Positions 1-64,000 of a DNA stretch of 64,000 nt are shown here, one piece after another (position 1 is the stretch's first letter; every line of letters starts with the position of its first letter). The stretch is from Thalassomonas viridans (GTDB lineage Bacteria; Pseudomonadota; Gammaproteobacteria; Enterobacterales; Alteromonadaceae), in contig NZ_CP059733.1 of assembly GCF_000948985.2 (NCBI RefSeq), forward strand, positions 1,798,001-1,862,000, read 5' to 3'. The notes below the pieces were generated by a model. It was given only the letters and a program-made list of their open reading frames with translations. It made no database searches and was not told the DNA's origin. Position numbers and translations under genes: made by a program.

Positions 1-688
1 CGCTTTGAATGGCGCTGTACTGGCTGATCACGCTGGTGCTGCGAAAGCCGGGCAACAGATCCGCATTCAGCTCCTTTAAATAGGAAAGCTGTTCGGTAAA
101 CAATAAATTATCGACATAGCTGACCCAGTTGTGTGTTGCCAGGTTATCGAGCGTGACATTTTCCTGATGCCGGCTGAGATAGCTTGGGTGGGCATAAAGC
201 TGCAGCGAATAGTCGCATAATTTACTGACGATCATCGAGGTGCTGTTGGGGCGTTCCACCGCAATGGCAATATCGGCTTCGTTGCGGCTGATTTTTACAT
301 CGCGGGAAAAATGCAATAAATCGATTTGGATATTGGGAAACTGCTGTTGTATCGGCAACAGGTTCGGGGCGATAAAAAAATTGCCGAAGGCTTCGGTGAC
401 GCCGATGCGGACACAACCGCTGTTTTGCGCATTGTTGTGTTTGATGTCGTCCAGGGCATAACTGGCATCCTGTTCCATCCGCCGTGCCGAGGCCAGCAGG
501 CGTTCGCCGTCGGCGGTGAGGATATGGCCGTCCTGGGTACGTTCGAATAATTGTGTGGTCAGCTGCTCTTCCAGCTTATGCAGCCGCCTGGAAACCGTCG
601 AAGGATCCAGGGCGAGCCTCTTCGCCGCTTGCGATAAACGTTCGCTGCGGGCAACTTCCAAAAAGATTTTAATATCATCCCAGTTCAT
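1..688 (-). CDS. LysR-family transcriptional regulator (3' end outside window)
   Basis: Reading from ATG at 688 the protein begins MNWDDIKIFLEVARSERLSQ and continues with AAKRLALDPSTVSRRLHKLE, the classic N-terminal LysR winged helix. A substrate-binding domain follows (IGVTEAFGNFFIAPNLLP). The frame is open to position 1, so about 229 residues are visible and the C-terminus is missing. The gene is divergent from mmsA across a 145-bp gap, which suggests it controls mmsA and itself; that is inference. The effector cannot be read from the sequence. Confidence 0.9.
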   Translation of the reverse strand, partial: MNWDDIKIFLEVARSERLSQAAKRLALDPSTVSRRLHKLEEQLTTQLFERTQDGHILTADGERLLASARRMEQDASYALDDIKHNNAQNSGCVRIGVTEAFGNFFIAPNLLPIQQQFPNIQIDLLHFSRDVKISRNEADIAIAVERPNSTSMIVSKLCDYSLQLYAHPSYLSRHQENVTLDNLATHNWVSYVDNLLFTEQLSYLKELNADLLPGFRSTSVISQYSAIQS

Positions 689-725
689 TTAGGCATTTTA
701 AACGGTTTTGTATGTTCTTGCAAAA

Positions 726-743
726 ATGCAATTTGCGTTGCAT
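726..743. promoter_or_regulatory. Candidate operator between lysR and mmsA
   Basis: A perfect inverted repeat ATGCAA-N6-TTGCAT lies in the intergenic region shared by the divergent LysR gene and mmsA, about 40 bp upstream of the LysR start. LysR proteins bind dyads in such positions. No binding data; the assignment rests on symmetry and position. Confidence 0.4.
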
Positions 744-833
744 TTGTGTTTGTTGTTCTTGATGGCATAAAGGCATACCTTAGCCACCATATACCCATTC
801 GTATTTGATACTGAAAAATTTAAGGGACTTGTT

Positions 834-2336
834 ATGAGCATAAAAGAAATCCCGCTGATCATCGGCGGCGAGAAAGTTCAATCGAAAACCGAGCAATGGT
901 TAGATGTGTTAAACCCGGCAACACAAGAAGTGGTTGCCCGTGTGCCTATGGCTACCATTGAAGAAGTGGATGCGGCGGTTGCCTCGGCGCAAGAAGCCTT
1001 TAAATCCTGGTCAAAAGTTTCTTTAACTAACCGTATGCGCATTATGCTGAACCTGCAGCAGCTGATCCGCGAAAACACCGATGAACTGGCGCGTTTGGTC
1101 ACGCTTGAGCACGGTAAGACTTTACCGGACGCCGAAGGTGAAGTAGGGCGTGCTTTAGAAGCCATTGAAAATGCCTGTTCCATTACCCGTTTACAGCTGG
1201 GGCAAATGGCTAACAATGCCGCAACCGGTGTAGACGTTTATACCATGAACAAGCCGTTAGGGGTTTGTGTCGGTATTACTGCCTTCAACTTCCCGCTGAT
1301 GTTGCCGGCCTTTATGTTCCCAATCGCTATTGCCTGCGGTAATGCATTCGTGCTTAAGCCTTCCGAGCAAGATCCGTCTTCGACTATGCTGATGGTTGAA
1401 CTGGCGCTTAAAGCCGGTATCCCGGCTGGCGTACTTAATGTAGTCCATGGTGGTCCGGATGTCGCTAACCGTTTATGCGAGCACCCGGATGTTAAAGCGG
1501 TATCCTTTATCGGCTCTACCCATGTTGGTACCCATATTTACAACCATGCCGGTGCCCACGGCAAGCGTGCCCAGTGTATGATGGGGGCGAAAAACCATAT
1601 GGTGATCATGCCGGATGCCAATAAAGACCGTGCTATTAACGACTTGTTAGGTTCTGCCTTCGGCGCCGCCGGTCAGCGTTGTATGGCCAACCCGGTGACG
1701 ATTTTAGTGGGCGAAGCCCGCAACTGGTTACCGGAAATTGCCGAGCGCGCCAAGTCATTAAAAGTTGGCCCGGGCACGCAGCGCGATGCCGATTTAGGTC
1801 CTGTGGTTTCCCCGCAGGCGAAACAGCGTATCATCAAGTTACTTGATTCGGGTGTCGAGCAGGGGGCAACCCTGCTGGTTGATGGCCGTGACTGTAAGGT
1901 GGAAGGTTATCCGGATGGTAACTTTGTCGGACCGACCATGTTCAGCAATGTAAAAACCGATATGGATATCTATACTCAGGAAATTTTCGGCCCGGCGTTA
2001 TGTGTGCTGGAAGCGGAAACCCTGGATGAAGCGATCGAGCTCATCAATAACAACCCTAACGGTAACGGTACCTCATTGTTCACTTCCTCCGGCTGGGCGG
2101 CGCGTAAGTTTGAAAATGAAATCGATGTCGGCCAGGTTGGTATTAATGTGCCTATTCCCGTACCTGTTGCCTACTTCAGCTTTACCGGTTCCCGTGCCTC
2201 CAAACTTGGTGACTTAGGACCTAACGGTAGCCAGGTAGTGAGTTTCTGGACCCAGACAAAAACCGTGACTACCCGTTGGTTTGAACCGGATCATCAGGAC
2301 GGCTCAGAAGTACATACCACCATCAGCTTAAAATAG
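834..2336 (+). CDS. mmsA: Methylmalonate-semialdehyde dehydrogenase (CoA-acylating)
   Basis: A 500-residue aldehyde dehydrogenase of the MmsA type, which converts methylmalonate semialdehyde (and malonate semialdehyde) with NAD and CoA to propionyl-CoA (acetyl-CoA), the last step of valine and thymine/beta-alanine breakdown. The catalytic Cys is at about residue 283 in [11 protein letters not shown], and the cofactor-binding region contains [12 protein letters not shown] and LKPSEQDPS, typical of MmsA rather than other ALDHs. Length matches the family. ATG 834 is preceded by AAGGGA at a suitable distance. It stands alone: a strong terminator follows 22 bp after the stop, so other valine-degradation genes are not in this operon. 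The divergent LysR gene is the likely regulator. Confidence 0.95.
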
Positions 2337-2357
2337 TTCTTGCTGATAAATGGAAAT

Positions 2358-2385
2358 AAAAAAGGTTGCTGCGGCAACCTTTTTT
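2358..2385 (+). terminator. Rho-independent terminator of mmsA
   Basis: GGTTGC and GCAACC pair around a TGCG loop, flanked by A6 on the left and T6 on the right. The A/T flanks extend the stem and make it usable from both strands. Confidence 0.9.
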
Positions 2386-2666
2386 ATTTACAGGACGTAA
2401 TGTATGTCACGGCTTCAGGGATGAAGAAGAGTGATTATTTACAGGACGTAATGTATGTCACGGCTTCAGGGATGAAGAAGAGTGATTATTTACAGGACGT
2501 AATGTATGTCACGGCTTCAGGGATGAAGAAGAGTGATTATTTACAGGACGTAATGTATGTCACGGCTTCAGGGATGAAGAAGAGTGATTATTTACAGGAC
2601 GTAATGTATGTCATGGCTTCAGGGATGAAGAAGAGTGACTATTTACAGGATAAATGTATGTAGGAA
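2384..2666. repeat. 51-bp tandem repeat, five full copies plus a partial sixth
   Basis: Five consecutive units start at 2384, 2435, 2486, 2537 and 2588, with a truncated sixth from 2639. The first four are essentially identical; the fifth has a C-to-T change (GTCATGG for GTCACGG). Each unit contains CTTCAGGGATGAAG, a 5-bp stem closed by a GGGA (GNRA-type) tetraloop. As 51 is a multiple of three, an open frame runs through the array, but it has no good start signal and is probably not a gene. Confidence 0.95.
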
Positions 2667-2808
2667 TGACTATATCAACTTATATCCTCCCGAAGCTATG
2701 TATTTACCTCCTGCAATTAATTCTTCGGTTTTATACGTGCTGTTCTTTTGTACAGTGTTTGTGGTAAGCTGTCTTTTAGAATCAATAACAACAATGAAAA
2801 GGTAGAAT

Positions 2809-3297
2809 ATGCTGAAAGAAATGGCCGCCGGTGCTCCCGGAGATTTTGATTTTGCGATTGGCGAATGGACAGTTAAACATCGTCGCTTGAAAGAAAGGTT
2901 AACAGGATGTCATGAGTGGATAGAATTTGAAGGAGAGATGTCCACAGAAAAGATCCTTGGGGGTTACGGCAATGTTGAAGACAATCAGCTGTATTTTCCT
3001 GAAGGCTCCTTTCGCGCAATAGCGCTGCGCTCTTATAACGCCGAGACAAAGCTCTGGTCTATCTGGTGGCTTGACGGCCGTTTCCCGGATGCGCTGGATA
3101 CGCCTGTGGTTGGCAAGTTTAGCGAGGGCGTCGGTTTATTCTTTGCTGATGACATGCTTGACGGTAAGCCGGTTAAGGTACGTTTTACCTGGAATGCACA
3201 ACAGGCTGAGCGCCCCAGGTGGGAGCAGGCTTTTTCGGTTGATAACGGGCAGAGCTGGGAAATCAACTGGACCATGGAGTTCCGGCCTAAGGGATAA
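2809..3297 (+). CDS. DUF1579-like protein
   Basis: A 162-residue soluble protein without signal peptide. The pattern FDFAIGEWTVKHRRL near the N-terminus, LGGYGN, ALRSYNAETKLWSIWWLD in the middle and RWEQAFSVDNGQSWEINWTM near the end matches the DUF1579 type, a lipocalin-like beta-barrel family of unknown function. Start ATG 2809 has AAAGGT upstream. It is flanked by the tandem repeat and by its own hairpin, so it is probably monocistronic. The biochemical role is not known. Confidence 0.75.
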   Translation: MLKEMAAGAPGDFDFAIGEWTVKHRRLKERLTGCHEWIEFEGEMSTEKILGGYGNVEDNQLYFPEGSFRAIALRSYNAETKLWSIWWLDGRFPDALDTPVVGKFSEGVGLFFADDMLDGKPVKVRFTWNAQQAERPRWEQAFSVDNGQSWEINWTMEFRPKG

Positions 3298-3343
3298 GAT
3301 TTGTGCGGCTGCAGTTATGCTTAAATGCCGCCAGAAAAAAGAG

Positions 3344-3373
3344 AGCAGGAATGAAATAGCTTTCATTCCTGCT
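3344..3373 (+). terminator. Hairpin downstream of the DUF1579-like gene
   Basis: A perfect 13-bp stem (AGCAGGAATGAAA with its complement) around TAGC, followed by GTTATTTTGG. The U-tract is weak, but placement 47 bp after the stop suggests a terminator. Confidence 0.65.
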
Positions 3374-3715
3374 GTTATTTTGGAGAATAGTTTGGCAGTC
3401 TGGTATAAGTTTCCAGTTAACTTTGCCTGGCTTTTTACCATTAAAACTTCCCCTTTTTTAACGGTAAAAAACTTGCTGCAATGCAGCATGTTTTCCCTTC
3501 AAAAAATTGCTGCGGTGCAACACTTTTTTTCTTAGCTGTTCTATGAAAATTTTTTGCTGAGTCTGGAGATATTTTTCTTGCCGTTAAGGGATTTTTTTCG
3601 CCCTTTTTTTCAGGACTTTTTTTTGCCGCTTTTTGCTTTTTTGTCTCATTATTTTCTTTATCAAAACTCTCGTAAGCCCTTTCCCCCGGGGACTTGTTTT
3701 TAATGGGGTGCAGGG

Positions 3716-3769
3716 ATATCAGGATATTTTTTTCAGGCTTTTTAATCGCTGAAAAAAATATCCTGATAT
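3716..3769. repeat. Perfect 21-bp inverted repeat with 12-nt loop
   Basis: Left arm 3716-3736 and right arm 3749-3769 are exact reverse complements (core CAGGATATTTTTTTCAG). The loop is 3737-3748. There is no T-tract after the stem, so it is not a standard terminator. Confidence 0.9.
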
Positions 3770-4016
3770 TAATGTCATTAATTGGTGGTTTTATCGTCAA
3801 TACTAGGCTAACATTTTCCAGCAATCTGCTGTCTTCTTTTGAACGAATTTTGTGTTCGAATTTGGCTAGGAAAAGAGGATTTATTTTGTTGTCAGCGGCG
3901 TTGATTTTTGAGAGCTTACTGGTGCGATTTATTCCCAGATTTTCGAAGAAGATAAAAGGTTATTTGAAGTAATAAAATTATTCATTTTTAAACATCAAAT
4001 TAATAGGACGAATATC

Positions 4017-4199
4017 ATGATTAGTAATCGTGACCTTAATGGAGAAAACCGCCTGGCATCTGGTGACAATATGGACAAATGCGCCCCTATGCTCAATAAC
4101 CCGCTTGATTATCATACCGACAAAATTGAGGATGTTTTCGGGGAGCATGAATTTATGGATGATGACAGCAATTCGGTTTTTGTCAGAGGTTATAATTAA
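4017..4199 (+). CDS. Small acidic hypothetical protein (60 aa)
   Basis: The start ATG 4017 has AGGA eight bases upstream (4005-4008). The protein is short, acidic and polar (DDDSNSVF near the end), with a single Cys and no signal peptide or membrane segment. I do not recognise a family. It lies between the AT-rich stretch and the PilZ gene. Real-gene status rests on the ribosome-binding site and reasonable composition only. Confidence 0.4.
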   Translation: MISNRDLNGENRLASGDNMDKCAPMLNNPLDYHTDKIEDVFGEHEFMDDDSNSVFVRGYN

Positions 4200-4408
4200 A
4201 TTCGTTCTTTTTATCCCTTTTCCGGCTTTTTCGAACAGGTCCTTTAACCGGGAAGAAGCGCTGAAGGCTTAAACGGGTATAGCGATTTTGCCAGGATGCA
4301 GATGGTTATACCCCGCCAGGCGGTGCAATAATGCTGCATTAGGTGTGAACTTTATTGTCTGTGCTACAATCTGTACTCAGGGTTTAGTCAATATAGTAAG
4401 GGATTATT

Positions 4409-4768
4409 ATGGACGAGAATGAATTTGACCATAGTGAGCGTCGCCGGGCAATTCGCGAAACAAACATCAAGTTACCGGAAGGTGAGCTGACCCTGATGTT
4501 TGATGACAGGCCTGTTAAGCTTTATGAGTTTAAAGATATTACCCCCTTCGGCGTCTGCCTGCAGGCAGCAGAGCCTGCCAGTGAATCTACCGTTATCGCC
4601 ATACGTTATCTCCATCGCCATGGCCAGTTTGAGGTTTTCGGTGAAATGGTGTGGCAGGAGCCGGTATTGACTGGTGTCAATGATGAAAAGCACTGGATAG
4701 GCATTCAATTTACCCCGGACCGGATAACGCAAAATGAAGCCCTGTTCGAGCTGCTATTGGTTCATTAA
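4409..4768 (+). CDS. PilZ-domain protein
   Basis: A 119-residue single-domain protein. The N-terminal ERRRAIRE supplies the RxxxR c-di-GMP-binding motif and DITPFGVCLQ is a D-x-T-x-x-G variant of the usual D/N-x-S-x-x-G motif. The order of motifs and the later beta-strands (VIAIRYLHR, FGEMVW, WIGIQF) fit PilZ. Binding of cyclic di-GMP is therefore likely. It faces the kinase gene below, whose stop is 4 bp away on the opposite strand. Start ATG 4409 is preceded by AAGGGATT. Confidence 0.8.
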   Translation: MDENEFDHSERRRAIRETNIKLPEGELTLMFDDRPVKLYEFKDITPFGVCLQAAEPASESTVIAIRYLHRHGQFEVFGEMVWQEPVLTGVNDEKHWIGIQFTPDRITQNEALFELLLVH

Positions 4769-4772
4769 GTCG

Positions 4773-6428
4773 TTATTCCGGATTCTGAAGCGGTAAAGGC
4801 TCCGGCTGGCGGGGGAAAGTCATTGTAAACCGGGTGCCTTTGCCGGGTTCAGAGTCACAGCCGATTTGTCCGGATAACTTTTGTGTTACCAGGTTAAATA
4901 CGATATGCATGCCAAGTCCCGTGCCCCCCTGGTTGCGTTTGGTGGTGTAAAAGGGCTCAAAAATCTTCTCCCGGGTTTGCGTATCCATGCCTTTGCCGTT
5001 GTCCGAGATAAACAGGGTGATTTGCCCGTTTTGTTCATCGGCATTGATATTTATCTCGCCGGTTTGTTCTTTGTCAAAGGCGTGTAAAAAGGCGTTGATC
5101 ACTAAATTGGTTACAATTTGCGCCAGGGCGCCGGGATAGGTTTTACATTGAATCCGGCTGTCTATACCTACTTTGACCTTTACCCGGTAATATTTGTATT
5201 TAGGCATAATGGAGTCGATTACATCCTGCACGCTTTCCCTGAGTTCCAGGCTGCGTATTTCATCATGGGCCTGGTCCACGGCCACATGTTTAAAGCTTTT
5301 TATCAATGAGGAGACTCGTGCCAGGTTGCTAAAAATCATGTCAGTACTGTGCTGGAATATGTCTATTGTTTCTACCAGCAGGTTTTTGGTTAAACTGTTA
5401 TTGTCGGCACTTTCCCGCAGCAGGGCGATCTCTTCCTGTAAGGTGGTAACAGCCGTAATACCTACGCCTATGGGCGTATTGATTTCATGGGCGACCCCGG
5501 CCACCAGGGAGCCTAAAGAAGCCATTTTCTCTGACTCCACCAGCTGGTTCTTGGCGGTTTCCATGATTTCCAGCGATTCGGTCAGCTGAGCGTTTTTCGC
5601 CCGGATATGTTCGGTTTGCGTGTTTACCTCCTGTTCCAGCAGGTCGATAAATTGCCGGTTAACCTTGTGGCGCAGGCGAAAATTAAGGAGCAGGATCAGC
5701 AGCAGGGCAATGAAGCTGGCTAATGCCAATGCCGTCATCAGGCTGTGCTTATTTGCCGTAGTTACTACCTGGCGGTTGGTACGGTTTTCCTGCAGGGAAT
5801 AAAACTCGTTAATATGCGACATGATCCTGGCTTTTGCTGTCAGGTAGTCCTGGCTGTAAAGATAGCCAAGCGCCGTTTCCCGTCCCGGTGAAAGCTTGTA
5901 GGGGGCGGGCAATGACAAGGCATCCTTGACTTCATTAAATGCCCGAAATTCCAGCTCTGTCAGCTTATCCGACGCTTGTTGCGCCTGCTGCAGTTGGGCA
6001 AATTCCAGTTCGCTGAAACCTGCCTGTTTCATCAGTTGTTGCAGCGGCTGCCGCTGGCCGTTACTAAAGGGAGCCTTTCCCTGTTCGGGCATCAACATAT
6101 CCCAGTAAACTCTATGGTAGTTTTCGGGACGGGCCCGGCGTCCGTTACGGATATCCAGGATTTGATTGAAAAAATCCAGGTACTTTTCCTGACCGGTTAC
6201 GGCATAGGTACGGGCCATCAGAGTCAGTTGATCCGAACTTAGCCTGAGCTGTTCCGTGAGTAAATAAGAGTGGTAACGGTTGTTGCTCGCCTGCTGCAAT
6301 TCCTGCAGCGAAGAATAAGAAAAATAGGAAAAAACAGCTGCCATCAGGGCACAGGCTAAGGTCAGGGTGTTGAGCCGTATGGTTTTCTTTAAAGCCTTTG
6401 AGCGCAGGATGTCATATTGCTCTTGCAT
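4773..6428 (-). CDS. Membrane sensor histidine kinase
   Basis: A 551-residue kinase: an N-terminal membrane helix (about residues 22-40), a periplasmic helical sensor region to about 228, a second membrane helix (230-250), a coiled-coil linker, then the H-box LGSLVAGVAHEINTPIG with the phospho-acceptor His at about 314. The ATPase domain carries NLVINAFLHAF (N box), DNGKGM (G1), FEPFYTTK (F box) and GGTGLGMHI (G2), so it should be active. It begins 24 bp after the stop of the response-regulator gene and is surely cotranscribed with it. The signal is unknown. Confidence 0.9.
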   Translation of the reverse strand: MQEQYDILRSKALKKTIRLNTLTLACALMAAVFSYFSYSSLQELQQASNNRYHSYLLTEQLRLSSDQLTLMARTYAVTGQEKYLDFFNQILDIRNGRRARPENYHRVYWDMLMPEQGKAPFSNGQRQPLQQLMKQAGFSELEFAQLQQAQQASDKLTELEFRAFNEVKDALSLPAPYKLSPGRETALGYLYSQDYLTAKARIMSHINEFYSLQENRTNRQVVTTANKHSLMTALALASFIALLLILLLNFRLRHKVNRQFIDLLEQEVNTQTEHIRAKNAQLTESLEIMETAKNQLVESEKMASLGSLVAGVAHEINTPIGVGITAVTTLQEEIALLRESADNNSLTKNLLVETIDIFQHSTDMIFSNLARVSSLIKSFKHVAVDQAHDEIRSLELRESVQDVIDSIMPKYKYYRVKVKVGIDSRIQCKTYPGALAQIVTNLVINAFLHAFDKEQTGEININADEQNGQITLFISDNGKGMDTQTREKIFEPFYTTKRNQGGTGLGMHIVFNLVTQKLSGQIGCDSEPGKGTRFTMTFPRQPEPLPLQNPE

Positions 6429-6452
6429 AGCTTCCCCCTGACTATAGAGCCT

Positions 6453-7403
6453 TTATAAGGACTCTCTTTCTTTGTGGTAGCACAGGGCGATATGGTGCAG
6501 GAAGAGTTCCACTATGTTGGCATCCTGTTTGTCGTTGTGTTCTATTTCATCCAGTATGATCAGGTAGTTGCTGGTGCCGTTGGCAATATAACCGAGAAAC
6601 TGGTTGTTATCCTCGATATAGCCGGTTTCATGGTGCGCCAATAAGGGAGAAAAGCGTTTAACGTCGGTAATCTCGCTAATTTTACAGCCTTTATGGTTGC
6701 TGTAATGGCCCGAGGCATAAGTGATCAGGGCCTGGTCCGGTTCTTCATTACCGTAGCTGGCGCAAAGATAACTGCGGGAATATGTCATTAAATCCATCAA
6801 CAGGCGGATAATCCCATTGCTGTATGCCTCTACCGGCCTGAGGCTGTAGTGGTTCCGGTCGCTGCGGACAATATCCGTCAGTTTCCGGCAGGTATCTTCA
6901 ATGGTGACTATATCGTTATATGCCCTTAGGCAGGCATGCATCAGGGTATTGAGTTTACGGTTGGTTAATTCGCCCTTTTCTTTGTAATCGTTGATGTCAT
7001 ATTCCGTCATGATCCGCTCTTCCGGCGCCTCGCCGGGCTGGCCCGTACGCAGGACTATCCGTACCCTGTGATCTCCTTTAATGCGCCGGATCCAGTTGGC
7101 GACCTTGAGTCCGGCATCATCTCTTTCCATGACGACATCAAGCAGGATCACGGCGATATCGTCCCTGTCTTGCAATAAATTGATGGCTTCTTCCCCGGAA
7201 AAGGCACTTAAGATGTTTAAGCCGGCACCATTGAAGGTATATCGCCGTAAGGCCAGTTTGGTCACTTCGTGGACATCGGGTTCGTCATCAACAATCAGCA
7301 AATTGTATTTAGCTTCGGGGTCGAGGGGCTTTTGCGTTGGCGTGTCGTCATGTTCGTTAAATAAAAAAGCATCATCGTCGTTATGTTCATTAGGTTTAAC
7401 CAC
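6453..7403 (-). CDS. Response regulator with DUF3369-type output
   Basis: A 316-residue protein. The receiver domain begins at YNLLIVDDEPDVH and has the phosphorylated Asp in ILLDVVMERDD. The following LRTGQPGEAPEERIMTEYDI and NDYKEKGEL are the hallmark junction of DUF3369 regulators. There is no HTH, GGDEF or HD-GYP domain; the protein ends after the GAF-like DUF3369 region, whereas some relatives carry an added cyclic-di-GMP domain. The GTG start at 7403 is preceded by GGAAGAG. First gene of the operon with the kinase, so it is probably that kinase's partner. Confidence 0.88.
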   Translation of the reverse strand: MVKPNEHNDDDAFLFNEHDDTPTQKPLDPEAKYNLLIVDDEPDVHEVTKLALRRYTFNGAGLNILSAFSGEEAINLLQDRDDIAVILLDVVMERDDAGLKVANWIRRIKGDHRVRIVLRTGQPGEAPEERIMTEYDINDYKEKGELTNRKLNTLMHACLRAYNDIVTIEDTCRKLTDIVRSDRNHYSLRPVEAYSNGIIRLLMDLMTYSRSYLCASYGNEEPDQALITYASGHYSNHKGCKISEITDVKRFSPLLAHHETGYIEDNNQFLGYIANGTSNYLIILDEIEHNDKQDANIVELFLHHIALCYHKERESL

Positions 7404-7675
7404 GTTTCTCTTCCTGATCGTTAAGCTTGGCCGGTTTCAGACAATGGCTTGCCGTATGCAAATACTTTAGGGTAAGTATAGATATGAATTGTCCATATAT
7501 ACTGGGTGACCGGGAAGAAAGGGCGATTAAAAGAAATTTTACTTACTTTTCCCGGCATATGACTTTACCGGGCAGAGAGAGCACGTATAAAGGTCAATGA
7601 AAGAGCCGACATTTAACCGGGCTAGAGCAAATTGCCTGTACCGGACTCAGTTACTCGATTAATTAAAGGATTGAT

Positions 7676-8230
7676 ATGGATATTCACTTAACAAGTTCAC
7701 GTTTAACCATCCGGGCTCTAGCTCCTTGTGACCTGCACGCTTTTGCGCAATACCGGGGGATGGCTGAGGTCGCTTTGTATCAAAGCTGGAGTGATTATAG
7801 CTACCAGGACGCCTGCCGGTTATATCAGCAGATGAGCCGGCAGCCGTTTGCCACCCCGGGACACTGGTTTCAGCTGGCTCTGGTTGAGCGGGAGACGGAT
7901 ATGCTTGTCGGCGATCTTGCGCTGTTTTTTATTGACGGGCAACAGCTGGAAATAGGGGTTACCATCAGCCCCCGCTATCAGGGGCGAGGGCTGGCGAGGG
8001 AAGCCGTTACCTGCCTGCTTGACTATTTATTTGGGGAGCTGAAAAAGCACAGGGTGACGGCGGTTACCGATGCCGAAAACCAGGCATGCGCCCGGCTGCT
8101 TAAAAGCCTTGGCTTCAGGCTTGAAGCACATTTTGTCGATAATATTTTCTTTAAAGGGGCCTGGGGCAGTGAATATGTTTTTGCCATGCTGGCCGCCGAC
8201 TGGCTACGCCTGCGCTCCGGGCAGATGTAA
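7676..8230 (+). CDS. GNAT-family N-acetyltransferase
   Basis: A 184-residue RimJ/RimL-type acetyltransferase. It opens with LTSSRLTIRALAPCDLHAFA and has the acetyl-CoA loop YQGRGLAREAVTCLLDYLF, followed by AVTDAENQACARLLKSLGF, the usual C-terminal GNAT signature. Substrate cannot be predicted. ATG 7676 has AAGGATT upstream. It appears to be a single gene. Confidence 0.88.
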   Translation: MDIHLTSSRLTIRALAPCDLHAFAQYRGMAEVALYQSWSDYSYQDACRLYQQMSRQPFATPGHWFQLALVERETDMLVGDLALFFIDGQQLEIGVTISPRYQGRGLAREAVTCLLDYLFGELKKHRVTAVTDAENQACARLLKSLGFRLEAHFVDNIFFKGAWGSEYVFAMLAADWLRLRSGQM

Positions 8231-8366
8231 TAAGGTAAGTAAAATTGCAGTGAAAATTCGATAAATAGACCTTTTAACGCTAACTTTAATTTTGGGCTTA
8301 ATTTTTTACAGGAAAAGCCCGGGAGCTTGATTACACCAATCGGGTTATGCAGACGGAGAGATATTT

Positions 8367-8885
8367 ATGAAGTTATTTATTCGGCAAAGTTTTACTCAGG
8401 CAGACCAAAGTCAAAGTAATATCATTCAGGGAGTGATAGACCTTATTAAAGAGCAATTCCCTAAAAGCTGTTTTTTAACCGGAGAGCATGCATCCTGCAG
8501 CGCTTCTTTTATTGAAAACTTCGAAACCACTACAGGACAGATCTTTACCCCCAAGACCTTCAGGAATTATCGTATAGGATTGATCAATGAAGCGGATGCC
8601 CTGGTGTTTATCCGCACCTCCATGAGCGAAAGCGGGGCTTTTGAACTCTCTTATAATCTACATGCCGGCAAGCCCAAGCCGGTATTTTATGCCCATTGGC
8701 GCTATGCCCCTATCAAGACCACGTTATTAAGGGAATTAGATCTGGAGTTTCCCGTCCGTTACTGTGAATTTGTTCAACCTGAAGATCTCAGGGAAGAATT
8801 CGCCGCCTTTGTTAACGAGTATCAGTTATTTGCCGGTGAAACCGTGCAGGCTGACGGAAACAGGCTGATCACAGAAACGGTTTAG
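8367..8885 (+). CDS. Nucleoside 2-deoxyribosyltransferase-like protein (fold-level call)
   Basis: A 172-residue soluble protein. The central block INEADALVFIRTSMSESGAF followed by ELSYNLHAGKPKPVFYA resembles the DALV...S.SGAxEL...GKP pattern of nucleoside deoxyribosyltransferase and related Rossmann-like nucleotide-binding proteins, with a Glu (ELSYN) at the expected active-site place. The N-terminus (MKLFIRQSFTQ) is less typical, so I give only a fold-level call. ATG 8367 has GGAGAG upstream. No neighbour gives a functional hint. Confidence 0.45.
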   Translation: MKLFIRQSFTQADQSQSNIIQGVIDLIKEQFPKSCFLTGEHASCSASFIENFETTTGQIFTPKTFRNYRIGLINEADALVFIRTSMSESGAFELSYNLHAGKPKPVFYAHWRYAPIKTTLLRELDLEFPVRYCEFVQPEDLREEFAAFVNEYQLFAGETVQADGNRLITETV

Positions 8886-8975
8886 TATTCATTATATTAT
8901 GTAGAGTCCCGGCGAAGCAGGTATTTGCCGGGGCAAATAAGCCGACAATGACCTTGGACTTATTTGCATTAATGT

Positions 8976-9003
8976 TTGACATAGACACCTGCTGCTATAC
9001 AAT
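8976..9003 (+). promoter_or_regulatory. Sigma-70 promoter of the cold-shock gene
   Basis: TTGACA at 8976-8981 and TACAAT at 8998-9003 with 16-bp spacing. Transcription would start near 9010, giving a leader of about 150 nt before the ATG at 9159, as is usual for cspA-type mRNAs. Confidence 0.75.
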
Positions 9004-9158
9004 TTCCCCTGCTTGTAAGTTCGTTTTATATTTATGCACTTCATTTCGATGACTGATTAGTACTCGTCCTGTTTCTGATAAGTAATAGCAACACTTCTAG
9101 GCACACCGGCTTAACTCTTTAAGCTCATCATTACTCTTGAATAAATAGGATATTTCGT

Positions 9159-9368
9159 ATGTCTAATACTTCTAACGGTACTGTAAAATGGTTCAACGAA
9201 GCGAAAGGTTTCGGTTTTATTGAACAGGAAAACGGCCCTGACGTTTTCGCTCACTACAATGCCATTGTTGGTGACGGTTTCAGAACCCTTGCCGAAGGCC
9301 AGAAAGTTGAATTTACCGTTACCGACGGTCAAAAGGGCCCTCAAGCAGAAAATATTGTCGCCCTTTAA
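9159..9368 (+). CDS. Cold-shock protein (CspA/CspD family)
   Basis: A 69-residue single OB-fold protein. RNP1 is GFGFIEQ and RNP2 is DVFAHYNAI (VFAHY rather than the commoner VFVHF), after the standard [11 protein letters not shown] start. It binds single-stranded RNA/DNA and likely acts as an RNA chaperone. The strong promoter and long untranslated leader suggest post-transcriptional cold regulation. Which E. coli Csp it corresponds to cannot be settled by eye. Confidence 0.93.
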
Positions 9369-9550
9369 TTTTTTAAAGGCATAAATCGCCCGGTTATCAA
9401 GGCTTGGGTGAAGCAGCTATAGCAATATTCCAATGAAAAGGTAAGATGTTTATGTCTTGCCTTTTTTTGTCGCCGAAACCCGCCGTGCCCGTGCCCGTGC
9501 CCGGGCCGGGGACGGAAATCGACAGCCGGGACAAAAAAGAGGATATGCCG

Positions 9551-10003
9551 ATGAAAATATGGGTCGATGCCGATGCCTGCCCTGTGGTAATTAAAGAAAT
9601 TCTGTTTAAGGCCGCAGAGCGTACGCAAACCCGAACGACTTTAGTCGCCAACCATTTTATGCGTACGCCGCCGTCGCGGGTGATCAGCTTTAAACGGGTG
9701 GCATCCGGCTTTGATGTCGCCGATGACGAAATCGTCAAAAATGTTTGTCCGCAAGATCTGGTGGTTACCGCCGATATTCCGCTGGCGGCGGAGGTCATTG
9801 AAAAACAGGCTTATGCGCTAAGCCCGCGCGGCGAGCTTTTTACCCAAGCCAATATCAGGCAAAAACTTAATATGCGTGATTTTATGGATACCATGCGTGC
9901 CAGCGGCGAACAAACCCAGGGACCGCCGCCGCTGAGTCAAAGTGACCGCCAGGCGTTTGCCAACCACCTGGATACCTTGCTAAGGCGCCATGCAGGTCAG
10001 TAA
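9551..10003 (+). CDS. yaiI: YaiI/YqxD (UPF0178) family protein
   Basis: A 150-residue protein starting [20 protein letters not shown], the UPF0178 (DUF188) signature, with the conserved [11 protein letters not shown] and [10 protein letters not shown] segments and [12 protein letters not shown]. The frame is open further upstream (to 9446), but AGAGGA at 9537-9542 sits eight bases before ATG 9551 and homologues begin at this residue. The family has a PIN-like fold; a biological role is not firmly established. The open upstream part encodes a GTGCCC microrepeat that is probably untranslated. Confidence 0.9.
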
Positions 10004-10131
10004 TCCGTGTTGCTTGTTGAGGGGGGAATTGTCATAAATTTGCCGTAAAAACTTAATAAATAACGCCTTTTAATGTCATCTGACCAGCTTAAGGTTGAGT
10101 TTTTTATTTAACAGTTCAGGTTAACAATTAG

Positions 10132-11469
10132 ATGAAGAATTTTGCCGTTAATTTATCCGTCATTACCCTGGCCATGCTGCTGACGGCCTGTGAAGATGAA
10201 GAAGTTAAAGTGGTTGAAGTAGACAAGCCGGTGATTGTCGAAAACACCGTGACCCTGGTCGAGCGGGTGGAAGTGCCGGTGCTGGTTCCCTCCGAGGACG
10301 AAACCGGGGTGCAGCTGGGCAGCCGGCCGTACTTCCTGGTGGATGCCCTGCCTGCCGGCGAGTTAAAAACCAAGCTGCAGCAATGCAGCGACGGGCCTTT
10401 TTACCGTACTGACTTTTCTATCGGCCACCGCGGCGCGGCGATGCAATACCCGGAACATACCAAAGAGTCTTATATCGCGGCCGCGAGAATGGGGGCGGGC
10501 ATTGTTGAATGTGACGTAACCTTTACCAAAGATCAGCAGCTGGTTTGCCGTCATTCGCAATGCGATTTGCATACCACCACCAATATCCTGGCCATGCCTG
10601 AAATTGCCGCTTCGTGCAGCACGCCATTTATCGGCGCCGATGTGGAAAATAACGTACCCGCCCGGGCAAAATGCTGCACCAGCGATATTACCCTGGCGCA
10701 GTTTAAACAGCTCAAGGGCAAAATGGACGCCGCCAATGCTATGGCAGCCACGGTAGCAGGCTATATGGATGCCACGCCAAGCTGGCGCACCGACTTATAT
10801 GCCAGTGAAGGCACCTTGATGACCCATGCCGAGAGTATCGAACTCTTTAAAGCGCTGGGGGTAAAAATGACGCCTGAGTTAAAATCCCCGAGTGTGACTA
10901 TGCCGTTTAACGGTTTTAGCCAGCAGGATTATGCCCAGAAAATGCTCGACGAATATAAGGAAGCCGGGGTGCCCGCTGCCGATGTCTATCCCCAGTCATT
11001 TAATCTGGCGGACGTCGAATACTGGATCGCCAATGAGAGCGAATTTGGCCAGCAGGCCGTGTTCCTGGACGGGCGTTATGACGATGAAAGCTTTGATATC
11101 ACCAATGCCGAGACCTGGTCGCCGGGCATGGCCGAGCTGGCCGCCGACGGGGTGAAGATCATTGCACCGCCTCTGTGGATGCTGGTGACCCTGGACAGCG
11201 ACAATAATATAGTACCGTCTGAATATGCCAAGCAGGCTAAAGCGGCCGGGCTGGATATTATTACCTGGACCCTGGAGCGTTCCGGGCCGCTGGCCGATGG
11301 CGGCGGCTGGTATTACCAAACCATCAGTGAAGTGATCAACAATGACGGCCAGCAACTGGAGCTTTTGGATGTACTGGCCCAGCAGGTGGGGGTGATCGGC
11401 GTTTTTACCGACTGGCCGGGTACCGTCAGTTATTATGCCAGCTGCATGAAGATGCCGCTTAGCAGCTAA
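10132..11469 (+). CDS. Lipoprotein glycerophosphodiester phosphodiesterase
   Basis: A 445-residue protein with a lipoprotein signal (TLAMLLTAC, lipid-modified Cys at about 20) followed by an acidic linker. The catalytic GDPD domain starts at [19 protein letters not shown] and has [20 protein letters not shown] with the metal-binding Glu/Asp pair and [11 protein letters not shown]. It should hydrolyse glycerophosphodiesters to glycerol-3-phosphate and an alcohol at the outer membrane or in the periplasm. An insertion with several Cys (about residues 160-185) is larger than in cytosolic GDPDs. A GC-rich hairpin follows. Confidence 0.88.
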
Positions 11470-11494
11470 TACTTCTTTTTAGCTGAAGGATAAA

Positions 11495-11526
11495 GCGCCG
11501 GGTAAGCCAGCATGTTTACCCGGCGC
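11495..11526 (+). terminator. Hairpin after the GDPD gene
   Basis: A perfect 11-bp stem GCGCCGGGTAA / TTACCCGGCGC with a 10-nt loop, 26 bp after the stop. It lacks a T-tract, so termination may be weak or Rho-assisted. Confidence 0.55.
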
Positions 11527-11623
11527 AGGTAAAATATTCAGGCTGCCGGCCCCGGTGATGTTATTAGACCTCGTCTGTTTTTATCTTTATAATCAAAGGT
11601 AAAGTTTTTGCAGGTAAGCCGCT

Positions 11624-12241
11624 ATGTCAGTCTCAGAGTCAGCATCCGAGCGTGATTCGAAGTTACAACAGTTCAATGAATTTTTCTCGATAGAAAATGA
11701 ATTTACCGTAAACCTTATTCCACTTGATGCCGATCAGGTGCCGGATTATCACGAGTTTATGGAAAGGATCCCCTTACCCTTTAAGATTTCCAGCGATATT
11801 TCCAGTGTCGATCAGTCGGCATTAAGGCCGCTCCAGGGATTAAGCGGCGTTGCCAGCCACCTGGTGGATTTTTTAAACCACCAGGCGCAAAAAATCGACC
11901 TGCTGGTGGGTTATATCCTCAGCCAGCAGGATGATGAAAAATACCGTTACCAGGGAATCAAATTTGGCGGCGGGGGCATTATCTTTGCCGCCCCGGAGCA
12001 GTTCGACATCCACCAGATGCTGGAAATGAAGATGTTTTTCCTGCAGGACCATTGCGCGGTCTTTTGCCTGGGGGAAATTATCGATGTCGAGCGGCGCCAG
12101 GATACCAACCATTATAAAGTGATCTTTCACTATATCCGCGATGAAGACCGCGAAGTCTTAGTGCGCACCAGCTTGCATGAGCAATCCAAACAGCTGCAGT
12201 TGCTGGCCCAGCAGCGTAATAAGCAGTCCAGCAGCCAGTAG
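11624..12241 (+). CDS. Probable atypical PilZ-like protein
   Basis: A 205-residue soluble protein. The C-terminal half has GIKFGGGGIIFAAPEQFDIH, then MLEMKMFFLQDH and AVFCLGEIIDVER, an order of strands like a PilZ barrel (S/G-x-GG-I-x-F, then G/M-LELKL). The N-terminal RxxxR motif of canonical PilZ domains is not evident, so cyclic-di-GMP binding is uncertain. The C-terminus is Gln/Ser-rich. Start ATG 11624 has AGGTAAG upstream. Confidence 0.5.
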   Translation: MSVSESASERDSKLQQFNEFFSIENEFTVNLIPLDADQVPDYHEFMERIPLPFKISSDISSVDQSALRPLQGLSGVASHLVDFLNHQAQKIDLLVGYILSQQDDEKYRYQGIKFGGGGIIFAAPEQFDIHQMLEMKMFFLQDHCAVFCLGEIIDVERRQDTNHYKVIFHYIRDEDREVLVRTSLHEQSKQLQLLAQQRNKQSSSQ

Positions 12242-12286
12242 CTCCCGGCCGCTGGTGTTTTTGGCTGCGGGGACTGAAGCGGCGGG

Positions 12287-12634
12287 TTAACTCCCGTGGA
12301 TTTCCCGGCTGTCGGCCGGGGATTGTTCCCGGTTTTCCATGTCATAATCGCGCAGCACAGAGGCCACCCGGATGCGGTAGCCGTTAAAGATATCCTCTCG
12401 TCCTGCCTTCTGCGCCTGCCTGTGGGCCAGGGTATTGCGCCAGGCTTTGACCGCCTGCTCGTCCCGCCAAAAGGACAGCGACAGGTATTTATTCGGATCA
12501 TTCAGGCTTTGAAAGCGTTCCACCGAAATAAAGCCTTCGATATGGTGCAACTGTTGCTTTAACTCTCCCGCCAGGGTGAAATAATCGTCCTTGGTGTTGC
12601 TGCCAAGGCACACTTCGAAAATAACCGCTATCAT
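12287..12634 (-). CDS. Antibiotic-biosynthesis-monooxygenase (ABM) domain protein
   Basis: A 115-residue protein with a ferredoxin-like ABM fold: MIAVIFEVCLGSNTKDDYF, then GFISVERFQSLNDPNKYLSL and SFWRDEQAVKAWRNTLAHR. Members are small cofactor-independent oxygenases or haem-binding proteins; the substrate is unknown. It starts one base after the stop of the NIPSNAP gene and is translationally coupled to it. The divergent ArsR-type gene probably regulates both. Confidence 0.85.
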   Translation of the reverse strand: MIAVIFEVCLGSNTKDDYFTLAGELKQQLHHIEGFISVERFQSLNDPNKYLSLSFWRDEQAVKAWRNTLAHRQAQKAGREDIFNGYRIRVASVLRDYDMENREQSPADSREIHGS

Positions 12635-12635
12635 C

Positions 12636-12986
12636 TTAAGCTTGCTCCTGGCCGGCCCTTACTGCGGGCTGACAGAAGGTTTCCGGCACAGGCGTTAAAA
12701 AGCTGCGTTTTTCTTCCAGGATAAATTGCCTGGTTCGGGCAAAGGCAAAGTTTTGTTTGCCGCCGTCATCTTGTTTTAACCTGTGGCGGTATTGTTCATA
12801 AGCGGCCAGGGAAGGGAAGTTGATCAGGCCGTAGGCGATGTTATTGCTGCCTTCATGGGGGAGGAAATACCCGAGCAACTCTCCCTGGCAGGCGGGGATG
12901 ATCTCTCCCCAGTTTTTGGCATATTGGTGGAATTCGTCCAGCTGGGCAGGATCGAGTTTGTATTCGATAAAACAGGTGATAGTCAT
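12636..12986 (-). CDS. NIPSNAP-family protein
   Basis: A 116-residue protein with the dimeric alpha/beta-barrel pattern of [47 protein letters not shown] and [12 protein letters not shown]. Function is unknown. First gene of a two-gene operon with the ABM protein. The pair may be related enzyme subunits, since both are dimeric alpha/beta-barrel proteins; that is inference. Confidence 0.85.
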
Positions 12987-13132
12987 TTGGTTTACCTCTT
13001 GTCATTGTCTGAATCAGGTTTTTGTCTATGTTAACGGCATGAAAATGTTATGCTTCGTTCCGGCCCGAAGTGTGCGAACATTTTTTATGGCAAGATAGCG
13101 GGCTTACATCATTAAAAATGGAGTCAGTTGAT

Positions 13133-13858
13133 ATGCAACAACCCGATATTGCAGCACTTTCGGCCATGATAGCCGAACCCGCCCGGGCAAAGATCCTGCT
13201 CGCCCTGATGGCGGGCAAGGCCCTGACGGCAACCGAGCTGGCCCTGGAGGGAGATATCACGGCACAAACCGCCAGCAGCCATTTGGCCAAACTGGTGGCC
13301 GGCAAGCTGTTGGTGGTACGCAAGCAGGGGCGGCATAAATATTTTCAGCTTGCCGACGCCGATATCGCCGGATTACTGGAAACCCTGCTGAATATTTCGG
13401 CGAAAAGCGCCCACCCGGGTGTGAAAACCGGGCCGGATGATGCCGGGTTAAGGCAGGCCAGGATCTGTTATGACCACCTGGCGGGGGAGCTCAGTGTCGC
13501 CCTTTACGATAGCCTGGTAAGCCGGGGACATATCCGGATAGTTGAAGATACCGGCCAGCCGCAGCTGGTGGTAACGGCGCAGGGGCAGGTCTTTTTTGCC
13601 GCTTTAGGACTGGATTTCGAGTTACTTACCGCCAAAAAGCGTCCCCTGTGCAAGGCTTGCCTTGACTGGAGTGAGCGGCGTTTCCACCTGGCAGGCGCCC
13701 TCGGCCGGTGGATATTGGATGATCTGCTAAACAAAGGCTGGGCAACCAGAGAGCCCGACAGCCGGGTAATACGTTTTAATAAAGCCGGGCTACAGCGCTT
13801 TTTCAGCCGTTATCAGCTGGCTTTGCCTGAAAATAGACTTGTAAAAACTAATTTGTAA
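13133..13858 (+). CDS. ArsR-family transcriptional regulator
   Basis: A 241-residue protein. The winged helix is at residues about 5-80 (AEPARAKILLALMAGKALTA, TASSHLAKLVAGKLLVVRKQ), followed by a long C-terminal domain with LCKACLDWSERRFHLAGALG. Frames open upstream, but ATG 13133 has GGAG nine bases before it. ArsR proteins of this longer type often sit divergent to ABM/NIPSNAP genes, as here. The paired Cys in the C-terminal domain could sense metal or redox state, but this is not certain. Confidence 0.87.
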   Translation: MQQPDIAALSAMIAEPARAKILLALMAGKALTATELALEGDITAQTASSHLAKLVAGKLLVVRKQGRHKYFQLADADIAGLLETLLNISAKSAHPGVKTGPDDAGLRQARICYDHLAGELSVALYDSLVSRGHIRIVEDTGQPQLVVTAQGQVFFAALGLDFELLTAKKRPLCKACLDWSERRFHLAGALGRWILDDLLNKGWATREPDSRVIRFNKAGLQRFFSRYQLALPENRLVKTNL

Positions 13859-13881
13859 AAGCTAACTTGTAAAAATAAGCA

Positions 13882-13900
13882 ACCTGACGTAAGGTAGGTA
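13882..13900 (+). promoter_or_regulatory. Predicted TetR operator, copy 1
   Basis: ACCTGACGTAAGGTAGGTA lies directly before the tetR ATG (13902) and overlaps its ribosome-binding region. It contains the dyad ACCT-N6-AGGT. Copy 2 upstream of the hydrolase is the same sequence in reverse orientation with two differences, which strongly suggests one regulator binds both. Confidence 0.75.
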
Positions 13901-13901
13901 T

Positions 13902-14480
13902 ATGAAACCAGCAAAAGATACCCGCAGTGAAATACTCGATGTAGCCCTGGATATGGTGCAGCGGCTGTCGATTAGCGGCGTCAGCTTCCAGGAGCTGGCC
14001 AGGCGTGTCGGCATTAAGAAAGGTAGCATGTATTATCACTTTGAAAGCAAAGACGATCTTTCCGTGGCGCTGATGGAAAGGGCCTGCGAAGATCTTAAGG
14101 CCAGCTTTGCCCGGGGCAGGGAAAAATCGCCTGTCCGCCGGCTCAGGTATTTTTTTTCCATCTATATCCATTATATCGGCCCGGGACATAAGATTTGCCC
14201 GGGAGGGGCTTTTGCCGCCGAATGGGAAAGCCAGTCCGCTCAGGTGCAGCAAAGCGTCAGGAAAGTGATCCAGGTACAGCAAAAGGGCGTGACCGAGATT
14301 ATCCAGGCCGGGCTTGACCGGGGAGAATTTACCGGTCACGGCCAGAGCGCTGAGGCACTGGCCTGCTGGGTCTTGTCCTGCCTGCAGGGGGCGGTACTGA
14401 TCAGCCGGGTGGAAGAGCAGGCGATGTCTTTTGACGCCAGTATTAAAGTGATTGAAAGTTATCTCAATATTAATGACTAG
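13902..14480 (+). CDS. TetR/AcrR-family transcriptional regulator
   Basis: A 192-residue repressor. The N-terminal HTH (LDVALDMVQRLSISGVSFQE, ARRVGIKKGSMYYHFESKDD) is canonical, and the ligand-binding part has HKICPGGAFAAEW and GAVLISRVEEQ, as in regulators of the small TetR_C group. A predicted operator overlaps its start and a matching site precedes the next gene, so it probably represses both itself and the alpha/beta hydrolase. The inducer is unknown. Confidence 0.92.
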   Translation: MKPAKDTRSEILDVALDMVQRLSISGVSFQELARRVGIKKGSMYYHFESKDDLSVALMERACEDLKASFARGREKSPVRRLRYFFSIYIHYIGPGHKICPGGAFAAEWESQSAQVQQSVRKVIQVQQKGVTEIIQAGLDRGEFTGHGQSAEALACWVLSCLQGAVLISRVEEQAMSFDASIKVIESYLNIND

Positions 14481-14536
14481 CGGGCCGGCGGCGATACAGG
14501 TATCGCCGCTTTGACCCGAAAAAATTTTACCTGCTT

Positions 14537-14555
14537 TACCTACCTGTCGTCAGGT
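14537..14555 (-). promoter_or_regulatory. Predicted TetR operator, copy 2
   Basis: TACCTACCTGTCGTCAGGT is the reverse complement of copy 1 except at two central bases (17 of 19 match). It lies 53 bp before the hydrolase start, in promoter position. Confidence 0.75.
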
Positions 14556-14608
14556 TTGTTTGTTCCGGCGTTAAGGCAAAGCAGGCTATCAACCAAGAGG
14601 ATTATCTT

Positions 14609-15478
14609 ATGAATCTAGCCTTGATGAGTTACCGCATAAAAAACCGGTTTATGAGTTTTATCGCCCCGTCGAGGACGGCCAGAAAGAACCTGGCTGTTTT
14701 TATGCGTCCGCGCCGCAGTGAACCTAAAGCCTGGGAGCAAAAAGCCGAAACCCGGGGAGAGCGTTTTAACCTTAGTCCGGACATCAGTGCCATTCGCTGG
14801 CAGCAAGATGAGCCGGCCACCAGTGCCCGGGAACCGGTGAAAAACCTGTTGCTGATCCATGGCTGGGAAAGCCGGGCGACGCAAATGTACGGTTTAGTGC
14901 CTAAACTGCTGGAGCTGGGCTACCGGGTGACGGCTGTGGATATGCCGGCGCACGGCAAGTCGCAGGGCAAAACCGCCAATGCCGAGCTGTTTGTACAGAC
15001 CTTGCTGCTGACCCAGGAGAAGCTGGGCAAGTTCGATGCAGTGGTCGGCCATTCCCTGGGGGCGGGGGCGGCAAGCCTGGCCTTGTCCCGGGGGCTGAAA
15101 ACCGACAAACTGGTGCTGGTTTCCGGGCCGTCTTCAATCGAAAATGTGCTCAGGCGTTTTTCTAAATTTGTCGGCCTCAACCGCAGGGCCACCAATAAAT
15201 TTATTGATTTTGCCGGCGAGCTGGTGGGAGTGCACCCCGAAGAGCTGGACGCCAGCAGGCAAAATGCCGGCAACCCGACTCCAACCCTGATAGTACATGA
15301 TATCGATGACAGGGAAGTGCCCATCAGTGAATCCCGGCGGTTACTACCGGCGTTTCAAAATGCCGAACTTTTCGAGACCCGGGGGTTAGGGCACAGGAAG
15401 ATCCTGAAATCGCCGCAGCTTAACGATAAAATCCACCGGTTTCTTTCCGTGGCGGCAGGCGGCGTCAATCCCTGTTAG
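14609..15478 (+). CDS. Alpha/beta hydrolase, TetR-regulated
   Basis: A 289-residue hydrolase. LLIHGWESRATQMYGLVPKL gives the HG oxyanion motif, VVGHSLGAGAASLAL the nucleophile Ser, HDIDDREVPI the likely acid and GLGHRKIL the catalytic His. The first 70 residues are basic and unusual (IAPSRTARKNLAVFMRPRRS). No signal peptide. Substrate unknown; the linked TetR suggests induction by a lipophilic compound that the enzyme removes, which is inference. Confidence 0.88.
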   Translation: MNLALMSYRIKNRFMSFIAPSRTARKNLAVFMRPRRSEPKAWEQKAETRGERFNLSPDISAIRWQQDEPATSAREPVKNLLLIHGWESRATQMYGLVPKLLELGYRVTAVDMPAHGKSQGKTANAELFVQTLLLTQEKLGKFDAVVGHSLGAGAASLALSRGLKTDKLVLVSGPSSIENVLRRFSKFVGLNRRATNKFIDFAGELVGVHPEELDASRQNAGNPTPTLIVHDIDDREVPISESRRLLPAFQNAELFETRGLGHRKILKSPQLNDKIHRFLSVAAGGVNPC

Positions 15479-15511
15479 TTTTGCCGATAGGGGGGCAGCA
15501 GATAGCTACTC

Positions 15512-16072
15512 CTATTTATCAGCCGGGTTGACTAAACCATAGAGGTAACTGTCATGCCAGGTATTGTTGATAAGGATGTCCGACTGCAATAAGCCTTCCC
15601 GCCTGAAAGCGAGTTTCTCCATGACTTTCCGGCTGGCAATATTATTTGTGGTGCAGGCGGCGACAAGCTTGCGCACTTTGACCTGCTCAAACAAAAAGCG
15701 GATCAGGGCTATGCCTGCTTCGGTGGCATAACCTTGCCCCTGGTTTTTGTTTAGCAGGGAGTAGCCCAACTCCATGCGCCGGTTTGCCTTACAGGCAAGG
15801 CGAAAGCCGAAGCTGCCGACAAAATCGTTACCGGCTTTACCGTACATCATTAAAGAGCACCACCGGCCTTCTTCCGCCTGCCAGGGGCCGGCCCTGAGGT
15901 TAAACTCTGTAGTTAACGCCTGTTCGTCCAAGATATCGCCGATATTGGCCATCAGCGCCGGATCTCCCTTGAGGGCCTTAAATTCATGCCAGTGACCTGT
16001 GGTCATGGGCACTAAGGTCAAGCGGCCGGTGGTTAGGGAAAAATTTTTATCCAGGTATTTTTCGGTATGCAT
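15512..16072 (-). CDS. GNAT-family N-acetyltransferase
   Basis: A 186-residue RimJ-type acetyltransferase: LTTGRLTLVPMTTGHWHEFK at the N-terminus, ELGYSLLNKNQGQGYATEAG (acetyl-CoA loop QGQGYA) and TNNIASRKVMEKLAFRREG at the C-terminus, then SDILINNTWHDSYLYGL. Substrate unknown. Convergent with the hydrolase and divergent from the SDR gene. Confidence 0.9.
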   Translation of the reverse strand: MHTEKYLDKNFSLTTGRLTLVPMTTGHWHEFKALKGDPALMANIGDILDEQALTTEFNLRAGPWQAEEGRWCSLMMYGKAGNDFVGSFGFRLACKANRRMELGYSLLNKNQGQGYATEAGIALIRFLFEQVKVRKLVAACTTNNIASRKVMEKLAFRREGLLQSDILINNTWHDSYLYGLVNPADK

Positions 16073-16174
16073 GGTCTGGTTGTTTTTATCAAATTTTATT
16101 TTTATTCTTGGTTGAGTTATCTGGTGCTCACCCCAAAGTAATACTATTAAATTGGTTTTTTAAAGGGAACTCTT

Positions 16175-16840
16175 ATGAATAAAACAGTTGTTATTACCGG
16201 CGCCAACCGCGGTATAGGCCTGGCTTTTGCGACCTTATACCAAAAGCAGGGGGCTAAGGTTTATGCCTTGTGCCGCAACAGCTCGGCTGAGCTTGACGCT
16301 TTGCAGGTGGAGGTAGTTACAGGTGTTGATCTGGCAACAGATCAGGGACTGGAAAACATGGTGGCCGCCCTTCGCGGGGTTAAAATAGATATTTTACTCT
16401 GTAATGCCGGTATTTTACGGGACGAGTCTTTAGGCGAGCTTAACTGCGCCACCATACGTGAGCAGTTTGAAGTCAACGCTCTGGCGCCGTTAAGGGTTGC
16501 GGATGCCTTGCTGGCCAATTTATCTTCCGGCAGTAAAATTGCTATGATCACCTCGCGCATGGGCTCTATCGCCGATAACGGCTCGGGGGGACGCTACGGT
16601 TACCGTATGTCCAAGGCGGCGCTAAATGCGGCATCTATGTCGCTGGCAAAAGATTTGGCGGGTCATAATATTGCCGTCGGCATCTACCACCCGGGTTATG
16701 TACAAACCGACATGGTCAATCACGGCGGGGATATCAGCGCCAGCGAATCCGCCGGTCGCTTAGTGGAGCTGATCGATAGCCTGACGCTGGCGGAGTCCGG
16801 CGTTTTTAAACATTCCAACGGCCAGGTCTTGCCCTGGTAG
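16175..16840 (+). CDS. Short-chain dehydrogenase/reductase
   Basis: A 221-residue SDR. The cofactor motif is TGANRGIGLAF, followed by LLCNAGIL (NNAG equivalent), and the active-site YRMSKAALN. The catalytic Ser is in MITSRMGS. Shorter than most classical SDRs and close to the C-factor/CsgA-type group. ATG 16175 has AGGGAAC upstream. Substrate unknown. Followed after 31 bp by the ATL gene, perhaps cotranscribed. Confidence 0.9.
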   Translation: MNKTVVITGANRGIGLAFATLYQKQGAKVYALCRNSSAELDALQVEVVTGVDLATDQGLENMVAALRGVKIDILLCNAGILRDESLGELNCATIREQFEVNALAPLRVADALLANLSSGSKIAMITSRMGSIADNGSGGRYGYRMSKAALNAASMSLAKDLAGHNIAVGIYHPGYVQTDMVNHGGDISASESAGRLVELIDSLTLAESGVFKHSNGQVLPW

Positions 16841-16871
16841 CGCTTTAGGTAAAGCTTAAGGAACAGAGAGC

Positions 16872-17228
16872 ATGACAATCAATCCCCACTATATCCGTAT
16901 CTGGCAAACGGTACAGTTGATCCCGCCGGGAAAGGTGGCCAGTTACGGCCAGGTTGCCGATCTGGCGGGGTTGCCGGGCAGGGCGCGCCTGGTGGGTAAA
17001 GCCCTGGGAAAAGTGCCGGAGGGCGGCTGGAAAGGCCAGCCGGTTCCCTGGTTCCGGGTGATTAATTCTGCCGGAAAAATCTCTTTTGCCGAGGGAAGCG
17101 AGCATTTTGTCCGGCAAAAACAGCAGTTGCAGGATGAGCAGGTAGTGGTGCTGGGCAGCCGCATTAAGCTAAAAGAGTTCCAGTGGCAGCCGGATCTGGC
17201 GGAGTTATTGTTCCAGCTGGAGTTTTAA
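16872..17228 (+). CDS. Alkyltransferase-like (ATL) protein, MGMT family
   Basis: A 118-residue protein of the MGMT DNA-binding domain: YIRIWQTVQLIPPGKVASYG, VGKALGKVP and VPWFRVINSAGKISF. The active-site PCHR of MGMT is replaced by PWFR, so the protein cannot accept alkyl groups; like E. coli YbaZ (Atl) it should bind O6-alkylguanine and recruit nucleotide excision repair. ATL proteins usually have PWHR; the Phe in place of His is a small variation. Confidence 0.92.
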   Translation: MTINPHYIRIWQTVQLIPPGKVASYGQVADLAGLPGRARLVGKALGKVPEGGWKGQPVPWFRVINSAGKISFAEGSEHFVRQKQQLQDEQVVVLGSRIKLKEFQWQPDLAELLFQLEF

Positions 17229-17244
17229 AAACAGTTGCTGTTTC

Positions 17245-17272
17245 AGCCGGCGTTTTGTCGGCTTTGTTTTTT
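17245..17272 (+). terminator. Terminator after the ATL gene
   Basis: AGCCG and CGGCT pair around a 9-nt loop, followed by TTGTTTTTT. Placed 17 bp after the stop. Confidence 0.75.
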
Positions 17273-17296
17273 CTGGCTTAGCTTTTTCCGGGCGGG

Positions 17297-17462
17297 CTAG
17301 GGCCTGTTTATCTTTGGCCGTGAATGATCTTTTTGGCTGTTTTTCCTCCTATCGGCGTTAGAAAAATGTCATGTAGAACAACTACACGTCCATTTTTCTG
17401 TCTTGATAGGCGAAAAAACCGCTCAAAAATCTCCATCCCCTCCAAAGATAAACAGGCCCTAG
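17297..17462. mobile_element. MITE-like element, copy 1 (166 bp)
   Basis: Perfect 21-bp terminal inverted repeats: 17297-17317 (core GGGCCTGTTTATCTTTGG) and 17442-17462. TA dinucleotides border the GGGCC ends, compatible with a TA target duplication as in IS630/Tc1-type MITEs. An inner dyad AGAAAAATG/CATTTTTCT makes the whole element foldable. A shorter, diverged relative is at 33202-33316. The right end overlaps the stop codon of the phospholipase gene. Confidence 0.8.
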
Positions 17463-18562
17463 AGCAGATCCGTTAAGGCGATGCCTAAACCGAACCTTTG
17501 CTGGGAATGGTTATAATCAATCAGGCTTTCCCCGTAACCTAAGCTGTATTGGGCATAACCGCGTAGTTTCCCCCAAAGGGGAAAGGTCAGCCCCAGCTCC
17601 AGTGCGCCGTGATGGCGGGCAAAGTTTTCCCTGAATTTTGCCGTCCATTCGTAGTCCGACCATTTGTATACCAGGCCCAGTTCGAAGTGCCCCATAAAGT
17701 CTGCGATATCCGGGTTGTCATCGCCGTCGGCGTCAAAGGGCATCTGTTTTTTGCTTTCCGGCAGCCGCCACCAGGGACGGAACGACAGGGCAAAATTGTC
17801 CTTTTCATAAAGGAAGTTAACGTAAAGCCGGTTCCAGCTGCGGGATAAGGGCTGGGACCTGCCGTTTGACTGGTGTTCAAGCCCCAGGGCAAAGCCGGTA
17901 TTGCCGCCGCCCGGATGCCAGTTCAGTGGCGCCAGGTAAAAGACTTCCGGCTGGTAATTGGTTTCCCGAAAAGGCTTGGAAATATTATCGGAATAAACCT
18001 GCCACCAGGACTGCAGGGTAAAGCCGAAAAAGAGGCCGTCGTGCTCAAGCAGTAAATCTTCCCGGTTAAGGGGCACCTTGATGCTTAGCTGGAATTTAGC
18101 CTCGCTGTGGGTGAGATTGTCGGACCAGGCGTCCACTCCCCGGTAAACTTCGGTATTGATATCATCTGTGATGCTGACCGGCAAAAGATAATTCATTTTA
18201 TGCGGGGTGATCACAAAAGGGTCAAAGGCGGTATTCTTTTCGGCAATCAAGCGGTTGGAGATGATGCCGTTAGTGATTTCCGTATCATCACGGCTGACCG
18301 ACGCCAGCTCGCTCGCCTGCGGCCTGCTTTTCTTTTCGTCCGCCGAACAGGCGGCGCGGATTTGCAGGACGCTAGTCCCGGCATCGGCAGATTTTAAAGC
18401 GGCAAGTAAACAGGCATCCTGCTCGGCCTTTGTTTGAGGCTGTGCTTGGGGCTGTGTTTGGGCCTGGACCTGGACCTGGGCAACGGCCAGTCCCAGGGTT
18501 AACAGCATGACTGTATTTTTACCGGCCAGGGTGGTAATGGCGTTATTGCTTCGAAAGAACAT
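17459..18562 (-). CDS. pldA: Outer-membrane phospholipase A
   Basis: A 367-residue precursor with a signal peptide (about 35 residues, then a Gln-rich stretch QAQTQPQAQPQT). The OMPLA signature is present: PHKMNYLLPVS near the start of the barrel and LEHQSNGRSQPLSRSWNR with the catalytic His and Ser. Later strands alternate (FALSFRPWWRLPE, GYAQYSLGYGES) as a 12-strand barrel should. It hydrolyses phospholipids that reach the outer leaflet and needs Ca2+ and dimerisation. The C-terminus GIALTDLL is normal, but the TAG stop is supplied by the end of the adjoining MITE. Confidence 0.92.
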   Translation of the reverse strand: MFFRSNNAITTLAGKNTVMLLTLGLAVAQVQVQAQTQPQAQPQTKAEQDACLLAALKSADAGTSVLQIRAACSADEKKSRPQASELASVSRDDTEITNGIISNRLIAEKNTAFDPFVITPHKMNYLLPVSITDDINTEVYRGVDAWSDNLTHSEAKFQLSIKVPLNREDLLLEHDGLFFGFTLQSWWQVYSDNISKPFRETNYQPEVFYLAPLNWHPGGGNTGFALGLEHQSNGRSQPLSRSWNRLYVNFLYEKDNFALSFRPWWRLPESKKQMPFDADGDDNPDIADFMGHFELGLVYKWSDYEWTAKFRENFARHHGALELGLTFPLWGKLRGYAQYSLGYGESLIDYNHSQQRFGLGIALTDLL

Positions 18563-18607
18563 AGCGGTTAGTTTACCTTTGCGCCGGCCCGCAAGCCGGC
18601 ATTTTTG

Positions 18608-19396
18608 TTATAAACAGGCGGTACGGCCGCCGTCTACCGGCAGGTTGATGCCGGTAATGTAAGCGGCGGCAGGGGAAGCCAAAAAGGCCGCTGCGGCGGC
18701 AAACTCTTCCGGCTTAGCAAAACGCCGTAGCGGGATCTGGCTTTTTTCGTTTTCAGTCGCCTGCTCCAGCGAAATATCCTGCTTTTTCGCTTTACCGGCA
18801 ATGATGGCGTCAAGGCGCGCCGTTGCCGTAGCACCCGGCAGGACATTGTTGACGGTAATGCCGAAAGGACCGAGTTCGTTGGCCAGAGTTTTTGACCAGC
18901 TGGCGACCGCGCCCCGTATGGTATTTGACACGCCAAGGCCGGGAATGGGCTGCTTGACCGAAGTGGAGATGACATTGATGATGCGGCCATAACCTTTTTC
19001 TTTCATGCCCGGCATTAACGCCTGTACCAGCTGGTGGTTGCTGATCAGGTGCAGGTTAAAGGCGGCGAGAAAGGCTTGGCTGTCGGCGCCTGACGCCGGA
19101 CCCGGGGCAGGGCCGCCGGTATTGTTGATTAAGATTTCAAAAGCGCCGGTTTGTGCTATATGGCCTGTTATTGCCCGGGAAACCTGCTCCGGCTCGGAAA
19201 AGTCAGCCACCAGTACATGGTGCTCCTGCCCCTGTTCCCGGTTAAGTTCTGACAACACTGTCTCCAGTGCTTCCCGGTTCCGGGAGAACAGGGTGATACT
19301 CGCCCCTAAGTTGGCTAATTCGATTGCACAGGCCTTGCCTATGCCCTGACTGCTGCCGCATACCAGGGCGCGCTTGCCGGTTAAATTAATGTCCAT
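18608..19396 (-). CDS. SDR-family oxidoreductase
   Basis: A 262-residue classical SDR: GSSQGIGKACAIELANLG (NADP motif), INNTGGP (NNAG equivalent), and NVISTSVKQP as catalytic-Ser region. The catalytic Tyr position reads GVSNTIRGAVASWSKTLANE: the usual YxxxK is replaced by NTIRG, so the Tyr and Lys are missing. The C-terminal AAYITGINLPVDGG is intact. Such 3-oxoacyl-ACP-reductase-like proteins may be inactive as dehydrogenases or use another chemistry. Upstream gene orientation gives no operon partner. Confidence 0.88.
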   Translation of the reverse strand: MDINLTGKRALVCGSSQGIGKACAIELANLGASITLFSRNREALETVLSELNREQGQEHHVLVADFSEPEQVSRAITGHIAQTGAFEILINNTGGPAPGPASGADSQAFLAAFNLHLISNHQLVQALMPGMKEKGYGRIINVISTSVKQPIPGLGVSNTIRGAVASWSKTLANELGPFGITVNNVLPGATATARLDAIIAGKAKKQDISLEQATENEKSQIPLRRFAKPEEFAAAAAFLASPAAAYITGINLPVDGGRTACL

Positions 19397-19617
19397 CTGA
19401 TCCCTTATTATTTGAATGAATTATTGTGTGCTGGTTGAGCACCAGATCCGTTGGGGAATTTTTACCATATATTCATGATCAGTAAAAGCGGGTTCGTTAA
19501 AGCTGGCGAGACTTCATTGTTTTGCTGTATTTTTTAACTTAGCTTCTTAACTTAGTTTTTGACATTTACCGGCAAATTCCGATAATAACCGCTTTTCCAG
19601 CCAGTAAAGCAAACCGA

Positions 19618-20403
19618 ATGACCATATCGAATTTACCCCGCGGGGTTTATGTCACCGGACAGGGACCTGCGGTGGTATTACTACACAGTTCATTAAGCAG
19701 CGCCCGCCAGTGGCAATACCTGGTAAGTTTGCTGAAAGCCGATTTTACCGTGATCAATTTTGACATGTTAGGTTATGGTAAAGCCGAAAAAGTTGATGAC
19801 GGCGATAACTATGATCTGAATGTTGAAACCGCGCGCATCAACCAGGTGCTGCAGCAGGTGATAGGCGAAGCGCCGTATCACCTGGTCGGGCATTCCTGCG
19901 GCGGGGCTATTGCCCTGAAGCTGTCGGTGGAAGCACCGGAGAAGTTACTCTCCCTGGCCCTTTTTGAACCTGTAGCTTTTCATTTGCTGCCCAGGGGCAG
20001 TGAGCAGCGGCAGCAGGCGGATGACTTTAAAAACCAGGTGTTTATCGATGATGCTTACCTGGCGGCAGAAATTTTTACCAACTTCTGGAATAAACCCGGT
20101 TTCTTTAAATCCCTGCCGAAAAAAATGCAGGACTTGATGGCCGCCGATATTGCCAAGGTAAACCTGGACTTTAAAGGCCTGATTGCCGAGTCTTATACCC
20201 TGGCGGACTTGTCCGGGATCACTTGCCGGGCTTTGTTTATGCACGGCAACGAAAGCCCGGGGTTAAGCCGCCACCTGGGACAAATAATCAGTCAGGCCTT
20301 GCCGCAAGTGAGCGAACAGGCATTTGATGCCGGCCATATGGGGCCGGTGAGTCACAGCGAGCAGATACATCCTGTGATAGCTGATTTTATCCGGGCAGGC
20401 TAA
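19618..20403 (+). CDS. Alpha/beta hydrolase
   Basis: A 261-residue hydrolase with the order VVLLHSSLSSARQW (oxyanion region), FDMLGYGKAEK, LVGHSCGGAIALKLS (nucleophile Ser), and FDAGHMGPVSHSE (catalytic His). No signal peptide, so cytoplasmic. Resembles the general esterase/lactonase group; the substrate is not predictable. The start has no clear ribosome-binding site. It ends before a strong terminator. Confidence 0.87.
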   Translation: MTISNLPRGVYVTGQGPAVVLLHSSLSSARQWQYLVSLLKADFTVINFDMLGYGKAEKVDDGDNYDLNVETARINQVLQQVIGEAPYHLVGHSCGGAIALKLSVEAPEKLLSLALFEPVAFHLLPRGSEQRQQADDFKNQVFIDDAYLAAEIFTNFWNKPGFFKSLPKKMQDLMAADIAKVNLDFKGLIAESYTLADLSGITCRALFMHGNESPGLSRHLGQIISQALPQVSEQAFDAGHMGPVSHSEQIHPVIADFIRAG

Positions 20404-20458
20404 GCGTTTCTTCTCCTGTGCCCGGGCAACAGCCTGTTTACCGGCAGGTGCAACATTC

Positions 20459-20502
20459 AGAAAAACCAGCAAGCCGTAACGGTTTTCTGGTTTTTCTTTT
20501 TA
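20459..20502 (+). terminator. Terminator after the alpha/beta hydrolase
   Basis: An 11-bp stem AGAAAAACCAG / CTGGTTTTTCT around 17 nt, followed by TTTTT. An alternative pairing inside (AAGCCGTAACGGTTTT) exists. Confidence 0.8.
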
Positions 20503-20538
20503 CGGACTACCGGGCGGGAGGGCAACATCTAAGTTTAT

Positions 20539-20552
20539 TTGATTTTAATCAA
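20539..20552. promoter_or_regulatory. FNR-type box (TTGATTTTAATCAA)
   Basis: A perfect TTGAT-N4-ATCAA dyad, the consensus of FNR (and close to CRP/Fnr-type sites). It lies 144 bp before the first mini-protein gene. A class II promoter centred at -41.5 would place the transcription start near 20587, with TATTTA at 20574-20579 as a possible -10. Confidence 0.65.
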
Positions 20553-20696
20553 AGCTTTGTTGTTTAAGTTTACTATTTATTTACAATAGCTCGGAAACCA
20601 ATATTATAGCGCCCGGTGCAATACGGATGAGGCACTTGTGCTGTTTTGTATTTCTCCCACCAATTGATTAAAACTCTTTTATAAGGACTATTAAAG

Positions 20697-20912
20697 ATGA
20701 AATTAGTTAAAGCAACTCTTACTGCGGCTGCCCTGATGTTAACAGCCGCTTCCATTGCTACTGCGACTGCCGCACCTGCCCCCTGGTATGTTTATGCCAG
20801 TAAAGTAAACGGCTACAGAATTTGTAGCCAGTACAGCCCGGGCTTTGGCTGGTATAAAGCCAGTTCGGTCGCGTACACTACTTTAGGTCACTGTAATGCT
20901 TACGGCAGATAA
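20697..20912 (+). CDS. Secreted two-cysteine mini-protein A
   Basis: A 71-residue precursor: signal peptide of about 25 residues (basic MKLVK, hydrophobic core, AXA cleavage near ATAAP), then a mature peptide of about 46 residues, rich in Tyr and Ser with two Cys. The mature part WYVYASKVNGYRICSQYSPG and GWYKASSVAYTTLGHC is highly conserved in the paralogue 230 bp downstream. No family known to me. The Cys pair could form one disulfide. The FNR-type box suggests oxygen-related control. Own terminator downstream, so the two genes are separate units. Confidence 0.8.
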   Translation: MKLVKATLTAAALMLTAASIATATAAPAPWYVYASKVNGYRICSQYSPGFGWYKASSVAYTTLGHCNAYGR

Positions 20913-20964
20913 GCCGGTTTAGGTGGGGCGTTTTACCTGAAAAAGCGCTTATCTTTGAAAGATT

Positions 20965-20996
20965 AAAAATCCGGAATCATATGGTTCCGGATTTTT
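20965..20996 (+). terminator. Terminator of mini-protein A
   Basis: AAAAATCCGGAA and TTCCGGATTTTT pair perfectly around TCATATGG. Confidence 0.9.
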
Positions 20997-21143
20997 GTAT
21001 AACAAAGGTAAATATAATGTATATTTTATGTTGATATTTTTTTTGTAAAAGGTATCATTTATTTAGGTGAAGTATGAGGGGAGCCAAGGCAAACCTTTTT
21101 ATTTCATCTTTCTTCAATTTATCTAAATAAGGATTTTTACGAC

Positions 21144-21359
21144 ATGAAATTAGTCAAAGCTTCTTTAGTGACTGCTGTTATCATGATGGCGACTGCGCCT
21201 ATTTCTTCTGTTTCAGCCGCCGGTGCTTACTGGTACGTTTATGCCAGCAAGGTAAATGGTCACAGAATCTGCGCTCAATACAGCCCGGGCTCTGGCTGGT
21301 ACAAGGCAAGCTCAACGGCATATCCTACTTTAGGTCACTGCAACTACTACGGCAGATAA
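21144..21359 (+). CDS. Secreted two-cysteine mini-protein B (paralogue of A)
   Basis: A 71-residue precursor with signal peptide (MKLVKASLVTAVIMMATAPI, cleavage near SVSAA) and mature part WYVYASKVNGHRICAQYSPG, GWYKASSTAYPTLGHC. Mature regions of A and B differ at only a few positions and the two Cys, the Gly-Trp-Tyr and the C-terminal YGR are kept, while the signal peptides have diverged. Selection on the mature peptide therefore seems likely. ATG 21144 has AAGGAT upstream. No FNR box seen before B. Confidence 0.8.
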   Translation: MKLVKASLVTAVIMMATAPISSVSAAGAYWYVYASKVNGHRICAQYSPGSGWYKASSTAYPTLGHCNYYGR

Positions 21360-21409
21360 TGAATTAAGGGAAGCTTGCTTCTCTGATATTTATTTTTTTG
21401 CTACGGATG

Positions 21410-21447
21410 ATCCGGGATCTGGTTAAGGTTCCGGATTTTTTATTTTT
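21410..21447 (+). terminator. Terminator of mini-protein B
   Basis: ATCCGG (21410-21415) pairs with CCGGAT (21431-21436), followed by TTTTTATTTTT. The same stem core as in the terminator of gene A supports tandem duplication of the whole unit. Confidence 0.75.
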
Positions 21448-21522
21448 AGGGGAATACTGATATTCAGGAATAAACCTCGGGAGATAAAGTGCCGGTGATG
21501 GCCAGTCTTTCATCCTGAACAT

Positions 21523-21545
21523 AAAAAGCCCGGCATAGGCCGGGC
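21523..21545 (-). terminator. Terminator of hsp20 copy 1
   Basis: GCCCGGC-ATAG-GCCGGGC, followed on the minus strand by T5. The second hsp20 gene has the same stem. Confidence 0.85.
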
Positions 21546-21591
21546 AAAAAACATAAAACTAGAAAGGAAAACTAAGTTGGGAAACCGGATT

Positions 21592-22062
21592 TTATTCCTT
21601 AGAAATCTGTTCGGCCTTGGCCGTTAACAGGCTCTTGCCGTTAATGGCAATCTTTCTCGGCTTTAACGCCTCGGGAATTTCTCTTTCCAAATCTATATGT
21701 AATAAACCGTTTTCGATAAAGGCGCCGATAACTTTAACGTGGTCACCGAGCTGGAATTTGCGTTCGAAGTTACGGTCAGCGATCCCCTGGTACAGGAATT
21801 TGCGCTCGGTTTGTTCGCTTTTCGCGGCTTTTGTTCCGGTAACAACTAAAGTGTTTTGTCTGGACTCTATATCCAGCTCTTCTTCGGCGAAACCGGCAAC
21901 GGCCATAGTGATACGGTATTGGTCGTCAGCGAGTAATTCAACATTATACGGAGGATAACCGGATTGTTTTTCGGTTCTGGAAGCTTTGTCGATTAAACTG
22001 GCTAAATGATCGAAACCAATGAATGAACGGTAAAGTGGGCTGAAATCTTGTGGTGTACGCAT
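21592..22062 (-). CDS. Hsp20-family small heat-shock protein, copy 1
   Basis: A 156-residue IbpA-like chaperone. The N-terminus [20 protein letters not shown] and the alpha-crystallin domain ([52 protein letters not shown]) are as in IbpA/B. It should hold unfolded proteins for refolding by DnaK/ClpB. A sigma-32-type promoter and a long leader precede it. About 80-85% identical by eye to copy 2; copy 1 lacks a short insertion near residue 85. Confidence 0.93.
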
Positions 22063-22250
22063 AATTCATATCCTATTAATAAGTTAGCAATATGTTAGTG
22101 TCCGATAAGCAGGCCCGTTAACTTTTAAACAGCAGGTTATTTCCAACATTAGGTTGCGAAATGACCGGCTTAAGTTACTTGCAGCTTTTGGAGCAAAGTG
22201 CCCTTCACACGGAACAGGCGGTTAATTGAGTCCCTTTACGGCGACTACAC
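22063..22250 (-). ncRNA. Conserved 5' leader of hsp20 copy 1, possible RNA thermometer
   Basis: About 185 nt between the heat-shock promoter and the ATG. The leader of copy 2 has the same length and conserved blocks such as GACTCAATTAACCGCCTGTT and a small hairpin (CAAC-N5-GTTG). The ribosome-binding AGGA is within AATAGGATATGAATTATG. Long conserved leaders of hsp20 genes often act as ROSE-type thermometers; folding was not computed. Confidence 0.45.
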
Positions 22251-22254
22251 TTAT

Positions 22255-22283
22255 TAGATGGGAGCTATAGTTCTTTTTTCAAG
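22255..22283 (-). promoter_or_regulatory. Sigma-32 (heat-shock) promoter of hsp20 copy 1
   Basis: On the minus strand CTTGAAA (22283-22277), a 14-bp spacer and CCCATCTA (22262-22255), matching CTTGAAA / CCCCATnTA. Copy 2 has the same elements with the same spacing. Confidence 0.88.
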
Positions 22284-22418
22284 AAAAAATGGCAAAAAAT
22301 TTTGTGTTTTTATTTTTCTTTTTTATCTTGTTGAATTATAAGGTTGTTTTTCTATTAAAAAAGTAAGGAAATTTATTTGCTAAAATAAAAGCAGCTTAAA
22401 GTGTTTGGTCATTGTGTG

Positions 22419-22913
22419 ATGAAACTCTTACTTTTATTCTTACTTTCCATAAGCGGCGATTGCCTGGCCGCATCTCCGGCATACCGTTGCGCAGAGGGGC
22501 ATGCCTGTCTAAGACCGCATACAAGCTCCCTGAGCCAGGCGGAGAACGAAATCTTCCGGTCCGTCAGTAAACAAGTCTTTCCTGACTTGTTCCGTTACCA
22601 GCGCATACCGGTTTCTTTTTGCGATAAAGAATACAGTCAATGCCTTTCTCCGGCTGTTTCTCTCTATCGGCAGCCGGATACCGGAGAAAACTTGCTGGTA
22701 GTCGGCGGTTTTAGCGGCGGGCGAAGTCAAATCATGTACCTGCTTGACCCGCAGCGGCAACAGGAGCTGATATATCCTGTTACCGGTGCTTTGTTTACCG
22801 GGCACAGGGTCAGCGATGCCGGTTTGGAAATCGGCTATTTACAGTGCTCTCGCTATGCTTGCCGGCCAAAAACACAACTTATGGATGTGAACCACCTTAA
22901 CCGCAGTTATTGA
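22419..22913 (+). CDS. Secreted Cys-containing hypothetical protein
   Basis: A 164-residue precursor with signal peptide (MKLLLLFLLSISGDCLA). The mature part has several Cys (YRCAEGHACLRPH, SFCDKEYSQCLSP, LQCSRYACRPK) in closely spaced pairs, suggesting disulfides in the periplasm. The frame is open to a GTG at 22401, but ATG 22419 directly begins the signal peptide. I do not recognise the family. The next gene starts immediately downstream. Confidence 0.65.
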   Translation: MKLLLLFLLSISGDCLAASPAYRCAEGHACLRPHTSSLSQAENEIFRSVSKQVFPDLFRYQRIPVSFCDKEYSQCLSPAVSLYRQPDTGENLLVVGGFSGGRSQIMYLLDPQRQQELIYPVTGALFTGHRVSDAGLEIGYLQCSRYACRPKTQLMDVNHLNRSY

Positions 22914-22918
22914 ACAAG

Positions 22919-23353
22919 ATGCAAATGTCGGTAGAGCAATTGAAGCTGCTTATTGATTTATTGTGCAGGGAAAGAATCCTCTGGGCAAAACATAAAGGCG
23001 AATACGATGTCAGTGAAGCTGTTATGGCGATAAAGACTTTTCATGCCGTATGCCATGCCATCGATGCGGCAGATACCCATAGCTATATGCAGCAGCTCAG
23101 GGAGCAGGTAAAAGCGCATCAATATAACCTCAGTGATAAAAGGCCGGGAGCTGCAAGCAGGGGGAGCTGGGGCAGCTGTTTATCCGGGGTGGAACATTTG
23201 CTAAACGGCGGCAAGAGTTTTCAGCACCTAAAGTGGCGGCTGAGACGGGATAGCCTGCTGATTAAAATCGGGGCCTTCGGCATAGCGGGCAACTGGCGCT
23301 TGTGGTTAGTGAGCAGTTTTTTAATCACCCTGGCCTGGCTGGCTATTGTGTAG
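22919..23353 (+). CDS. Hypothetical protein with C-terminal membrane helix
   Basis: About 144 residues: a helical cytoplasmic part (MSVEQLKLLIDLLCRERILW) and a C-terminal hydrophobic segment WLVSSFLITLAWLAIV. It begins at ATG 22919 or a TTG at 22910, both touching the previous stop, so the two genes are probably cotranscribed and coupled. No family recognised. The pair is enclosed by the two hsp20 genes. Confidence 0.55.
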   Translation: MQMSVEQLKLLIDLLCRERILWAKHKGEYDVSEAVMAIKTFHAVCHAIDAADTHSYMQQLREQVKAHQYNLSDKRPGAASRGSWGSCLSGVEHLLNGGKSFQHLKWRLRRDSLLIKIGAFGIAGNWRLWLVSSFLITLAWLAIV

Positions 23354-23401
23354 CTGTATAGGTGTAGCGGTATAAGGGGCTAAGTTTTTTGTCCCGGATA
23401 G

Positions 23402-23424
23402 AAAAAGCCCGGCGTTAGCCGGGC
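23402..23424 (-). terminator. Terminator of hsp20 copy 2
   Basis: GCCCGGC-GTTA-GCCGGGC with T5 on the minus strand, the same stem as for copy 1. Confidence 0.85.
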
Positions 23425-23476
23425 AAAAGTAAAACCATAAAAATACAAAAAGGAAGATTCGTTGGGAAAACAGCGG

Positions 23477-23962
23477 TTACGCCTGGGCCAGCTTATCGGC
23501 TTTGCCCGTCAATATACTCTTGCCGTTGATGGCAATTTTTCTCGGCTTTAACGCTTCGGGAATTTCTCTTTCCAAATCTATATGTAATAAACCGTTTTCG
23601 ATAAAGGCGCCGACAACTTTTACATGGTCGCCGAGCTGAAATTTACGTTCAAAGTTACGGTCGGCAATGCCCTGATACAGGAACTTGCGCTCCGCTTTAT
23701 CACTTCCGGTTTCTTCTTTGCCTTTACGCTTAGTGCCGATAACGAGTAGGGTGTTTTGTTTGGACTCGATATCCAATTCTTCTTCGGCAAAACCGGCAAC
23801 GGCCATGGTAATACGGTATTGATCCTCGGTAAGGGATTCTATGTTATACGGAGGATAGCTGGATTGCTTTTCGGGTCTGGAAGCCTTGTCGATTAAATTG
23901 GCTAAGTGATCGAAACCGATGAATGAACGATAAAGTGGGCTGAAATCTTGAGCTGTACGCAT
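23477..23962 (-). CDS. Hsp20-family small heat-shock protein, copy 2
   Basis: A 161-residue paralogue of the gene at 21592. The start [20 protein letters not shown] and the alpha-crystallin core are nearly identical; it carries an extra charged segment RKGKEETGSDKAERK near residue 85. Promoter, leader and terminator are also shared, so the duplication included the whole transcription unit. Confidence 0.93.
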   Translation of the reverse strand: MRTAQDFSPLYRSFIGFDHLANLIDKASRPEKQSSYPPYNIESLTEDQYRITMAVAGFAEEELDIESKQNTLLVIGTKRKGKEETGSDKAERKFLYQGIADRNFERKFQLGDHVKVVGAFIENGLLHIDLEREIPEALKPRKIAINGKSILTGKADKLAQA

Positions 23963-24150
23963 AATTCATATCCTATTAATAAGTTAGCAATATGTTAATG
24001 TTCCAATAAGCAGATAAATTTACCGTTAACTAGCAGGGAACTTCCAACATCAGGTTGCGAAATTACCGGCTAAAGCAAGTTACGGCTCTTGGAATAAAGT
24101 GCCTTTCCTTCGGAACAGGCGGTTAATTGAGTCCCTTTACGGCGACTACA
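23963..24150 (-). ncRNA. Conserved 5' leader of hsp20 copy 2, possible RNA thermometer
   Basis: Same length (about 185 nt) and conserved blocks as the copy 1 leader, including the CAAC-N5-GTTG hairpin with a changed loop base and an identical region around the ribosome-binding site. Confidence 0.45.
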
Positions 24151-24155
24151 CTTAC

Positions 24156-24184
24156 TAGATGGGAGCACGGGGATATTTTTCAAG
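24156..24184 (-). promoter_or_regulatory. Sigma-32 (heat-shock) promoter of hsp20 copy 2
   Basis: CTTGAAA (24184-24178), 14-bp spacer, CCCATCTA (24163-24156) on the minus strand. Confidence 0.88.
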
Positions 24185-24313
24185 AAAATTATTGAAAAAA
24201 ATATTACTTTTTTATTTTAAATTGCTTTAAATGCATGAATTTAATATAAAATTATTTTTATAAAAATTACCGTTGAAAACGATATGTCAAACAGCTTGTA
24301 TCTGGAGGCTAGG

Positions 24314-24928
24314 GTGGATAAACAACAAGAAGTTAACGCCGTACTTGATTTCTGGTTTGGTGAAATAGAAAACGAACTCAGTGACGGGCAGCACCAGGAG
24401 CTGTGGTATCAGGGGAGTGAGGCACTGGATAATAAGATAAAACAGGACTTTTTTTCCCTGTATCAAAAAGTCATGGCCAAAGAGCTGGATCACTGGCAAC
24501 AGGATGCCAGGGGCAGTCTGGCGCTGGTGATCCTGCTGGATCAGCTGCCGCGCAACATGTTTCGCGGTACTGCCCGGGCATTTGCCAGCGATGAACTGGC
24601 CCTTCAGATATGCAAAGCCGGCATTAAACAGGGACTGGATCTGCAGCTGTCCCTGGTTGAGCGGGTGTTTTATTACCATCCGTTCCAGCACAGCGAGTCC
24701 CTGGCGGAGCAGCAAACCAGCGTTGATGTCTTTATCGGCATGCTGGAGCAGTACCGGCAGCCGGAGCATGTAAAAGTGATAGAAAACAGTATCCACTGGG
24801 CAAGGGAGCATCTGGCCATCATCAGGCAATTCGGGCGTTTTCCCCACAGAAATAAAGCGCAGCAAAGAGCGTCTACGGCGCAGGAGCTGGAATATTTAAA
24901 ATCGGGGTTTAAATTTGGTCAGGGGTAG
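24314..24928 (+). CDS. DUF924-family protein
   Basis: A 204-residue helical protein with the DUF924 signature VLDFWFGEIENE near the start, VILLDQLPRNMFRGTARAFA in the middle and VERVFYYHPFQHSESLAEQ. Such proteins are TPR-like and of unknown function. An ATG at 24284 is in frame, but GTG 24314 has a strong GGAGG five bases upstream (24304-24308) and starts closer to the conserved domain, so I prefer it. Followed by a hairpin shared with tpx. Confidence 0.88.
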   Translation: MDKQQEVNAVLDFWFGEIENELSDGQHQELWYQGSEALDNKIKQDFFSLYQKVMAKELDHWQQDARGSLALVILLDQLPRNMFRGTARAFASDELALQICKAGIKQGLDLQLSLVERVFYYHPFQHSESLAEQQTSVDVFIGMLEQYRQPEHVKVIENSIHWAREHLAIIRQFGRFPHRNKAQQRASTAQELEYLKSGFKFGQG

Positions 24929-24958
24929 GGGATAAAAGTTGCGGTTATGCCGGTATAA

Positions 24959-24984
24959 AGGCCACACCGCCGCCGGTGTGGCCT
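24959..24984. terminator. Hairpin between convergent DUF924 and tpx genes
   Basis: AGGCCACACCG and CGGTGTGGCCT form a perfect 11-bp stem with a 4-nt loop between two convergent stops. No T-tract on either side. Confidence 0.6.
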
Positions 24985-24996
24985 GATGCTTACGGG

Positions 24997-25692
24997 TTAT
25001 TGTTTCTTTATCTCGTCACTGGCCTGTGCCGGCTCTGCGGCCGTATCCGCTTCCTGGGCTTCGGTTGCCAAAATTTCGGTTAACTCTTTCGGGTGCAGGG
25101 CCTTTAAAGTGGCCAGGGCGGTATCGTAATCCGGGTGCTCTGAGATATTGGCTACCAGCTCTTTATAGGCGATGATGCCCTGCTGGTCGATAATAAATAT
25201 CGCCCGGGTCAGCAAGCCCATATCCTTGATCAGCAGGCCGTATTTGCTGCCGAAATCGCGCCAGACCGCATCGGATAATACTTTGACCTTATCGATATTT
25301 TCGCTTTTGCAAAAACGCTTCTGGGCAAAGGGCAGGTCGTTGCTGACGGTTAATATGGCGATGTTCTCCGGCAGGCTGGCCACTTCTTCATTAAAACGTT
25401 TGGTTTGCAATGAACATACGCCGGTATCCAGGCTAGGAACGACAGAGATAAGCACGGTTTTATTGACGAAATCGGTGAGTTTTATCGGGGCAAAGTGCTC
25501 GTTTACTACCTTAAAATCCGGTGCGGCGTCGCCAACGGCGACTTGTGTGCCGAGCAAAGTGACAAATTTATTACCGGCTTTGACTAAATTATTGGTTTGC
25601 GGCAGTTGATCATGCTGTAAACTGTCGGCCTTTGCCGTTAATATGCAGGCACAGTTTAAGGTGACTAATGTTAATAAAGTCAGTAGTTTCAT
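24997..25692 (-). CDS. tpx: Periplasmic thiol peroxidase
   Basis: A 231-residue precursor with signal peptide (MKLLTLLTLVTLNCACILTA). The Tpx domain has VGDAAPDFKVVNEHFAPIKL, the peroxidatic Cys in VVPSLDTGVCSLQTKRFN and the resolving Cys in QKRFCKSENI. It reduces hydrogen and alkyl peroxides using thioredoxin-like donors. Length is larger than E. coli Tpx (168) because of the signal and an acidic/Ala-rich tail (ATEAQEADTAAEPAQAS). Confidence 0.92.
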   Translation of the reverse strand: MKLLTLLTLVTLNCACILTAKADSLQHDQLPQTNNLVKAGNKFVTLLGTQVAVGDAAPDFKVVNEHFAPIKLTDFVNKTVLISVVPSLDTGVCSLQTKRFNEEVASLPENIAILTVSNDLPFAQKRFCKSENIDKVKVLSDAVWRDFGSKYGLLIKDMGLLTRAIFIIDQQGIIAYKELVANISEHPDYDTALATLKALHPKELTEILATEAQEADTAAEPAQASDEIKKQ

Positions 25693-25864
25693 AAAAAGTA
25701 AGCTGATTATTGATAGAAAGCCACTAGCTTAACGTTGCCGATGGCAAATAGCCATAAAATAGTGCAATCTTTATAATTTTATCTATGTTTAGGTAGGAGT
25801 CCGTAAATAAAAACAATCAGCGTTTTTCGCTCACTTCTAGGTTAAATTAGGAATCAATCTCAAT

Positions 25865-27022
25865 ATGTCAACGCCTTTATTAATATGTGATGACTCGAAT
25901 ATGGCGCGTAAGCAGGTTGCGCGTTCACTGCCGGATGACTGGGATGTCGATATAAGCTTTGCCGCCAATGGCGCAGAAGGAATAGAAGCCATTAAAGCAG
26001 GCAAGGGAGATGTGTTGCTGCTGGATCTGAATATGCCGGTAATGGACGGTTACCAGGTGCTGGAAGCCATTTTAAAGGAAGATCTGCCGACTATGGTGGT
26101 GGTTATCTCCGGCGATATCCAGCCGGAAGCCCACCAGAGGGTAACCCGCCTGGGGGCGCTGGACTTTATTAAAAAGCCGGTCAACAAAGAAAAGCTAACA
26201 GAAATATTAAGCCTTTACGGAATTTTCACTAACGATAAAGCCGGCGCCGCCAGCCCGGATAAAGCGGTGGCCAAACCCGTTAGCGAAGATAAGGCTGCGG
26301 CTAAGGTGACGCTGCCGCCGGTGACGCCCGAGCCGGTTGAACCGCCTCCTGCACCAAAAGCTGTGGCAGCCCCGAAAACCGCCCGGGTTGCAGACAAGGC
26401 GCCGGTTTTAGCAGAGCAGGAGCTGAACCTGGATCCCGAATTACGGGATTGCTATCAGGAAATTGCCAATGTCGCCATGGGGCGCGCCGGCGATCTGCTG
26501 GCGCGTATTCTTGATGTGTTTGTGATGTTGCCTATCCCCAATGTCAATTTAATCGAGGTCAGCGAGCTGAGCATGGCGCTGTCGGCGGTGGAGAGTCATG
26601 AAAGCACCTCGGGCATTTGCCAGGGCTTTATCGGCGCCGGGATTTCCGGAGAAGCCCTGCTGATTTTAAACGATTCCAGCTTCCAGGACGTGGCGTCGCT
26701 GATGAATTACCAGTGCACCCTGGATGAAAGCACCGAGCTGGAGCTGCTGATGGATATGGCCAATATCCTGATCGGCGCCTGCTTAAACGGCCTGTCGGAG
26801 CAGCTGGATATGCCGTTTAGCCAGGGACATCCCGTGGTGCTCGGCCAGCACCGGCAAATTTCTGAGCTGATTGCAACGAATGCCGCCAAGTGGAAAAGGA
26901 CATTAGCGATAGAAATAAGTTATGGGATTGAAAACTATCCAATAAAGTGCGATCTGTTATTACTCTTTACCGAAGAATCGCTGAAAACACTCAACCATAA
27001 AATTTCTTATTTGTTGGAATAA
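25865..27022 (+). CDS. Receiver/CheC-like phosphatase fusion
   Basis: A 385-residue protein. Residues 1-120 are a receiver (LLICDDSNMARKQVARSLPD, phospho-Asp about 54 in LLLDLNMPVMDG, conserved Lys in FIKKPVNKEK). A Pro/Ala linker (about 125-190) leads to a CheC/CheX-like domain with DCYQEIANVAMGRAGDLLAR and LLMDMANILIGACLNGLSEQ, each carrying the E/D-x-x-N motif of CheY-P phosphatases. It may dephosphorylate its own or another receiver. Coupled to the GGDEF gene, which starts two bases after its stop. Confidence 0.88.
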   Translation: MSTPLLICDDSNMARKQVARSLPDDWDVDISFAANGAEGIEAIKAGKGDVLLLDLNMPVMDGYQVLEAILKEDLPTMVVVISGDIQPEAHQRVTRLGALDFIKKPVNKEKLTEILSLYGIFTNDKAGAASPDKAVAKPVSEDKAAAKVTLPPVTPEPVEPPPAPKAVAAPKTARVADKAPVLAEQELNLDPELRDCYQEIANVAMGRAGDLLARILDVFVMLPIPNVNLIEVSELSMALSAVESHESTSGICQGFIGAGISGEALLILNDSSFQDVASLMNYQCTLDESTELELLMDMANILIGACLNGLSEQLDMPFSQGHPVVLGQHRQISELIATNAAKWKRTLAIEISYGIENYPIKCDLLLLFTEESLKTLNHKISYLLE

Positions 27023-27024
27023 TT

Positions 27025-27975
27025 ATGTCATTAGAAACATCACAGTTAAATGAATTACACTGGCTGATGGAAATGCTGCACAACATAGACGTTGGCCTGG
27101 TGGTATTAGATCGCGATTATCATATTCAGATCTGGAACGGGTTTATGGAGAACCACAGCGGCCTGTTGCCGCGGGAGGTCAAGGGCAAGTCCCTGTTTGA
27201 GCTTTTTGACGAAATTCCCCAGGACTGGTTCAAACGTAAAGCGGAATCGGTATTTTTGCTTAAAAACAAAGCCTTTACCATATGGGAGCAGCGTCCCTAC
27301 CTGTTTAAATTTCTCAATTACCGCCCCATAACCGGTACCGCCGATTATATGTACCAGAACTCCACCTTTATTCCCCTGCTGTCGGCAACGGGTGAGGTTA
27401 CGCATTTATGCCTGATTATTTACGATGTTACCGACAATGCCGTCAGTAAACAGGATCTCGAACGGGTCAATGCCGAACTGGCGGTACTGAGCCAGACCGA
27501 TGCCTTAAGCGGCCTGGTGAACCATGATCACTGGCAACATTGCCTGCAGGCGGAATACAAGCGCTGGAGCCGGAGCCAGAAGCCCAGTTCGGTGCTGATG
27601 TTATCTATCGATAACTTTAAAAAAATCAATGACAGCCATGGCTTCTCCGCCGGTGACGAAGTGATCCGGCATCTGTCCGGCCTGATCCGTGAACATACGG
27701 CTGAGGGAGATATCTGCGGCCGCTATGGCGGCGACGATTTCGCTTTGCTGTTAACCGGTAGCGATGCCGCCCGCGGGAAAGCCCTGGCCGAGCAGTTACG
27801 CAAAGCCGTCAGCGGCGCCATTATCGGTTATAAGAATACCGATCTGGCTTACAGCATCAGTTTGGGATTAGTGGAAATAAACAAAGACATCCAGAATTCA
27901 TACACCTGGGCAGAGCTGGCGCTCAATGCCATGCTGGCGGCGAAAAAGGCCGGCGGCAACCGGCTGCAAGCTTAA
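27025..27975 (+). CDS. PAS-GGDEF diguanylate cyclase
   Basis: A 316-residue protein: an N-terminal PAS domain (HNIDVGLVVLDRDYHIQIWN), a second short segment, then a GGDEF domain with GRYGGDDFALLL (GGDDF variant) and VLMLSIDNFKKINDSHGFSA. The catalytic core is intact, so it likely makes cyclic di-GMP. No RxxD inhibitory site lies before the motif. Second gene of a two-gene operon with the receiver/CheC protein, suggesting phosphorylation-linked control of cyclic-di-GMP synthesis. Confidence 0.9.
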   Translation: MSLETSQLNELHWLMEMLHNIDVGLVVLDRDYHIQIWNGFMENHSGLLPREVKGKSLFELFDEIPQDWFKRKAESVFLLKNKAFTIWEQRPYLFKFLNYRPITGTADYMYQNSTFIPLLSATGEVTHLCLIIYDVTDNAVSKQDLERVNAELAVLSQTDALSGLVNHDHWQHCLQAEYKRWSRSQKPSSVLMLSIDNFKKINDSHGFSAGDEVIRHLSGLIREHTAEGDICGRYGGDDFALLLTGSDAARGKALAEQLRKAVSGAIIGYKNTDLAYSISLGLVEINKDIQNSYTWAELALNAMLAAKKAGGNRLQA

Positions 27976-27991
27976 GATGTGTTCCTATGTA

Positions 27992-28023
27992 AAGGCCGCT
28001 TTCACTTGAGTGAAAGCGGCCTT
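27992..28023. terminator. Hairpin between GGDEF and amidohydrolase genes
   Basis: A perfect 15-bp stem AAGGCCGCTTTCACT / AGTGAAAGCGGCCTT with a 2-base centre, between convergent stops. Confidence 0.7.
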
Positions 28024-28045
28024 GGTGATCTTGTCCGTATTGTCT

Positions 28046-29707
28046 TTATTGCTCTTTACGCTGGTAAACCCGTTTGCCGTCTACCCAGGTGGCCAATACC
28101 CGGGTTTTCCAGATATCTTGTGCTTTAACGGTAAAAATATCCTGGTCGGTTAAGATAAAATCCGCCTTTTTCCCCGGCGCCAGGCTGCCCAGCAGCTGCT
28201 CCTGGTGCCCGGCATAGGCGGCATCCAGGCTAAAGCTTTTAAAGGCCTGCAGCCGGGACATTTTTTCACCGGCAAACCAGCCTCCCTGGGGCAAATTGTG
28301 CTGATCCTGGCGGGTGATGGAGGCGTGCAAACCGTAGAAGGGGTTAGGGGACTCGATGGGAAAATCCGAGCCTGCCGCCAGTACCGCTCCCGTCTTTAAC
28401 AGCTTTTGCCAGGCATAGGCCCCCGCTATCCTGTCTTTGCCTAAGCGGTCCCCGGCCATGTTTTTGTCGCTGGTGGCATGGGTGGCCTGCATAGAGGCGA
28501 TCACTCCCAGCTGCTCAAAACGGGGAATATCCGCAAGGCGCAATACCTGGGCGTGTTCAATGCGGTGACGCAGGGCGCGTTTTTTCTCTGTGGTGAGCAG
28601 TTGCTGGTAATTGTCCAGCACCCGCTTGTTGGCGTCATCCCCTATGGCATGGGTATTAACCTGGAAACCTGCGTCCATGGCGGTTTTCATCACCTTCAAT
28701 AAGGCTTTGTCGCTAAATAACAGCAGGCCCTTATGGCCGTGTTTATCTGAATAGTCTTCAATCAGCGCCGCCCCGCGGCTGCCCAGGGCGCCGTCGGCAA
28801 CCACTTTGACGCTGTCCATTTTCAGAAAGTCATTTTTATCCCGTACCGGCCCCTGCCTGAGGGTATCCTGCCACTGCTTGTCTGTGACATCCAGCATGGC
28901 ATTGACCCGGATCGGCATTTTTTGCTCCCGGCTCAGCGCCTGGTAGGCTTTAAGGTTGGTCACGCTGATGCCGGCGTCATGCACGCTGGTGAGGCCGACA
29001 CCGGCCAGGGCATTCATGCTTTTGAGCAAGATGGCTTTTTGCTCTTCGAGAGTCAGCGGCGGGATCTTGCTTTCAATCAGGGTCATGGCATTGTCGATAA
29101 ACACGCCGCTGGCATTGCCCCGGCTGTCGCGGATAATTTCTCCACCCGGGGGAGAAACCGTGTCTTTGGTGATGCCGGCAAGCGCCATCGCTTTGCTGTT
29201 GGCCCAGCCTGCATGGCCGTCTATGCGGCGCAGCCATACCGGGCGGTCGGGAAAATATTTGTCCAGGCTGGCGGCACCGGGAAAGGTCTTGCCCGGCCAT
29301 TGCACCTGGTTCCAGCCGCGCCCCTGTAGCCAGGTTAAATCGCTATTTTGTTTGCCGTAGTCAAGCACGCGTTTGGCGGCGTCCTGCTCTGAAGCCGTGT
29401 TGGTGAGATCGGCGCGTAACAGGCTCAGGCCGTAACCCAATACGTGGCCGTGGGCGTCGATCAGACCGGGCAGCAAGGTTTTTCCCTGGCCGTTGATATG
29501 GCTGGTTTGCCGGTCGCTCAAATCCGGCAGCTGATCGCCGCTTTGGTATAAGCGGGTGATCTTATCGTCTGTAAATTCGATGGCGTTAAAGGTCAGCAGT
29601 TTGTCGTCTTGCAGGGTGTAACCCTTGATATTGCTGATCAGTGTCGATTGCGCGCAGGCCAGGGCCGGGGCAAGCAGCAGGGCAAGGGAGATTAGGCTTT
29701 TTTTCAT
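28046..29707 (-). CDS. Secreted amidohydrolase (YtcJ/amidohydrolase-3 type)
   Basis: A 553-residue precursor with a signal peptide (MKKSLISLALLLAPALACAQ). The metal-binding motifs LIDAHGHVLGYG, NTHAIGDDANKRVLDNY and HRIEHAQVLRLAD and the Asp of AGSDFPIESPNPF are all present, as in YtcJ-like amidohydrolases. The enzyme should act in the periplasm; substrate unknown (the family includes formamide and N-acyl-amine hydrolases). Single gene. Confidence 0.9.
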   Translation of the reverse strand: MKKSLISLALLLAPALACAQSTLISNIKGYTLQDDKLLTFNAIEFTDDKITRLYQSGDQLPDLSDRQTSHINGQGKTLLPGLIDAHGHVLGYGLSLLRADLTNTASEQDAAKRVLDYGKQNSDLTWLQGRGWNQVQWPGKTFPGAASLDKYFPDRPVWLRRIDGHAGWANSKAMALAGITKDTVSPPGGEIIRDSRGNASGVFIDNAMTLIESKIPPLTLEEQKAILLKSMNALAGVGLTSVHDAGISVTNLKAYQALSREQKMPIRVNAMLDVTDKQWQDTLRQGPVRDKNDFLKMDSVKVVADGALGSRGAALIEDYSDKHGHKGLLLFSDKALLKVMKTAMDAGFQVNTHAIGDDANKRVLDNYQQLLTTEKKRALRHRIEHAQVLRLADIPRFEQLGVIASMQATHATSDKNMAGDRLGKDRIAGAYAWQKLLKTGAVLAAGSDFPIESPNPFYGLHASITRQDQHNLPQGGWFAGEKMSRLQAFKSFSLDAAYAGHQEQLLGSLAPGKKADFILTDQDIFTVKAQDIWKTRVLATWVDGKRVYQRKEQ

Positions 29708-29791
29708 TTGAATATCTTAATGTTTTTATTGTTTTACGCAGGATAACACTATTTTTCCGGGAAACCAGTGTAAGCCGCAGCTAAAAGGGGC

Positions 29792-29822
29792 GGGCTGCCA
29801 CCTCAGGGGGGAGCGGCAGCCC
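29792..29822 (-). terminator. Hairpin after ABC exporter operon 2
   Basis: GGGCTGCC / GGCAGCCC stem, followed on the minus strand by G, CCCC and TTTT. 14 bp after the last permease stop. Confidence 0.6.
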
Positions 29823-29835
29823 TTATCTTAATGTT

Positions 29836-31050
29836 TTACACCATGCGGGTGGCGGTAGCCGGTGAGATCAGGGCGGCTTTTCGCGCCGGATACAATACCG
29901 CAAGCTGGCCGAGAATAAATACCGAAATGGCGCCGTACAGCAGCAGATTCGGGGTAACGGGCGTCATGGCAAAGGTTTGCACCAGGTAGATGTTTAATGC
30001 CACTGCGCCCAGGCAGCCCAGGGTTATGCCCGCCAGGGTGATCAAACCGTTTTCTATCATAAAGTAGCGCATAATCTGGCCTTTGGAGGCTCCCAGCGCC
30101 CGGCGGGTGCCGATCTGCCGGGTGCGGCGGTTGATGCCGAAGGTGGCCAGGCCGACTATGCCAAAAGCGGTCACCAAAACCAGGGTTACTATAACCAGCA
30201 TCAGGATTTTATTGGTGGCGTTATGCTCGCGGTAGCTTTCCGTCCGGGTGTCCTGCAGGGTGGTAACCGAGCGTATGATGCGGTTTTTATTGCTGTGGGC
30301 CAGTAAGGCTTCTACTTCCGGCATCAGCTCATCCCGGCGCCCGGCCTCGGTGCGGATCAGATAGATGCCCGAGTCGCTTACCGATATCACAGGGGTGATG
30401 GCGGTCGCTTCCACCTGATCCCAAAAATGCCAGGCGCCCTGCAAGGTTTTCACTATGCCGGTAATGCGCAGCGGCACAGTTTCATTGACATAGACAAAAG
30501 CCCCCAGGGCCAGTTGCCAGTTATCCGGGTAAAGCTGGGCCGCCATGGCCTGGCTGATGATGATTTTTGCCGGTTGTCGGGCGCTGTTGCTGTCCTGGAC
30601 CAGCACATCTTCCGGCTGAAAGTTCTCCCCCGCCACCAGTTCGAGCTCCAGGGTATTGAGCACATGGTCGTCGCTTAAATAGTGGCCGGCAATAATAGTG
30701 TCCTGGTCTTTACCCGGCTGCAATTGCAGGCGCAGGTAACCGCCGTATCCCGACAGCGGCACCGAGTTGATATACACGGCATCGGTTATGCCCGGGGTAT
30801 GGCGCAGCAAGTCCAGGTCTTTGGGGATTTCGCTCAGGTGGTCGTAATCCGGGGCAAATACCCGGCTGGTGAGGTAAAAGGTATCCTGTTCGTTGACCCC
30901 GCTGTCACGCTGCATGCTGGCCTGCCTGTCCTGGATCATAAACACGGCGTTCACCAGTACCGTCAGGGTCAGGGCGATTTGCAGGGCAAGGATCAGGGCG
31001 GCCATTTTGTGGCGTAATAATGCCCGGATGATAAGTCCAAACTCTATCAT
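29836..31050 (-). CDS. MacB/FtsX-type ABC permease, operon 2, second permease
   Basis: A 404-residue permease: N-terminal membrane helix (MAALILALQIALTLTVLVNA), a periplasmic MacB-like core domain and three C-terminal helices (IVTLVLVTAFGIVGLATFGI, LITLAGITLGCLGAVALNIY, and a third near the end), with the signature RQIGTRRALGASKGQIMRYF. Very similar to the protein at 34919-36133 (copy in operon 1). Forms a heterodimer with the 437-residue permease upstream, inferred from operon order. Confidence 0.88.
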   Translation of the reverse strand: MIEFGLIIRALLRHKMAALILALQIALTLTVLVNAVFMIQDRQASMQRDSGVNEQDTFYLTSRVFAPDYDHLSEIPKDLDLLRHTPGITDAVYINSVPLSGYGGYLRLQLQPGKDQDTIIAGHYLSDDHVLNTLELELVAGENFQPEDVLVQDSNSARQPAKIIISQAMAAQLYPDNWQLALGAFVYVNETVPLRITGIVKTLQGAWHFWDQVEATAITPVISVSDSGIYLIRTEAGRRDELMPEVEALLAHSNKNRIIRSVTTLQDTRTESYREHNATNKILMLVIVTLVLVTAFGIVGLATFGINRRTRQIGTRRALGASKGQIMRYFMIENGLITLAGITLGCLGAVALNIYLVQTFAMTPVTPNLLLYGAISVFILGQLAVLYPARKAALISPATATRMV

Positions 31051-31110
31051 GGCAGGCTCCTTGTGTTTGCTGAGGTCATCTGTTTATTGATGGCAAGGGT
31101 TAACATAGGG

Positions 31111-32424
31111 CTACTGGCTCTTTAACTGGTTGGCGGGGGCAAGGTTACAGGCGCGCCAGGTCGGGTATAAGCCGGCGAGCAGGGTGGCGCTAACAGACAA
31201 TAAAATGGCAAAAACCATCAGCTTGCCGTCCAGGGTCACCAGGGCCTGCATTTTTGCGCCGTAGAGCAGTTCAATGCCCTGCAGTCCCAGGTAGGCGAAA
31301 ACCAGGCCGAGCACGCCGCCGGCAACCCCGATACAGCCGGCTTCCACCATATACTGGTAAAAAAGCGTCCGTTTGCTGGCGCCCAGCGCCTGACGCAGCC
31401 CTATCTCCGGGGCTTTGCCGAGGAACTTGGCCAGCAACAAACCTATGGTATTGAGCAGGCAGACCCCCAGGAATAAAAACGCCATGGCCATCAGCATATT
31501 ATTGTCTTTGTTGACTACCTCCCGCGCTTTAAACCATTCCTGCAGGGTATTTACCCTGTTGTCGTCGGGGCGTTTAAAGCGGCCGTACAGCCTTTGCTGT
31601 TCAACGTAGCCGTCCAGGAAGTCCTGGTAACCCTGTTTTTCCTCCGGGCTGTTAAGCTCTACCCAAAAGTGCACCCAGACGCATTCGGAATCGAGATAAT
31701 CCTGCCAGCTGTCGGATGTCGGCGCCCAGCAGTAGCTGTTATCGTCAAAGATGATTTTTTCCCGGGTGACCGAAGTAAAGGGCACGAAAATATCTTCGGT
31801 ATCGTCAAAGGCCTTGACCTTGTCTACGTGGTATAACCTGGGTTTAGGCTGCCAGTCGGCGATCACCCCCACCACTTTATAGAGCTCGCCGTTAATCTTT
31901 ATCGACTCCCCCACCGAATCTTTACCGGCAAAAAGGCGTTCATTGATTTTTTCGCTCAGCACCACCACAAGATCGTGAGTGTTATCCGTTGCCCGCTCCC
32001 AGGGGGCGCCGTAAACAAAAGGCACCTCGAACATGGTAAAGAAATCCGCGGTATTGGCCCTGACGGTGACATACAGGGGCAAATCTTCTTCTGTTAAAGG
32101 CTCGATCACCGCCTTGGCGGCGGTGTGCATGGTCTGGCGGAAGGCTTGCCTGGCGTCGATCAGGTTTTTGGCGTCCCGGTAGGTTAAAAACGGCGGCGGC
32201 TCCAGACCTTCCTTAAAAGGTTTGTGTTCGTCCCAGTTGTCCAGCTGTATGGTGTGCAGCTTATGGCTTTTGTTCGGGATAGGGTCGGCAGACATCAGGT
32301 AATTCACGGTTACCGTGGTCATGGCCGCGCCTATGCCGAGCCCTATGGCGGTAACCATCAGCAGGCTTAGGCCCCAATGGCGCAAGATGCTGATCCTGGC
32401 CAGGCGCAGATAATAAAAAAACAT
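31111..32424 (-). CDS. MacB/FtsX-type ABC permease, operon 2, first permease
   Basis: A 437-residue permease with an N-terminal helix (SILRHWGLSLLMVTAIGLGI), a large periplasmic domain and C-terminal FtsX region with PEIGLRQALGASKRTLFYQY. Paralogue of 36148-37458. Lies between the ATPase and the second permease of its operon. Confidence 0.88.
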   Translation of the reverse strand: MFFYYLRLARISILRHWGLSLLMVTAIGLGIGAAMTTVTVNYLMSADPIPNKSHKLHTIQLDNWDEHKPFKEGLEPPPFLTYRDAKNLIDARQAFRQTMHTAAKAVIEPLTEEDLPLYVTVRANTADFFTMFEVPFVYGAPWERATDNTHDLVVVLSEKINERLFAGKDSVGESIKINGELYKVVGVIADWQPKPRLYHVDKVKAFDDTEDIFVPFTSVTREKIIFDDNSYCWAPTSDSWQDYLDSECVWVHFWVELNSPEEKQGYQDFLDGYVEQQRLYGRFKRPDDNRVNTLQEWFKAREVVNKDNNMLMAMAFLFLGVCLLNTIGLLLAKFLGKAPEIGLRQALGASKRTLFYQYMVEAGCIGVAGGVLGLVFAYLGLQGIELLYGAKMQALVTLDGKLMVFAILLSVSATLLAGLYPTWRACNLAPANQLKSQ

Positions 32425-32488
32425 ATACTTTCCTTGTGCACTTTCCTGTGCGTATACTTAACTCTTCCTTGTGCCTGTTATCTCAGGC

Positions 32489-33181
32489 TCAGGCAATCGC
32501 CCGTTTCATCTGGGAGGGCGTTTCACTGACCCGGCCGTCTTTTATCTGGATAAAGCGCGATGCCCGCTGTGCCAGCTCGTCGTCATGGGTCACCATAATA
32601 ATGGTGGTGCCCTGGCGGTTGATGTCTTCCAGCAATTCCATGACGCCCCGGGCCATTTCGCTATCCAGGTTGCCGGTGGGTTCATCCGCCAGTAAAAAAC
32701 GCGGATCTGTGGCCAGTGCCCGGGCGATGGCCACCCTTTGCTGCTGCCCGCCGGACAGCTGGGCGGGAAAATGTTTCATCCGCGATGCCAGCCCGACCCG
32801 TTCGAGCTGGTTTTCGATACGTTGTTTGCGCGCCTTGGCGTTAAATCCCCGGTAGCGCAGCGGTACGTCGACATTGTCGTATAAATTGAGATCCGGGATC
32901 AGATTAAAGCCCTGGAAAATAAAACCGATTTTTTCATTTCTCAGGCGGGAGCGGGCGCTGTCCGACAAAGCGCCGACATCCTGTCCGTCCAGCAAGAATT
33001 TACCGCTGCTATAGCTTTCCAGCAAACCGGCAATATTGAGGAAGGTGGTTTTTCCCGAGCCGGAAGGGCCGGTGACACTGACAAAGTCCCCTTCGGCAAC
33101 GTCGAGGTTCACCTCCCTGAGGGCGTGGGTCTGAATATCTGCACTTTGAAAAACCTTGCAGAGATTGTTCATTAATAACAT
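32489..33181 (-). CDS. ABC transporter ATPase, operon 2
   Basis: A 230-residue LolD/MacB-type ATPase. Walker A GPSGSGKTTFLN, signature LSGGQQQRVAIARAL, Walker B FLLADEPTGNLD and switch MVTHD are intact. About 85% identical by eye to the ATPase of operon 1. A MITE copy stands between it and the upstream HlyD gene. Confidence 0.93.
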   Translation of the reverse strand: MLLMNNLCKVFQSADIQTHALREVNLDVAEGDFVSVTGPSGSGKTTFLNIAGLLESYSSGKFLLDGQDVGALSDSARSRLRNEKIGFIFQGFNLIPDLNLYDNVDVPLRYRGFNAKARKQRIENQLERVGLASRMKHFPAQLSGGQQQRVAIARALATDPRFLLADEPTGNLDSEMARGVMELLEDINRQGTTIIMVTHDDELAQRASRFIQIKDGRVSETPSQMKRAIA

Positions 33182-33201
33182 AAAATTTAAGTCCGTTTGT
33201 T

Positions 33202-33316
33202 AGGGCCTGTTTATTTATCCTTGGCTGTGAATTATCTTTTTGGTTGTTTTACCCCTCTTAGGTGCAGGCAACAACCGATTAAAAGTTTTAATTCCCTCCA
33301 AAGGTAAACTGGCCCT
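33202..33316. mobile_element. MITE-like element, copy 2 (115 bp, degenerate)
   Basis: Left end AGGGCCTGTTTA and right end AAACTGGCCCT keep the terminal repeat of copy 1 imperfectly, and internal blocks match (GTGAATTATCTTTTTGG; CCCTCCAAAGGTAAAC). The central part of copy 1 is missing. Inserted between the HlyD and ATPase genes of operon 2. Confidence 0.7.
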
Positions 33317-33414
33317 GGCCTGTGCGAGTCCTTTTGTCTGTTCTTCATTGAACAGGAATTCCTTGTCCGGATATCAACTCCCTTTATACGGCGAATACCC
33401 GGGTCATGGCAAGC

Positions 33415-34692
33415 TTATTGACTGATTAATACCTGATCCGCCGCCTGAAAACTGTCGGTGCCGGAAATAATGATCTGCTCACCTTCGTGTAAACCGCTGA
33501 GAATCTCGATATGGCTGAGGCTTTTGGCGCCGATATCAATCGGCGTTTTGCGCGCCAGTTCGCCAAATACCTTATAGGCGAACTTGCCGCCGCTGCTTTC
33601 CATAAATTGTCCCCGGGCCACCTGAAGCACCTGGCTTTTGTGCTCTAAGATGATCTTGGTGGTTAATCTCTGGTTTTGTCTTAATCCCGGCGGCATGGTA
33701 TCGGTAAAACGCACCCGGGCGGTAACCTGGTTATTGATGATTTCCGGGGATATGGTGACCAGCTGCGCCGGGTAAATATCCTGTTCAACATCGATATCGG
33801 CGGCCATGCCCAGCGCCAGGTCGTCGGCATAGGTTTCCGGGATCTGGATTTCCACCTCGAACCGGCTGAGGTCGACCACAGTTAAAATCGGCTGGTTTTT
33901 GCTTAAAAAGCTTTTGTTTTCGCTGTTAAGGTTGCCGACTATGCCGCTGACGGGAGAGCGTATCTGCAGGGCATCCACCTGGCGCTGCAGTTCGTCGATT
34001 TTTAAGGTCTGGCGGCGTAAATCCAGCGCCAGCGACTTGCTGTCGAAGTTTAAGCTTTCAATATTAAGTTCGGCGTCCTGTACCGCGTGGCGGTATAGCA
34101 GGGTGGCGTTTTGCAAGTCGTCTTCTGCTTTTTCATAATCTATCTGGCTGATGGCGTTTTTGCTAAAGCCCTGCTCGGCGCGGCGTTTTTCCCGCTTGGC
34201 GGTGATCAGTTTGACATTGGCCAGATCCACGGCTTTCTGGTCGCTGAGCTTTTGTCTTTTTGCCTGGATTTGCTGGCGTTCAATATCTGATTTCAGGCCG
34301 GCGTGTATTGCCTGCTGCTGGGATAGTTCATTGGTGAGCTCCGGGCTGTCCAGGGTAGCCAGCACCTGGCCTTTGCCGACCTCATGACCGGCTTCTATCG
34401 CCAGGGTGATGGTGCCGTCTGCCGGGCTGTAGACGGTGGGACTGATGGCGGCGACAACCCGCCCCTGTACGGCAATATCCCGGGTAAAATCGCCGCGGCT
34501 GACGGTGGCAATGCGTACCCTGTCGCGGGCAACAGATTTTTCTGCCTGGGCCCAGCGGCTGGCGGCGGGAGCCAGTTGCCAGATAATGGCGGTTAAGATA
34601 ACAAGACTGAAAAGCGAGAGTAAAACGAGTTTAGCGTTTGATTTTTCCTGAACAATTTGAACGTCTTGATTACTGGTGTCTTGTATTTTCAT
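33415..34692 (-). CDS. HlyD-family periplasmic adaptor, operon 2
   Basis: A 425-residue membrane-fusion protein with a signal-anchor helix (LVLLSLFSLVILTAIIWQLA), a biotinyl-lipoyl half (VYSPADGTITLAIEAGHEVG), a long coiled coil, the second lipoyl half (IRSPVSGIVGNLN) and beta-barrel/MP domains. It links the ABC permeases to an outer-membrane channel, which is not encoded here. Closely similar to 38284-39561. Confidence 0.9.
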   Translation of the reverse strand: MKIQDTSNQDVQIVQEKSNAKLVLLSLFSLVILTAIIWQLAPAASRWAQAEKSVARDRVRIATVSRGDFTRDIAVQGRVVAAISPTVYSPADGTITLAIEAGHEVGKGQVLATLDSPELTNELSQQQAIHAGLKSDIERQQIQAKRQKLSDQKAVDLANVKLITAKREKRRAEQGFSKNAISQIDYEKAEDDLQNATLLYRHAVQDAELNIESLNFDSKSLALDLRRQTLKIDELQRQVDALQIRSPVSGIVGNLNSENKSFLSKNQPILTVVDLSRFEVEIQIPETYADDLALGMAADIDVEQDIYPAQLVTISPEIINNQVTARVRFTDTMPPGLRQNQRLTTKIILEHKSQVLQVARGQFMESSGGKFAYKVFGELARKTPIDIGAKSLSHIEILSGLHEGEQIIISGTDSFQAADQVLISQ

Positions 34693-34865
34693 TGTGTCCC
34701 TTCAATGAGTTTGCTGCCGCCATATTGGGCTAATTTGATGAAAAAGAAAAGAGAAATATTGTAACTAACAGTGTTTTGGCGGCAATTGTACAACAAAGCA
34801 GCGCTATCGCATGTGACTGCACATATGGGACCGTTTAATCAGGCGGGTTCAGGCTTGCCGAAATC

Positions 34866-34893
34866 ACGGGGCGGCTTGATAAAACCGCCCCGT
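34866..34893 (-). terminator. Hairpin after ABC exporter operon 1
   Basis: ACGGGGCGG / CCGCCCCGT stem with a 10-nt loop, 25 bp after the stop of the last operon 1 gene, separating the two operons. Confidence 0.6.
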
Positions 34894-34918
34894 ATAAGGG
34901 GATGTTTACTTTGGTCTG

Positions 34919-36133
34919 CTATACGGTGCGGGTGGCGCTTGCCGGTGAAATCAGCGCGGCTTTCCTGGCCGGGTAGAGCACCGCCAGCTGGCCGACCGTT
35001 ATCAGGGTGATCACTCCGAGCAGGATGAGGTCAAAACCAAGCGGTGTCATCTCAAATTTATTCACCAGCCAGTAGTTTAAAGCTATGGTGCCGATAATGC
35101 CTATGGCGATACCCAGCGCCGAGATCAGCAGGTTCTCCACCATAAAATAGCGCATCACCTGCCAGCGGGTCGCCCCCAGTGCCCGGCGGGTGCCGATTTG
35201 TTTGGTGCGGCGGTTGATGCTGAAAATGGCCAGTCCCACTATGCCGAAAGCGGTGATCAGGGTCAGGGTAGTAACTACCGTTATCAAAACCTTGTTGGTG
35301 GCATTGTGCTGGCGGTAGCTGCGCTCCCGGGTTTCTTCCATAGTGGTCAGGCGGCGGATAATGCGGCCCTTATTGCTTGTCGCCAGCATGTTTTCTATTA
35401 CCGGCATCAGCTCGTCCCGCCTGCCGGGTTCGGTGCGGATAAAGTAACGGCCGCTGCGGGTATCCATATGAAAGGGCACCAGGGCGCTGCGTTCAACGCC
35501 GCTCCAGCCGTTCCAGGGGGCCTGCAGGCTTTTGATTATGCCTATGACCTGCATCGGCTGGTTATTGCTGATGTAAACCGTACTGCCCAGCGCCGACTGC
35601 CAGTTGTCGGGAAATAAAGACTCGGCCAGGGCCCGGGTGATAATGACCTTGGCGGGCCAGGCGGATTGCGCCGGTATGCGCCACTCGATGTCCGAGGGAG
35701 CGAAGTTCTCCCCGGCGATTAATTCCAGCTCCAGGGTATTGATGGCATGATCGTCCACCATATAAATGGCGGTGCCTGTGCCGTCCTTATCCTCTCCCGG
35801 CTCGGTTTGCAGTCCGGATGACCAGCCGCCGCCGCTTAGCGGAATGGCGTTGATCTGTACCGCATCCACCACTCCCGGAGTTTTACGTATGGCATCCAGA
35901 TCGGTTTGCAGCCCCACCCGGGTGTTGTAGTCCTGGGCGAAGACGGTATTGGTTAAATAAAAGCTGTCTTGCTCATTGATGCCGCTGTCCCGCGCCATCT
36001 GCGCCTGCCGGTCATGGATCATAAAAATGGCATTCACCATGATGGTCATGGTCAGGGCTATTTGCAGGGCGATCAGCAGGGCGCCTGTTTTGTTGCGCAT
36101 CAGGGCGCGGATAATAAGTCCGGATTCTAACAT
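34919..36133 (-). CDS. MacB/FtsX-type ABC permease, operon 1, second permease
   Basis: A 404-residue permease, same length and layout as 29836-31050: N-terminal helix (GALLIALQIALTMTIMVNAI), periplasmic core, RRTKQIGTRRALGATRWQVM and three C-terminal helices. Starts 14 bp after the first permease stop. The strong conservation of helices with divergence in the periplasmic part suggests different substrates for the two copies. Confidence 0.88.
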   Translation of the reverse strand: MLESGLIIRALMRNKTGALLIALQIALTMTIMVNAIFMIHDRQAQMARDSGINEQDSFYLTNTVFAQDYNTRVGLQTDLDAIRKTPGVVDAVQINAIPLSGGGWSSGLQTEPGEDKDGTGTAIYMVDDHAINTLELELIAGENFAPSDIEWRIPAQSAWPAKVIITRALAESLFPDNWQSALGSTVYISNNQPMQVIGIIKSLQAPWNGWSGVERSALVPFHMDTRSGRYFIRTEPGRRDELMPVIENMLATSNKGRIIRRLTTMEETRERSYRQHNATNKVLITVVTTLTLITAFGIVGLAIFSINRRTKQIGTRRALGATRWQVMRYFMVENLLISALGIAIGIIGTIALNYWLVNKFEMTPLGFDLILLGVITLITVGQLAVLYPARKAALISPASATRTV

Positions 36134-36147
36134 GATAATTCCCCGCG

Positions 36148-37458
36148 TTATTGGCTCTTAAGTTGCTGTGACGGCTGGACATTGCAGGCGCGCCAGGTGG
36201 GATAGAGGCCGGCGATAACCGTTGAGGCCAGGGCAAGGGCCATGGCCAGCAGCACCATAGTGGCGTCCAGGCTGGTGAGATCTTTCATATAGCTGCCGTA
36301 CAGGGCGGCAACGCTTTGCAGGCCGAGCCAGGCGAGGATCAGGCCAAGGATACCGCCGCCGAGACCGATACAGGCGGACTCCACCAGGTACTGGTAAAAC
36401 AGGGTGGCTTTGCTGGCCCCCAGGGCCTGGCGCAAACCTATCTCCGGAGCCTTGCCGAGAAACTTGGCCAGCAGCAAACCTACGGTATTGAGCAGGCAGA
36501 CGATAAGGAACATAAAAGACATGGCCATCATCATCCTGGCGTCGTCGGCCACCACTTCCTGGTTTTCCAGCCACTGCATCACATTGCTTAAACGGTTGTC
36601 CAGCGGACGCTCAAAGCGGCCCAGTTGTTTTTGTTGTTCGACATAGGCGTTAAGGAAGCTCAGGTAGTCTTGTTGCTCCTCTTCGCTTTTGAGCTCTACC
36701 CAGAACTGGATCCAGATACACTCGGAGCGTAAAAACGCCGCCATGCCGTCGCCGCTGGGCTTCCAGCAGTTGGTGTTGCCGGAGCGGGTAATTTTTTCCC
36801 CGGCTACCAGGCTAAAGGGCACAAACAGGTCCTCGCTATCACCGAAGGGACCCGTGCTGATATCGTAATATCTGGGGGTCGGTTGCCAGGTATCTATGAC
36901 CCCGACGATTTTAAACAGGTTGCCGTCGATACGGATCAGCTCGCCGACGGAATCTTTGCCGCCGAATAAGCTGTCGTTGGTTTCCTTGTTGATCACCGCC
37001 ACCAGCTCTTTATTGGCATCCGCCTGTGCCGTCCAGGCGCCGCCATAGATAAAGGGTACGTTGAACATGGCGAAAAAATCCGCGCTGTTGGCCCGGGCGC
37101 TGACGGTGATCGGTAGCTGCTCCGGATCCTGGGGTTCGATTACCGCAAAAGCCTGGGAAGAGATGCTCTGGCGGAAGGCTTTTTGCGCCTTAAATAAATT
37201 CGTGGCGTCGGTATAGGTCATCTGGTCGGGGGGATTTTGCCCTTCGTCGAAGGGATCGTTGGCATCCCAACTGTCGAGCTGTACATAAAAAAGCTGTTCG
37301 CTTTTTTCCGGAATAGGGTTGGCGGACATCATATAATTGACTGTCACTGTGGTCATGGCGGTGCCGATCCCCAGGCCTATGGCGGTGACCATGATAAGGC
37401 TGAGTCCCCAGTGTCTGCGTATGCTGATGGCGGCGAGGCGCAAATAATAACTAAACAT
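36148..37458 (-). CDS. MacB/FtsX-type ABC permease, operon 1, first permease
   Basis: A 436-residue permease with N-terminal helix (SIRRHWGLSLIMVTAIGLGI) and FtsX end (PEIGLRQALGASKATLFYQY). Paralogue of 31111-32424. Preceded by its ATPase with a 14-bp gap. Confidence 0.88.
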   Translation of the reverse strand: MFSYYLRLAAISIRRHWGLSLIMVTAIGLGIGTAMTTVTVNYMMSANPIPEKSEQLFYVQLDSWDANDPFDEGQNPPDQMTYTDATNLFKAQKAFRQSISSQAFAVIEPQDPEQLPITVSARANSADFFAMFNVPFIYGGAWTAQADANKELVAVINKETNDSLFGGKDSVGELIRIDGNLFKIVGVIDTWQPTPRYYDISTGPFGDSEDLFVPFSLVAGEKITRSGNTNCWKPSGDGMAAFLRSECIWIQFWVELKSEEEQQDYLSFLNAYVEQQKQLGRFERPLDNRLSNVMQWLENQEVVADDARMMMAMSFMFLIVCLLNTVGLLLAKFLGKAPEIGLRQALGASKATLFYQYLVESACIGLGGGILGLILAWLGLQSVAALYGSYMKDLTSLDATMVLLAMALALASTVIAGLYPTWRACNVQPSQQLKSQ

Positions 37459-37472
37459 GCTTGCTCTCCCGG

Positions 37473-38165
37473 TTAGGCGATGGCTTTGTGGCCGAAGGCG
37501 GCAGGTTCGTTCACCCGGCCGTCTTTTACCTGTATGGTGCGGCCGCTGCGCTGTGCCAGCGCGCTGTCGTGGGTCACCATGATAATGGTGGTGCCTTGTT
37601 TGTTGATGTCTTCAAGCAGGCTCATCACCCCCTGGGCCATTTCCGTATCCAGGTTGCCTGTGGGTTCATCCGCCAGCAAGAACCTGGGATCGGTTGCCAG
37701 CGCCCGGGCAATGGCCACCCTTTGCTGCTGGCCGCCGGAGAGCTGGCTAGGTAAGTGTTTCATACGCGAGGCCAGGCCGACCCGTTCCAGGTTCTGCTCG
37801 ATGCGGCGCTTGCGCTCTTTGGCGTTAAAGCCCCGGTAGCGCAGCGGTACGTCGACATTGTCATAGAGGTTGAGGTCCGCTATCAGGTTAAAGCCCTGGA
37901 AGATAAAACCGATTTTTTCATTCCTGAAACGGGAGCGGCCGTTGTCGTTTAACTTGCCGACATCTTCGCCGTCGAGCAGGAACTCGCCGCTGGTATAGGT
38001 TTCCAGCAGGCCGGCTATGTTTAAAAAGGTGGTTTTGCCCGAGCCGGACGGCCCGGTGACGCTGAGGAAGTCCCCTTCGTTCACTTCAAGGTTAAAGTCC
38101 CGCAGCGCATGGGTCTGGACATCCGAAGTCTGGAATACTTTGCAGATATTTTTCATGGTGAGCAT
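37473..38165 (-). CDS. ABC transporter ATPase, operon 1
   Basis: A 230-residue ATPase with Walker A GPSGSGKTTFLN, LSGGQQQRVAIARAL and FLLADEPTGNLD. Paralogue of 32489-33181. It energises the permease pair downstream. Confidence 0.93.
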   Translation of the reverse strand: MLTMKNICKVFQTSDVQTHALRDFNLEVNEGDFLSVTGPSGSGKTTFLNIAGLLETYTSGEFLLDGEDVGKLNDNGRSRFRNEKIGFIFQGFNLIADLNLYDNVDVPLRYRGFNAKERKRRIEQNLERVGLASRMKHLPSQLSGGQQQRVAIARALATDPRFLLADEPTGNLDTEMAQGVMSLLEDINKQGTTIIMVTHDSALAQRSGRTIQVKDGRVNEPAAFGHKAIA

Positions 38166-38283
38166 AATCTTGTTCCCTTTTTTTAGGTATAGCTTAGGTA
38201 TGGCTTAGGTATGACTTATCCGGCAGGCCCTGTGCTGTCAGCAGGCCCGCTGTCGTTTTTTTAATTGTTGAATTAGAGGGGAG

Positions 38284-39561
38284 CTACCGGCTCAGCAGCA
38301 CCTGCTCCGCGGATTTAAAGATATCTGTGCCTGAGATAATGATTTGATCCCCCTCGTTTAGGCCTTTGAGGATTTCTATCCGGGATAAACTGCGCCCGCC
38401 TGTGACTATGGGCGTTTTTTGCGCCAGGCCGTCGCTGACCCGATAGGCAAACTTACCGCCGCCGCTTTCGATAAACTGTCCGCGCGGCACCTGTAGGATC
38501 TGCTCTTTATGATCCAGTATGATTTGCGTGGTCAGGCGCTGGTTCTGGCGCAAGCTGCTTGGGGTTTCATGGGTAAAGCGCACCCGCCCGGTGACCTGAT
38601 TATTCATGATTTCGGGGGAAATCGTCACCAGGCGGGCGCGGTAACTCTGCTGTTCGAAATTAACGGATACGTCCATGCCTATGGCCAGGTCGTCGGCGTA
38701 ACTTTCGGGGATCTCCAATTCCACCTCATACTGGGATAAATCCACCACCGTCAGGATAGGCTGGTTTTTGCTTAAGAAGGTTTTGTTGTCTGTGCTCAGG
38801 TTGCCTATGATGCCGTCCACCGGCGAGGTGATGGACAGGGCGTCCACCTGGCGCTGCAAGTCTGCAATCAAGAGCTTTTGTCGCTGGATATCCAGCGCCA
38901 GCGACTTGCTGTCGAAGGTCAGGCTTTCAATGTTCAGCTCGGCATCCTGCACCGCGTGTTTGTGCTGCAGGCTGGCGTTTTGCAGCTCGTCCTGGGCCTT
39001 TTCGTAATCTATCTGGCTGATGGCGTTTTTTTCAAAACCCTGGTCGGCGCGGCGCTTTTCCCGTTTGGCGGTGATAAGTTTGACATTGGCCAGGTCTACC
39101 GCCTTCTGGTCCATCAGTTCCTGTTTTTTGGCCTGGATTTGCTGGCGCTCAAAGTCCGATTGCAAACCTTCCAGTATCGCCTGCTGCTGTGACAAGCTGT
39201 TGGTCAGCTCAGGGCTGTCCAGCCGGGCCAATACCTGGCCTTTAGTGACTTCATGGCCGGCTTCTATTTCCAGCGTGATGGTGCCGTCTGCCGGGCTGTA
39301 AACCGTCGGGCTGACCGCGGCAATGACACGTCCCTGCACCGAAATATCCCGGGTAAAATCCCCGCGGGTGACAGTGGCTATCCTGACCCGGTCAAGGGCA
39401 ACGGAAGTTTGCGCCTGGCTCCAGCGACGGGCCTCAGGCGCCACCTGCCAGATCAGGGCAAGCAGCACTAAAGTGCTGCCGCTGATGATCAATGCCGGCT
39501 TTAACCGGTTTTTCTTGGGCGCGATCTTGATATCCTGATCGCTGGTATCTCTTATGGTCAT
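38284..39561 (-). CDS. HlyD-family periplasmic adaptor, operon 1
   Basis: A 425-residue membrane-fusion protein of the same length as the operon 2 copy. Signal-anchor (PALIISGSTLVLLALIWQVA), lipoyl halves (VYSPADGTITLEIEAGHEVT; ITSPVDGIIGNLS) and a coiled coil between them. First gene of operon 1. No outer-membrane partner gene follows, so a TolC from elsewhere is expected. Confidence 0.9.
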   Translation of the reverse strand: MTIRDTSDQDIKIAPKKNRLKPALIISGSTLVLLALIWQVAPEARRWSQAQTSVALDRVRIATVTRGDFTRDISVQGRVIAAVSPTVYSPADGTITLEIEAGHEVTKGQVLARLDSPELTNSLSQQQAILEGLQSDFERQQIQAKKQELMDQKAVDLANVKLITAKREKRRADQGFEKNAISQIDYEKAQDELQNASLQHKHAVQDAELNIESLTFDSKSLALDIQRQKLLIADLQRQVDALSITSPVDGIIGNLSTDNKTFLSKNQPILTVVDLSQYEVELEIPESYADDLAIGMDVSVNFEQQSYRARLVTISPEIMNNQVTGRVRFTHETPSSLRQNQRLTTQIILDHKEQILQVPRGQFIESGGGKFAYRVSDGLAQKTPIVTGGRSLSRIEILKGLNEGDQIIISGTDIFKSAEQVLLSR

Positions 39562-39650
39562 GAATTTTCCCCCGATGTTTCCTCTTAAGTCGGGAGGTGG
39601 GGAAAAAAGGTTTAAAAAAATGAAAATATTTATTGGTTTTTAAACGAAAG

Positions 39651-39677
39651 CCCGAGCGGGCAGGGCTCAGGCTTTGC
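39651..39677 (-). terminator. Terminator of the miaB-lnt operon
   Basis: On the minus strand AAAGCCTGAGC and GCTCGGGCTTT pair with one wobble around CCTGCCC, 16 bp after the lnt stop, followed by an AT-rich run. Confidence 0.65.
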
Positions 39678-39692
39678 TATCAGAATTTATTA

Positions 39693-41273
39693 TCAGGCGG
39701 CAGGAGGAGGGAACAGTTTTTCCTGGCGCTGCGCCGAGAACTTGCTGAAACCGAAATAAATCAGCAGCGACAGCAGCGGCAGCAGGTATTGCAGGTATCT
39801 GCCCCATTGGCTGTAGGGGGTAAAGCCTTGCTGCAGCTTTATTTCATCCCGCAGTACCGCTTCCTCAAACTGGGGAATGCGGCTGGTGATCTTGCCTCTG
39901 TGGTCTACCGTTGCCGTGATGCCGTTGTTGGTGGAGCGCAGCACAGGGCGGCCAAATTCCAGCGCCCGCATCCGGGCGATTTCCAGGTGTTGATGCGGGC
40001 CATGGGAGTCGCCGAACCAGGCGTCGTTGCTGACCGTTAAGATCATATCCGTGTCCCGGGTCAGGTTGGCGGCAAGCTGGTGGGGGAAGGCTATTTCAAA
40101 ACAGATCAGCGGCAATAAATCCAGCCCCTGGGCCACCAGGTTTGGCTGCACATAACTGCCGCGGCTGAACGATGACATCGGCAGGTTAAACAGCGGCGCC
40201 AGCGGCCTGAGTATTTCCTGGAAAGGCACGAACTCCCCTATGGGCAGCAGGTGGTTTTTATAATAGCGGTTGGCGTTGTTGTAGTAATAACTGCCCTGTT
40301 GGTCTTCCGGCTGTTTCTTACCCAGCACTATCAGGCTGTTGAAATAGGTTCTGGCTTCAAAATTATAATTGATGATGCCGGTGATAATAGTGCTGTTGTT
40401 CAGCGCCGCCCCCTGGTTAGCGAGGTCGAGGAAGTCCTGGGCGGTGGACTCTATCGCCGGCACCGCAGATTCCGGCCAGATGATAATATCGGCGTCGTAG
40501 TTTTTCTCGGTGAGATCCAGGAATTTGAGCATGCTCGGCCATTCCTGCTCCGGCAGCCATTTCAGCTCCTGTTTGATATTGGCCTGCACCAGGGCGACTT
40601 TTATGCTTTTACCCGCAGGGGTAACCCAGGTTTGCTGGCTTAAGGCAAAGCCGGTTGCCGCCAGCACTGCCAGCAGGGCCAGGTGCCTTTTGATTTGTAC
40701 TTTGCGGCTTAGCTGCAGCAGGGCGATGCTTAAACACAGCATAACAAAGGTAATGCCGGTTTCGCCTATAACCGGGGCAAAGGTCGCCAGCGGGCTGTCT
40801 ATCTGGCTGTAACCCAGGGATAACCAGGGAAAGCCGGTGAGCATCACGCTGCGCAGGGATTCGGCGATAAGCCACAGCGGCGGCAGCAGCCATAGGGAGA
40901 ACTGCTGCTCGCGGGTAAGCCTGGCGGACAAATAACAGCTTAATGCCGGGTACAGGGCCAGGTAGCTGCACAGCAGCAGCATCAGCAGCAGGGAAACCAC
41001 CAGCGGCAGGCCGCCGAACTGGTCTATGCTGACATGCACCCAGCTGATGCCCGAGATAAACCAGCCGAGGCCGAAAATAAAGCCTTGTTTAGCGCTGTCT
41101 CTGGCGCTGCGGCCCGCCATAAGGCGAAGCCAGGCGGCAGGGATTAAAATTGCCAGGTACCAGAGGGAGAAGGGGGCGTAAGCCAGTACCAGGCCCAGTC
41201 CTGCAAGGAAGCTGAGCCAGTTGGTTTTATTCTTTAAATTGGCCAGCAGGCGCTGGCCGAAACGTTTGAGCAT
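39693..41273 (-). CDS. lnt: Apolipoprotein N-acyltransferase
   Basis: A 526-residue inner-membrane enzyme: six or so N-terminal helices, then a nitrilase domain with the catalytic Glu in IIWPESAVPAIE, Lys in YYKNHLLPIGEFVPF and Cys in LPLICFEIAFPH. It adds the third acyl chain to lipoproteins. Last gene of the conserved miaB-ybeZ-ybeY-corC-lnt operon; starts 6 bp after the corC stop. Confidence 0.96.
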   Translation of the reverse strand: MLKRFGQRLLANLKNKTNWLSFLAGLGLVLAYAPFSLWYLAILIPAAWLRLMAGRSARDSAKQGFIFGLGWFISGISWVHVSIDQFGGLPLVVSLLLMLLLCSYLALYPALSCYLSARLTREQQFSLWLLPPLWLIAESLRSVMLTGFPWLSLGYSQIDSPLATFAPVIGETGITFVMLCLSIALLQLSRKVQIKRHLALLAVLAATGFALSQQTWVTPAGKSIKVALVQANIKQELKWLPEQEWPSMLKFLDLTEKNYDADIIIWPESAVPAIESTAQDFLDLANQGAALNNSTIITGIINYNFEARTYFNSLIVLGKKQPEDQQGSYYYNNANRYYKNHLLPIGEFVPFQEILRPLAPLFNLPMSSFSRGSYVQPNLVAQGLDLLPLICFEIAFPHQLAANLTRDTDMILTVSNDAWFGDSHGPHQHLEIARMRALEFGRPVLRSTNNGITATVDHRGKITSRIPQFEEAVLRDEIKLQQGFTPYSQWGRYLQYLLPLLSLLIYFGFSKFSAQRQEKLFPPPAA

Positions 41274-41279
41274 GAGGTG

Positions 41280-42158
41280 TTAATCGGTTACTTTGCCTGT
41301 AACTACATGGTCTTTGGGTAAGGTCACCTGCAACACCTGCAAACGACGTTTGTCGGAAGAGATCACTTTAAACTCGAAATTGTTTATGGTGATGGTCTCG
41401 CCTTTTTTCGGCATATGGCCGAATTCGTGGATTACCACGCCGCCTATGGTATCGGCAGACTCTTCGTTAAACTGGCAGTTAAAATAGTCGTTAAAGTCGG
41501 CCAGTTCGGTCAGCGACTTCAGCTGGTAAACATTACCGGCCAGATGTTTGATATCTTCTTCGATTTCATCATCGGTTTCGTCTTCGATTTCACCGACGAT
41601 AAGTTCCAGGATATCTTCGATGGTGACCAGGCCGGACACCCCGCCGTATTCGTCTACGACCACCGCCATATGGTAGCGCTGGGAGCGGAAATCTTTCAGC
41701 AGCGGTTCTACTTTTTTGCTTTCGGGGATGATAATCGCCGGACGGATAATCGACTTAAGGCTGAATTCGCCTTCCTGCTGGTTAAAACCGTAGGAAAGCA
41801 GATCTTTGGCCAACAGTACGCCGTCGATATGATCCAGGTCTTCGCTGGTCACCGGAAAACGGGAATGGCCGGATTCCAGTATGATAGGTAAGAATTCCTC
41901 CAGCGGCAGGTTGATATCTATGGTTACCATGTGCGAGCGCGGCACCATAATATCCCGTACCCGCATTTCGGATACTTCCAGAACACCTTCGATCATCTGC
42001 TTGGTTTCTGGTTTGATTAAATCCCGGCCTTCGGCATCATTCAATACTTCGACCAGTTCTTCTTTATTCTGCGGCTCTCCGGTAAATACCTGGACTATTT
42101 TGTCCAAAAACGATTTGTTGGTAGAGCCGTTACTAGAGTGGGGGTTGTCTTCGCTCAT
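41280..42158 (-). CDS. corC: CorC/HlyC family CBS-domain protein
   Basis: A 292-residue cytosolic protein (YbeX type): two CBS domains starting around VRDIMVPRSHMVTIDIN and including MAVVVDEYGGVSGLVTIEDI, then a CorC/HlyC transporter-associated domain. Linked to Mg2+/Co2+ homeostasis and ribosome biogenesis in E. coli. Its place before lnt is conserved. Confidence 0.95.
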   Translation of the reverse strand: MSEDNPHSSNGSTNKSFLDKIVQVFTGEPQNKEELVEVLNDAEGRDLIKPETKQMIEGVLEVSEMRVRDIMVPRSHMVTIDINLPLEEFLPIILESGHSRFPVTSEDLDHIDGVLLAKDLLSYGFNQQEGEFSLKSIIRPAIIIPESKKVEPLLKDFRSQRYHMAVVVDEYGGVSGLVTIEDILELIVGEIEDETDDEIEEDIKHLAGNVYQLKSLTELADFNDYFNCQFNEESADTIGGVVIHEFGHMPKKGETITINNFEFKVISSDKRRLQVLQVTLPKDHVVTGKVTD

Positions 42159-42183
42159 AGAGCTTGTTTATTTCCTGTGTAAA

Positions 42184-42639
42184 TTAAAGTGACTCGTACG
42201 GATTGTTAAAACCCAATTCCGCCAGAATTTCTGTTTCGAGTGATTCCATTTCAATTGCTTCATTGTCGTTTATATGATCATAACCCAACAAATGCAAGCA
42301 TCCGTGTGTAACCATATGTGCCCAATGGGCGCTTAAGGTTTTATTTTGCTCCTGTGCCTCGGTGCGCACTACGTCGCTGCAAATCACCAGGTCGCCGAGC
42401 AAATTAAGTTCTATGCCTTCCGGCACCTCGAACGGGAAAGACAAGACGTTAGTGGGTTTGTCTTTGCCGCGGTAGGTGTGGTTTAACTCCCGGCTTTCTT
42501 CGCTGCCGACCACGCGTATGGTCAGCTCAAAGTCTTTGTTAAAACGGCCGAGGATTTGGTTAACCCAAAGCTGGAAGTCTTCCTGCGGTGGAATATCTTG
42601 TGCTTCGCATGCCAGCTGCAAATCAAGTTCAATGCTCAT
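42184..42639 (-). CDS. ybeY: Endoribonuclease YbeY (rRNA maturation)
   Basis: A 151-residue metalloprotein with the zinc motif [11 protein letters not shown] near the C-terminus and the conserved [19 protein letters not shown]. Needed for 16S rRNA 3'-end maturation and ribosome quality control. The frame is open upstream, but ATG 42639 gives the usual length (E. coli 155) and overlaps the end of ybeZ by 11 bp. Confidence 0.95.
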
Positions 42640-43780
42640 CGGCTTTTCCTGATTCGCTGGCACTTGTCGGTGCAGGCATTGGCGCAGGTGTTGTCGCAGG
42701 CGCCGGCTGGGCCGCCTGCATGGCAGCGGCCTGGGCTTCCTGGCGTTGCTGCTCTTTTTTCTCTTGCTTGAGCTTATTGGCCTTTTGGTCAAACTTGTCG
42801 TAGGCGTCGACGATGCGGGCCACTACCGGGTGGCGTACCACGTCTTTTGCCTGGAAAAAGCTGAAGCTGATGCCAGGGATGTCCTGCAATACCTCGATGG
42901 CGTGGCGCAAACCTGAACGCTGGCCGCGGGGCAGATCCACCTGGGTGATGTCGCCGGTGAGCACGGCGCGGGAATTAAAGCCGATACGGGTTAAGAACAT
43001 TTTCATCTGCTCTATGGTGGTGTTTTGGCTTTCGTCGAGAATAATAAAGGCGTCGTTGAGGGTACGGCCGCGCATATAGGCGAGCGGGGCGATTTCAATG
43101 ACATTGCGCTCGATAAGCTTTTCAACCTTTTCAAAACCTAACATTTCAAACAAGGCGTCGTACAGGGGGCGCAGGTAAGGGTCGACCTTTTGCGACAAGT
43201 CGCCGGGCAGGAAACCGAGTTTTTCACCGGCTTCAACCGCAGGGCGGGTCAGCAGGATACGGCGCACTTCCTGGCGTTCCAGGGCTTCCACGGCGCAGGC
43301 CACCGCCAGGTAGGTTTTACCTGTACCCGCTACCCCGATACCAAAGCTGATGTCGTTGGTAAGCACGTTGTGCACATAGCTTTGCTGGTTTTTGTTGCGG
43401 GGTTTGATCACGCCGCGTTTGGTTTTAATGGTGACCATTTTGTCGAAGTCGGGATCTGTGGTTTCCGGCTCCTGCTCCAGCACTTTGGCTTCCAGGATCG
43501 CCAGATGCACCATTTCCGGGGTAACCGGTTTGCTCTGGCCTTTTACCGGGGCGGTTTCGACATATAGGTCTTTGAGCAGGCTGATGGCCGCTTCGCTGTT
43601 GGTTTCTTTGCCGACGACAGTGAACTGGTTGCCGCGGTAGCTGATTTCCACGCCGAGACGGCGCTCTATGGTTTTGAGGTTGTCGTCCATAGGGCCGGAT
43701 AAACTTGCCTGACGGTGGTTATCTACTGGCTCTAAAACGAACTGAAAACTGCTGTTTTTGCTCAATGCAATATTATCCAT
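42629..43780 (-). CDS. ybeZ: PhoH-like ATPase
   Basis: A 383-residue ATPase with a KH-like N-terminus and Walker [14 protein letters not shown], then [20 protein letters not shown] and [20 protein letters not shown], the YbeZ signature. It cooperates with YbeY in RNA metabolism. The C-terminal tail is Gln/Ala/Pro-rich and longer than in E. coli. A GTG at 43798 is another possible start; ATG 43780 aligns better with homologues. Confidence 0.95.
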
Positions 43781-43833
43781 GTAAGTGTTTGCCGGCACCT
43801 GTTATGGCGTGCCGGCATCGGTTATCTGCAGTC

Positions 43834-45279
43834 CTAAGGGGTGAACGTACTCACGCCCAGGCTGTCAGGTGCTTCGCTGTTATTCGTACTATGGTGGTTG
43901 TTGGCCAGAATATCGGCCGGCGAATGGGCGATACGCAGGCCCATTTCGCTTTCTTCACGCACCAGCTCGCCGCGTAATGAGTTGGCGTAAACGTCGGTAA
44001 TTTTCACGTCAACAAACTGGCCGATCACCGTATGCGGGGCAACAAAGTTGACGATACGGTTGTTTTCGGTACGGCCGCGCAGTTCCATAGGGTTCTTCTT
44101 CGAGGGCCCTTCCACCAGGATACGCTGCTCTGTGCCTAACATCTGGCGGGCAATGCGCAGCGCCTGCTGGTTGATCCTGTCTTGCAGGATATGCAGTCTT
44201 TGCTTTTTGGTTTCATCCGAGATGTCGTCGGGTAAATCTGCCGCCGGTGTTCCCGGACGCGCGCTGTAGATAAAGCTGAAACTTAAGTCGAAATCGATGG
44301 CTTTGATGAGATCCATAGTGGCCTGGAAATCTTCGTCGGTTTCACCCGGGAAGCCGACGATAAAGTCAGACGACATGCACAGGTCAGGGCGGATCTTACG
44401 CAGGCGGCGGATCTGCGACTTATATTCCAGTGCGGTATGGCCGCGCTTCATCTGGGTAAGAATGCGGTCGGCGCCGGTTTGTACCGGCAGGTGCAAATGG
44501 TTCACCAGCTCAGGTACGTCGGCATAGGCTTCGATGATGTCGTCGGTAAATTCTACCGGGTGCGAGGTGGTGTAGCGGATACGGTCGATGCCGTCGATTG
44601 ACGCCACTAAACGCAATAACTCGGAAAAACGGCAAACGCTGCCGTCGTGAGACTCGCCGCGGTAGGCGTTAACGTTCTGGCCCAGCAGGTTAACTTCGCG
44701 CACCCCTTGCTCGGCCAGCTGGGCGATTTCATATAATACATCGTCAAGCGGGCGGCTGACTTCTTCGCCGCGGGTATAAGGCACTACGCAGAAAGTACAG
44801 TATTTGCTGCAACCTTCCATAATGGAAACGAAGGCGGTAGGGCCTTCGGCTTTCGGCTCCGGCAGGCGGTCGAATTTTTCGATTTCAGGGAAGCTGACAT
44901 CCACTACCGGGTTTTTCTCGCCGGTAACCTGTTGGATCATTTCCGGCAGGCGGTGCAGGGTTTGCGGACCGAATACCATGTCAACAAAAGGCGCGCGCTG
45001 GCGGATGGCGTCGCCTTCCTGGGAAGCAACACAGCCACCGACACCGATAAGCAGGTCAGGGTTGGTTTTTTTCAGCTCTTTCCAGCGGCCTAACTGATGG
45101 AAAACTTTTTCCTGGGCCTTTTCACGGATAGAACAAGTATTAAGCAGGATAACGTCGGCGTCTTCCGCTTCTTCAGCCAACTCAAAGCCGTGGGTTGAGT
45201 CTAACAGTTCCGCCATCTTTTGCGAGTCGTACTCGTTCATCTGACAGCCCCAGGTTTTGATATACAGCTTTTTACTCAT
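43834..45279 (-). CDS. miaB: tRNA-2-methylthio-N6-dimethylallyladenosine synthase
   Basis: A 481-residue radical-SAM methylthiotransferase. N-terminal UPF0004 domain ([17 protein letters not shown], Cys for the second Fe-S cluster), radical SAM motif [16 protein letters not shown] (CxxxCxxC) and C-terminal TRAM domain. It methylthiolates i6A37 in tRNAs. ATG 45279 begins the conserved [11 protein letters not shown]; the frame extends 10 codons further. First gene of the operon. Confidence 0.97.
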
Positions 45280-45618
45280 TAACTTCTTGCCTAAAAATTC
45301 AACAGCCAATTTAAATGGAGCGATATTTTACTCTTTCTTTTTCGGCGAAGCCAGTATAGAGCGCATTCTCTTGGCTATTAATTATCACCCGGGGGGAATT
45401 CTCATAAGAAAACTAACAGGTTAGCGTGGTTTTGGGCCGGTGGCTACATACAAAATTAATTACAATAAGGTTATGTTAGGGTTATTTTTGATGGAACTGC
45501 TTTGTACTGGCTTTTATTGTGGCAGGGTTTAGTACCGTTTCTGGATATTTACAGTGACAGACTTTAAATTTCAGCGTTCAAATTACTGATAAATTTATAG
45601 CTTTTGCTGTTACAACCG
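45280..45618. other. Region upstream of miaB, left edge of accessory block
   Basis: About 340 bp with no gene. It holds the miaB promoter region and ends at the left inverted repeat of the IS1634 element. In E. coli ubiF would lie here; instead 16 kb of accessory DNA follow. Confidence 0.6.
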
Positions 45619-47367
45619 ACATTGATCAGACGGTAGCCTAAAAATTTTATTTTTCTCTGTTCGTCATAGTTGAACCAATGACGTAAACTTGCGCCTCGAC
45701 TTGTTGAGGTGCATATGAATCTGAAAATCAAACGGTTAGACCACCATGGTATTGTTGCGGGCGTGATTGATGACTTGAAGTTGGTTGAATTAATCGACCG
45801 ACATCTGCCACAAGATGATAAACAGGAAATTACCCCGGGCGAAGCGATCAAGGGTATGATCCTGAATGGGCTGGGGTTTTCTAACCGACCTTTAAGCCTG
45901 ACTCCTCAGTTTTTTACCAATCTTCCTATGGAACACTTGTTTCGCCCCGGTGTTGAAGCAAGCCATTTCAATCGCCACAAACTGGGACGGACACTAGACC
46001 AATGCAGCGAATTTGGTTGCGAGAGCCTGTTTTCACGCTTGTCCTTCCAGGCATGTCAAATTGAGCAAGTTGACACCCAATTCCACTCTCTGGACAGCAC
46101 CAGTTACTCGTTAAGTGGCGAATATAAGGTTGATGACGAACAAGCGGAAGAAATCCCCATTCAAATCAAGCACGGTTACAGCAAAGATCACCGTCCCGAC
46201 TTGAAGCAAGTGGTGCAGGAAATGATTGTCAGTCAGGATGGTGGTGTGCCGCTGGCCAGTAAAAACTGGGATGGCAATGCGTCAGACAACAAGATATTTA
46301 GGGAGCGTGTCAATGCACTGATTGATTCCTTTAAAGCAAGTGAAACGCCCAAGTTTTGTGTTGCCGACAGCAAGCTGTATCACAAGGAGAATGCCGAATT
46401 TTTGGCGCAAATCCGTTTCATCACCCTGATACCGTCAACCATCAAGCTGGAGAGAGAGTCAACACTCGGTGCATTGACGAAGAATGACTGGACCAGCATC
46501 GACGAAAACTATAAGTACACCCCGCTGAATGTGGAGCATATGGGCATTAAACAACGCTGGCTGATTGTTTATTCCAAAGCCGCGAACGAGCGAGCCCAAA
46601 AAAGCATTGCAGGTTTGATGACCAAAGAGCAAAAAGCACTGGAGAAAGCCCTGTTTCATTTGCAAGCGCAACGATTCGCCTGTGAAACCGACGCGCACCG
46701 GGCGCTGGAAGCTTTGAATAAAAAGCAAAAATATTATCACTTGAGCGTAGCTGACTGCATTGCCCACAAGCAATATGAAGGAAAAGGCCGACCGAAAAAA
46801 GATGCGCCGGTTCAATCTATTCAATGGCAACTCATTGGAAAGGCAGAAGAAGATAAAATGGCGAAACTGAATTACGTTGAGCAGAAATCTTGCTTTGTTC
46901 TAGCCAGTAATGCGACTGAAGCAGAGTTGGATAATGAATCCCTTTTTCAGCGTTACAAGGCACAATCCCATGTAGAGCGAGGATTTCGTTTCTTGAAAGA
47001 TCCGTTGTTTTTTGTCTCTTCCTTGTTTATCAAGAAGCCCAGCCGAATTGATGCGCTGCTGATGATAATGACGCTGTCATTACTGGTCTATACCGTAGGT
47101 CAAAGGCGGCTACGGGCAAACATGGCTAAGGCTGGTATCACTATCCCAAACCAAATCAACCAACCTATCGTTAACCCAACGCTACGCTGGGTGTTTCAGT
47201 GCTTCGAAGGCATTAACCTGGTGCAGTTAAATGTGGGCTATCAGTATGAGCAAGTCCATGTTGACGGTATGAATGACGTTAGGAGCTCCGTCATAAGACA
47301 ATTGGCTGGCTCAGCATGCCGTCATTACAAAATTGAAAATTCTTGTACTGGGGTCTGATCAATGTAA
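45616..47367 (+). mobile_element. IS1634-family insertion sequence
   Basis: One transposase gene between imperfect inverted repeats that share ACATTGATCAGAC at 45619-45631 and, as reverse complement, at 47353-47365. A 7-bp direct repeat GTTACAA lies just outside on both sides (45609-45615 and 47368-47374), compatible with a target duplication. About 1.75 kb; apparently complete. Confidence 0.85.
45709..47358 (+). CDS. IS1634-family transposase
   Basis: A 549-residue DDE transposase of the IS4/IS1634 type. The N-terminal DUF4277 region LDHHGIVAGVIDDLKLVELI and the core LDSTSYSLSGEY, FCVADSKLYHKEN and QSHVERGFRFLKDPLFF are characteristic. No frameshift, so possibly active. The stop lies inside the right inverted repeat. 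Confidence 0.95.
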   Translation: MHMNLKIKRLDHHGIVAGVIDDLKLVELIDRHLPQDDKQEITPGEAIKGMILNGLGFSNRPLSLTPQFFTNLPMEHLFRPGVEASHFNRHKLGRTLDQCSEFGCESLFSRLSFQACQIEQVDTQFHSLDSTSYSLSGEYKVDDEQAEEIPIQIKHGYSKDHRPDLKQVVQEMIVSQDGGVPLASKNWDGNASDNKIFRERVNALIDSFKASETPKFCVADSKLYHKENAEFLAQIRFITLIPSTIKLERESTLGALTKNDWTSIDENYKYTPLNVEHMGIKQRWLIVYSKAANERAQKSIAGLMTKEQKALEKALFHLQAQRFACETDAHRALEALNKKQKYYHLSVADCIAHKQYEGKGRPKKDAPVQSIQWQLIGKAEEDKMAKLNYVEQKSCFVLASNATEAELDNESLFQRYKAQSHVERGFRFLKDPLFFVSSLFIKKPSRIDALLMIMTLSLLVYTVGQRRLRANMAKAGITIPNQINQPIVNPTLRWVFQCFEGINLVQLNVGYQYEQVHVDGMNDVRSSVIRQLAGSACRHYKIENSCTGV

Positions 47368-47578
47368 GTTACAATGGATATGCTAAGAAATCATTGCACG
47401 GATGCAGGGACTTCAGGTTGCTCTGGTTGCTTTAATCCCTTAATGGGAGGTAAGTAGACACAATGCTCAGATAGGATTAAGAAGTTGTGTAGAACCTTGA
47501 TAATGATAGTAAATTAATTTAAGCGGTGATGCCCGGGCGAGTCAAAACGATGCAGGCACTGCCTTTCAGGTTTGTTAA

Positions 47579-49000
47579 ATGAAAATATATGAACTTTATA
47601 TAAGTAACTTTCGTAAATTCACTAAAGCACGGTTTCGTTTTAATGCCCAGTCGAATGTTACGGTTCTAATTGGTGATAATGCAACGGGTAAGTCAGCAAT
47701 TTTAAATTCCTTGTCGATTATGATCAGTAGTTATTTACTGGACTTTAAAGTTCCCGGGGCTGTACGGCATATTCGTAAAGACGAAGTTCATTTAAAACAG
47801 GTTGTGCATGATGGTGTAGCCTCATTGGAACCTCAATGGTCTGAAGGGGTTGCTTTGTCGTGCATAGGGTCTTTACATGAACTCTACCAGGGGGATGATT
47901 CGACTTTTCGTAATGCAATTTCCTGGTCAAGGGAGCTGACCTCTGAAGCGAGTAAGACAACGCGCATTAATGCCAAATTAATAACCGGCGCCGGAAAAAA
48001 TGCCCGTATGGCTGTAGAGCAGGGGGAGGGGGTGCTGTTACCTGTTTTGGCTTATTATGGCACTGGCCGCCTGTGGCACAGCAAAAAAGATATCCCGCTT
48101 GCTGAGCCTGATTCTCGTGCAATAGGTTATCGTGACTGTTTAGATCCGGCTTCAAACCACAATTTGTTTTTAAAATGGTTTAGCAGGCTGGAATTGGCTT
48201 CAATACAGAAGCGGAAAAAATATGGCGTATTGGAAGCTGTGCGCGAAGCCGTCAGGCAATGTATTCCTCAATGCAGCAATATCTATTTTGATTTTGAATT
48301 TAACCAATTAATGACAGAGTTTGAAGACGGCCGCCTGCTGGGGTTTGACAATTTAAGCGATGGTTACCGCAATATGCTGGCTATTGTTGCCGATATATCG
48401 CACCGGGCGGCACGCTTAAACCCCCATTTGGGTAGTGATGCGGCAGTAAATACGCCGGGCATAGTGCTGATAGATGAAATTGATCTGCATTTACATCCTA
48501 AGTGGCAGCGTATTATTGTCAATAATTTGCGTGAAGCATTTCCTAAGGTCCAGTTTATTGTTTCTACCCATTCGCCGTTTATTATTCAATCATTAAAAGC
48601 CGGAGAAGTGATAGATCTCAATGCTACTTCGCATTTAGCCGTAGAGGGACAGCTGCCGCAGGCAGGGTGCCTGGTTGACTATGATGCTGAACAGCCGGCT
48701 GAGCCTTCTCCTGCGAAAGGCTTTAGCGAACGAAGCATTGAAGATATTGTAGAAGATGTTATGGGCATAGGTTTGCCTTCAAGAAGTGCCCGGCTTGAAA
48801 GAATGTATAAAGTTGCCGAGAAGTACTACGAATTGTTGGATCAGGGAAGTAAAGCATCAGGAGAAGAAAAAGAAAAATTAAAGGCTGAACTTGATCAGTT
48901 GAGTGCCCCCTTTAGTGAAAATGTTGCTTACCATGCGTTTTTGGAGCGTAAGCGTATTAAGGCGGGCATTTTGTCTCAAGAAGAAAAAGAAACACAATAA
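47579..49000 (+). CDS. AAA ATPase, Septu PtuA-like
   Basis: A 473-residue SMC/ABC-type ATPase. Walker A GDNATGKS is at residues 32-39, the signature LSDGYRN at 259-265, Walker B IVLIDE at 295-300 and the H-switch STHSP at 329-333. The C-terminal part (about 380-470) is helical and charged. With the HNH gene two bases downstream the pair has the layout of the Septu anti-phage system (PtuA/PtuB); similar pairs occur beside some retrons, but no reverse transcriptase is present here. Confidence 0.85.
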   Translation: MKIYELYISNFRKFTKARFRFNAQSNVTVLIGDNATGKSAILNSLSIMISSYLLDFKVPGAVRHIRKDEVHLKQVVHDGVASLEPQWSEGVALSCIGSLHELYQGDDSTFRNAISWSRELTSEASKTTRINAKLITGAGKNARMAVEQGEGVLLPVLAYYGTGRLWHSKKDIPLAEPDSRAIGYRDCLDPASNHNLFLKWFSRLELASIQKRKKYGVLEAVREAVRQCIPQCSNIYFDFEFNQLMTEFEDGRLLGFDNLSDGYRNMLAIVADISHRAARLNPHLGSDAAVNTPGIVLIDEIDLHLHPKWQRIIVNNLREAFPKVQFIVSTHSPFIIQSLKAGEVIDLNATSHLAVEGQLPQAGCLVDYDAEQPAEPSPAKGFSERSIEDIVEDVMGIGLPSRSARLERMYKVAEKYYELLDQGSKASGEEKEKLKAELDQLSAPFSENVAYHAFLERKRIKAGILSQEEKETQ

Positions 49001-49002
49001 TT

Positions 49003-49701
49003 ATGCGGCCAGTAAAGCGAGGAGAAGTACCCGTTGATAGTCAGGGGCAGGCGAAACAATACCGCGAATATGCCAATGCAAGGAAAGATTTAATTTCACG
49101 GCTGGGCGAGTATTGCTCTTACTGTGAAATGGAGCTTGATGCATCATTGGCGGTTGAGCATATACAGCCTAAAAAATATCATGAAGACTTGGAGTTGGCA
49201 TGGGAAAACTTTTTACTGGCCTGTACCAACTGTAACTCAACTAAAGGGGATGAAGATCCGGCTCTTGAAGACATTTTATGGCCGCATCTGGATAATACTT
49301 TCCGGGCGTTTGCATACGGTGAAGAAGGCAGGGTTAAGCCGGCTGAAGGGCTGAGCAGTGAACTAAAAAGAAAAGCAGAGGCCATGATAGCCCTAACCGG
49401 TTTGGCTGTGACCCCAGACAGACAAACAGCTTCAGACCGCCGTTGGCTGAACCGGCAGGAGGCATGGAGAGAAGCTGTGGCAGCCAAAGAAGATTTGTTA
49501 GAGAGCGATACGCCTGCCATGCGCAGACAAATAATAAGAACAGCCAGGGCTAAAGGGTACTGGAGTATATGGATGACGATATTTCATGACGACATAGATA
49601 TGCTTACCCGGTTAATTCAGCAAGAAAACTTTGCCGGAACTGCTCAGGGCTGCTTTGATGCCAGCGCAGAGCCGATAGCCAGGCCTGGTGGTCAAATTTA
49701 G
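49003..49701 (+). CDS. HNH endonuclease, Septu PtuB-like
   Basis: A 232-residue protein. The HNH core is CSYCEM (Cys 38, 41), VEHIQPKKYHED (His 53), NFLLACTNCNSTKGDED (Cys 74, 77, Asn 78), with four Cys for zinc. It is the likely effector nuclease activated by the ATPase. The start lies two bases after the ATPase stop, so translation is coupled. The C-terminal half is helical with no known motif. Confidence 0.85.
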   Translation: MRPVKRGEVPVDSQGQAKQYREYANARKDLISRLGEYCSYCEMELDASLAVEHIQPKKYHEDLELAWENFLLACTNCNSTKGDEDPALEDILWPHLDNTFRAFAYGEEGRVKPAEGLSSELKRKAEAMIALTGLAVTPDRQTASDRRWLNRQEAWREAVAAKEDLLESDTPAMRRQIIRTARAKGYWSIWMTIFHDDIDMLTRLIQQENFAGTAQGCFDASAEPIARPGGQI

Positions 49702-49919
49702 CGTTCCCGTATATTTTCAAAATTGTAGCGGCAGAGCTTATGCAGCCTTTATATTCATTATCAGCGGCTTTTCTCCGGTTTTATTATTTAGGTTGACCGA
49801 TATATTGCCAGTTTGCGGTTAAATGGGCAGAAAAGCAATGCAGCAGATATCAAGCTTGTGGGGCATATAAAAGCTCGTGATATTGGAAAACTTATTACCA
49901 ATGAACGGAGGAGCCAGGG

Positions 49920-50552
49920 TCAGCCCCCCAAGTATTCTATTTTCCGGTAACCGAGGTTAACCAAACCGGCGCTTTTGAGTGCATTGAGGTTTACCCCTAT
50001 TGCTTCTTTGGTAACGCCCAGCATGGCTGCCAGGTCATGCTGGGAAATTTCAATGTGCGAGTTTCCCTGCCACTTGGACAGTTTTGCCAGGGTCATTTGC
50101 AGCCGCTCTTTTAAAGGCATAAAAACGGCTCCTTCATAAACTGCGCCGTAATATTCAACGTACCTGGCCAGGAAGTGGGCGATATTGACGGTAACAGCAG
50201 GGTGTTTGGCGATAATGTCATCTAAGCGCTTTTGGGGTAAGTGTCGTATGTGGGTGCTTCCTATGGCTACGGCGTCGTTAGGGCGAGAGCCTGAGCCAAA
50301 GCAGCCGATAAAGCCGAACCACTCGTTAGCGTCTAAATCTATGATTCTTAGCTCTTTGCCGTCTTTATGTAATTTGTTTATCCGCACGCCCCCGGCTGTT
50401 ATTAAATATACGCCGTCGGCGGCATCGCCTGTGTGGTGAATAAATTGACCGTCATTAAAGTGTTTGCTGTTCAATGAGTTAGTGATGAGTTCTTGAATGT
50501 TTGGCGCTAAACCGGTGAGCCAGTTATAACTGAAAGTTTTATTTTTTCTCAC
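49920..50552 (-). CDS. Crp/Fnr-family transcriptional regulator
   Basis: A 210-residue protein with cyclic-nucleotide-binding fold (FNDGQFIHHTGDAADGVYLI, NEWFGFIGCFG) and C-terminal HTH (ISQHDLAAMLGVTKEAIGVN). There is no Cys cluster at the N-terminus, so it is not an oxygen-sensing FNR. GTG start at 50552. Divergent from the HbpS-like gene with a palindrome between them. Confidence 0.88.
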   Translation of the reverse strand: MRKNKTFSYNWLTGLAPNIQELITNSLNSKHFNDGQFIHHTGDAADGVYLITAGGVRINKLHKDGKELRIIDLDANEWFGFIGCFGSGSRPNDAVAIGSTHIRHLPQKRLDDIIAKHPAVTVNIAHFLARYVEYYGAVYEGAVFMPLKERLQMTLAKLSKWQGNSHIEISQHDLAAMLGVTKEAIGVNLNALKSAGLVNLGYRKIEYLGG

Positions 50553-50556
50553 GATA

Positions 50557-50570
50557 ACAATCCGGATTGT
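50557..50570. promoter_or_regulatory. Palindrome between Crp/Fnr and HbpS-like genes
   Basis: ACAATCCGGATTGT is a perfect 14-bp dyad immediately before the GTG start of the Crp/Fnr gene. Position suggests autoregulation and control of the divergent gene. Confidence 0.5.
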
Positions 50571-50624
50571 ATTTTGCCTGAATTTATTATTTCACAATGA
50601 AGCCACTTATTACAGGAGGCAGAA

Positions 50625-51110
50625 ATGCTAAAAATGAAAACAACCTTATCTCTTATTACGGCATTGTTTATTACCGGCGCCGGTGCCGAAGACTTGCTGC
50701 CGAAGAAGTATCAGCTAACGACGGAAGTGGCAGAGAAAATTGCAAAAACAGCTATAGCTGAATGCAAAAAGTCTAATGCGCATGTGTCGGTTTCTGTGGT
50801 GAACGACCAGGGGCGTCTGGTGTATTTCTACCGTGGCAACAATACCGGGAGCAACACTGTGCATACGAGCTTTAGAAAGGCTTATACGGCTGCAACGTTG
50901 AAAGTGTCAACGTCGGTGATGTCGCAAATGGTTGAGGCAACCGGACTGAGCCAGCTTGGGAAAATGGAGGATGATGTTTTGTTATTAACGGGAGGCGTGC
51001 CTATGTTTTATCAGGATGCTCTTGTTGGGGCAATTGGCTTGTCGGGTTCGCCTAATCCGAAACTGGAAGAAATCTGCGGCAAAAAAGCTCTTGAACTACT
51101 TGAGAAGTAA
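50625..51110 (+). CDS. Secreted GlcG/HbpS-family (haem-binding) protein
   Basis: A 161-residue precursor with a short signal peptide (TTLSLITALFITGAGAE). The GlcG/HbpS fold is shown by VSVSVVNDQGRLVYFYRGNN, SFRKAYTAATLKVSTSVM and GGVPMFYQDALVGAIGLSGS. HbpS proteins bind haem or small ligands in the periplasm. ATG 50625 has GGAGG upstream. Likely regulated by the divergent Crp/Fnr protein. Confidence 0.88.
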   Translation: MLKMKTTLSLITALFITGAGAEDLLPKKYQLTTEVAEKIAKTAIAECKKSNAHVSVSVVNDQGRLVYFYRGNNTGSNTVHTSFRKAYTAATLKVSTSVMSQMVEATGLSQLGKMEDDVLLLTGGVPMFYQDALVGAIGLSGSPNPKLEEICGKKALELLEK

Positions 51111-51248
51111 ATAGTCTGCCTGGATAGTTTCTTTCCTTTCCATTAGGCTTCATCTCTCCGCGGCTAAAACCTCGGCCGCGGAATTAACACCACTCTATAT
51201 TTCAGCACCAGACCTATATTGATAAAACCTGGCTGATCACCTTTTATA

Positions 51249-54191
51249 TCAGGTAATGTCCATCAACGGTATGCTGATGGCCAGCTGACTGCCTTTGTCC
51301 TGCTTATTAAAGATATGGACAGAGGCATTGTATTTCTTGGCGATTTTGCGGGTGTAATACATGGCCATATTGAAATTAATATTGTTGTTAAAGTTAAGGA
51401 AGCTGTTGCCGTCGTCACTGATATTTATCCACAGCTTACTTTTTACCTCTTTAAGCGCCATGGTAAAGTTGCGGCCGTTGCCGTTGAGTACGGCGGAAGT
51501 AATTGACTCGTAGATGATTTTGTAAACGTCGGACTGCATTTCATAGGCCAGCGAGGTGTCGTTCAGCTCTATGATGTTGTTCAGGTTAATATGATACTTC
51601 TGTTGCAGGTAATCACTGAAAAACGGTAGAGCCACTTCCAGGGAGTTGCCGTAAAGGCCGTCGGGCTCTTTAGCGTCGACATTGCCTTTTAACTCGTCAA
51701 TGCTTTGCTGGATAATGCTTCTGGACTTCTCCAGGCGGGCTTCATCCGTTTGCTTTAATAATTCCAGCACGTAAGCAAGGTTGCGGCTGGCATTTAGAGC
51801 GGCTTTACCGCGGTTTTTAATGTCGGTGCTTAAAATGCGGTGAATTTTGGCGATGGATCTCGCGCGCATAAACAGCAGCCAGAACAGCTTGGTAAGGACA
51901 ATTAAAAAGATCACGGCATAGACGATTCTCATTGTTAAGGTCCAGTACCAGGGATAGGCAACATTGATGGTGGTGTAGGCTTTATGGCTGCTCCACTGGC
52001 CGACGCTGTTGGTGCCCATGATTTCTATGTCGTATAAACCGGAGCTTAGGCCGGTCAAGGTGATTTGATGACCGTAGACCTCGTTCCAGTTGCTGTTATT
52101 TATACGGTATTTGTACTGCTTCTCTTGTCCAGGACGATAGTCTAAGCTAGCTACCTCTAAAGTGATAACATCATTTGGAGTATCAACATTAATAGTTTTA
52201 TTGATGATAGAATTTGTCCCTGAAACGATAGTTTTACTGATATAAACTTTAGCGTTAAAAGTTTTTTCATCAACTAGTGGCAGTTCTAAGATACCTCTTG
52301 AGTGTGGGATGTATATGGTGTTTTTTACTTGTAGAGGAGTACTGGTAAAAGATAATAATTCAGTATCTGGCACCATTGTTATCTGATAGTCGCTAGGGTT
52401 AATGCGATAAAGCCCTGGGTTTGCGGGGGCCCAAATTTCACCGTTGATTACTTTTAGGTTGTAAAAGATTATTCCCGATGCAAATTTAGATATTAGTTCA
52501 CCCTGACGGTTAAAAACAAAAATACCGCCTCCCATCGTTGCAACAAAAATTTTATTGTCCGCTAATATCAGGGAACCGACTTTACTGCTAGTTGGATTAG
52601 ATATATTTCTTATTGTACGGGCTTTACTGTTATATATGTCTAAGCCTGCAGCTGTGGTGATCCATATTTCCCCATTATCCAGTGGTAATATGCCGATAAC
52701 TTCTAAAGAACTCAGACCGCTTCCTTCGCCTAACTGTTGAATTACCTTTTGTTGTTGAATATCAAAAATAAGGAGTCCGTTACTGTCAGTACCAATATAA
52801 AGTAAGTTATCTTTCTTTACGATGTTTAATAAAATCAGATTGTTACCTTGAAAGTTGACTTTTTTCAGTTGCCTGTTTTGGCTTTGGTATCGCCATAAAC
52901 CATCAAAAGTAGTCAAATATAAATCATCATCCACTGTGACCATGGAATAAATTATTTTACCTCTTTTGGTGAATGCCGTATTAATGTCGTCAGGTAAAGA
53001 TTGAGTTAACTGATTAATAGTTGAATCACTAGTCGGATGTTTTTTTAATACATCATTTCCACGATATAAACCTTGACCGTAGCTACCAACAATGAGCTGG
53101 TTGTTTAGCATTTCAAGTGAGAACGCATCAAACTGGCTATCAAAGATTAGTGAATGGTTAACCAAGGTTTTTTCTATTAGTTGATATATCCCAGAATTGC
53201 TAATGATCCAAAGAACACCTGTATTATCGTGCAACATGGTATGAGTATATTGTGGTTCTAATTCGGGAAATTCATGTGTTAATAATGTAAGAGAAAATGT
53301 TTGATATTTGTTTATTTTTCCTTTGTCATTAATGGTAAAAAAAGTTTTGCCATTAGTTTTTGTATCGGGAGCAGATGCAGCACTCCCTGGAGTGATAGCA
53401 TGAATTGTTTCATTGATTGTTATGCTATGGGTTTGTCCGTTATCGGCAAAATAAATAAGTTTATCTTTAGTGGCGACAGCTAAGCCTTCGGCCACTGAGT
53501 TAATCGCATTAACAGGTTGTCCAATAATGTTAATAACTTCGTTTTCTTTAATTTGGAATAAACCATCGTTAGTCGAAAAATAAAGGTGTTTTTTAGTAGC
53601 AACTAAATCATGCAACTGAATGTTACTTGCAATAATGCTAGTTTCTGAACTGCTAGTGTTATAACGGTATAAATTATCCGGAGATTTACCGTAGGCGTAA
53701 TAGCTATTTTGAAATCTTAGTGATTTATAGATGGTGGGGCTTTGGGTATCGATATTTATGGGAGTTGTTTCGCCTGATAAAGGATCTAATTCCCATAACC
53801 CATTATTTTCTGTTGAAATAAGTATTTTGTTAGCTGTTTTGATTACATTGTGAGCGTGGCTAAAGGGTAAGGGCCAATAGTTATTATTATTTGAAAAAGT
53901 AATGATGTTTTTGCCATCAAATCTTGTTACGCCTTGGCGGCTAGCCAGCCAGATATAGCCCTTGCTATCTTGAGTTAATGATTTTACATTCACTAGATGC
54001 TCTAACTCAGGAATACTTTTTGCTGAAACAACAAGAGTTAAGGAAGCATAAGTTATTAGCGTGCAAAGTAAGGCTTTTATTAGATGGCTAATTTGAAATT
54101 TCTCTGAGAAATTTTTGATAAATTTAATCACAACTGAAAACTTATTAAATAAAAAATGCACACAGAAGGCTTCCTGCTCGTTATTATCCAT
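51249..54191 (-). CDS. Reg_prop/Y_Y_Y sensor with degenerate histidine-kinase end
   Basis: A 980-residue membrane protein: N-terminal hydrophobic segment (about 40-60), a two-component-regulator propeller (repeats such as DSKGYIWLASRQGVTRFDGK, DNGEIWITTAAGLDIYN), a Y_Y_Y domain (YKYRINNSNWNEVYGHQITL, GLYDIEIMGTNSVGQW), a transmembrane helix (IVYAVIFLIVLTKLFWLLFM), then a kinase-like region. In the region where the H-box should be there is DIKNRGKAALNASRNLAYVL with no His; the ATPase part keeps NISDDGNS (partial G1) but no GxGLG. It is probably a pseudokinase or a signal transducer without phosphorylation. No response regulator is adjacent. Confidence 0.75.
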   Translation of the reverse strand: MDNNEQEAFCVHFLFNKFSVVIKFIKNFSEKFQISHLIKALLCTLITYASLTLVVSAKSIPELEHLVNVKSLTQDSKGYIWLASRQGVTRFDGKNIITFSNNNNYWPLPFSHAHNVIKTANKILISTENNGLWELDPLSGETTPINIDTQSPTIYKSLRFQNSYYAYGKSPDNLYRYNTSSSETSIIASNIQLHDLVATKKHLYFSTNDGLFQIKENEVINIIGQPVNAINSVAEGLAVATKDKLIYFADNGQTHSITINETIHAITPGSAASAPDTKTNGKTFFTINDKGKINKYQTFSLTLLTHEFPELEPQYTHTMLHDNTGVLWIISNSGIYQLIEKTLVNHSLIFDSQFDAFSLEMLNNQLIVGSYGQGLYRGNDVLKKHPTSDSTINQLTQSLPDDINTAFTKRGKIIYSMVTVDDDLYLTTFDGLWRYQSQNRQLKKVNFQGNNLILLNIVKKDNLLYIGTDSNGLLIFDIQQQKVIQQLGEGSGLSSLEVIGILPLDNGEIWITTAAGLDIYNSKARTIRNISNPTSSKVGSLILADNKIFVATMGGGIFVFNRQGELISKFASGIIFYNLKVINGEIWAPANPGLYRINPSDYQITMVPDTELLSFTSTPLQVKNTIYIPHSRGILELPLVDEKTFNAKVYISKTIVSGTNSIINKTINVDTPNDVITLEVASLDYRPGQEKQYKYRINNSNWNEVYGHQITLTGLSSGLYDIEIMGTNSVGQWSSHKAYTTINVAYPWYWTLTMRIVYAVIFLIVLTKLFWLLFMRARSIAKIHRILSTDIKNRGKAALNASRNLAYVLELLKQTDEARLEKSRSIIQQSIDELKGNVDAKEPDGLYGNSLEVALPFFSDYLQQKYHINLNNIIELNDTSLAYEMQSDVYKIIYESITSAVLNGNGRNFTMALKEVKSKLWINISDDGNSFLNFNNNINFNMAMYYTRKIAKKYNASVHIFNKQDKGSQLAISIPLMDIT

Positions 54192-54381
54192 GCTTACAAT
54201 CTGAGAAGATTTTTAACAGATTACCATGTTAATGATTTTACTGGATAAAGTCGATTGCTTGTTTGACTCTCTAAAACTAGATGTATTCTACAAGTAAAAT
54301 GTGAACAAGTGAAAGTTTTGCTTATTAAAAGGAGTTTTTAGGCGACAAATTTTAAATTAGCCGCCTAACTGTGATTTAGCC

Positions 54382-54876
54382 CTAACCTTCAGTTATTGCT
54401 GGTGGTGGGGTAGGTCTAGGGGCATATGATGGTATTGGATCTGTTGGTGTATCTGGCTTATGATCTCTGTCTCCACAAGCTGCAAAAACTCTAGGTAATT
54501 CCCCTTCTTTTTTAGGGTGTTGAACTAATATATAGCTAGGTTTTCTTGGTGCATCTTTATTTTGCTTATTGAGCCAAGCATTTCGTAATGCGTTAGCAAA
54601 CTCTTTACTGTATTTTACTTCGAAAGCAGTTGCTGCCATTTCTACACCAAAATCATCTGTTAGTATCATGGCGTTGCCGTGATAACCACTGGTAGTGTCA
54701 AAGTCTATATCAACTGTTAATATATCATTGGCAGGTAAAATTAAATCTAAACGCATTTTAGCAATAACTGCACGATCAATTTTGGGCTTAAGGTTGGTAC
54801 GATTAGGTTTTTTGACTAAATCGTAGACTAGTTTAATATCATTACTGATAGTTTTTTCTTCAATTAAAGCAGACAT
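54382..54876 (-). CDS. Hypothetical protein, Pro-rich C-terminus
   Basis: A 164-residue protein (ATG 54876 after AAAGGGAAC; an upstream ATG at 54927 is less likely). Predicted beta-rich core (RLDLILPANDILTVDIDFDT, AMILTDDFGVEMAATAFEVK) and a Pro-rich tail (YAPRPTPPPAITEG). No family recognised. Third of three small genes downstream of the CadC-like gene on the same strand, 188 bp after the membrane protein. Confidence 0.6.
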   Translation of the reverse strand: MSALIEEKTISNDIKLVYDLVKKPNRTNLKPKIDRAVIAKMRLDLILPANDILTVDIDFDTTSGYHGNAMILTDDFGVEMAATAFEVKYSKEFANALRNAWLNKQNKDAPRKPSYILVQHPKKEGELPRVFAACGDRDHKPDTPTDPIPSYAPRPTPPPAITEG

Positions 54877-55064
54877 AATGTTCCCTTTAGGTAAACTTTT
54901 TATAAGTATAATAGTGAGCGCTAACAAATTTTTAACGCGCTCTAATTATAAAGGAAATATTAATTTTCGAGTATTAACTTTGGTAATAATGGATAATAAC
55001 TCGTAAATATTGGTGTCTTGAATATTCAGTTACAGTTAATAAATCAGGATTTTTACTGTTGTTA

Positions 55065-55400
55065 CTACACTTTGAAATCTGGATGTTTTTTACAATAATC
55101 ATGATAGCTTGCTTCGTTTCTATTCCATATATTTTGGCCAGCATAATAGCTAATGAAAAGAGCTAATAAACCGAAAGAAGTCGCATCTGCATAAATATAA
55201 CCAAACCAGTCTTTTGAATTGGTATCCGCTAAAGAAAAGCCAAATATACGCTTATAAGTTAACAGCATAATTACAATATACATTGGCAATCCGACCCATT
55301 TACCACCAAATACCAGGCTAAAGAGTAGCTTGCCTTGTTTACGTTTTTTTTGCCAAGAGAGGGCTTCATCCGATGTGAAAGGAAGAATCTTCTTTTCCAT
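55065..55400 (-). CDS. Small membrane protein (111 aa)
   Basis: Two hydrophobic helices (WVGLPMYIVIMLLTYKRIFG; ATSFGLLALFISYYAGQNIW) with charged ends; the N-terminus MEKKILPFTSDEALSWQKKR is cytoplasmic by the positive-inside rule. ATG 55400 has GGAGT upstream. No family recognised. It follows the secreted-protein gene by 67 bp and is probably cotranscribed. Confidence 0.65.
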   Translation of the reverse strand: MEKKILPFTSDEALSWQKKRKQGKLLFSLVFGGKWVGLPMYIVIMLLTYKRIFGFSLADTNSKDWFGYIYADATSFGLLALFISYYAGQNIWNRNEASYHDYCKKHPDFKV

Positions 55401-55467
55401 AGGTACTCCATTACAATATGAGGTAAGGGGCTATTTATTTAGCCCCTATATAGTTTAAATATCAATG

Positions 55468-56367
55468 TTAAGGGCAGGGAACATAAATGATCTGGCCGTT
55501 AGAAAATGTACGATAACATTGGCCGCCACCGCCGGGCCGATATTCATAATCAATATTGCTCCCGCCTGTATTATTTCCGCCGTTGGAGCCGTTACCATCA
55601 CCTGATCCCCCGCTGATACTTGCAATATAAGAGGGGGAATAACTAGTTCCATTACGGATAACAGTGGTTATTTTTCCGCCTTTTAAAATTAAAATATCAC
55701 CTGCTTTAAGTTTACTTTTCGTGGGGCCTTTATATAACTCTCCCATAGCAACAGTTGTTACACCACCAGCGACCATAGTTGCTAACAGTTCGCTTCGGCT
55801 CATGCCTACAACGACTTTTATGATTACATCTGCAATTTTTGCTACAGGTAAAAAGGTAAGTGCGCCAACTGCAAAGTTTTGCTGTATTCTATTGCTCATA
55901 TTGGTACGGTCTATATCATCTTGTGTGACCGTATAACTCCATTCATAGCTATTCACAGCGTTTTGCAAGGATATTATATAAGGTTTCAAAGTACCATCTA
56001 TATCATTCCAAGCTTCACAGTCATAATCTCTATCATATTCGCATGATAGAGCTGCGTCCATAACATCAACTGCGCCGCTTTCCGCTTCTATTAATGGCTG
56101 TGAAGTAAGTGGGTTGGATGAAAGATGATTGGTATATTGTCCATAGGTAATTGAATTTACTTCGACTCCGGAGTCTGTAAATATGAATAACATATTTTCA
56201 TCATGTTGATAATCCTCTAAAGCTGTTACTTTTGTCACCATATCGTAGATATCATCGCATGCCTGACCACATTCAATAATTGATATTGGACTGTATTCAG
56301 ACGCCTGTAGAGATAGAGAGAAGCCAACTGTTAATGTCAGTAAAGAGAGTTTTTTTCCTAAAAACAT
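55468..56367 (-). CDS. Secreted hypothetical protein with Gly/Asn-rich C-terminus
   Basis: A 299-residue precursor with signal peptide (KLSLLTLTVGFSLSLQASE). The middle has hydrophobic segments (ALTFLPVAKIADVIIKVVVG; LATMVAGGVTTVAMGELYKG). The C-terminal 60 residues are Gly/Asn/Ser-rich (SGGSGDGNGSNGGNNTGGSN) before a short end CYRTFSNGQIIYVPC with two Cys. Family not recognised; the layout (helical hydrophobic middle, flexible glycine linker, small Cys-closed tail) resembles exported toxins only in general. Good AAGGAAT before ATG 56367. Confidence 0.65.
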   Translation of the reverse strand: MFLGKKLSLLTLTVGFSLSLQASEYSPISIIECGQACDDIYDMVTKVTALEDYQHDENMLFIFTDSGVEVNSITYGQYTNHLSSNPLTSQPLIEAESGAVDVMDAALSCEYDRDYDCEAWNDIDGTLKPYIISLQNAVNSYEWSYTVTQDDIDRTNMSNRIQQNFAVGALTFLPVAKIADVIIKVVVGMSRSELLATMVAGGVTTVAMGELYKGPTKSKLKAGDILILKGGKITTVIRNGTSYSPSYIASISGGSGDGNGSNGGNNTGGSNIDYEYRPGGGGQCYRTFSNGQIIYVPCP

Positions 56368-56461
56368 TTTATTCCTTTAAGTAATTTAATTGTTTTATGT
56401 TGAACATTTCTTGACGATTTTCGTCAGGAAAGAAATTAGCAACTGCTATTTTTATTAACAA

Positions 56462-56545
56462 GTTGGGAAAATGTTGTGACTTGGTTCTTTCTTGTATCTG
56501 ATTGTTTCTTTAGTTTTTTTTGTCAATGTTGTGAAAAGATTGGGA
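56462..56545. promoter_or_regulatory. Tandem 11-bp-spaced half-sites, cluster 1
   Basis: GTTGGGA (56462) and GTTGTGA (56473), then GTTGTGA (56528) and ATTGGGA (56539): two pairs, each with exactly 11 bp between repeats. Winged-helix regulators of the PhoB/CadC type bind such direct repeats. The same pairs recur at 59497-59609. Confidence 0.6.
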
Positions 56546-56652
56546 AATATTGAAAGATGTTTTTGATTGTTTATCGGATAATTTCTAGGCGCTGGGTAAT
56601 AAACTGAAAGCTATGTTGAAACTATAGCATTATTTATATTCAGAGTAAGAGA

Positions 56653-56760
56653 ATGACAGCTTTCGATCTTGCAATAGAGCTGAGCCGTCTTAAGTTATAT
56701 ACAGGAAACTGTCTTGGAACTAAAGAAGCACAGGCATTATTTGCTAAGGCGTCTATTTAA
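56653..56760 (+). CDS. Possible micro-protein (35 aa)
   Basis: ATG 56653 to TAA 56760 encodes MTAFDLAIELSRLKLYTGNC and LGTKEAQALFAKASI, a helical, mildly amphipathic peptide with one Cys. GAGTAAGAGA lies upstream as a possible ribosome-binding site. It overlaps the end of the CadC-like gene on the other strand by 24 bp and lies 108 bp after half-site cluster 1. Too short to be sure. Confidence 0.3.
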   Translation: MTAFDLAIELSRLKLYTGNCLGTKEAQALFAKASI

Positions 56761-59085
56761 ATCGGAAATTGTGATTTTACCTATATAGGTATTGGCTGTT
56801 TTATAATCATTCATCAATAAGCTATTGTGGTGAATAGTTATAAATAAAGTATTGGTATTCCCAATGTCGACTTTTTGTCTTTCTCCAGTAGCAAAGTCTA
56901 CTTTAATGACTTCTTTCTTTAAGGTTATACGGTAGATTGCATCATTTCCAACAGCCCAATCTAAGTTGTAGTCAAAATGAACATCAGGAAAATAATGATA
57001 TTTATTATTGAACTCCCAGTTATCATCTAACTGGTAAATACCCTTGCTACCGGTAGTAGATGCGAAGTAGCGTTCAGAACCATTATTACCACATTGACTA
57101 TGAATAGATGTGATCCCGGAAGCCAGGCGTTTGGCGGTTTGGGTATGAATATTTATTTGATCTAGATACCAGTTACCATTTTCTAGAACTGTAGTAAGAA
57201 TGTTGTCATTGGAGTGGCATAGCCAGGTAATATTTTTTACTGTTTCATTTGGATGGAAGACAGTTTGCACCTGCTTGGTTGGAATATTTAATACATATAA
57301 CTTGTCATCTCTAATAAATAAGATATTTTCACCATCGGCAGAAAAGCTAGACTGGTAAATGTAGGCTTTATCTTTAAAGTTGGTTAATTGTTGTAATTGG
57401 TCACCTTCTTTTAGCCAAATTTGCCTGTTCCCTGAACGTGTTGAAGAAAAAGCAATACGTTCTGTATTATTCAATTTGTAAAGAGCAGCCGAATGGTCCC
57501 TGAAACTGGAGGAAACCCAAGGAGAACTTAGTTTGTTATTTCCCAAATTTAAGAGATTAATATCTGCTATGTTGCCGAAGCCAAAAGTTAGTAATATTTC
57601 AGTGTCAGAATACACTAGTGGATACGCAGCATCGCTCTCATATTGATACAGTGATGTGTTTTCACCTGTGTAAACATTTATGGCGCTAAGTATTTTTTCT
57701 CTTTCTTCCAAATAAAATACATGGGTTCCGAATGGAGACCAGGCAATCTGATTAGCTAAAGTTGACTTATTAAGTAGTGAGTTGGTTTCACCGGTATTAA
57801 GCTCTAAAAGCATGATTGATTCTGAATGATCATCCGCGTAGCGTTTAAACGCCAGTTTTGTGCCATCGGGGCTTAAGCGTAGACCTGCATCTCCCTGGTA
57901 TTTTCCAGGGGGAGCAGTTATCGTTTCAACATAATGACTTTTCAGGTGATAACGTTTTATTAAAGCAGGCGGCTTATCATTATCTGCGGATGTATAGTAA
58001 AGCCAGTTTAGATCCGGGCTCACTGCTATACCTGTATTTGTCATATACGGTAAGTATGGGTTGCACTGAATAATTTCCTTTGAGTTAGACGTTGCTAAAG
58101 TTCGTTTAATGCTCACTTTTTTTATTGTGCAGTTATCCTGAATCATAGACATATAAAACAATTCATTGCCAGAGGGAGACCAATATGGGGAAATGCTTCC
58201 AGGCTCCAGGGCAATGCTTTGCTTTGTTTGAATGTCTTGTATCACAATTCTGGGACTGCTGGCATGATCGGCCTGGTGCGTAAAGGCCAGGAGGGCTTTA
58301 TCTGGTGACAATGATGGCGCATATTCCCAACCTTCTAAATAGGTCAAGGGTTCCTCTGGTACATCATGCTTAGTTAATATTTTTGGAGATGGCGTTACAG
58401 GCTGTGTTAACTGCCATAGTACAATAACTAATATCAGCGTTGCCAGTAGTGAGTAAAGTTTATAAAAAGGCTTGGTTAGCAGCCTTCTTTTGGGCTTGTT
58501 GCTGATATTTTTTACTACAAGACCTGTTATGGAGTCGTTATCAGTTTGATTGCTGACGGTATTGTTGGCATCAACAGTTACAAGTACTTCGGAGGTTTTA
58601 TCCTGAGCTTCTTCTTGTTCTACGGGCTTTATAGATTCATCAACTAAATATTCATCTGCTTGCTGGTCGGCTTTCGCTATAAATTCTTGTTTTGTTTCTT
58701 CTCCCTTTTGTACATGGTTGGCATTCGCTGCCGGGGGAGTATTTGTTGTTAATAGCTCGGTTCTGCTGAGGTATTCCACCCGGCACGTTAATGAATAACC
58801 CCGTTTTAGGTGGGTTTTAATAAAGTCATCCCGCTCGCCGCCCAGAATCTTGCGTAGCCTGGATATAGCAGAACTTATGGTGGTGTATTCTATACAGCGG
58901 TTGTCCCATACCTCTTGCATCAGCTGTTCGCGGCTGATTACCTGCGGGAGGCTTTCCGCTAAAAACACTAATAGCTTTACATACTTGGCTTCAAGAGGAA
59001 CAAAGGTATTGTCTTCTTTAATTAGATGGTTTTCGAGTGGATCCAGTATCCATTGGTTGAGCCTGATGAGCTTAGTGTTTTCCAT
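56737..59085 (-). CDS. CadC-like membrane transcriptional regulator with beta-propeller
   Basis: A 782-residue ToxR/CadC-type protein: N-terminal winged helix (LEAKYVKLLVFLAESLPQVI, TTISSAISRLRKILGGERDD), acidic linker, one transmembrane helix (about 207-226) and a periplasmic TolB/WD40-type propeller (WSPSGNELFYMS, LRLSPDGTKLAFKRY, WSPFGTHVFYLEE). It senses something in the periplasm and binds DNA from the membrane. Tandem half-sites flank the gene on both sides. Confidence 0.88.
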   Translation of the reverse strand: MENTKLIRLNQWILDPLENHLIKEDNTFVPLEAKYVKLLVFLAESLPQVISREQLMQEVWDNRCIEYTTISSAISRLRKILGGERDDFIKTHLKRGYSLTCRVEYLSRTELLTTNTPPAANANHVQKGEETKQEFIAKADQQADEYLVDESIKPVEQEEAQDKTSEVLVTVDANNTVSNQTDNDSITGLVVKNISNKPKRRLLTKPFYKLYSLLATLILVIVLWQLTQPVTPSPKILTKHDVPEEPLTYLEGWEYAPSLSPDKALLAFTHQADHASSPRIVIQDIQTKQSIALEPGSISPYWSPSGNELFYMSMIQDNCTIKKVSIKRTLATSNSKEIIQCNPYLPYMTNTGIAVSPDLNWLYYTSADNDKPPALIKRYHLKSHYVETITAPPGKYQGDAGLRLSPDGTKLAFKRYADDHSESIMLLELNTGETNSLLNKSTLANQIAWSPFGTHVFYLEEREKILSAINVYTGENTSLYQYESDAAYPLVYSDTEILLTFGFGNIADINLLNLGNNKLSSPWVSSSFRDHSAALYKLNNTERIAFSSTRSGNRQIWLKEGDQLQQLTNFKDKAYIYQSSFSADGENILFIRDDKLYVLNIPTKQVQTVFHPNETVKNITWLCHSNDNILTTVLENGNWYLDQINIHTQTAKRLASGITSIHSQCGNNGSERYFASTTGSKGIYQLDDNWEFNNKYHYFPDVHFDYNLDWAVGNDAIYRITLKKEVIKVDFATGERQKVDIGNTNTLFITIHHNSLLMNDYKTANTYIGKITISDLNRRLSK

Positions 59086-59234
59086 TACTTGTTATAATTA
59101 CTACTTTATTACTGCGTCAGGAAATTGCTTTTGAATTGAAAAGAAAAAATTAATTTTCGATTTATTGTAATGGTTTTATGGTTATTAATAAACATGGCGC
59201 CGGTGAGTATGACTTTTTTTCATGCACGAAAGTT

Positions 59235-59344
59235 GATTTTTTTCTTGATGAAATAAATCAAGAAAAAAATCCGGACCGCTGATAAGGAAACACGAAAAAC
59301 GTGTGGGCTGTGTTTCCCCTCTGCTTTAAACATCAGCGGCCCGG
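59235..59344. ncRNA. Structured segment, possible noncoding RNA or attenuator
   Basis: A perfect 15-bp hairpin GATTTTTTTCTTGAT / ATCAAGAAAAAAATC (59235-59249 and 59257-59271) is followed by CCGGaCCGCTGAT (59271-59283) pairing with ATCAGCGGcCCGG (59332-59344), which encloses GGAAACAC/GTGTTTCC (59286-59293 and 59310-59317). Nested compensating stems suggest a folded RNA. Strand cannot be told; no comparison was possible. Confidence 0.4.
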
Positions 59345-59496
59345 GACGGTAATTAAACTTCCGTAATCTGTTACACACCAGTGTCAAGTGTGTAACTTTT
59401 GCCTCTTGCTAAACCATTAAAAACGCTTTCTCAAGTTTGAACCTTGTGGTTCTGTTCGGCGGAAGAGAAGTTAACTGCTATTTTACTGCTGAACAA

Positions 59497-59609
59497 GTTG
59501 GGAAAAGGTTGGGAATTTGTGAAATACTTAACTTGTTGTTTTGTAATGATTTATCTTGTTGTAAAGTTTTGTTGTGAAAAGGTTGGGAAATGATGGGAAA
59601 AGGTTGTGA
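59497..59609. promoter_or_regulatory. Tandem 11-bp-spaced half-sites, cluster 2
   Basis: GTTGGGA at 59497 and 59508; then GTTGTGA 59571, GTTGGGA 59582, GATGGGA 59592, GTTGTGA 59603 with spacings 11, 10 and 11. The sequence before the first pair (AACTGCTATTTT then AACAAGTTGGGAAAA) also matches cluster 1. Ends 180 bp before the nuclease start. Confidence 0.65.
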
Positions 59610-59789
59610 CGCTTTTTTCCCTTTTTTTCGTACAAAAACGACGCCTTGTGAGCATGTTTCAGGTGCCGGTATAACGTGATTTACAAATGATTTGATGTTT
59701 GCCCGTAAAGCATTACGCTTAGTTTTGATAACAAGGCATTATGTTGTTTAGTGATGCAGGAATTTAAAATAATAAAAAGGAAGTTGTTT

Positions 59790-60518
59790 ATGACTCTGGA
59801 TGTCTCTAAACCTGAACTCCGTTATGGTTGCCCGGCGGCCGATCAAATTCTTTTCAACCGTTTTTATACTGTTGGTTACTCTTATTATTTCAGGCAGGCT
59901 AAATGGACGCTGGAAATTGTTGAGCCGGGCAAGCATATCAATGATGTTGACGATGATGTTACCCGGCAAAATAATTTTCGACCCGACTTCAGGCTGCCCC
60001 AGCGTTTTAGGGGAGACTTATCTGATTACCGGCGCTCGGGCTTTGACCGGGGTCACTTAGTTGCCAGCGCCAATCAGGACCAAACCGCTTTACAGAACTC
60101 GGAAACTTACTTGCTTTCCAACATGTCGCCGCAGGCCCCGCAGTTTAACCGTGGGATCTGGAAAGATTTGGAAGGCGAAATCCGGGCTAAAAACGACGAG
60201 CCGGATATTTATGAGACCTATGTGATGGCCGGGCCTATTTTTGATTTTGAACACCGCACGCGCTTTATCGGCCAGGCAGACAATAACGGCATTAAAATTC
60301 CAATTCCCAGCCATTTTTTCAAATGTGTGCTGGTAGAGCGGAAATCAGGCAAGCTGGAAATGTGGGCATTTGAGTTTGAGAATAAAGATCTTGATGGCAG
60401 GCCGGCTGACTTTGTGACTTCAACTTCTGCTATTGAGCAAAGGGCAGGGATTAATATCTGGCCGAACTTATTTGGTGATAATATTGAGGCTGAAAAGAAG
60501 CAGATTAATCGGTGGTGA
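59790..60518 (+). CDS. NUC-family DNA/RNA non-specific endonuclease
   Basis: A 242-residue nuclease with the catalytic DRGH (residues 86-89) in RRSGFDRGHLVASANQ and the Mg-binding Asn (about 120) in SPQAPQFNRGIW, as in Serratia nuclease and NucA. It should cut DNA and RNA. No signal peptide from ATG 59790 (AAGGAAG upstream); an in-frame ATG 59751 adds 13 basic residues that also are not a signal peptide. Secreted relatives are the rule, so the location of this one is unclear. Confidence 0.85.
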   Translation: MTLDVSKPELRYGCPAADQILFNRFYTVGYSYYFRQAKWTLEIVEPGKHINDVDDDVTRQNNFRPDFRLPQRFRGDLSDYRRSGFDRGHLVASANQDQTALQNSETYLLSNMSPQAPQFNRGIWKDLEGEIRAKNDEPDIYETYVMAGPIFDFEHRTRFIGQADNNGIKIPIPSHFFKCVLVERKSGKLEMWAFEFENKDLDGRPADFVTSTSAIEQRAGINIWPNLFGDNIEAEKKQINRW

Positions 60519-60654
60519 GATATCGCGGTGCGTTGACGGGAGAATTTCAGGTAGCACAGTGTTTCTGCCCTTCAGTTTACTTAAGTATGTTATAATTGCG
60601 GCTTAGTAATCTTTGTGATTAACTTTGATACATATAGATTAGTTTTGAGGTGTA

Positions 60655-60918
60655 ATGATGGAAACTAAAGTTATAACAGCCCATGTTCCGATATCATTAG
60701 CTGAAAAGGTTGATAATTTAGCTAATCGTTTAGAGCGCTCAAAAGCCTGGGTAATGAAACAAGCATTGGCTGCATGGGTTGAGCAGGAAGAAGAGCGTCA
60801 CCGTTTGACACTCGAAGCGATAGCAGATGTTGATGAAAATAATGTTATAGATCATCAGTCAGTGCAGGCATGGGCTGAAAGTTTAAGTTCAGATACTCCT
60901 TTACCGACTCCCCGTTGA
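60655..60918 (+). CDS. RHH-type antitoxin
   Basis: An 87-residue protein with a ribbon-helix-helix start (TKVITAHVPISLAEKVDNLA, RLERSKAWVMKQALAAWVEQ) and an acidic tail that should wrap the toxin. ATG 60655/60658 both possible, GAGG upstream. Its stop overlaps the toxin start by one base. Confidence 0.88.
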   Translation: MMETKVITAHVPISLAEKVDNLANRLERSKAWVMKQALAAWVEQEEERHRLTLEAIADVDENNVIDHQSVQAWAESLSSDTPLPTPR

Positions 60919-61193
60919 TGGAAATTAAATGGACGATTAAATCCCTTTCAGATTTAAATCGTCTGTTTGAATTCTTGGCGCCGGTAAATAAACAAGCTGC
61001 GGCCAAGACCATACAATCCCTTACCCAGGCACCTACCCGAATCATTCATCAACCTCGCATTGGTGAGAGGCTTGATGAATTTGAGCCAAAAGAAGTTCGC
61101 CGACTGTTAGTTGGGCATTATGAAATGCGTTATGAATTGAGGAATAATACCTTATTTATACTTCGAATTTGGCATACCCGGGAAAGAAGGTAA
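60918..61193 (+). CDS. RelE/ParE-type toxin
   Basis: A 91-residue basic protein with the ParE/RelE pattern: MEIKWTIKSLSDLNRLFEFL, then EVRRLLVGHYEMRYELRNNT and LFILRIWHTRERR. Translation start (60918) shares the A of the antitoxin TGA, so expression is coupled. Target (gyrase or ribosome) cannot be told by sequence alone. Maintains the accessory block or acts in stress. Confidence 0.88.
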   Translation: MEIKWTIKSLSDLNRLFEFLAPVNKQAAAKTIQSLTQAPTRIIHQPRIGERLDEFEPKEVRRLLVGHYEMRYELRNNTLFILRIWHTRERR

Positions 61194-61385
61194 TATCGGA
61201 GTTGCTTAGGGCAGTAATCTAATTAATCGGCATTATAAAGTGTCATATAAACATCGAATTAGCCATTGTGGTTGGTTAAAATACTCCAAGACTTATCCTG
61301 GAGTTGTTAATTATCGGTCACCTGTTTAGCCGTGATTAGTTCAGGGTACATTAATGATTCGAACATCAGAGATAATTGGTTCTTT

Positions 61386-62552
61386 ATGAAGACTTATGAT
61401 TGCGTCATCGTTGGTGGCGGTATGGTGGGGGCGGCCTCGGCCCTGTCATTGGCTGAGCTGGGATTAAAAGTGGCTGTGGTTGAGCGGGCTTTGCCCCAGG
61501 CTTTTGAGGCCGAACAGCCTTTTGACTTGCGGGTGTCGGCCATTTCATTAGCTTCGCAATACCTGCTGGAACAGGTGGGAGCCTGGCAGCAGATCAGCCA
61601 GTGGCGTTTGTGTCCCTATAAACGCTTGGGTGTATGGGAGCAGGAAATCTCCTATGCCGAGTTTAACAGCGATGATATTCAGCAGCCCCGCCTGGGAGCC
61701 ATTATTGAAAATCGGCTGATCCAACTGGCGCTGTTAGAGCAGGTAAACCTCCACGACAATATTACCTTGTATTGTCCCGACTCCCTGGCGGGTTTTCACC
61801 AGCATGAACATGGCCTTGATATTGAGCTGACGCAGGAGACGGTAAAGGCGAAATTGCTGATTGCCGCCGACGGCGCGAATTCTAAGGTGCGCCAGCTGGC
61901 GGGCATAGGCACCACCGGCTGGGATTACGCCCAGTCTGCCATGCTGATTAATGTTAAAACCGAGTTGGCACAGCAGGACATTACCTGGCAGCAGTTTTTC
62001 CCTACCGGACCGGTTGCTATGCTGCCTATGCCGGGCAGGCATGCCTCCCTGGTGTGGTATCACCACAGGGATGAAATTAAACGCTTAAAAACCTTAAGCC
62101 TTAAACAATTGCAGCAGGCAGTAATGACCAGTTTCCCGAAACGTTTGGGCGAGGTTGAGGTGCTTGACCGGGACTCTTTTGATTTAACCCGCCGCCATGC
62201 AAACCAGTACCAGAAACAGAGGGTACTCCTGATGGGAGACGCCGCCCACAGCATTAATCCCATGGCGGGGCAGGGGGTGAACCTGGGCTTTAAGGATGTT
62301 AAAGCGTTGCAGCAGGTGATCGCCGAAGCCATAGGCAAAGGGGAGTGCTGGCATGATGTGAATGTGCTGGCGCGTTATGAAAAGCTAAGACGTAACGACA
62401 ACCTGCTGATGATGTCGGCCATGGATGCCCTGTATGCCTCTTTTAGCCACCCGTCCATGCTGATGAAGGGATTACGCAATGCCGGCCTGTTTATCGCCAA
62501 CAGGGTCCCTGTGCTTAAGAATAAGGCTCTGGCCTATGCTTGCGGGCTTTAA
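61386..62552 (+). CDS. ubiF: Ubiquinone biosynthesis hydroxylase (UbiF type)
   Basis: A 388-residue flavin monooxygenase of the UbiH/UbiF/VisC family. FAD motif YDCVIVGGGMVGAASALSLA, middle motif AADGANSKVRQLAG and GDAAHSINPMAGQGVNLGFK are complete. It hydroxylates an aromatic ring of the ubiquinone precursor. ATG 61386 starts the conserved region; a GTG at 61332 extends it with no clear signal. In E. coli ubiF adjoins the same tRNA cluster and miaB, which supports the name. Confidence 0.9.
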   Translation: MKTYDCVIVGGGMVGAASALSLAELGLKVAVVERALPQAFEAEQPFDLRVSAISLASQYLLEQVGAWQQISQWRLCPYKRLGVWEQEISYAEFNSDDIQQPRLGAIIENRLIQLALLEQVNLHDNITLYCPDSLAGFHQHEHGLDIELTQETVKAKLLIAADGANSKVRQLAGIGTTGWDYAQSAMLINVKTELAQQDITWQQFFPTGPVAMLPMPGRHASLVWYHHRDEIKRLKTLSLKQLQQAVMTSFPKRLGEVEVLDRDSFDLTRRHANQYQKQRVLLMGDAAHSINPMAGQGVNLGFKDVKALQQVIAEAIGKGECWHDVNVLARYEKLRRNDNLLMMSAMDALYASFSHPSMLMKGLRNAGLFIANRVPVLKNKALAYACGL

Positions 62553-62694
62553 ATAGGAAAGAGTTAGGCGGCAAGAGCCTGCACCCGAGTGGCGACGGAC
62601 TGCCGTTATCGGATGCGCCCGCTGCGTGATCCGGTTTTCCTCCAGAAAAATTCCGTATTCCTCCGGAGGGCATGACTTGTCGTAGCCGCATCTG

Positions 62695-62913
62695 TCACGG
62701 CTTTTCACCTTCAAGCTTTGGTACCCCTACATAATAGATAAGGGCTAAAATATTCACTCCGGGTAATATCCCCGTTAACGTGGCTAACAGGCGGTTTCTC
62801 CCTTTTGTTCGCGCCAGTAAAAAACATAACGCGGCAATGGCTAACATTTCTATTGTCAGGAAAAAAATAACCGGGTGTAATTCACCGCTTCTCATCATTT
62901 CAAAAATATTCAT
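62695..62913 (-). CDS. Small membrane protein (72 aa)
   Basis: Two hydrophobic segments (HPVIFFLTIEMLAIAALCFL and ILPGVNILALIYYVGV) with a basic loop (ARTKGRNR) between. ATG 62913 has GGGAACGG upstream. No family recognised; probably an inner-membrane protein. Lies between ubiF and the tRNA operon. Confidence 0.6.
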   Translation of the reverse strand: MNIFEMMRSGELHPVIFFLTIEMLAIAALCFLLARTKGRNRLLATLTGILPGVNILALIYYVGVPKLEGEKP

Positions 62914-63082
62914 TCCGTTCCCTTTGATAAATATCTGTGTACTGCAGCTAATATATATTTAATGAATAAAAACTTACAGTTATTAAATTAGCTGCTGTTT
63001 TTGCCGGTGTGGGTAAAAGGAGGTATCCGCCGGGGTATAACCTGGCTTGAATGCCTGAAAAAGAATTATAGTGCCGCAGATA

Positions 63083-63107
63083 CAAAAAAATCGACATAAA
63101 GTCGATT
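63083..63107 (-). terminator. Terminator at the end of the tRNA operon
   Basis: On the minus strand AATCGAC-TTTAT-GTCGATT followed by T-run; almost identical to the one at 63606-63631. Confidence 0.85.
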
Positions 63108-63114
63108 AGGAAAG

Positions 63115-63189
63115 TGGCTGGGGTACAAGGATTTGAACCTTGGAATGACGGGATCAAAACCCGCTGCCTTACCGCTTGGCTATACCCCA
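63115..63189 (-). tRNA. tRNA-Gln(UUG), copy 1
   Basis: 75 nt including encoded CCA; acceptor TGGGGTA/TACCCCA; anticodon TTG. Identical to the three other Gln copies. Confidence 0.97.
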
Positions 63190-63243
63190 ACTGAGATATG
63201 TACTCTAACTTGCTCACATTATTTTGCAACTTTTACAAGAAAG

Positions 63244-63318
63244 TGGCTGGGGTACAAGGATTTGAACCTTGGAATGACGGGATCAAAACCCGCTGCCTTA
63301 CCGCTTGGCTATACCCCA
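63244..63318 (-). tRNA. tRNA-Gln(UUG), copy 2
   Basis: Same 75-nt sequence as copy 1 with encoded CCA and anticodon TTG. Confidence 0.97.
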
Positions 63319-63368
63319 ATAATGTAAAACCTGTTCTCTTGCTTAATGTTATTTGATTGTGATTGAAA

Positions 63369-63453
<85 letters not shown>

Positions 63454-63489
63454 ATATCTACAACTTAATACATTAAATGCTAAGAGTAA

Positions 63490-63566
63490 TGGTGGCTACA
63501 CCGGGATTTGAACCTGGGACCCCATCATTATGAGTGATGTGCTCTAACCAGCTGAGCTATGTAGCC
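63490..63566 (-). tRNA. tRNA-Met(CAU), elongator type
   Basis: 77 nt, starts GGCTACATAGCTCAGCTGG and ends TGTAGCCACCA; anticodon CAT in CACTCATAATG. The G1-C72 pair shows that it is not the initiator. Confidence 0.95.
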
Positions 63567-63605
63567 TTAACAAGTACCTTGATAGTAACTAACAAGGATT
63601 TGGAC

Positions 63606-63631
63606 AAAAAAAATCGACCCGTTAGTCGATT
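63606..63631 (-). terminator. Internal terminator of the tRNA cluster
   Basis: AATCGAC and GTCGATT stem with a T-run on the minus strand, between tRNA-Gln copy 3 and tRNA-Met. It divides the cluster into two units. Confidence 0.75.
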
Positions 63632-63658
63632 CATTCCCAAGGCTTACGCCTGAAAATG

Positions 63659-63733
63659 TGGCTGGGGTACAAGGATTTGAACCTTGGAATGACGGGATCA
63701 AAACCCGCTGCCTTACCGCTTGGCTATACCCCA
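63659..63733 (-). tRNA. tRNA-Gln(UUG), copy 3
   Basis: Same 75-nt sequence as copies 1 and 2; anticodon TTG; CCA encoded. Confidence 0.97.
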
Positions 63734-63761
63734 ACAGTATTTCATTTATCTTATTGATAAA

Positions 63762-63846
<85 letters not shown>

Positions 63847-63918
63847 ATTTTGATTAGTTTCATAAAAATGAAATAATCTGGTAGTTATTACATTGTACTT
63901 TCAGGTAAAAGGAGAAAG

Positions 63919-63993
63919 TGGCTGGGGTACAAGGATTTGAACCTTGGAATGACGGGATCAAAACCCGCTGCCTTACCGCTTGGCTATACCCCA
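63919..63993 (-). tRNA. tRNA-Gln(UUG), copy 4
   Basis: Same 75-nt sequence; anticodon TTG; CCA encoded. The operon may continue beyond the window. Confidence 0.97.
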
Positions 63994-64000
63994 ACAATGT

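Follow-up and report, generated by a model that had tools for sequence, protein, structure and literature searches.

Tandem 11-bp direct repeats as putative operators of a ToxR/CadC-like membrane regulator linked to peptide-export loci in Thalassomonas

Results

The window considered here is the whole 64,000-nt stretch of Thalassomonas viridans (NZ_CP059733.1) that was analysed, in which the piece 56368..59789 surrounds a CadC-like gene. This gene, reg1 (56737..59085, minus strand), encodes a ToxR/CadC-like one-component regulator of 782 aa. Next to it on the minus strand lies the gene for a 299-aa secreted-looking protein (55468..56367), which has no Pfam match and 10 relatives besides itself, followed downstream by a 111-aa small protein that is membrane-like by eye (55065..55400) and by a 181-aa ORF (54382..54927) that is also found near reg1 in congeners. 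On the other side of reg1, the plus strand carries a DNA/RNA non-specific endonuclease (59790..60518; Endonuclease_NS, E 8.6e-41).

The Reg1 protein begins with an OmpR/PhoB-type winged helix (PF00486, E 3.8e-14), whose nearest solved structures are those of ToxR, CadC, and PhoB (profile positions 2-108). A structural model places this domain at about residues 5-113, followed by a low-confidence linker (114-206), a transmembrane helix (208-227), and an all-beta periplasmic region (about 235-779), of which residues 235-495 are predicted to be TolB-like, with the fold of a TolB propeller. The single transmembrane helix is likewise a prediction, and one hydrophobic segment is seen in 28 of the 28 homologs scanned. 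The best NCBIfam match is the CadC equivalog model, but the score of 67.8 bits falls short of the 400-bit cut-off, which sets the protein apart from CadC orthologs; no receiver domain of the PhoB kind appears among the Pfam matches of this protein, which starts with its winged helix.

Heptamers of the GTTGKGA type start at 56462, 56473, 56528, and 56539 in the intergenic region beside the 299-aa gene (region 1) and at 59497, 59508, 59571, 59582, 59592, and 59603 in that on the nuclease side of reg1 (region 2), where the steps are 11 bp except for a single 10-bp step (59582 to 59592). Read on the plus strand, they form an A box and a B box in each region. In region 1 these are GTTGGGA-N4-GTTGTGA (56462..56479) and GTTGTGA-N4-ATTGGGA (56528..56545), both with an 11-bp step; in region 2 they are GTTGGGA-N4-GTTGGGA (59497..59514) and a row of four heptamers with steps of 11, 10, and 11 bp (59571..59609). 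Allowing up to two mismatches, the tandem pattern has six matches in the window; five fall in the two regions, and the sixth, at 53836, is unrelated. Shuffled windows average 1.34 matches and have at most 4. Heptamer pairs at the 11-bp step (at most one mismatch each) number two in region 1 and three in region 2, against shuffle means of 0.009 and 0.018, and none of 1,000 shuffles reaches the observed count in either region. The repeats that a sequence-only reading had described on either side of the CadC-like gene thus stand above chance, and the shared neighboring sequence that it noted is present, in the form of the flanks AACTGCTATTTT and AACAAGTTGGGAAAA. Searched against Rfam, positions 54000-61000 yielded three matches, every one below the gathering score.

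In 12 of the 16 operator regions the A box directly adjoins a conserved promoter-like element, the contact between A box and hexamer being built into the search pattern that gave this count. The composite of the two has no reversed-control match in 18 stretches totaling 336 kb, and the four misses lie before three Thalassomonas C39-exporter genes and at a 42-bp array (see below). At region 1 the element (56433..56461, minus strand) consists of TTGTTA (56461-56456), N17, and TAATTT (56438-56433), faces the 299-aa gene, and ends 65 bp from its ATG. At region 2 (59468..59496, minus strand), TTGTTC (59496-59491), N17, and TAACTT (59473-59468) face reg1, with 382 bp to the ATG. Within this long leader, a strong hairpin followed by a U run (59230..59352, minus strand) resembles a terminator and is kept in four Thalassomonas; it exceeds the loop limit of the terminator scan. 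Both elements match the sigma70 consensus weakly, and a consensus scan of the two regions in both directions returned no promoter (shuffle means 1.7 and 1.4). "Promoter" is therefore a weaker name for the conserved element, although we infer that it acts as one.

Because the element abuts the A box on their side, the 299-aa gene, as the first gene of the secreted-protein cluster, and reg1 itself are the likely targets. The remaining candidates proposed from the sequence alone fare less well: the 35-aa ORF sits across its operator from the conserved element, which does not face it, and is set aside as a main target, as is the nuclease, which is downstream of the B box and is not faced by the element either. 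Control of the nuclease is nevertheless possible because its operator neighbor is kept in three congeners. The 299-aa gene is not a conserved member of the candidate regulon, as none of its three T. haliotis relatives has an upstream operator at up to three mismatches.

With at most one mismatch, the tandem motif has 25 matches in the whole T. viridans genome against none in the reversed control (32 against 16 at up to two mismatches), and 46 against 1 across four Thalassomonas genomes. These 46 comprise 28 at regulator loci, 12 in one array, and 6 isolated matches. The genome-wide search suggested by the sequence-only reading thus finds a motif that tracks three paralogs of the regulator (reg1, reg2, and reg3), with operators at all three loci, rather than one that is frequent and unlinked to these genes. 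Heptamer pairs are most numerous at a step of 11 bp in six of six sequence sets. Two natural controls are at hand: the reg2 locus of T. sp. RHCl1 is without the radical-SAM operon and also without the operator, and T. actiniarum, which has reg1-type copies only, has its matches at the reg1 locus bar one isolated match. The A-box 14-mer alone is not enriched in the four genomes at up to one mismatch (23 matches against 29 in the control), and its exact matches are at known operators in 10 of 10 cases.

Five of the six isolated matches do not qualify as extra regulon members: their stretches, with one match each (L100-L104; three in G000, one in G001, and one in G002, with G003:C1:6315452 left out), show neither a second repeat (at most one mismatch) nor a composite element. 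A composite-like match at L099:11794, with no repeat nearby even at up to three mismatches, was taken as chance. The array consists of 11.5 copies of a 42-bp unit near two transposase-like ORFs recognized by eye; an M16 peptidase was rejected as its conserved target, since 88-89% identical orthologs in G002 and G003 are without a match at up to two mismatches in the stretches examined.

The paralog loci lie outside the window. Their operators stand upstream of genes for HlyD, for a C39-peptidase exporter accompanied by double-glycine peptides, and for a radical-SAM protein. Double-glycine leaders (three in L063, two in L097, and two in L098), each set with a C39-peptidase ABC exporter and HlyD, give these loci the makeup of a class II microcin export locus, and maturase genes of the radical-SAM or ATP-grasp type are found at the peptide loci. 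The encoded peptides may have an antibacterial function. In T. viridans, reg3 adjoins an insertion sequence and lacks a start codon in the usual position.

Beyond Thalassomonas, nine further genomes of the family were compared, and in eight of them a relative of the regulator neighbors the same exporter and HlyD, an adjacency seen in none of the four genomes with weaker homologs that were looked at (out of 21). A related 11-bp repeat is present upstream at 7 of 9 such loci examined; at the other two, G121 and G204 of one genus, no operator was found near the exporter. All five exact matches of a 17-mer from these distant species fall at subfamily loci in 21 genomes, the 17-mer having been picked after G043 and G143 were seen, with the close relatives G115 and G083 adding little independence. 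At up to two mismatches it is enriched only about twofold in nine subfamily genomes (43 against 20 in the control). Spacing between ACAAC motifs in the distant species favors the 11-bp step (18 matches, against 4 in the control and 11 at the next highest step); over seven less redundant loci the figures are 11 against 8 for the next highest, a scan that is weak by itself. In a tree, a branch (87/85) separates the C39-linked regulators, reg1 and reg2 among them, from five weaker homologs. Regulator subfamily, operator type, and peptide export loci co-occur across the genus groups g1, g21, and g41. In 36 other relatives the Thalassomonas motif is at control level (13 matches against 13 at up to one mismatch); some regulator homolog (E <= 0.001) is present in 33 of them, and in one of the 36, G023, a subfamily member goes with a repeat of another type.

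Discussion

The observed repeats, with their spacing, conserved geometry, linkage, and conservation, together with the predicted protein architecture, point to a one-component membrane activator dedicated to peptide-export loci, for which the repeats would serve as the operators of reg1 and its two paralogs; we place the probability of this reading at roughly three in four. The cytoplasmic PhoB/ToxR-type winged helices would bind head-to-tail on the 11-bp direct repeats, and those next to reg1 are probably its landing sites. The A box would run right up to the -35-like hexamer of the target promoter in the style of a class II activator, the upstream B box would contribute cooperative binding, and the weak hexamers would fit an activator-dependent promoter. 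The periplasmic TolB-like propeller region would sense a periplasmic or peptide signal. The regulon would take in HlyD, the C39-peptidase ABC exporter, double-glycine peptides, and radical-SAM or ATP-grasp maturases, along with the regulator's own gene; within the window it would also include the 299-aa secreted gene and its small partner. The membrane-sensor regulon with PhoB-type 11-bp repeats envisaged from the sequence alone to this extent finds support in comparative genomics and reaches beyond the window; among its proposed members the secreted cluster is retained as likely.

Comparison with known systems places this candidate regulator between several types. CadC of E. coli, whose target is lysine decarboxylase as opposed to the neighboring peptide export genes here, is likewise a one-component membrane regulator with an N-terminal winged helix, a single transmembrane helix, and a periplasmic sensor. 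Its sites are AT-rich, head-to-head TTAxxxxT (PMC5430869), whereas the putative reg1-type sites contain G+C and are arranged as head-to-tail 11-bp repeats. Reg1 also differs from CadC in its TolB-like periplasmic part. ToxR of Vibrio cholerae, the closest solved winged helix (7nmb, E 2.8e-15), has a much smaller periplasmic part and different targets. Its operator in ompU is a direct repeat, TNAAA-N5-TNAAT, at -51 to -37 (PMC7496328). Direct repeats are common to this operator and the reg1 loci, but the core sequence differs, as does the step, 10 bp as written for ToxR and 11 bp here. The pho box of PhoB resembles the reg1 repeats in geometry, with 11-bp direct repeats placed head-to-tail at the edge of the promoter in both cases, and the PhoB DNA-binding domain is homologous to that of reg1 (1gxp, E 3.2e-11). 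However, PhoB is a soluble phosphorylated response regulator, whereas reg1 has no receiver domain in the Pfam search and a predicted transmembrane helix.

The paralog loci share double-glycine leaders, a C39-peptidase ABC exporter, and HlyD with class II microcin and other C39-peptidase exporter loci. For microcins, the Regulation section of PMC10233263 lists iron, EnvZ/OmpR (for MccPDI), nutrient and growth phase, and quorum sensing. It names no dedicated ToxR/CadC-type regulator and describes the triggers of microcin production as unclear and varying. Titles and abstract openings in the literature searched, whose coverage mostly left out subscription journals, contained no such system.

The regulator might instead repress through the repeats, with signal-triggered release turning the genes on. 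An A box that abuts a -35-like hexamer suits a repressor too, self-repression is common among autoregulated genes, and ToxR has been termed an activator, repressor, or coactivator (PMC8517210). Yet the weak hexamers are those expected of an activator-dependent promoter, cadBA is activated by CadC (PMC5430869), and ToxR is termed a key activator (PMC7496328), and we regard repression as unlikely. Activation, like the signal and the binding of the regulator to the promoter DNA of its target genes, is what we infer.

Somewhat less probable still is that the operators belong to another factor of the PhoB/OmpR type, for instance a response regulator, acting above both the regulator and the peptide loci: factors of the OmpR/PhoB fold class typically have 11-bp direct repeats as their sites, and sites for other factors are often found at autoregulated regulators, but the motif tracks the regulator subfamily, being at control level in the 36 other relatives, and the exact 17-mer occurs at subfamily loci only. 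A mobile or satellite-like nature of the repeats, which would then have spread within Thalassomonas without a regulatory role, is very improbable, since their geometry is conserved, they lie upstream of genes of the same types, and orthologous loci in other genera have a related repeat, despite the array near transposase-like ORFs and an RHS-type island that is flanked by operator copies in three congeners.

Returning to the dedicated activator, a more speculative extension, which we hold to be doubtful, concerns its signal. TolB is bound by colicin peptides, and the TolB-like region might detect the cell's own exported peptide or a competitor bacteriocin and switch on microcin/RiPP synthesis and export via the 11-bp-repeat operators, with the lineage-specific 11.5-copy array possibly acting as a titration sponge. 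If true, a peptide-detecting TolB-like activator would constitute a single-protein peptide-sensing circuit for bacteriocin control.

More generally, the regulator subfamily, the operator type, and the peptide loci can be traced together, which opens regulator, operator, and signal to direct testing, and the operator offers a DNA motif for finding unannotated peptide loci. It would also give ToxR/CadC-type regulators an operator of head-to-tail 11-bp repeats, in addition to the head-to-head sites of CadC. The presence, in relatives, of genes that seem fit to produce and export small antibacterial-type peptides beside a membrane-anchored switch of this kind and related repeats points to a little-known form of control of bacterial weapons.

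Repeats in the window and across genomes

Recounting bore out the repeats that the sequence-only reading had placed on either side of reg1, the CadC-like regulator gene (56737..59085, minus strand). GTTGKGA-type heptamers stand at 56462, 56473, 56528, and 56539 in region 1 (56368-56736) and at 59497, 59508, 59571, 59582, 59592, and 59603 in region 2 (59086-59789). Within the boxes every step is 11 bp save one of 10 bp, and 0 of 1,000 dinucleotide shuffles attained the number of 11-bp-step pairs of either region. The same spacing is the maximum in all six sequence sets compared (6, 6, 15, 5, 11, and 13 pairs; 2, 3, 0, 3, 3, and 3 at the 10-bp step).

The association with the regulator also extends genome-wide. 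With the reversed pattern as control, two heptamers at the 11-bp step match the 7.95-Mb, two-contig genome of Thalassomonas viridans 25 times versus 0 with at most one mismatch, and 32 times versus 16 with at most two. The 25 comprise five sites in the window, one and four at the loci of the paralogs reg2 and reg3, respectively, 12 in an array, and three isolated. Three congeners (T. actiniarum, T. sp. RHCl1, and T. haliotis) give 5, 7, and 9 matches at the one-mismatch level versus 0, 1, and 0 in their controls. In all, 28 of the 46 matches in the four genomes lie near a regulator paralog (within about 16 kb), with 12 in the array and six isolated, while 36 other relatives stay at the control level (13 versus 13). 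The A-box 14-mer by itself gives 23 matches versus 29 in the control at up to one mismatch in the four genomes; all 10 exact matches fall at known operators. The array (C1:756213-756700; L061:8213-8702) repeats a 42-bp unit 11.5 times, with a tandem operator in most repeats; it has two transposase-like ORFs close by, as judged by eye, and is not present upstream of the M16 peptidase orthologs in two congeners. It is possibly a sponge for the regulator.

Operator anatomy and proposed mechanism

We compared 16 operator regions from four genomes, 12 of which entered the alignment; the aligned ones have in common an A box of the AACAAGTTGGGAAA-GTTGTGA type, a block resembling TTGTTTTATAT, and a B box. 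In 12 of the 16 regions, the strand complementary to GTTGKGA carries CCCAAC (or CACAGC) followed directly by TTGTnn, 17 or 18 bases, and TAnnTT, a composite not found in the three C39-exporter regions and the array. Across 18 Thalassomonas stretches (336 kb, taken from the surroundings of these loci and of the isolated matches), it occurs 13 times, in the 12 operator regions and at one chance-looking site, versus 0 in the reversed control. We read this element abutting the A box as a weak promoter. It scores too low to be listed by a sigma70 consensus scan, and its conservation could also reflect shared ancestry of operators that arose by duplication. The putative promoter faces the 299-aa secreted gene (55468..56367, minus strand) in region 1, 65 bp from the ATG, and reg1 in region 2, 382 bp from the ATG. 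The 35-aa ORF lies on the opposite side of the operator from the gene so faced, and the nuclease gene (59790..60518, plus strand) is downstream of the B box and lacks the composite. At 59595-59620 (plus strand), part of the B box of region 2 folds into a weak, terminator-like stem-loop that has a T run, probably by coincidence.

In the reg1 leader (59230-59352, minus strand) lies a strong hairpin (-49.1 kcal/mol, z -7.3) followed by a U run, kept in the four Thalassomonas genomes and, in each, only at the reg1 locus; it may attenuate reg1 or mark where a small RNA ends. Towards the window end, seven tRNA genes (four Gln, two Leu, one Met) cluster at 63115-63993.

The repeats, their spacing, conserved geometry, linkage, conservation, and the predicted architecture are established from sequence. 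The regulator would bind the 11-bp repeats as head-to-tail dimers, with activation from the A box, cooperative action of the B box, and the propeller region as a putative sensor; it may also control its own gene. For CadC, head-to-head TTAxxxxT sites are described (PMC5430869); ToxR boxes are direct repeats a little upstream of the ompU start (PMC7496328).

Paralogous and congener loci

The reg3 locus encodes an M16 peptidase, HlyD, double-glycine peptides, a C39-peptidase ABC exporter, and reg3; HlyD and the exporter are each preceded by an operator. The peptide leaders are of the MRELxxxExxxxxGG kind (three in T. viridans, two each in T. sp. RHCl1 and T. haliotis). Lanthipeptides, viridisin and thalassomonasin, are on record from Thalassomonas (PMC11433236); the peptides of the reg3 locus belong to the double-glycine kind. 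For microcins, the controls listed are iron, EnvZ/OmpR, growth phase or nutrients, and quorum sensing (PMC10233263). In T. viridans, reg3 lacks a start codon where one is usually found and directly adjoins an insertion-sequence transposase gene (L064:2684-2807); therefore, its 5' end may be disrupted. Here, reg1 or reg2 might control the exporter in trans. At the T. viridans reg2 locus, an operator precedes a radical-SAM gene, whose best match is a YydG-type epimerase model (72.7 bits versus a cut-off of 300). A 329-aa secreted-looking protein encoded there weakly matches the SdpC family (19.5 bits versus a cut-off of 99.2). Neither the radical-SAM operon nor the operator is present at the reg2 locus of T. 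sp. RHCl1.

At the reg1 locus of the congeners, one operator precedes a regulator pair and a second lies between the nuclease gene and a gene for a ~967-aa FG-GAP/Ig protein, followed in T. sp. RHCl1 by a 1708-aa RHS-repeat gene. An RHS-type island sits between two operator copies in the three congeners (L094-L096, L065-L067), and the window has a single operator in the reg1-nuclease interval; the island was possibly gained or lost through recombination between the copies. In T. haliotis, the 299-aa gene has three relatives (L182, L184, L186), each forming a recurrent two-gene unit with a nearby 107-118-aa ORF, on the same strand in two and the opposite strand in L182. By eye, these ORFs look membrane bound and resemble the window's 111-aa ORF.

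Relatives beyond Thalassomonas

A regulator profile search of 246 genomes of the family, which we take to be Colwelliaceae (named records: Colwellia, Thalassotalea, Thalassomonas, and one MAG labelled Alteromonadaceae), reached E <= 1e-40 in 34 of them, made up of the four Thalassomonas, nine at E < 1e-130, here called the subfamily, and 21 weaker (next best E 5.9e-102). In eight of the nine subfamily genomes, the regulator has HlyD and a C39 exporter (70-79% identical) as neighbours; in the ninth, G058, the stretches searched yielded neither, and a related 11-bp repeat lies upstream of other genes. None of the four genomes inspected among the 21 with weaker homologs showed HlyD or matched the exporter over its full length. 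A related repeat precedes HlyD and/or the exporter by 156-221 bp, with start codons set by the tblastn match, at seven of nine loci (G043, G163, G023, G115, G083, G143, and NORP201, which likewise carries the C39 exporter); none was found there in G121 and G204.

The 17-mer CACAACATTAATACAAC, derived from G043 and G143, whose sites are therefore non-independent, occurs exactly five times in 21 genomes, each time at a subfamily locus, and has three further matches with one mismatch, one of them at a subfamily locus. At zero or one mismatch, it is absent from the 12 genomes without the subfamily. At up to two mismatches, there are 43 matches in the nine subfamily genomes (control 20) and 14 in the 12 others (control 11). 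One exact G043 site precedes genes for ATP-grasp maturases resembling MvdC and MvdD (354.7 and 385.8 bits, under the cut-offs of 425 and 475), beside which a precursor-like ORF contains PFFxxFL and GG; PFFARFL is the microviridin motif (PMC8939145).

In an unrooted regulator tree, a branch (87/85) splits the C39-linked regulators from five weaker homologs. As reg1, reg2, and the G058 copies fall among the C39-linked regulators, the tree suggests that exporter control may be the older role. By sequence comparison, the conserved association of operator and regulator is real, a variant of the ToxR/CadC kind linked to peptide export.
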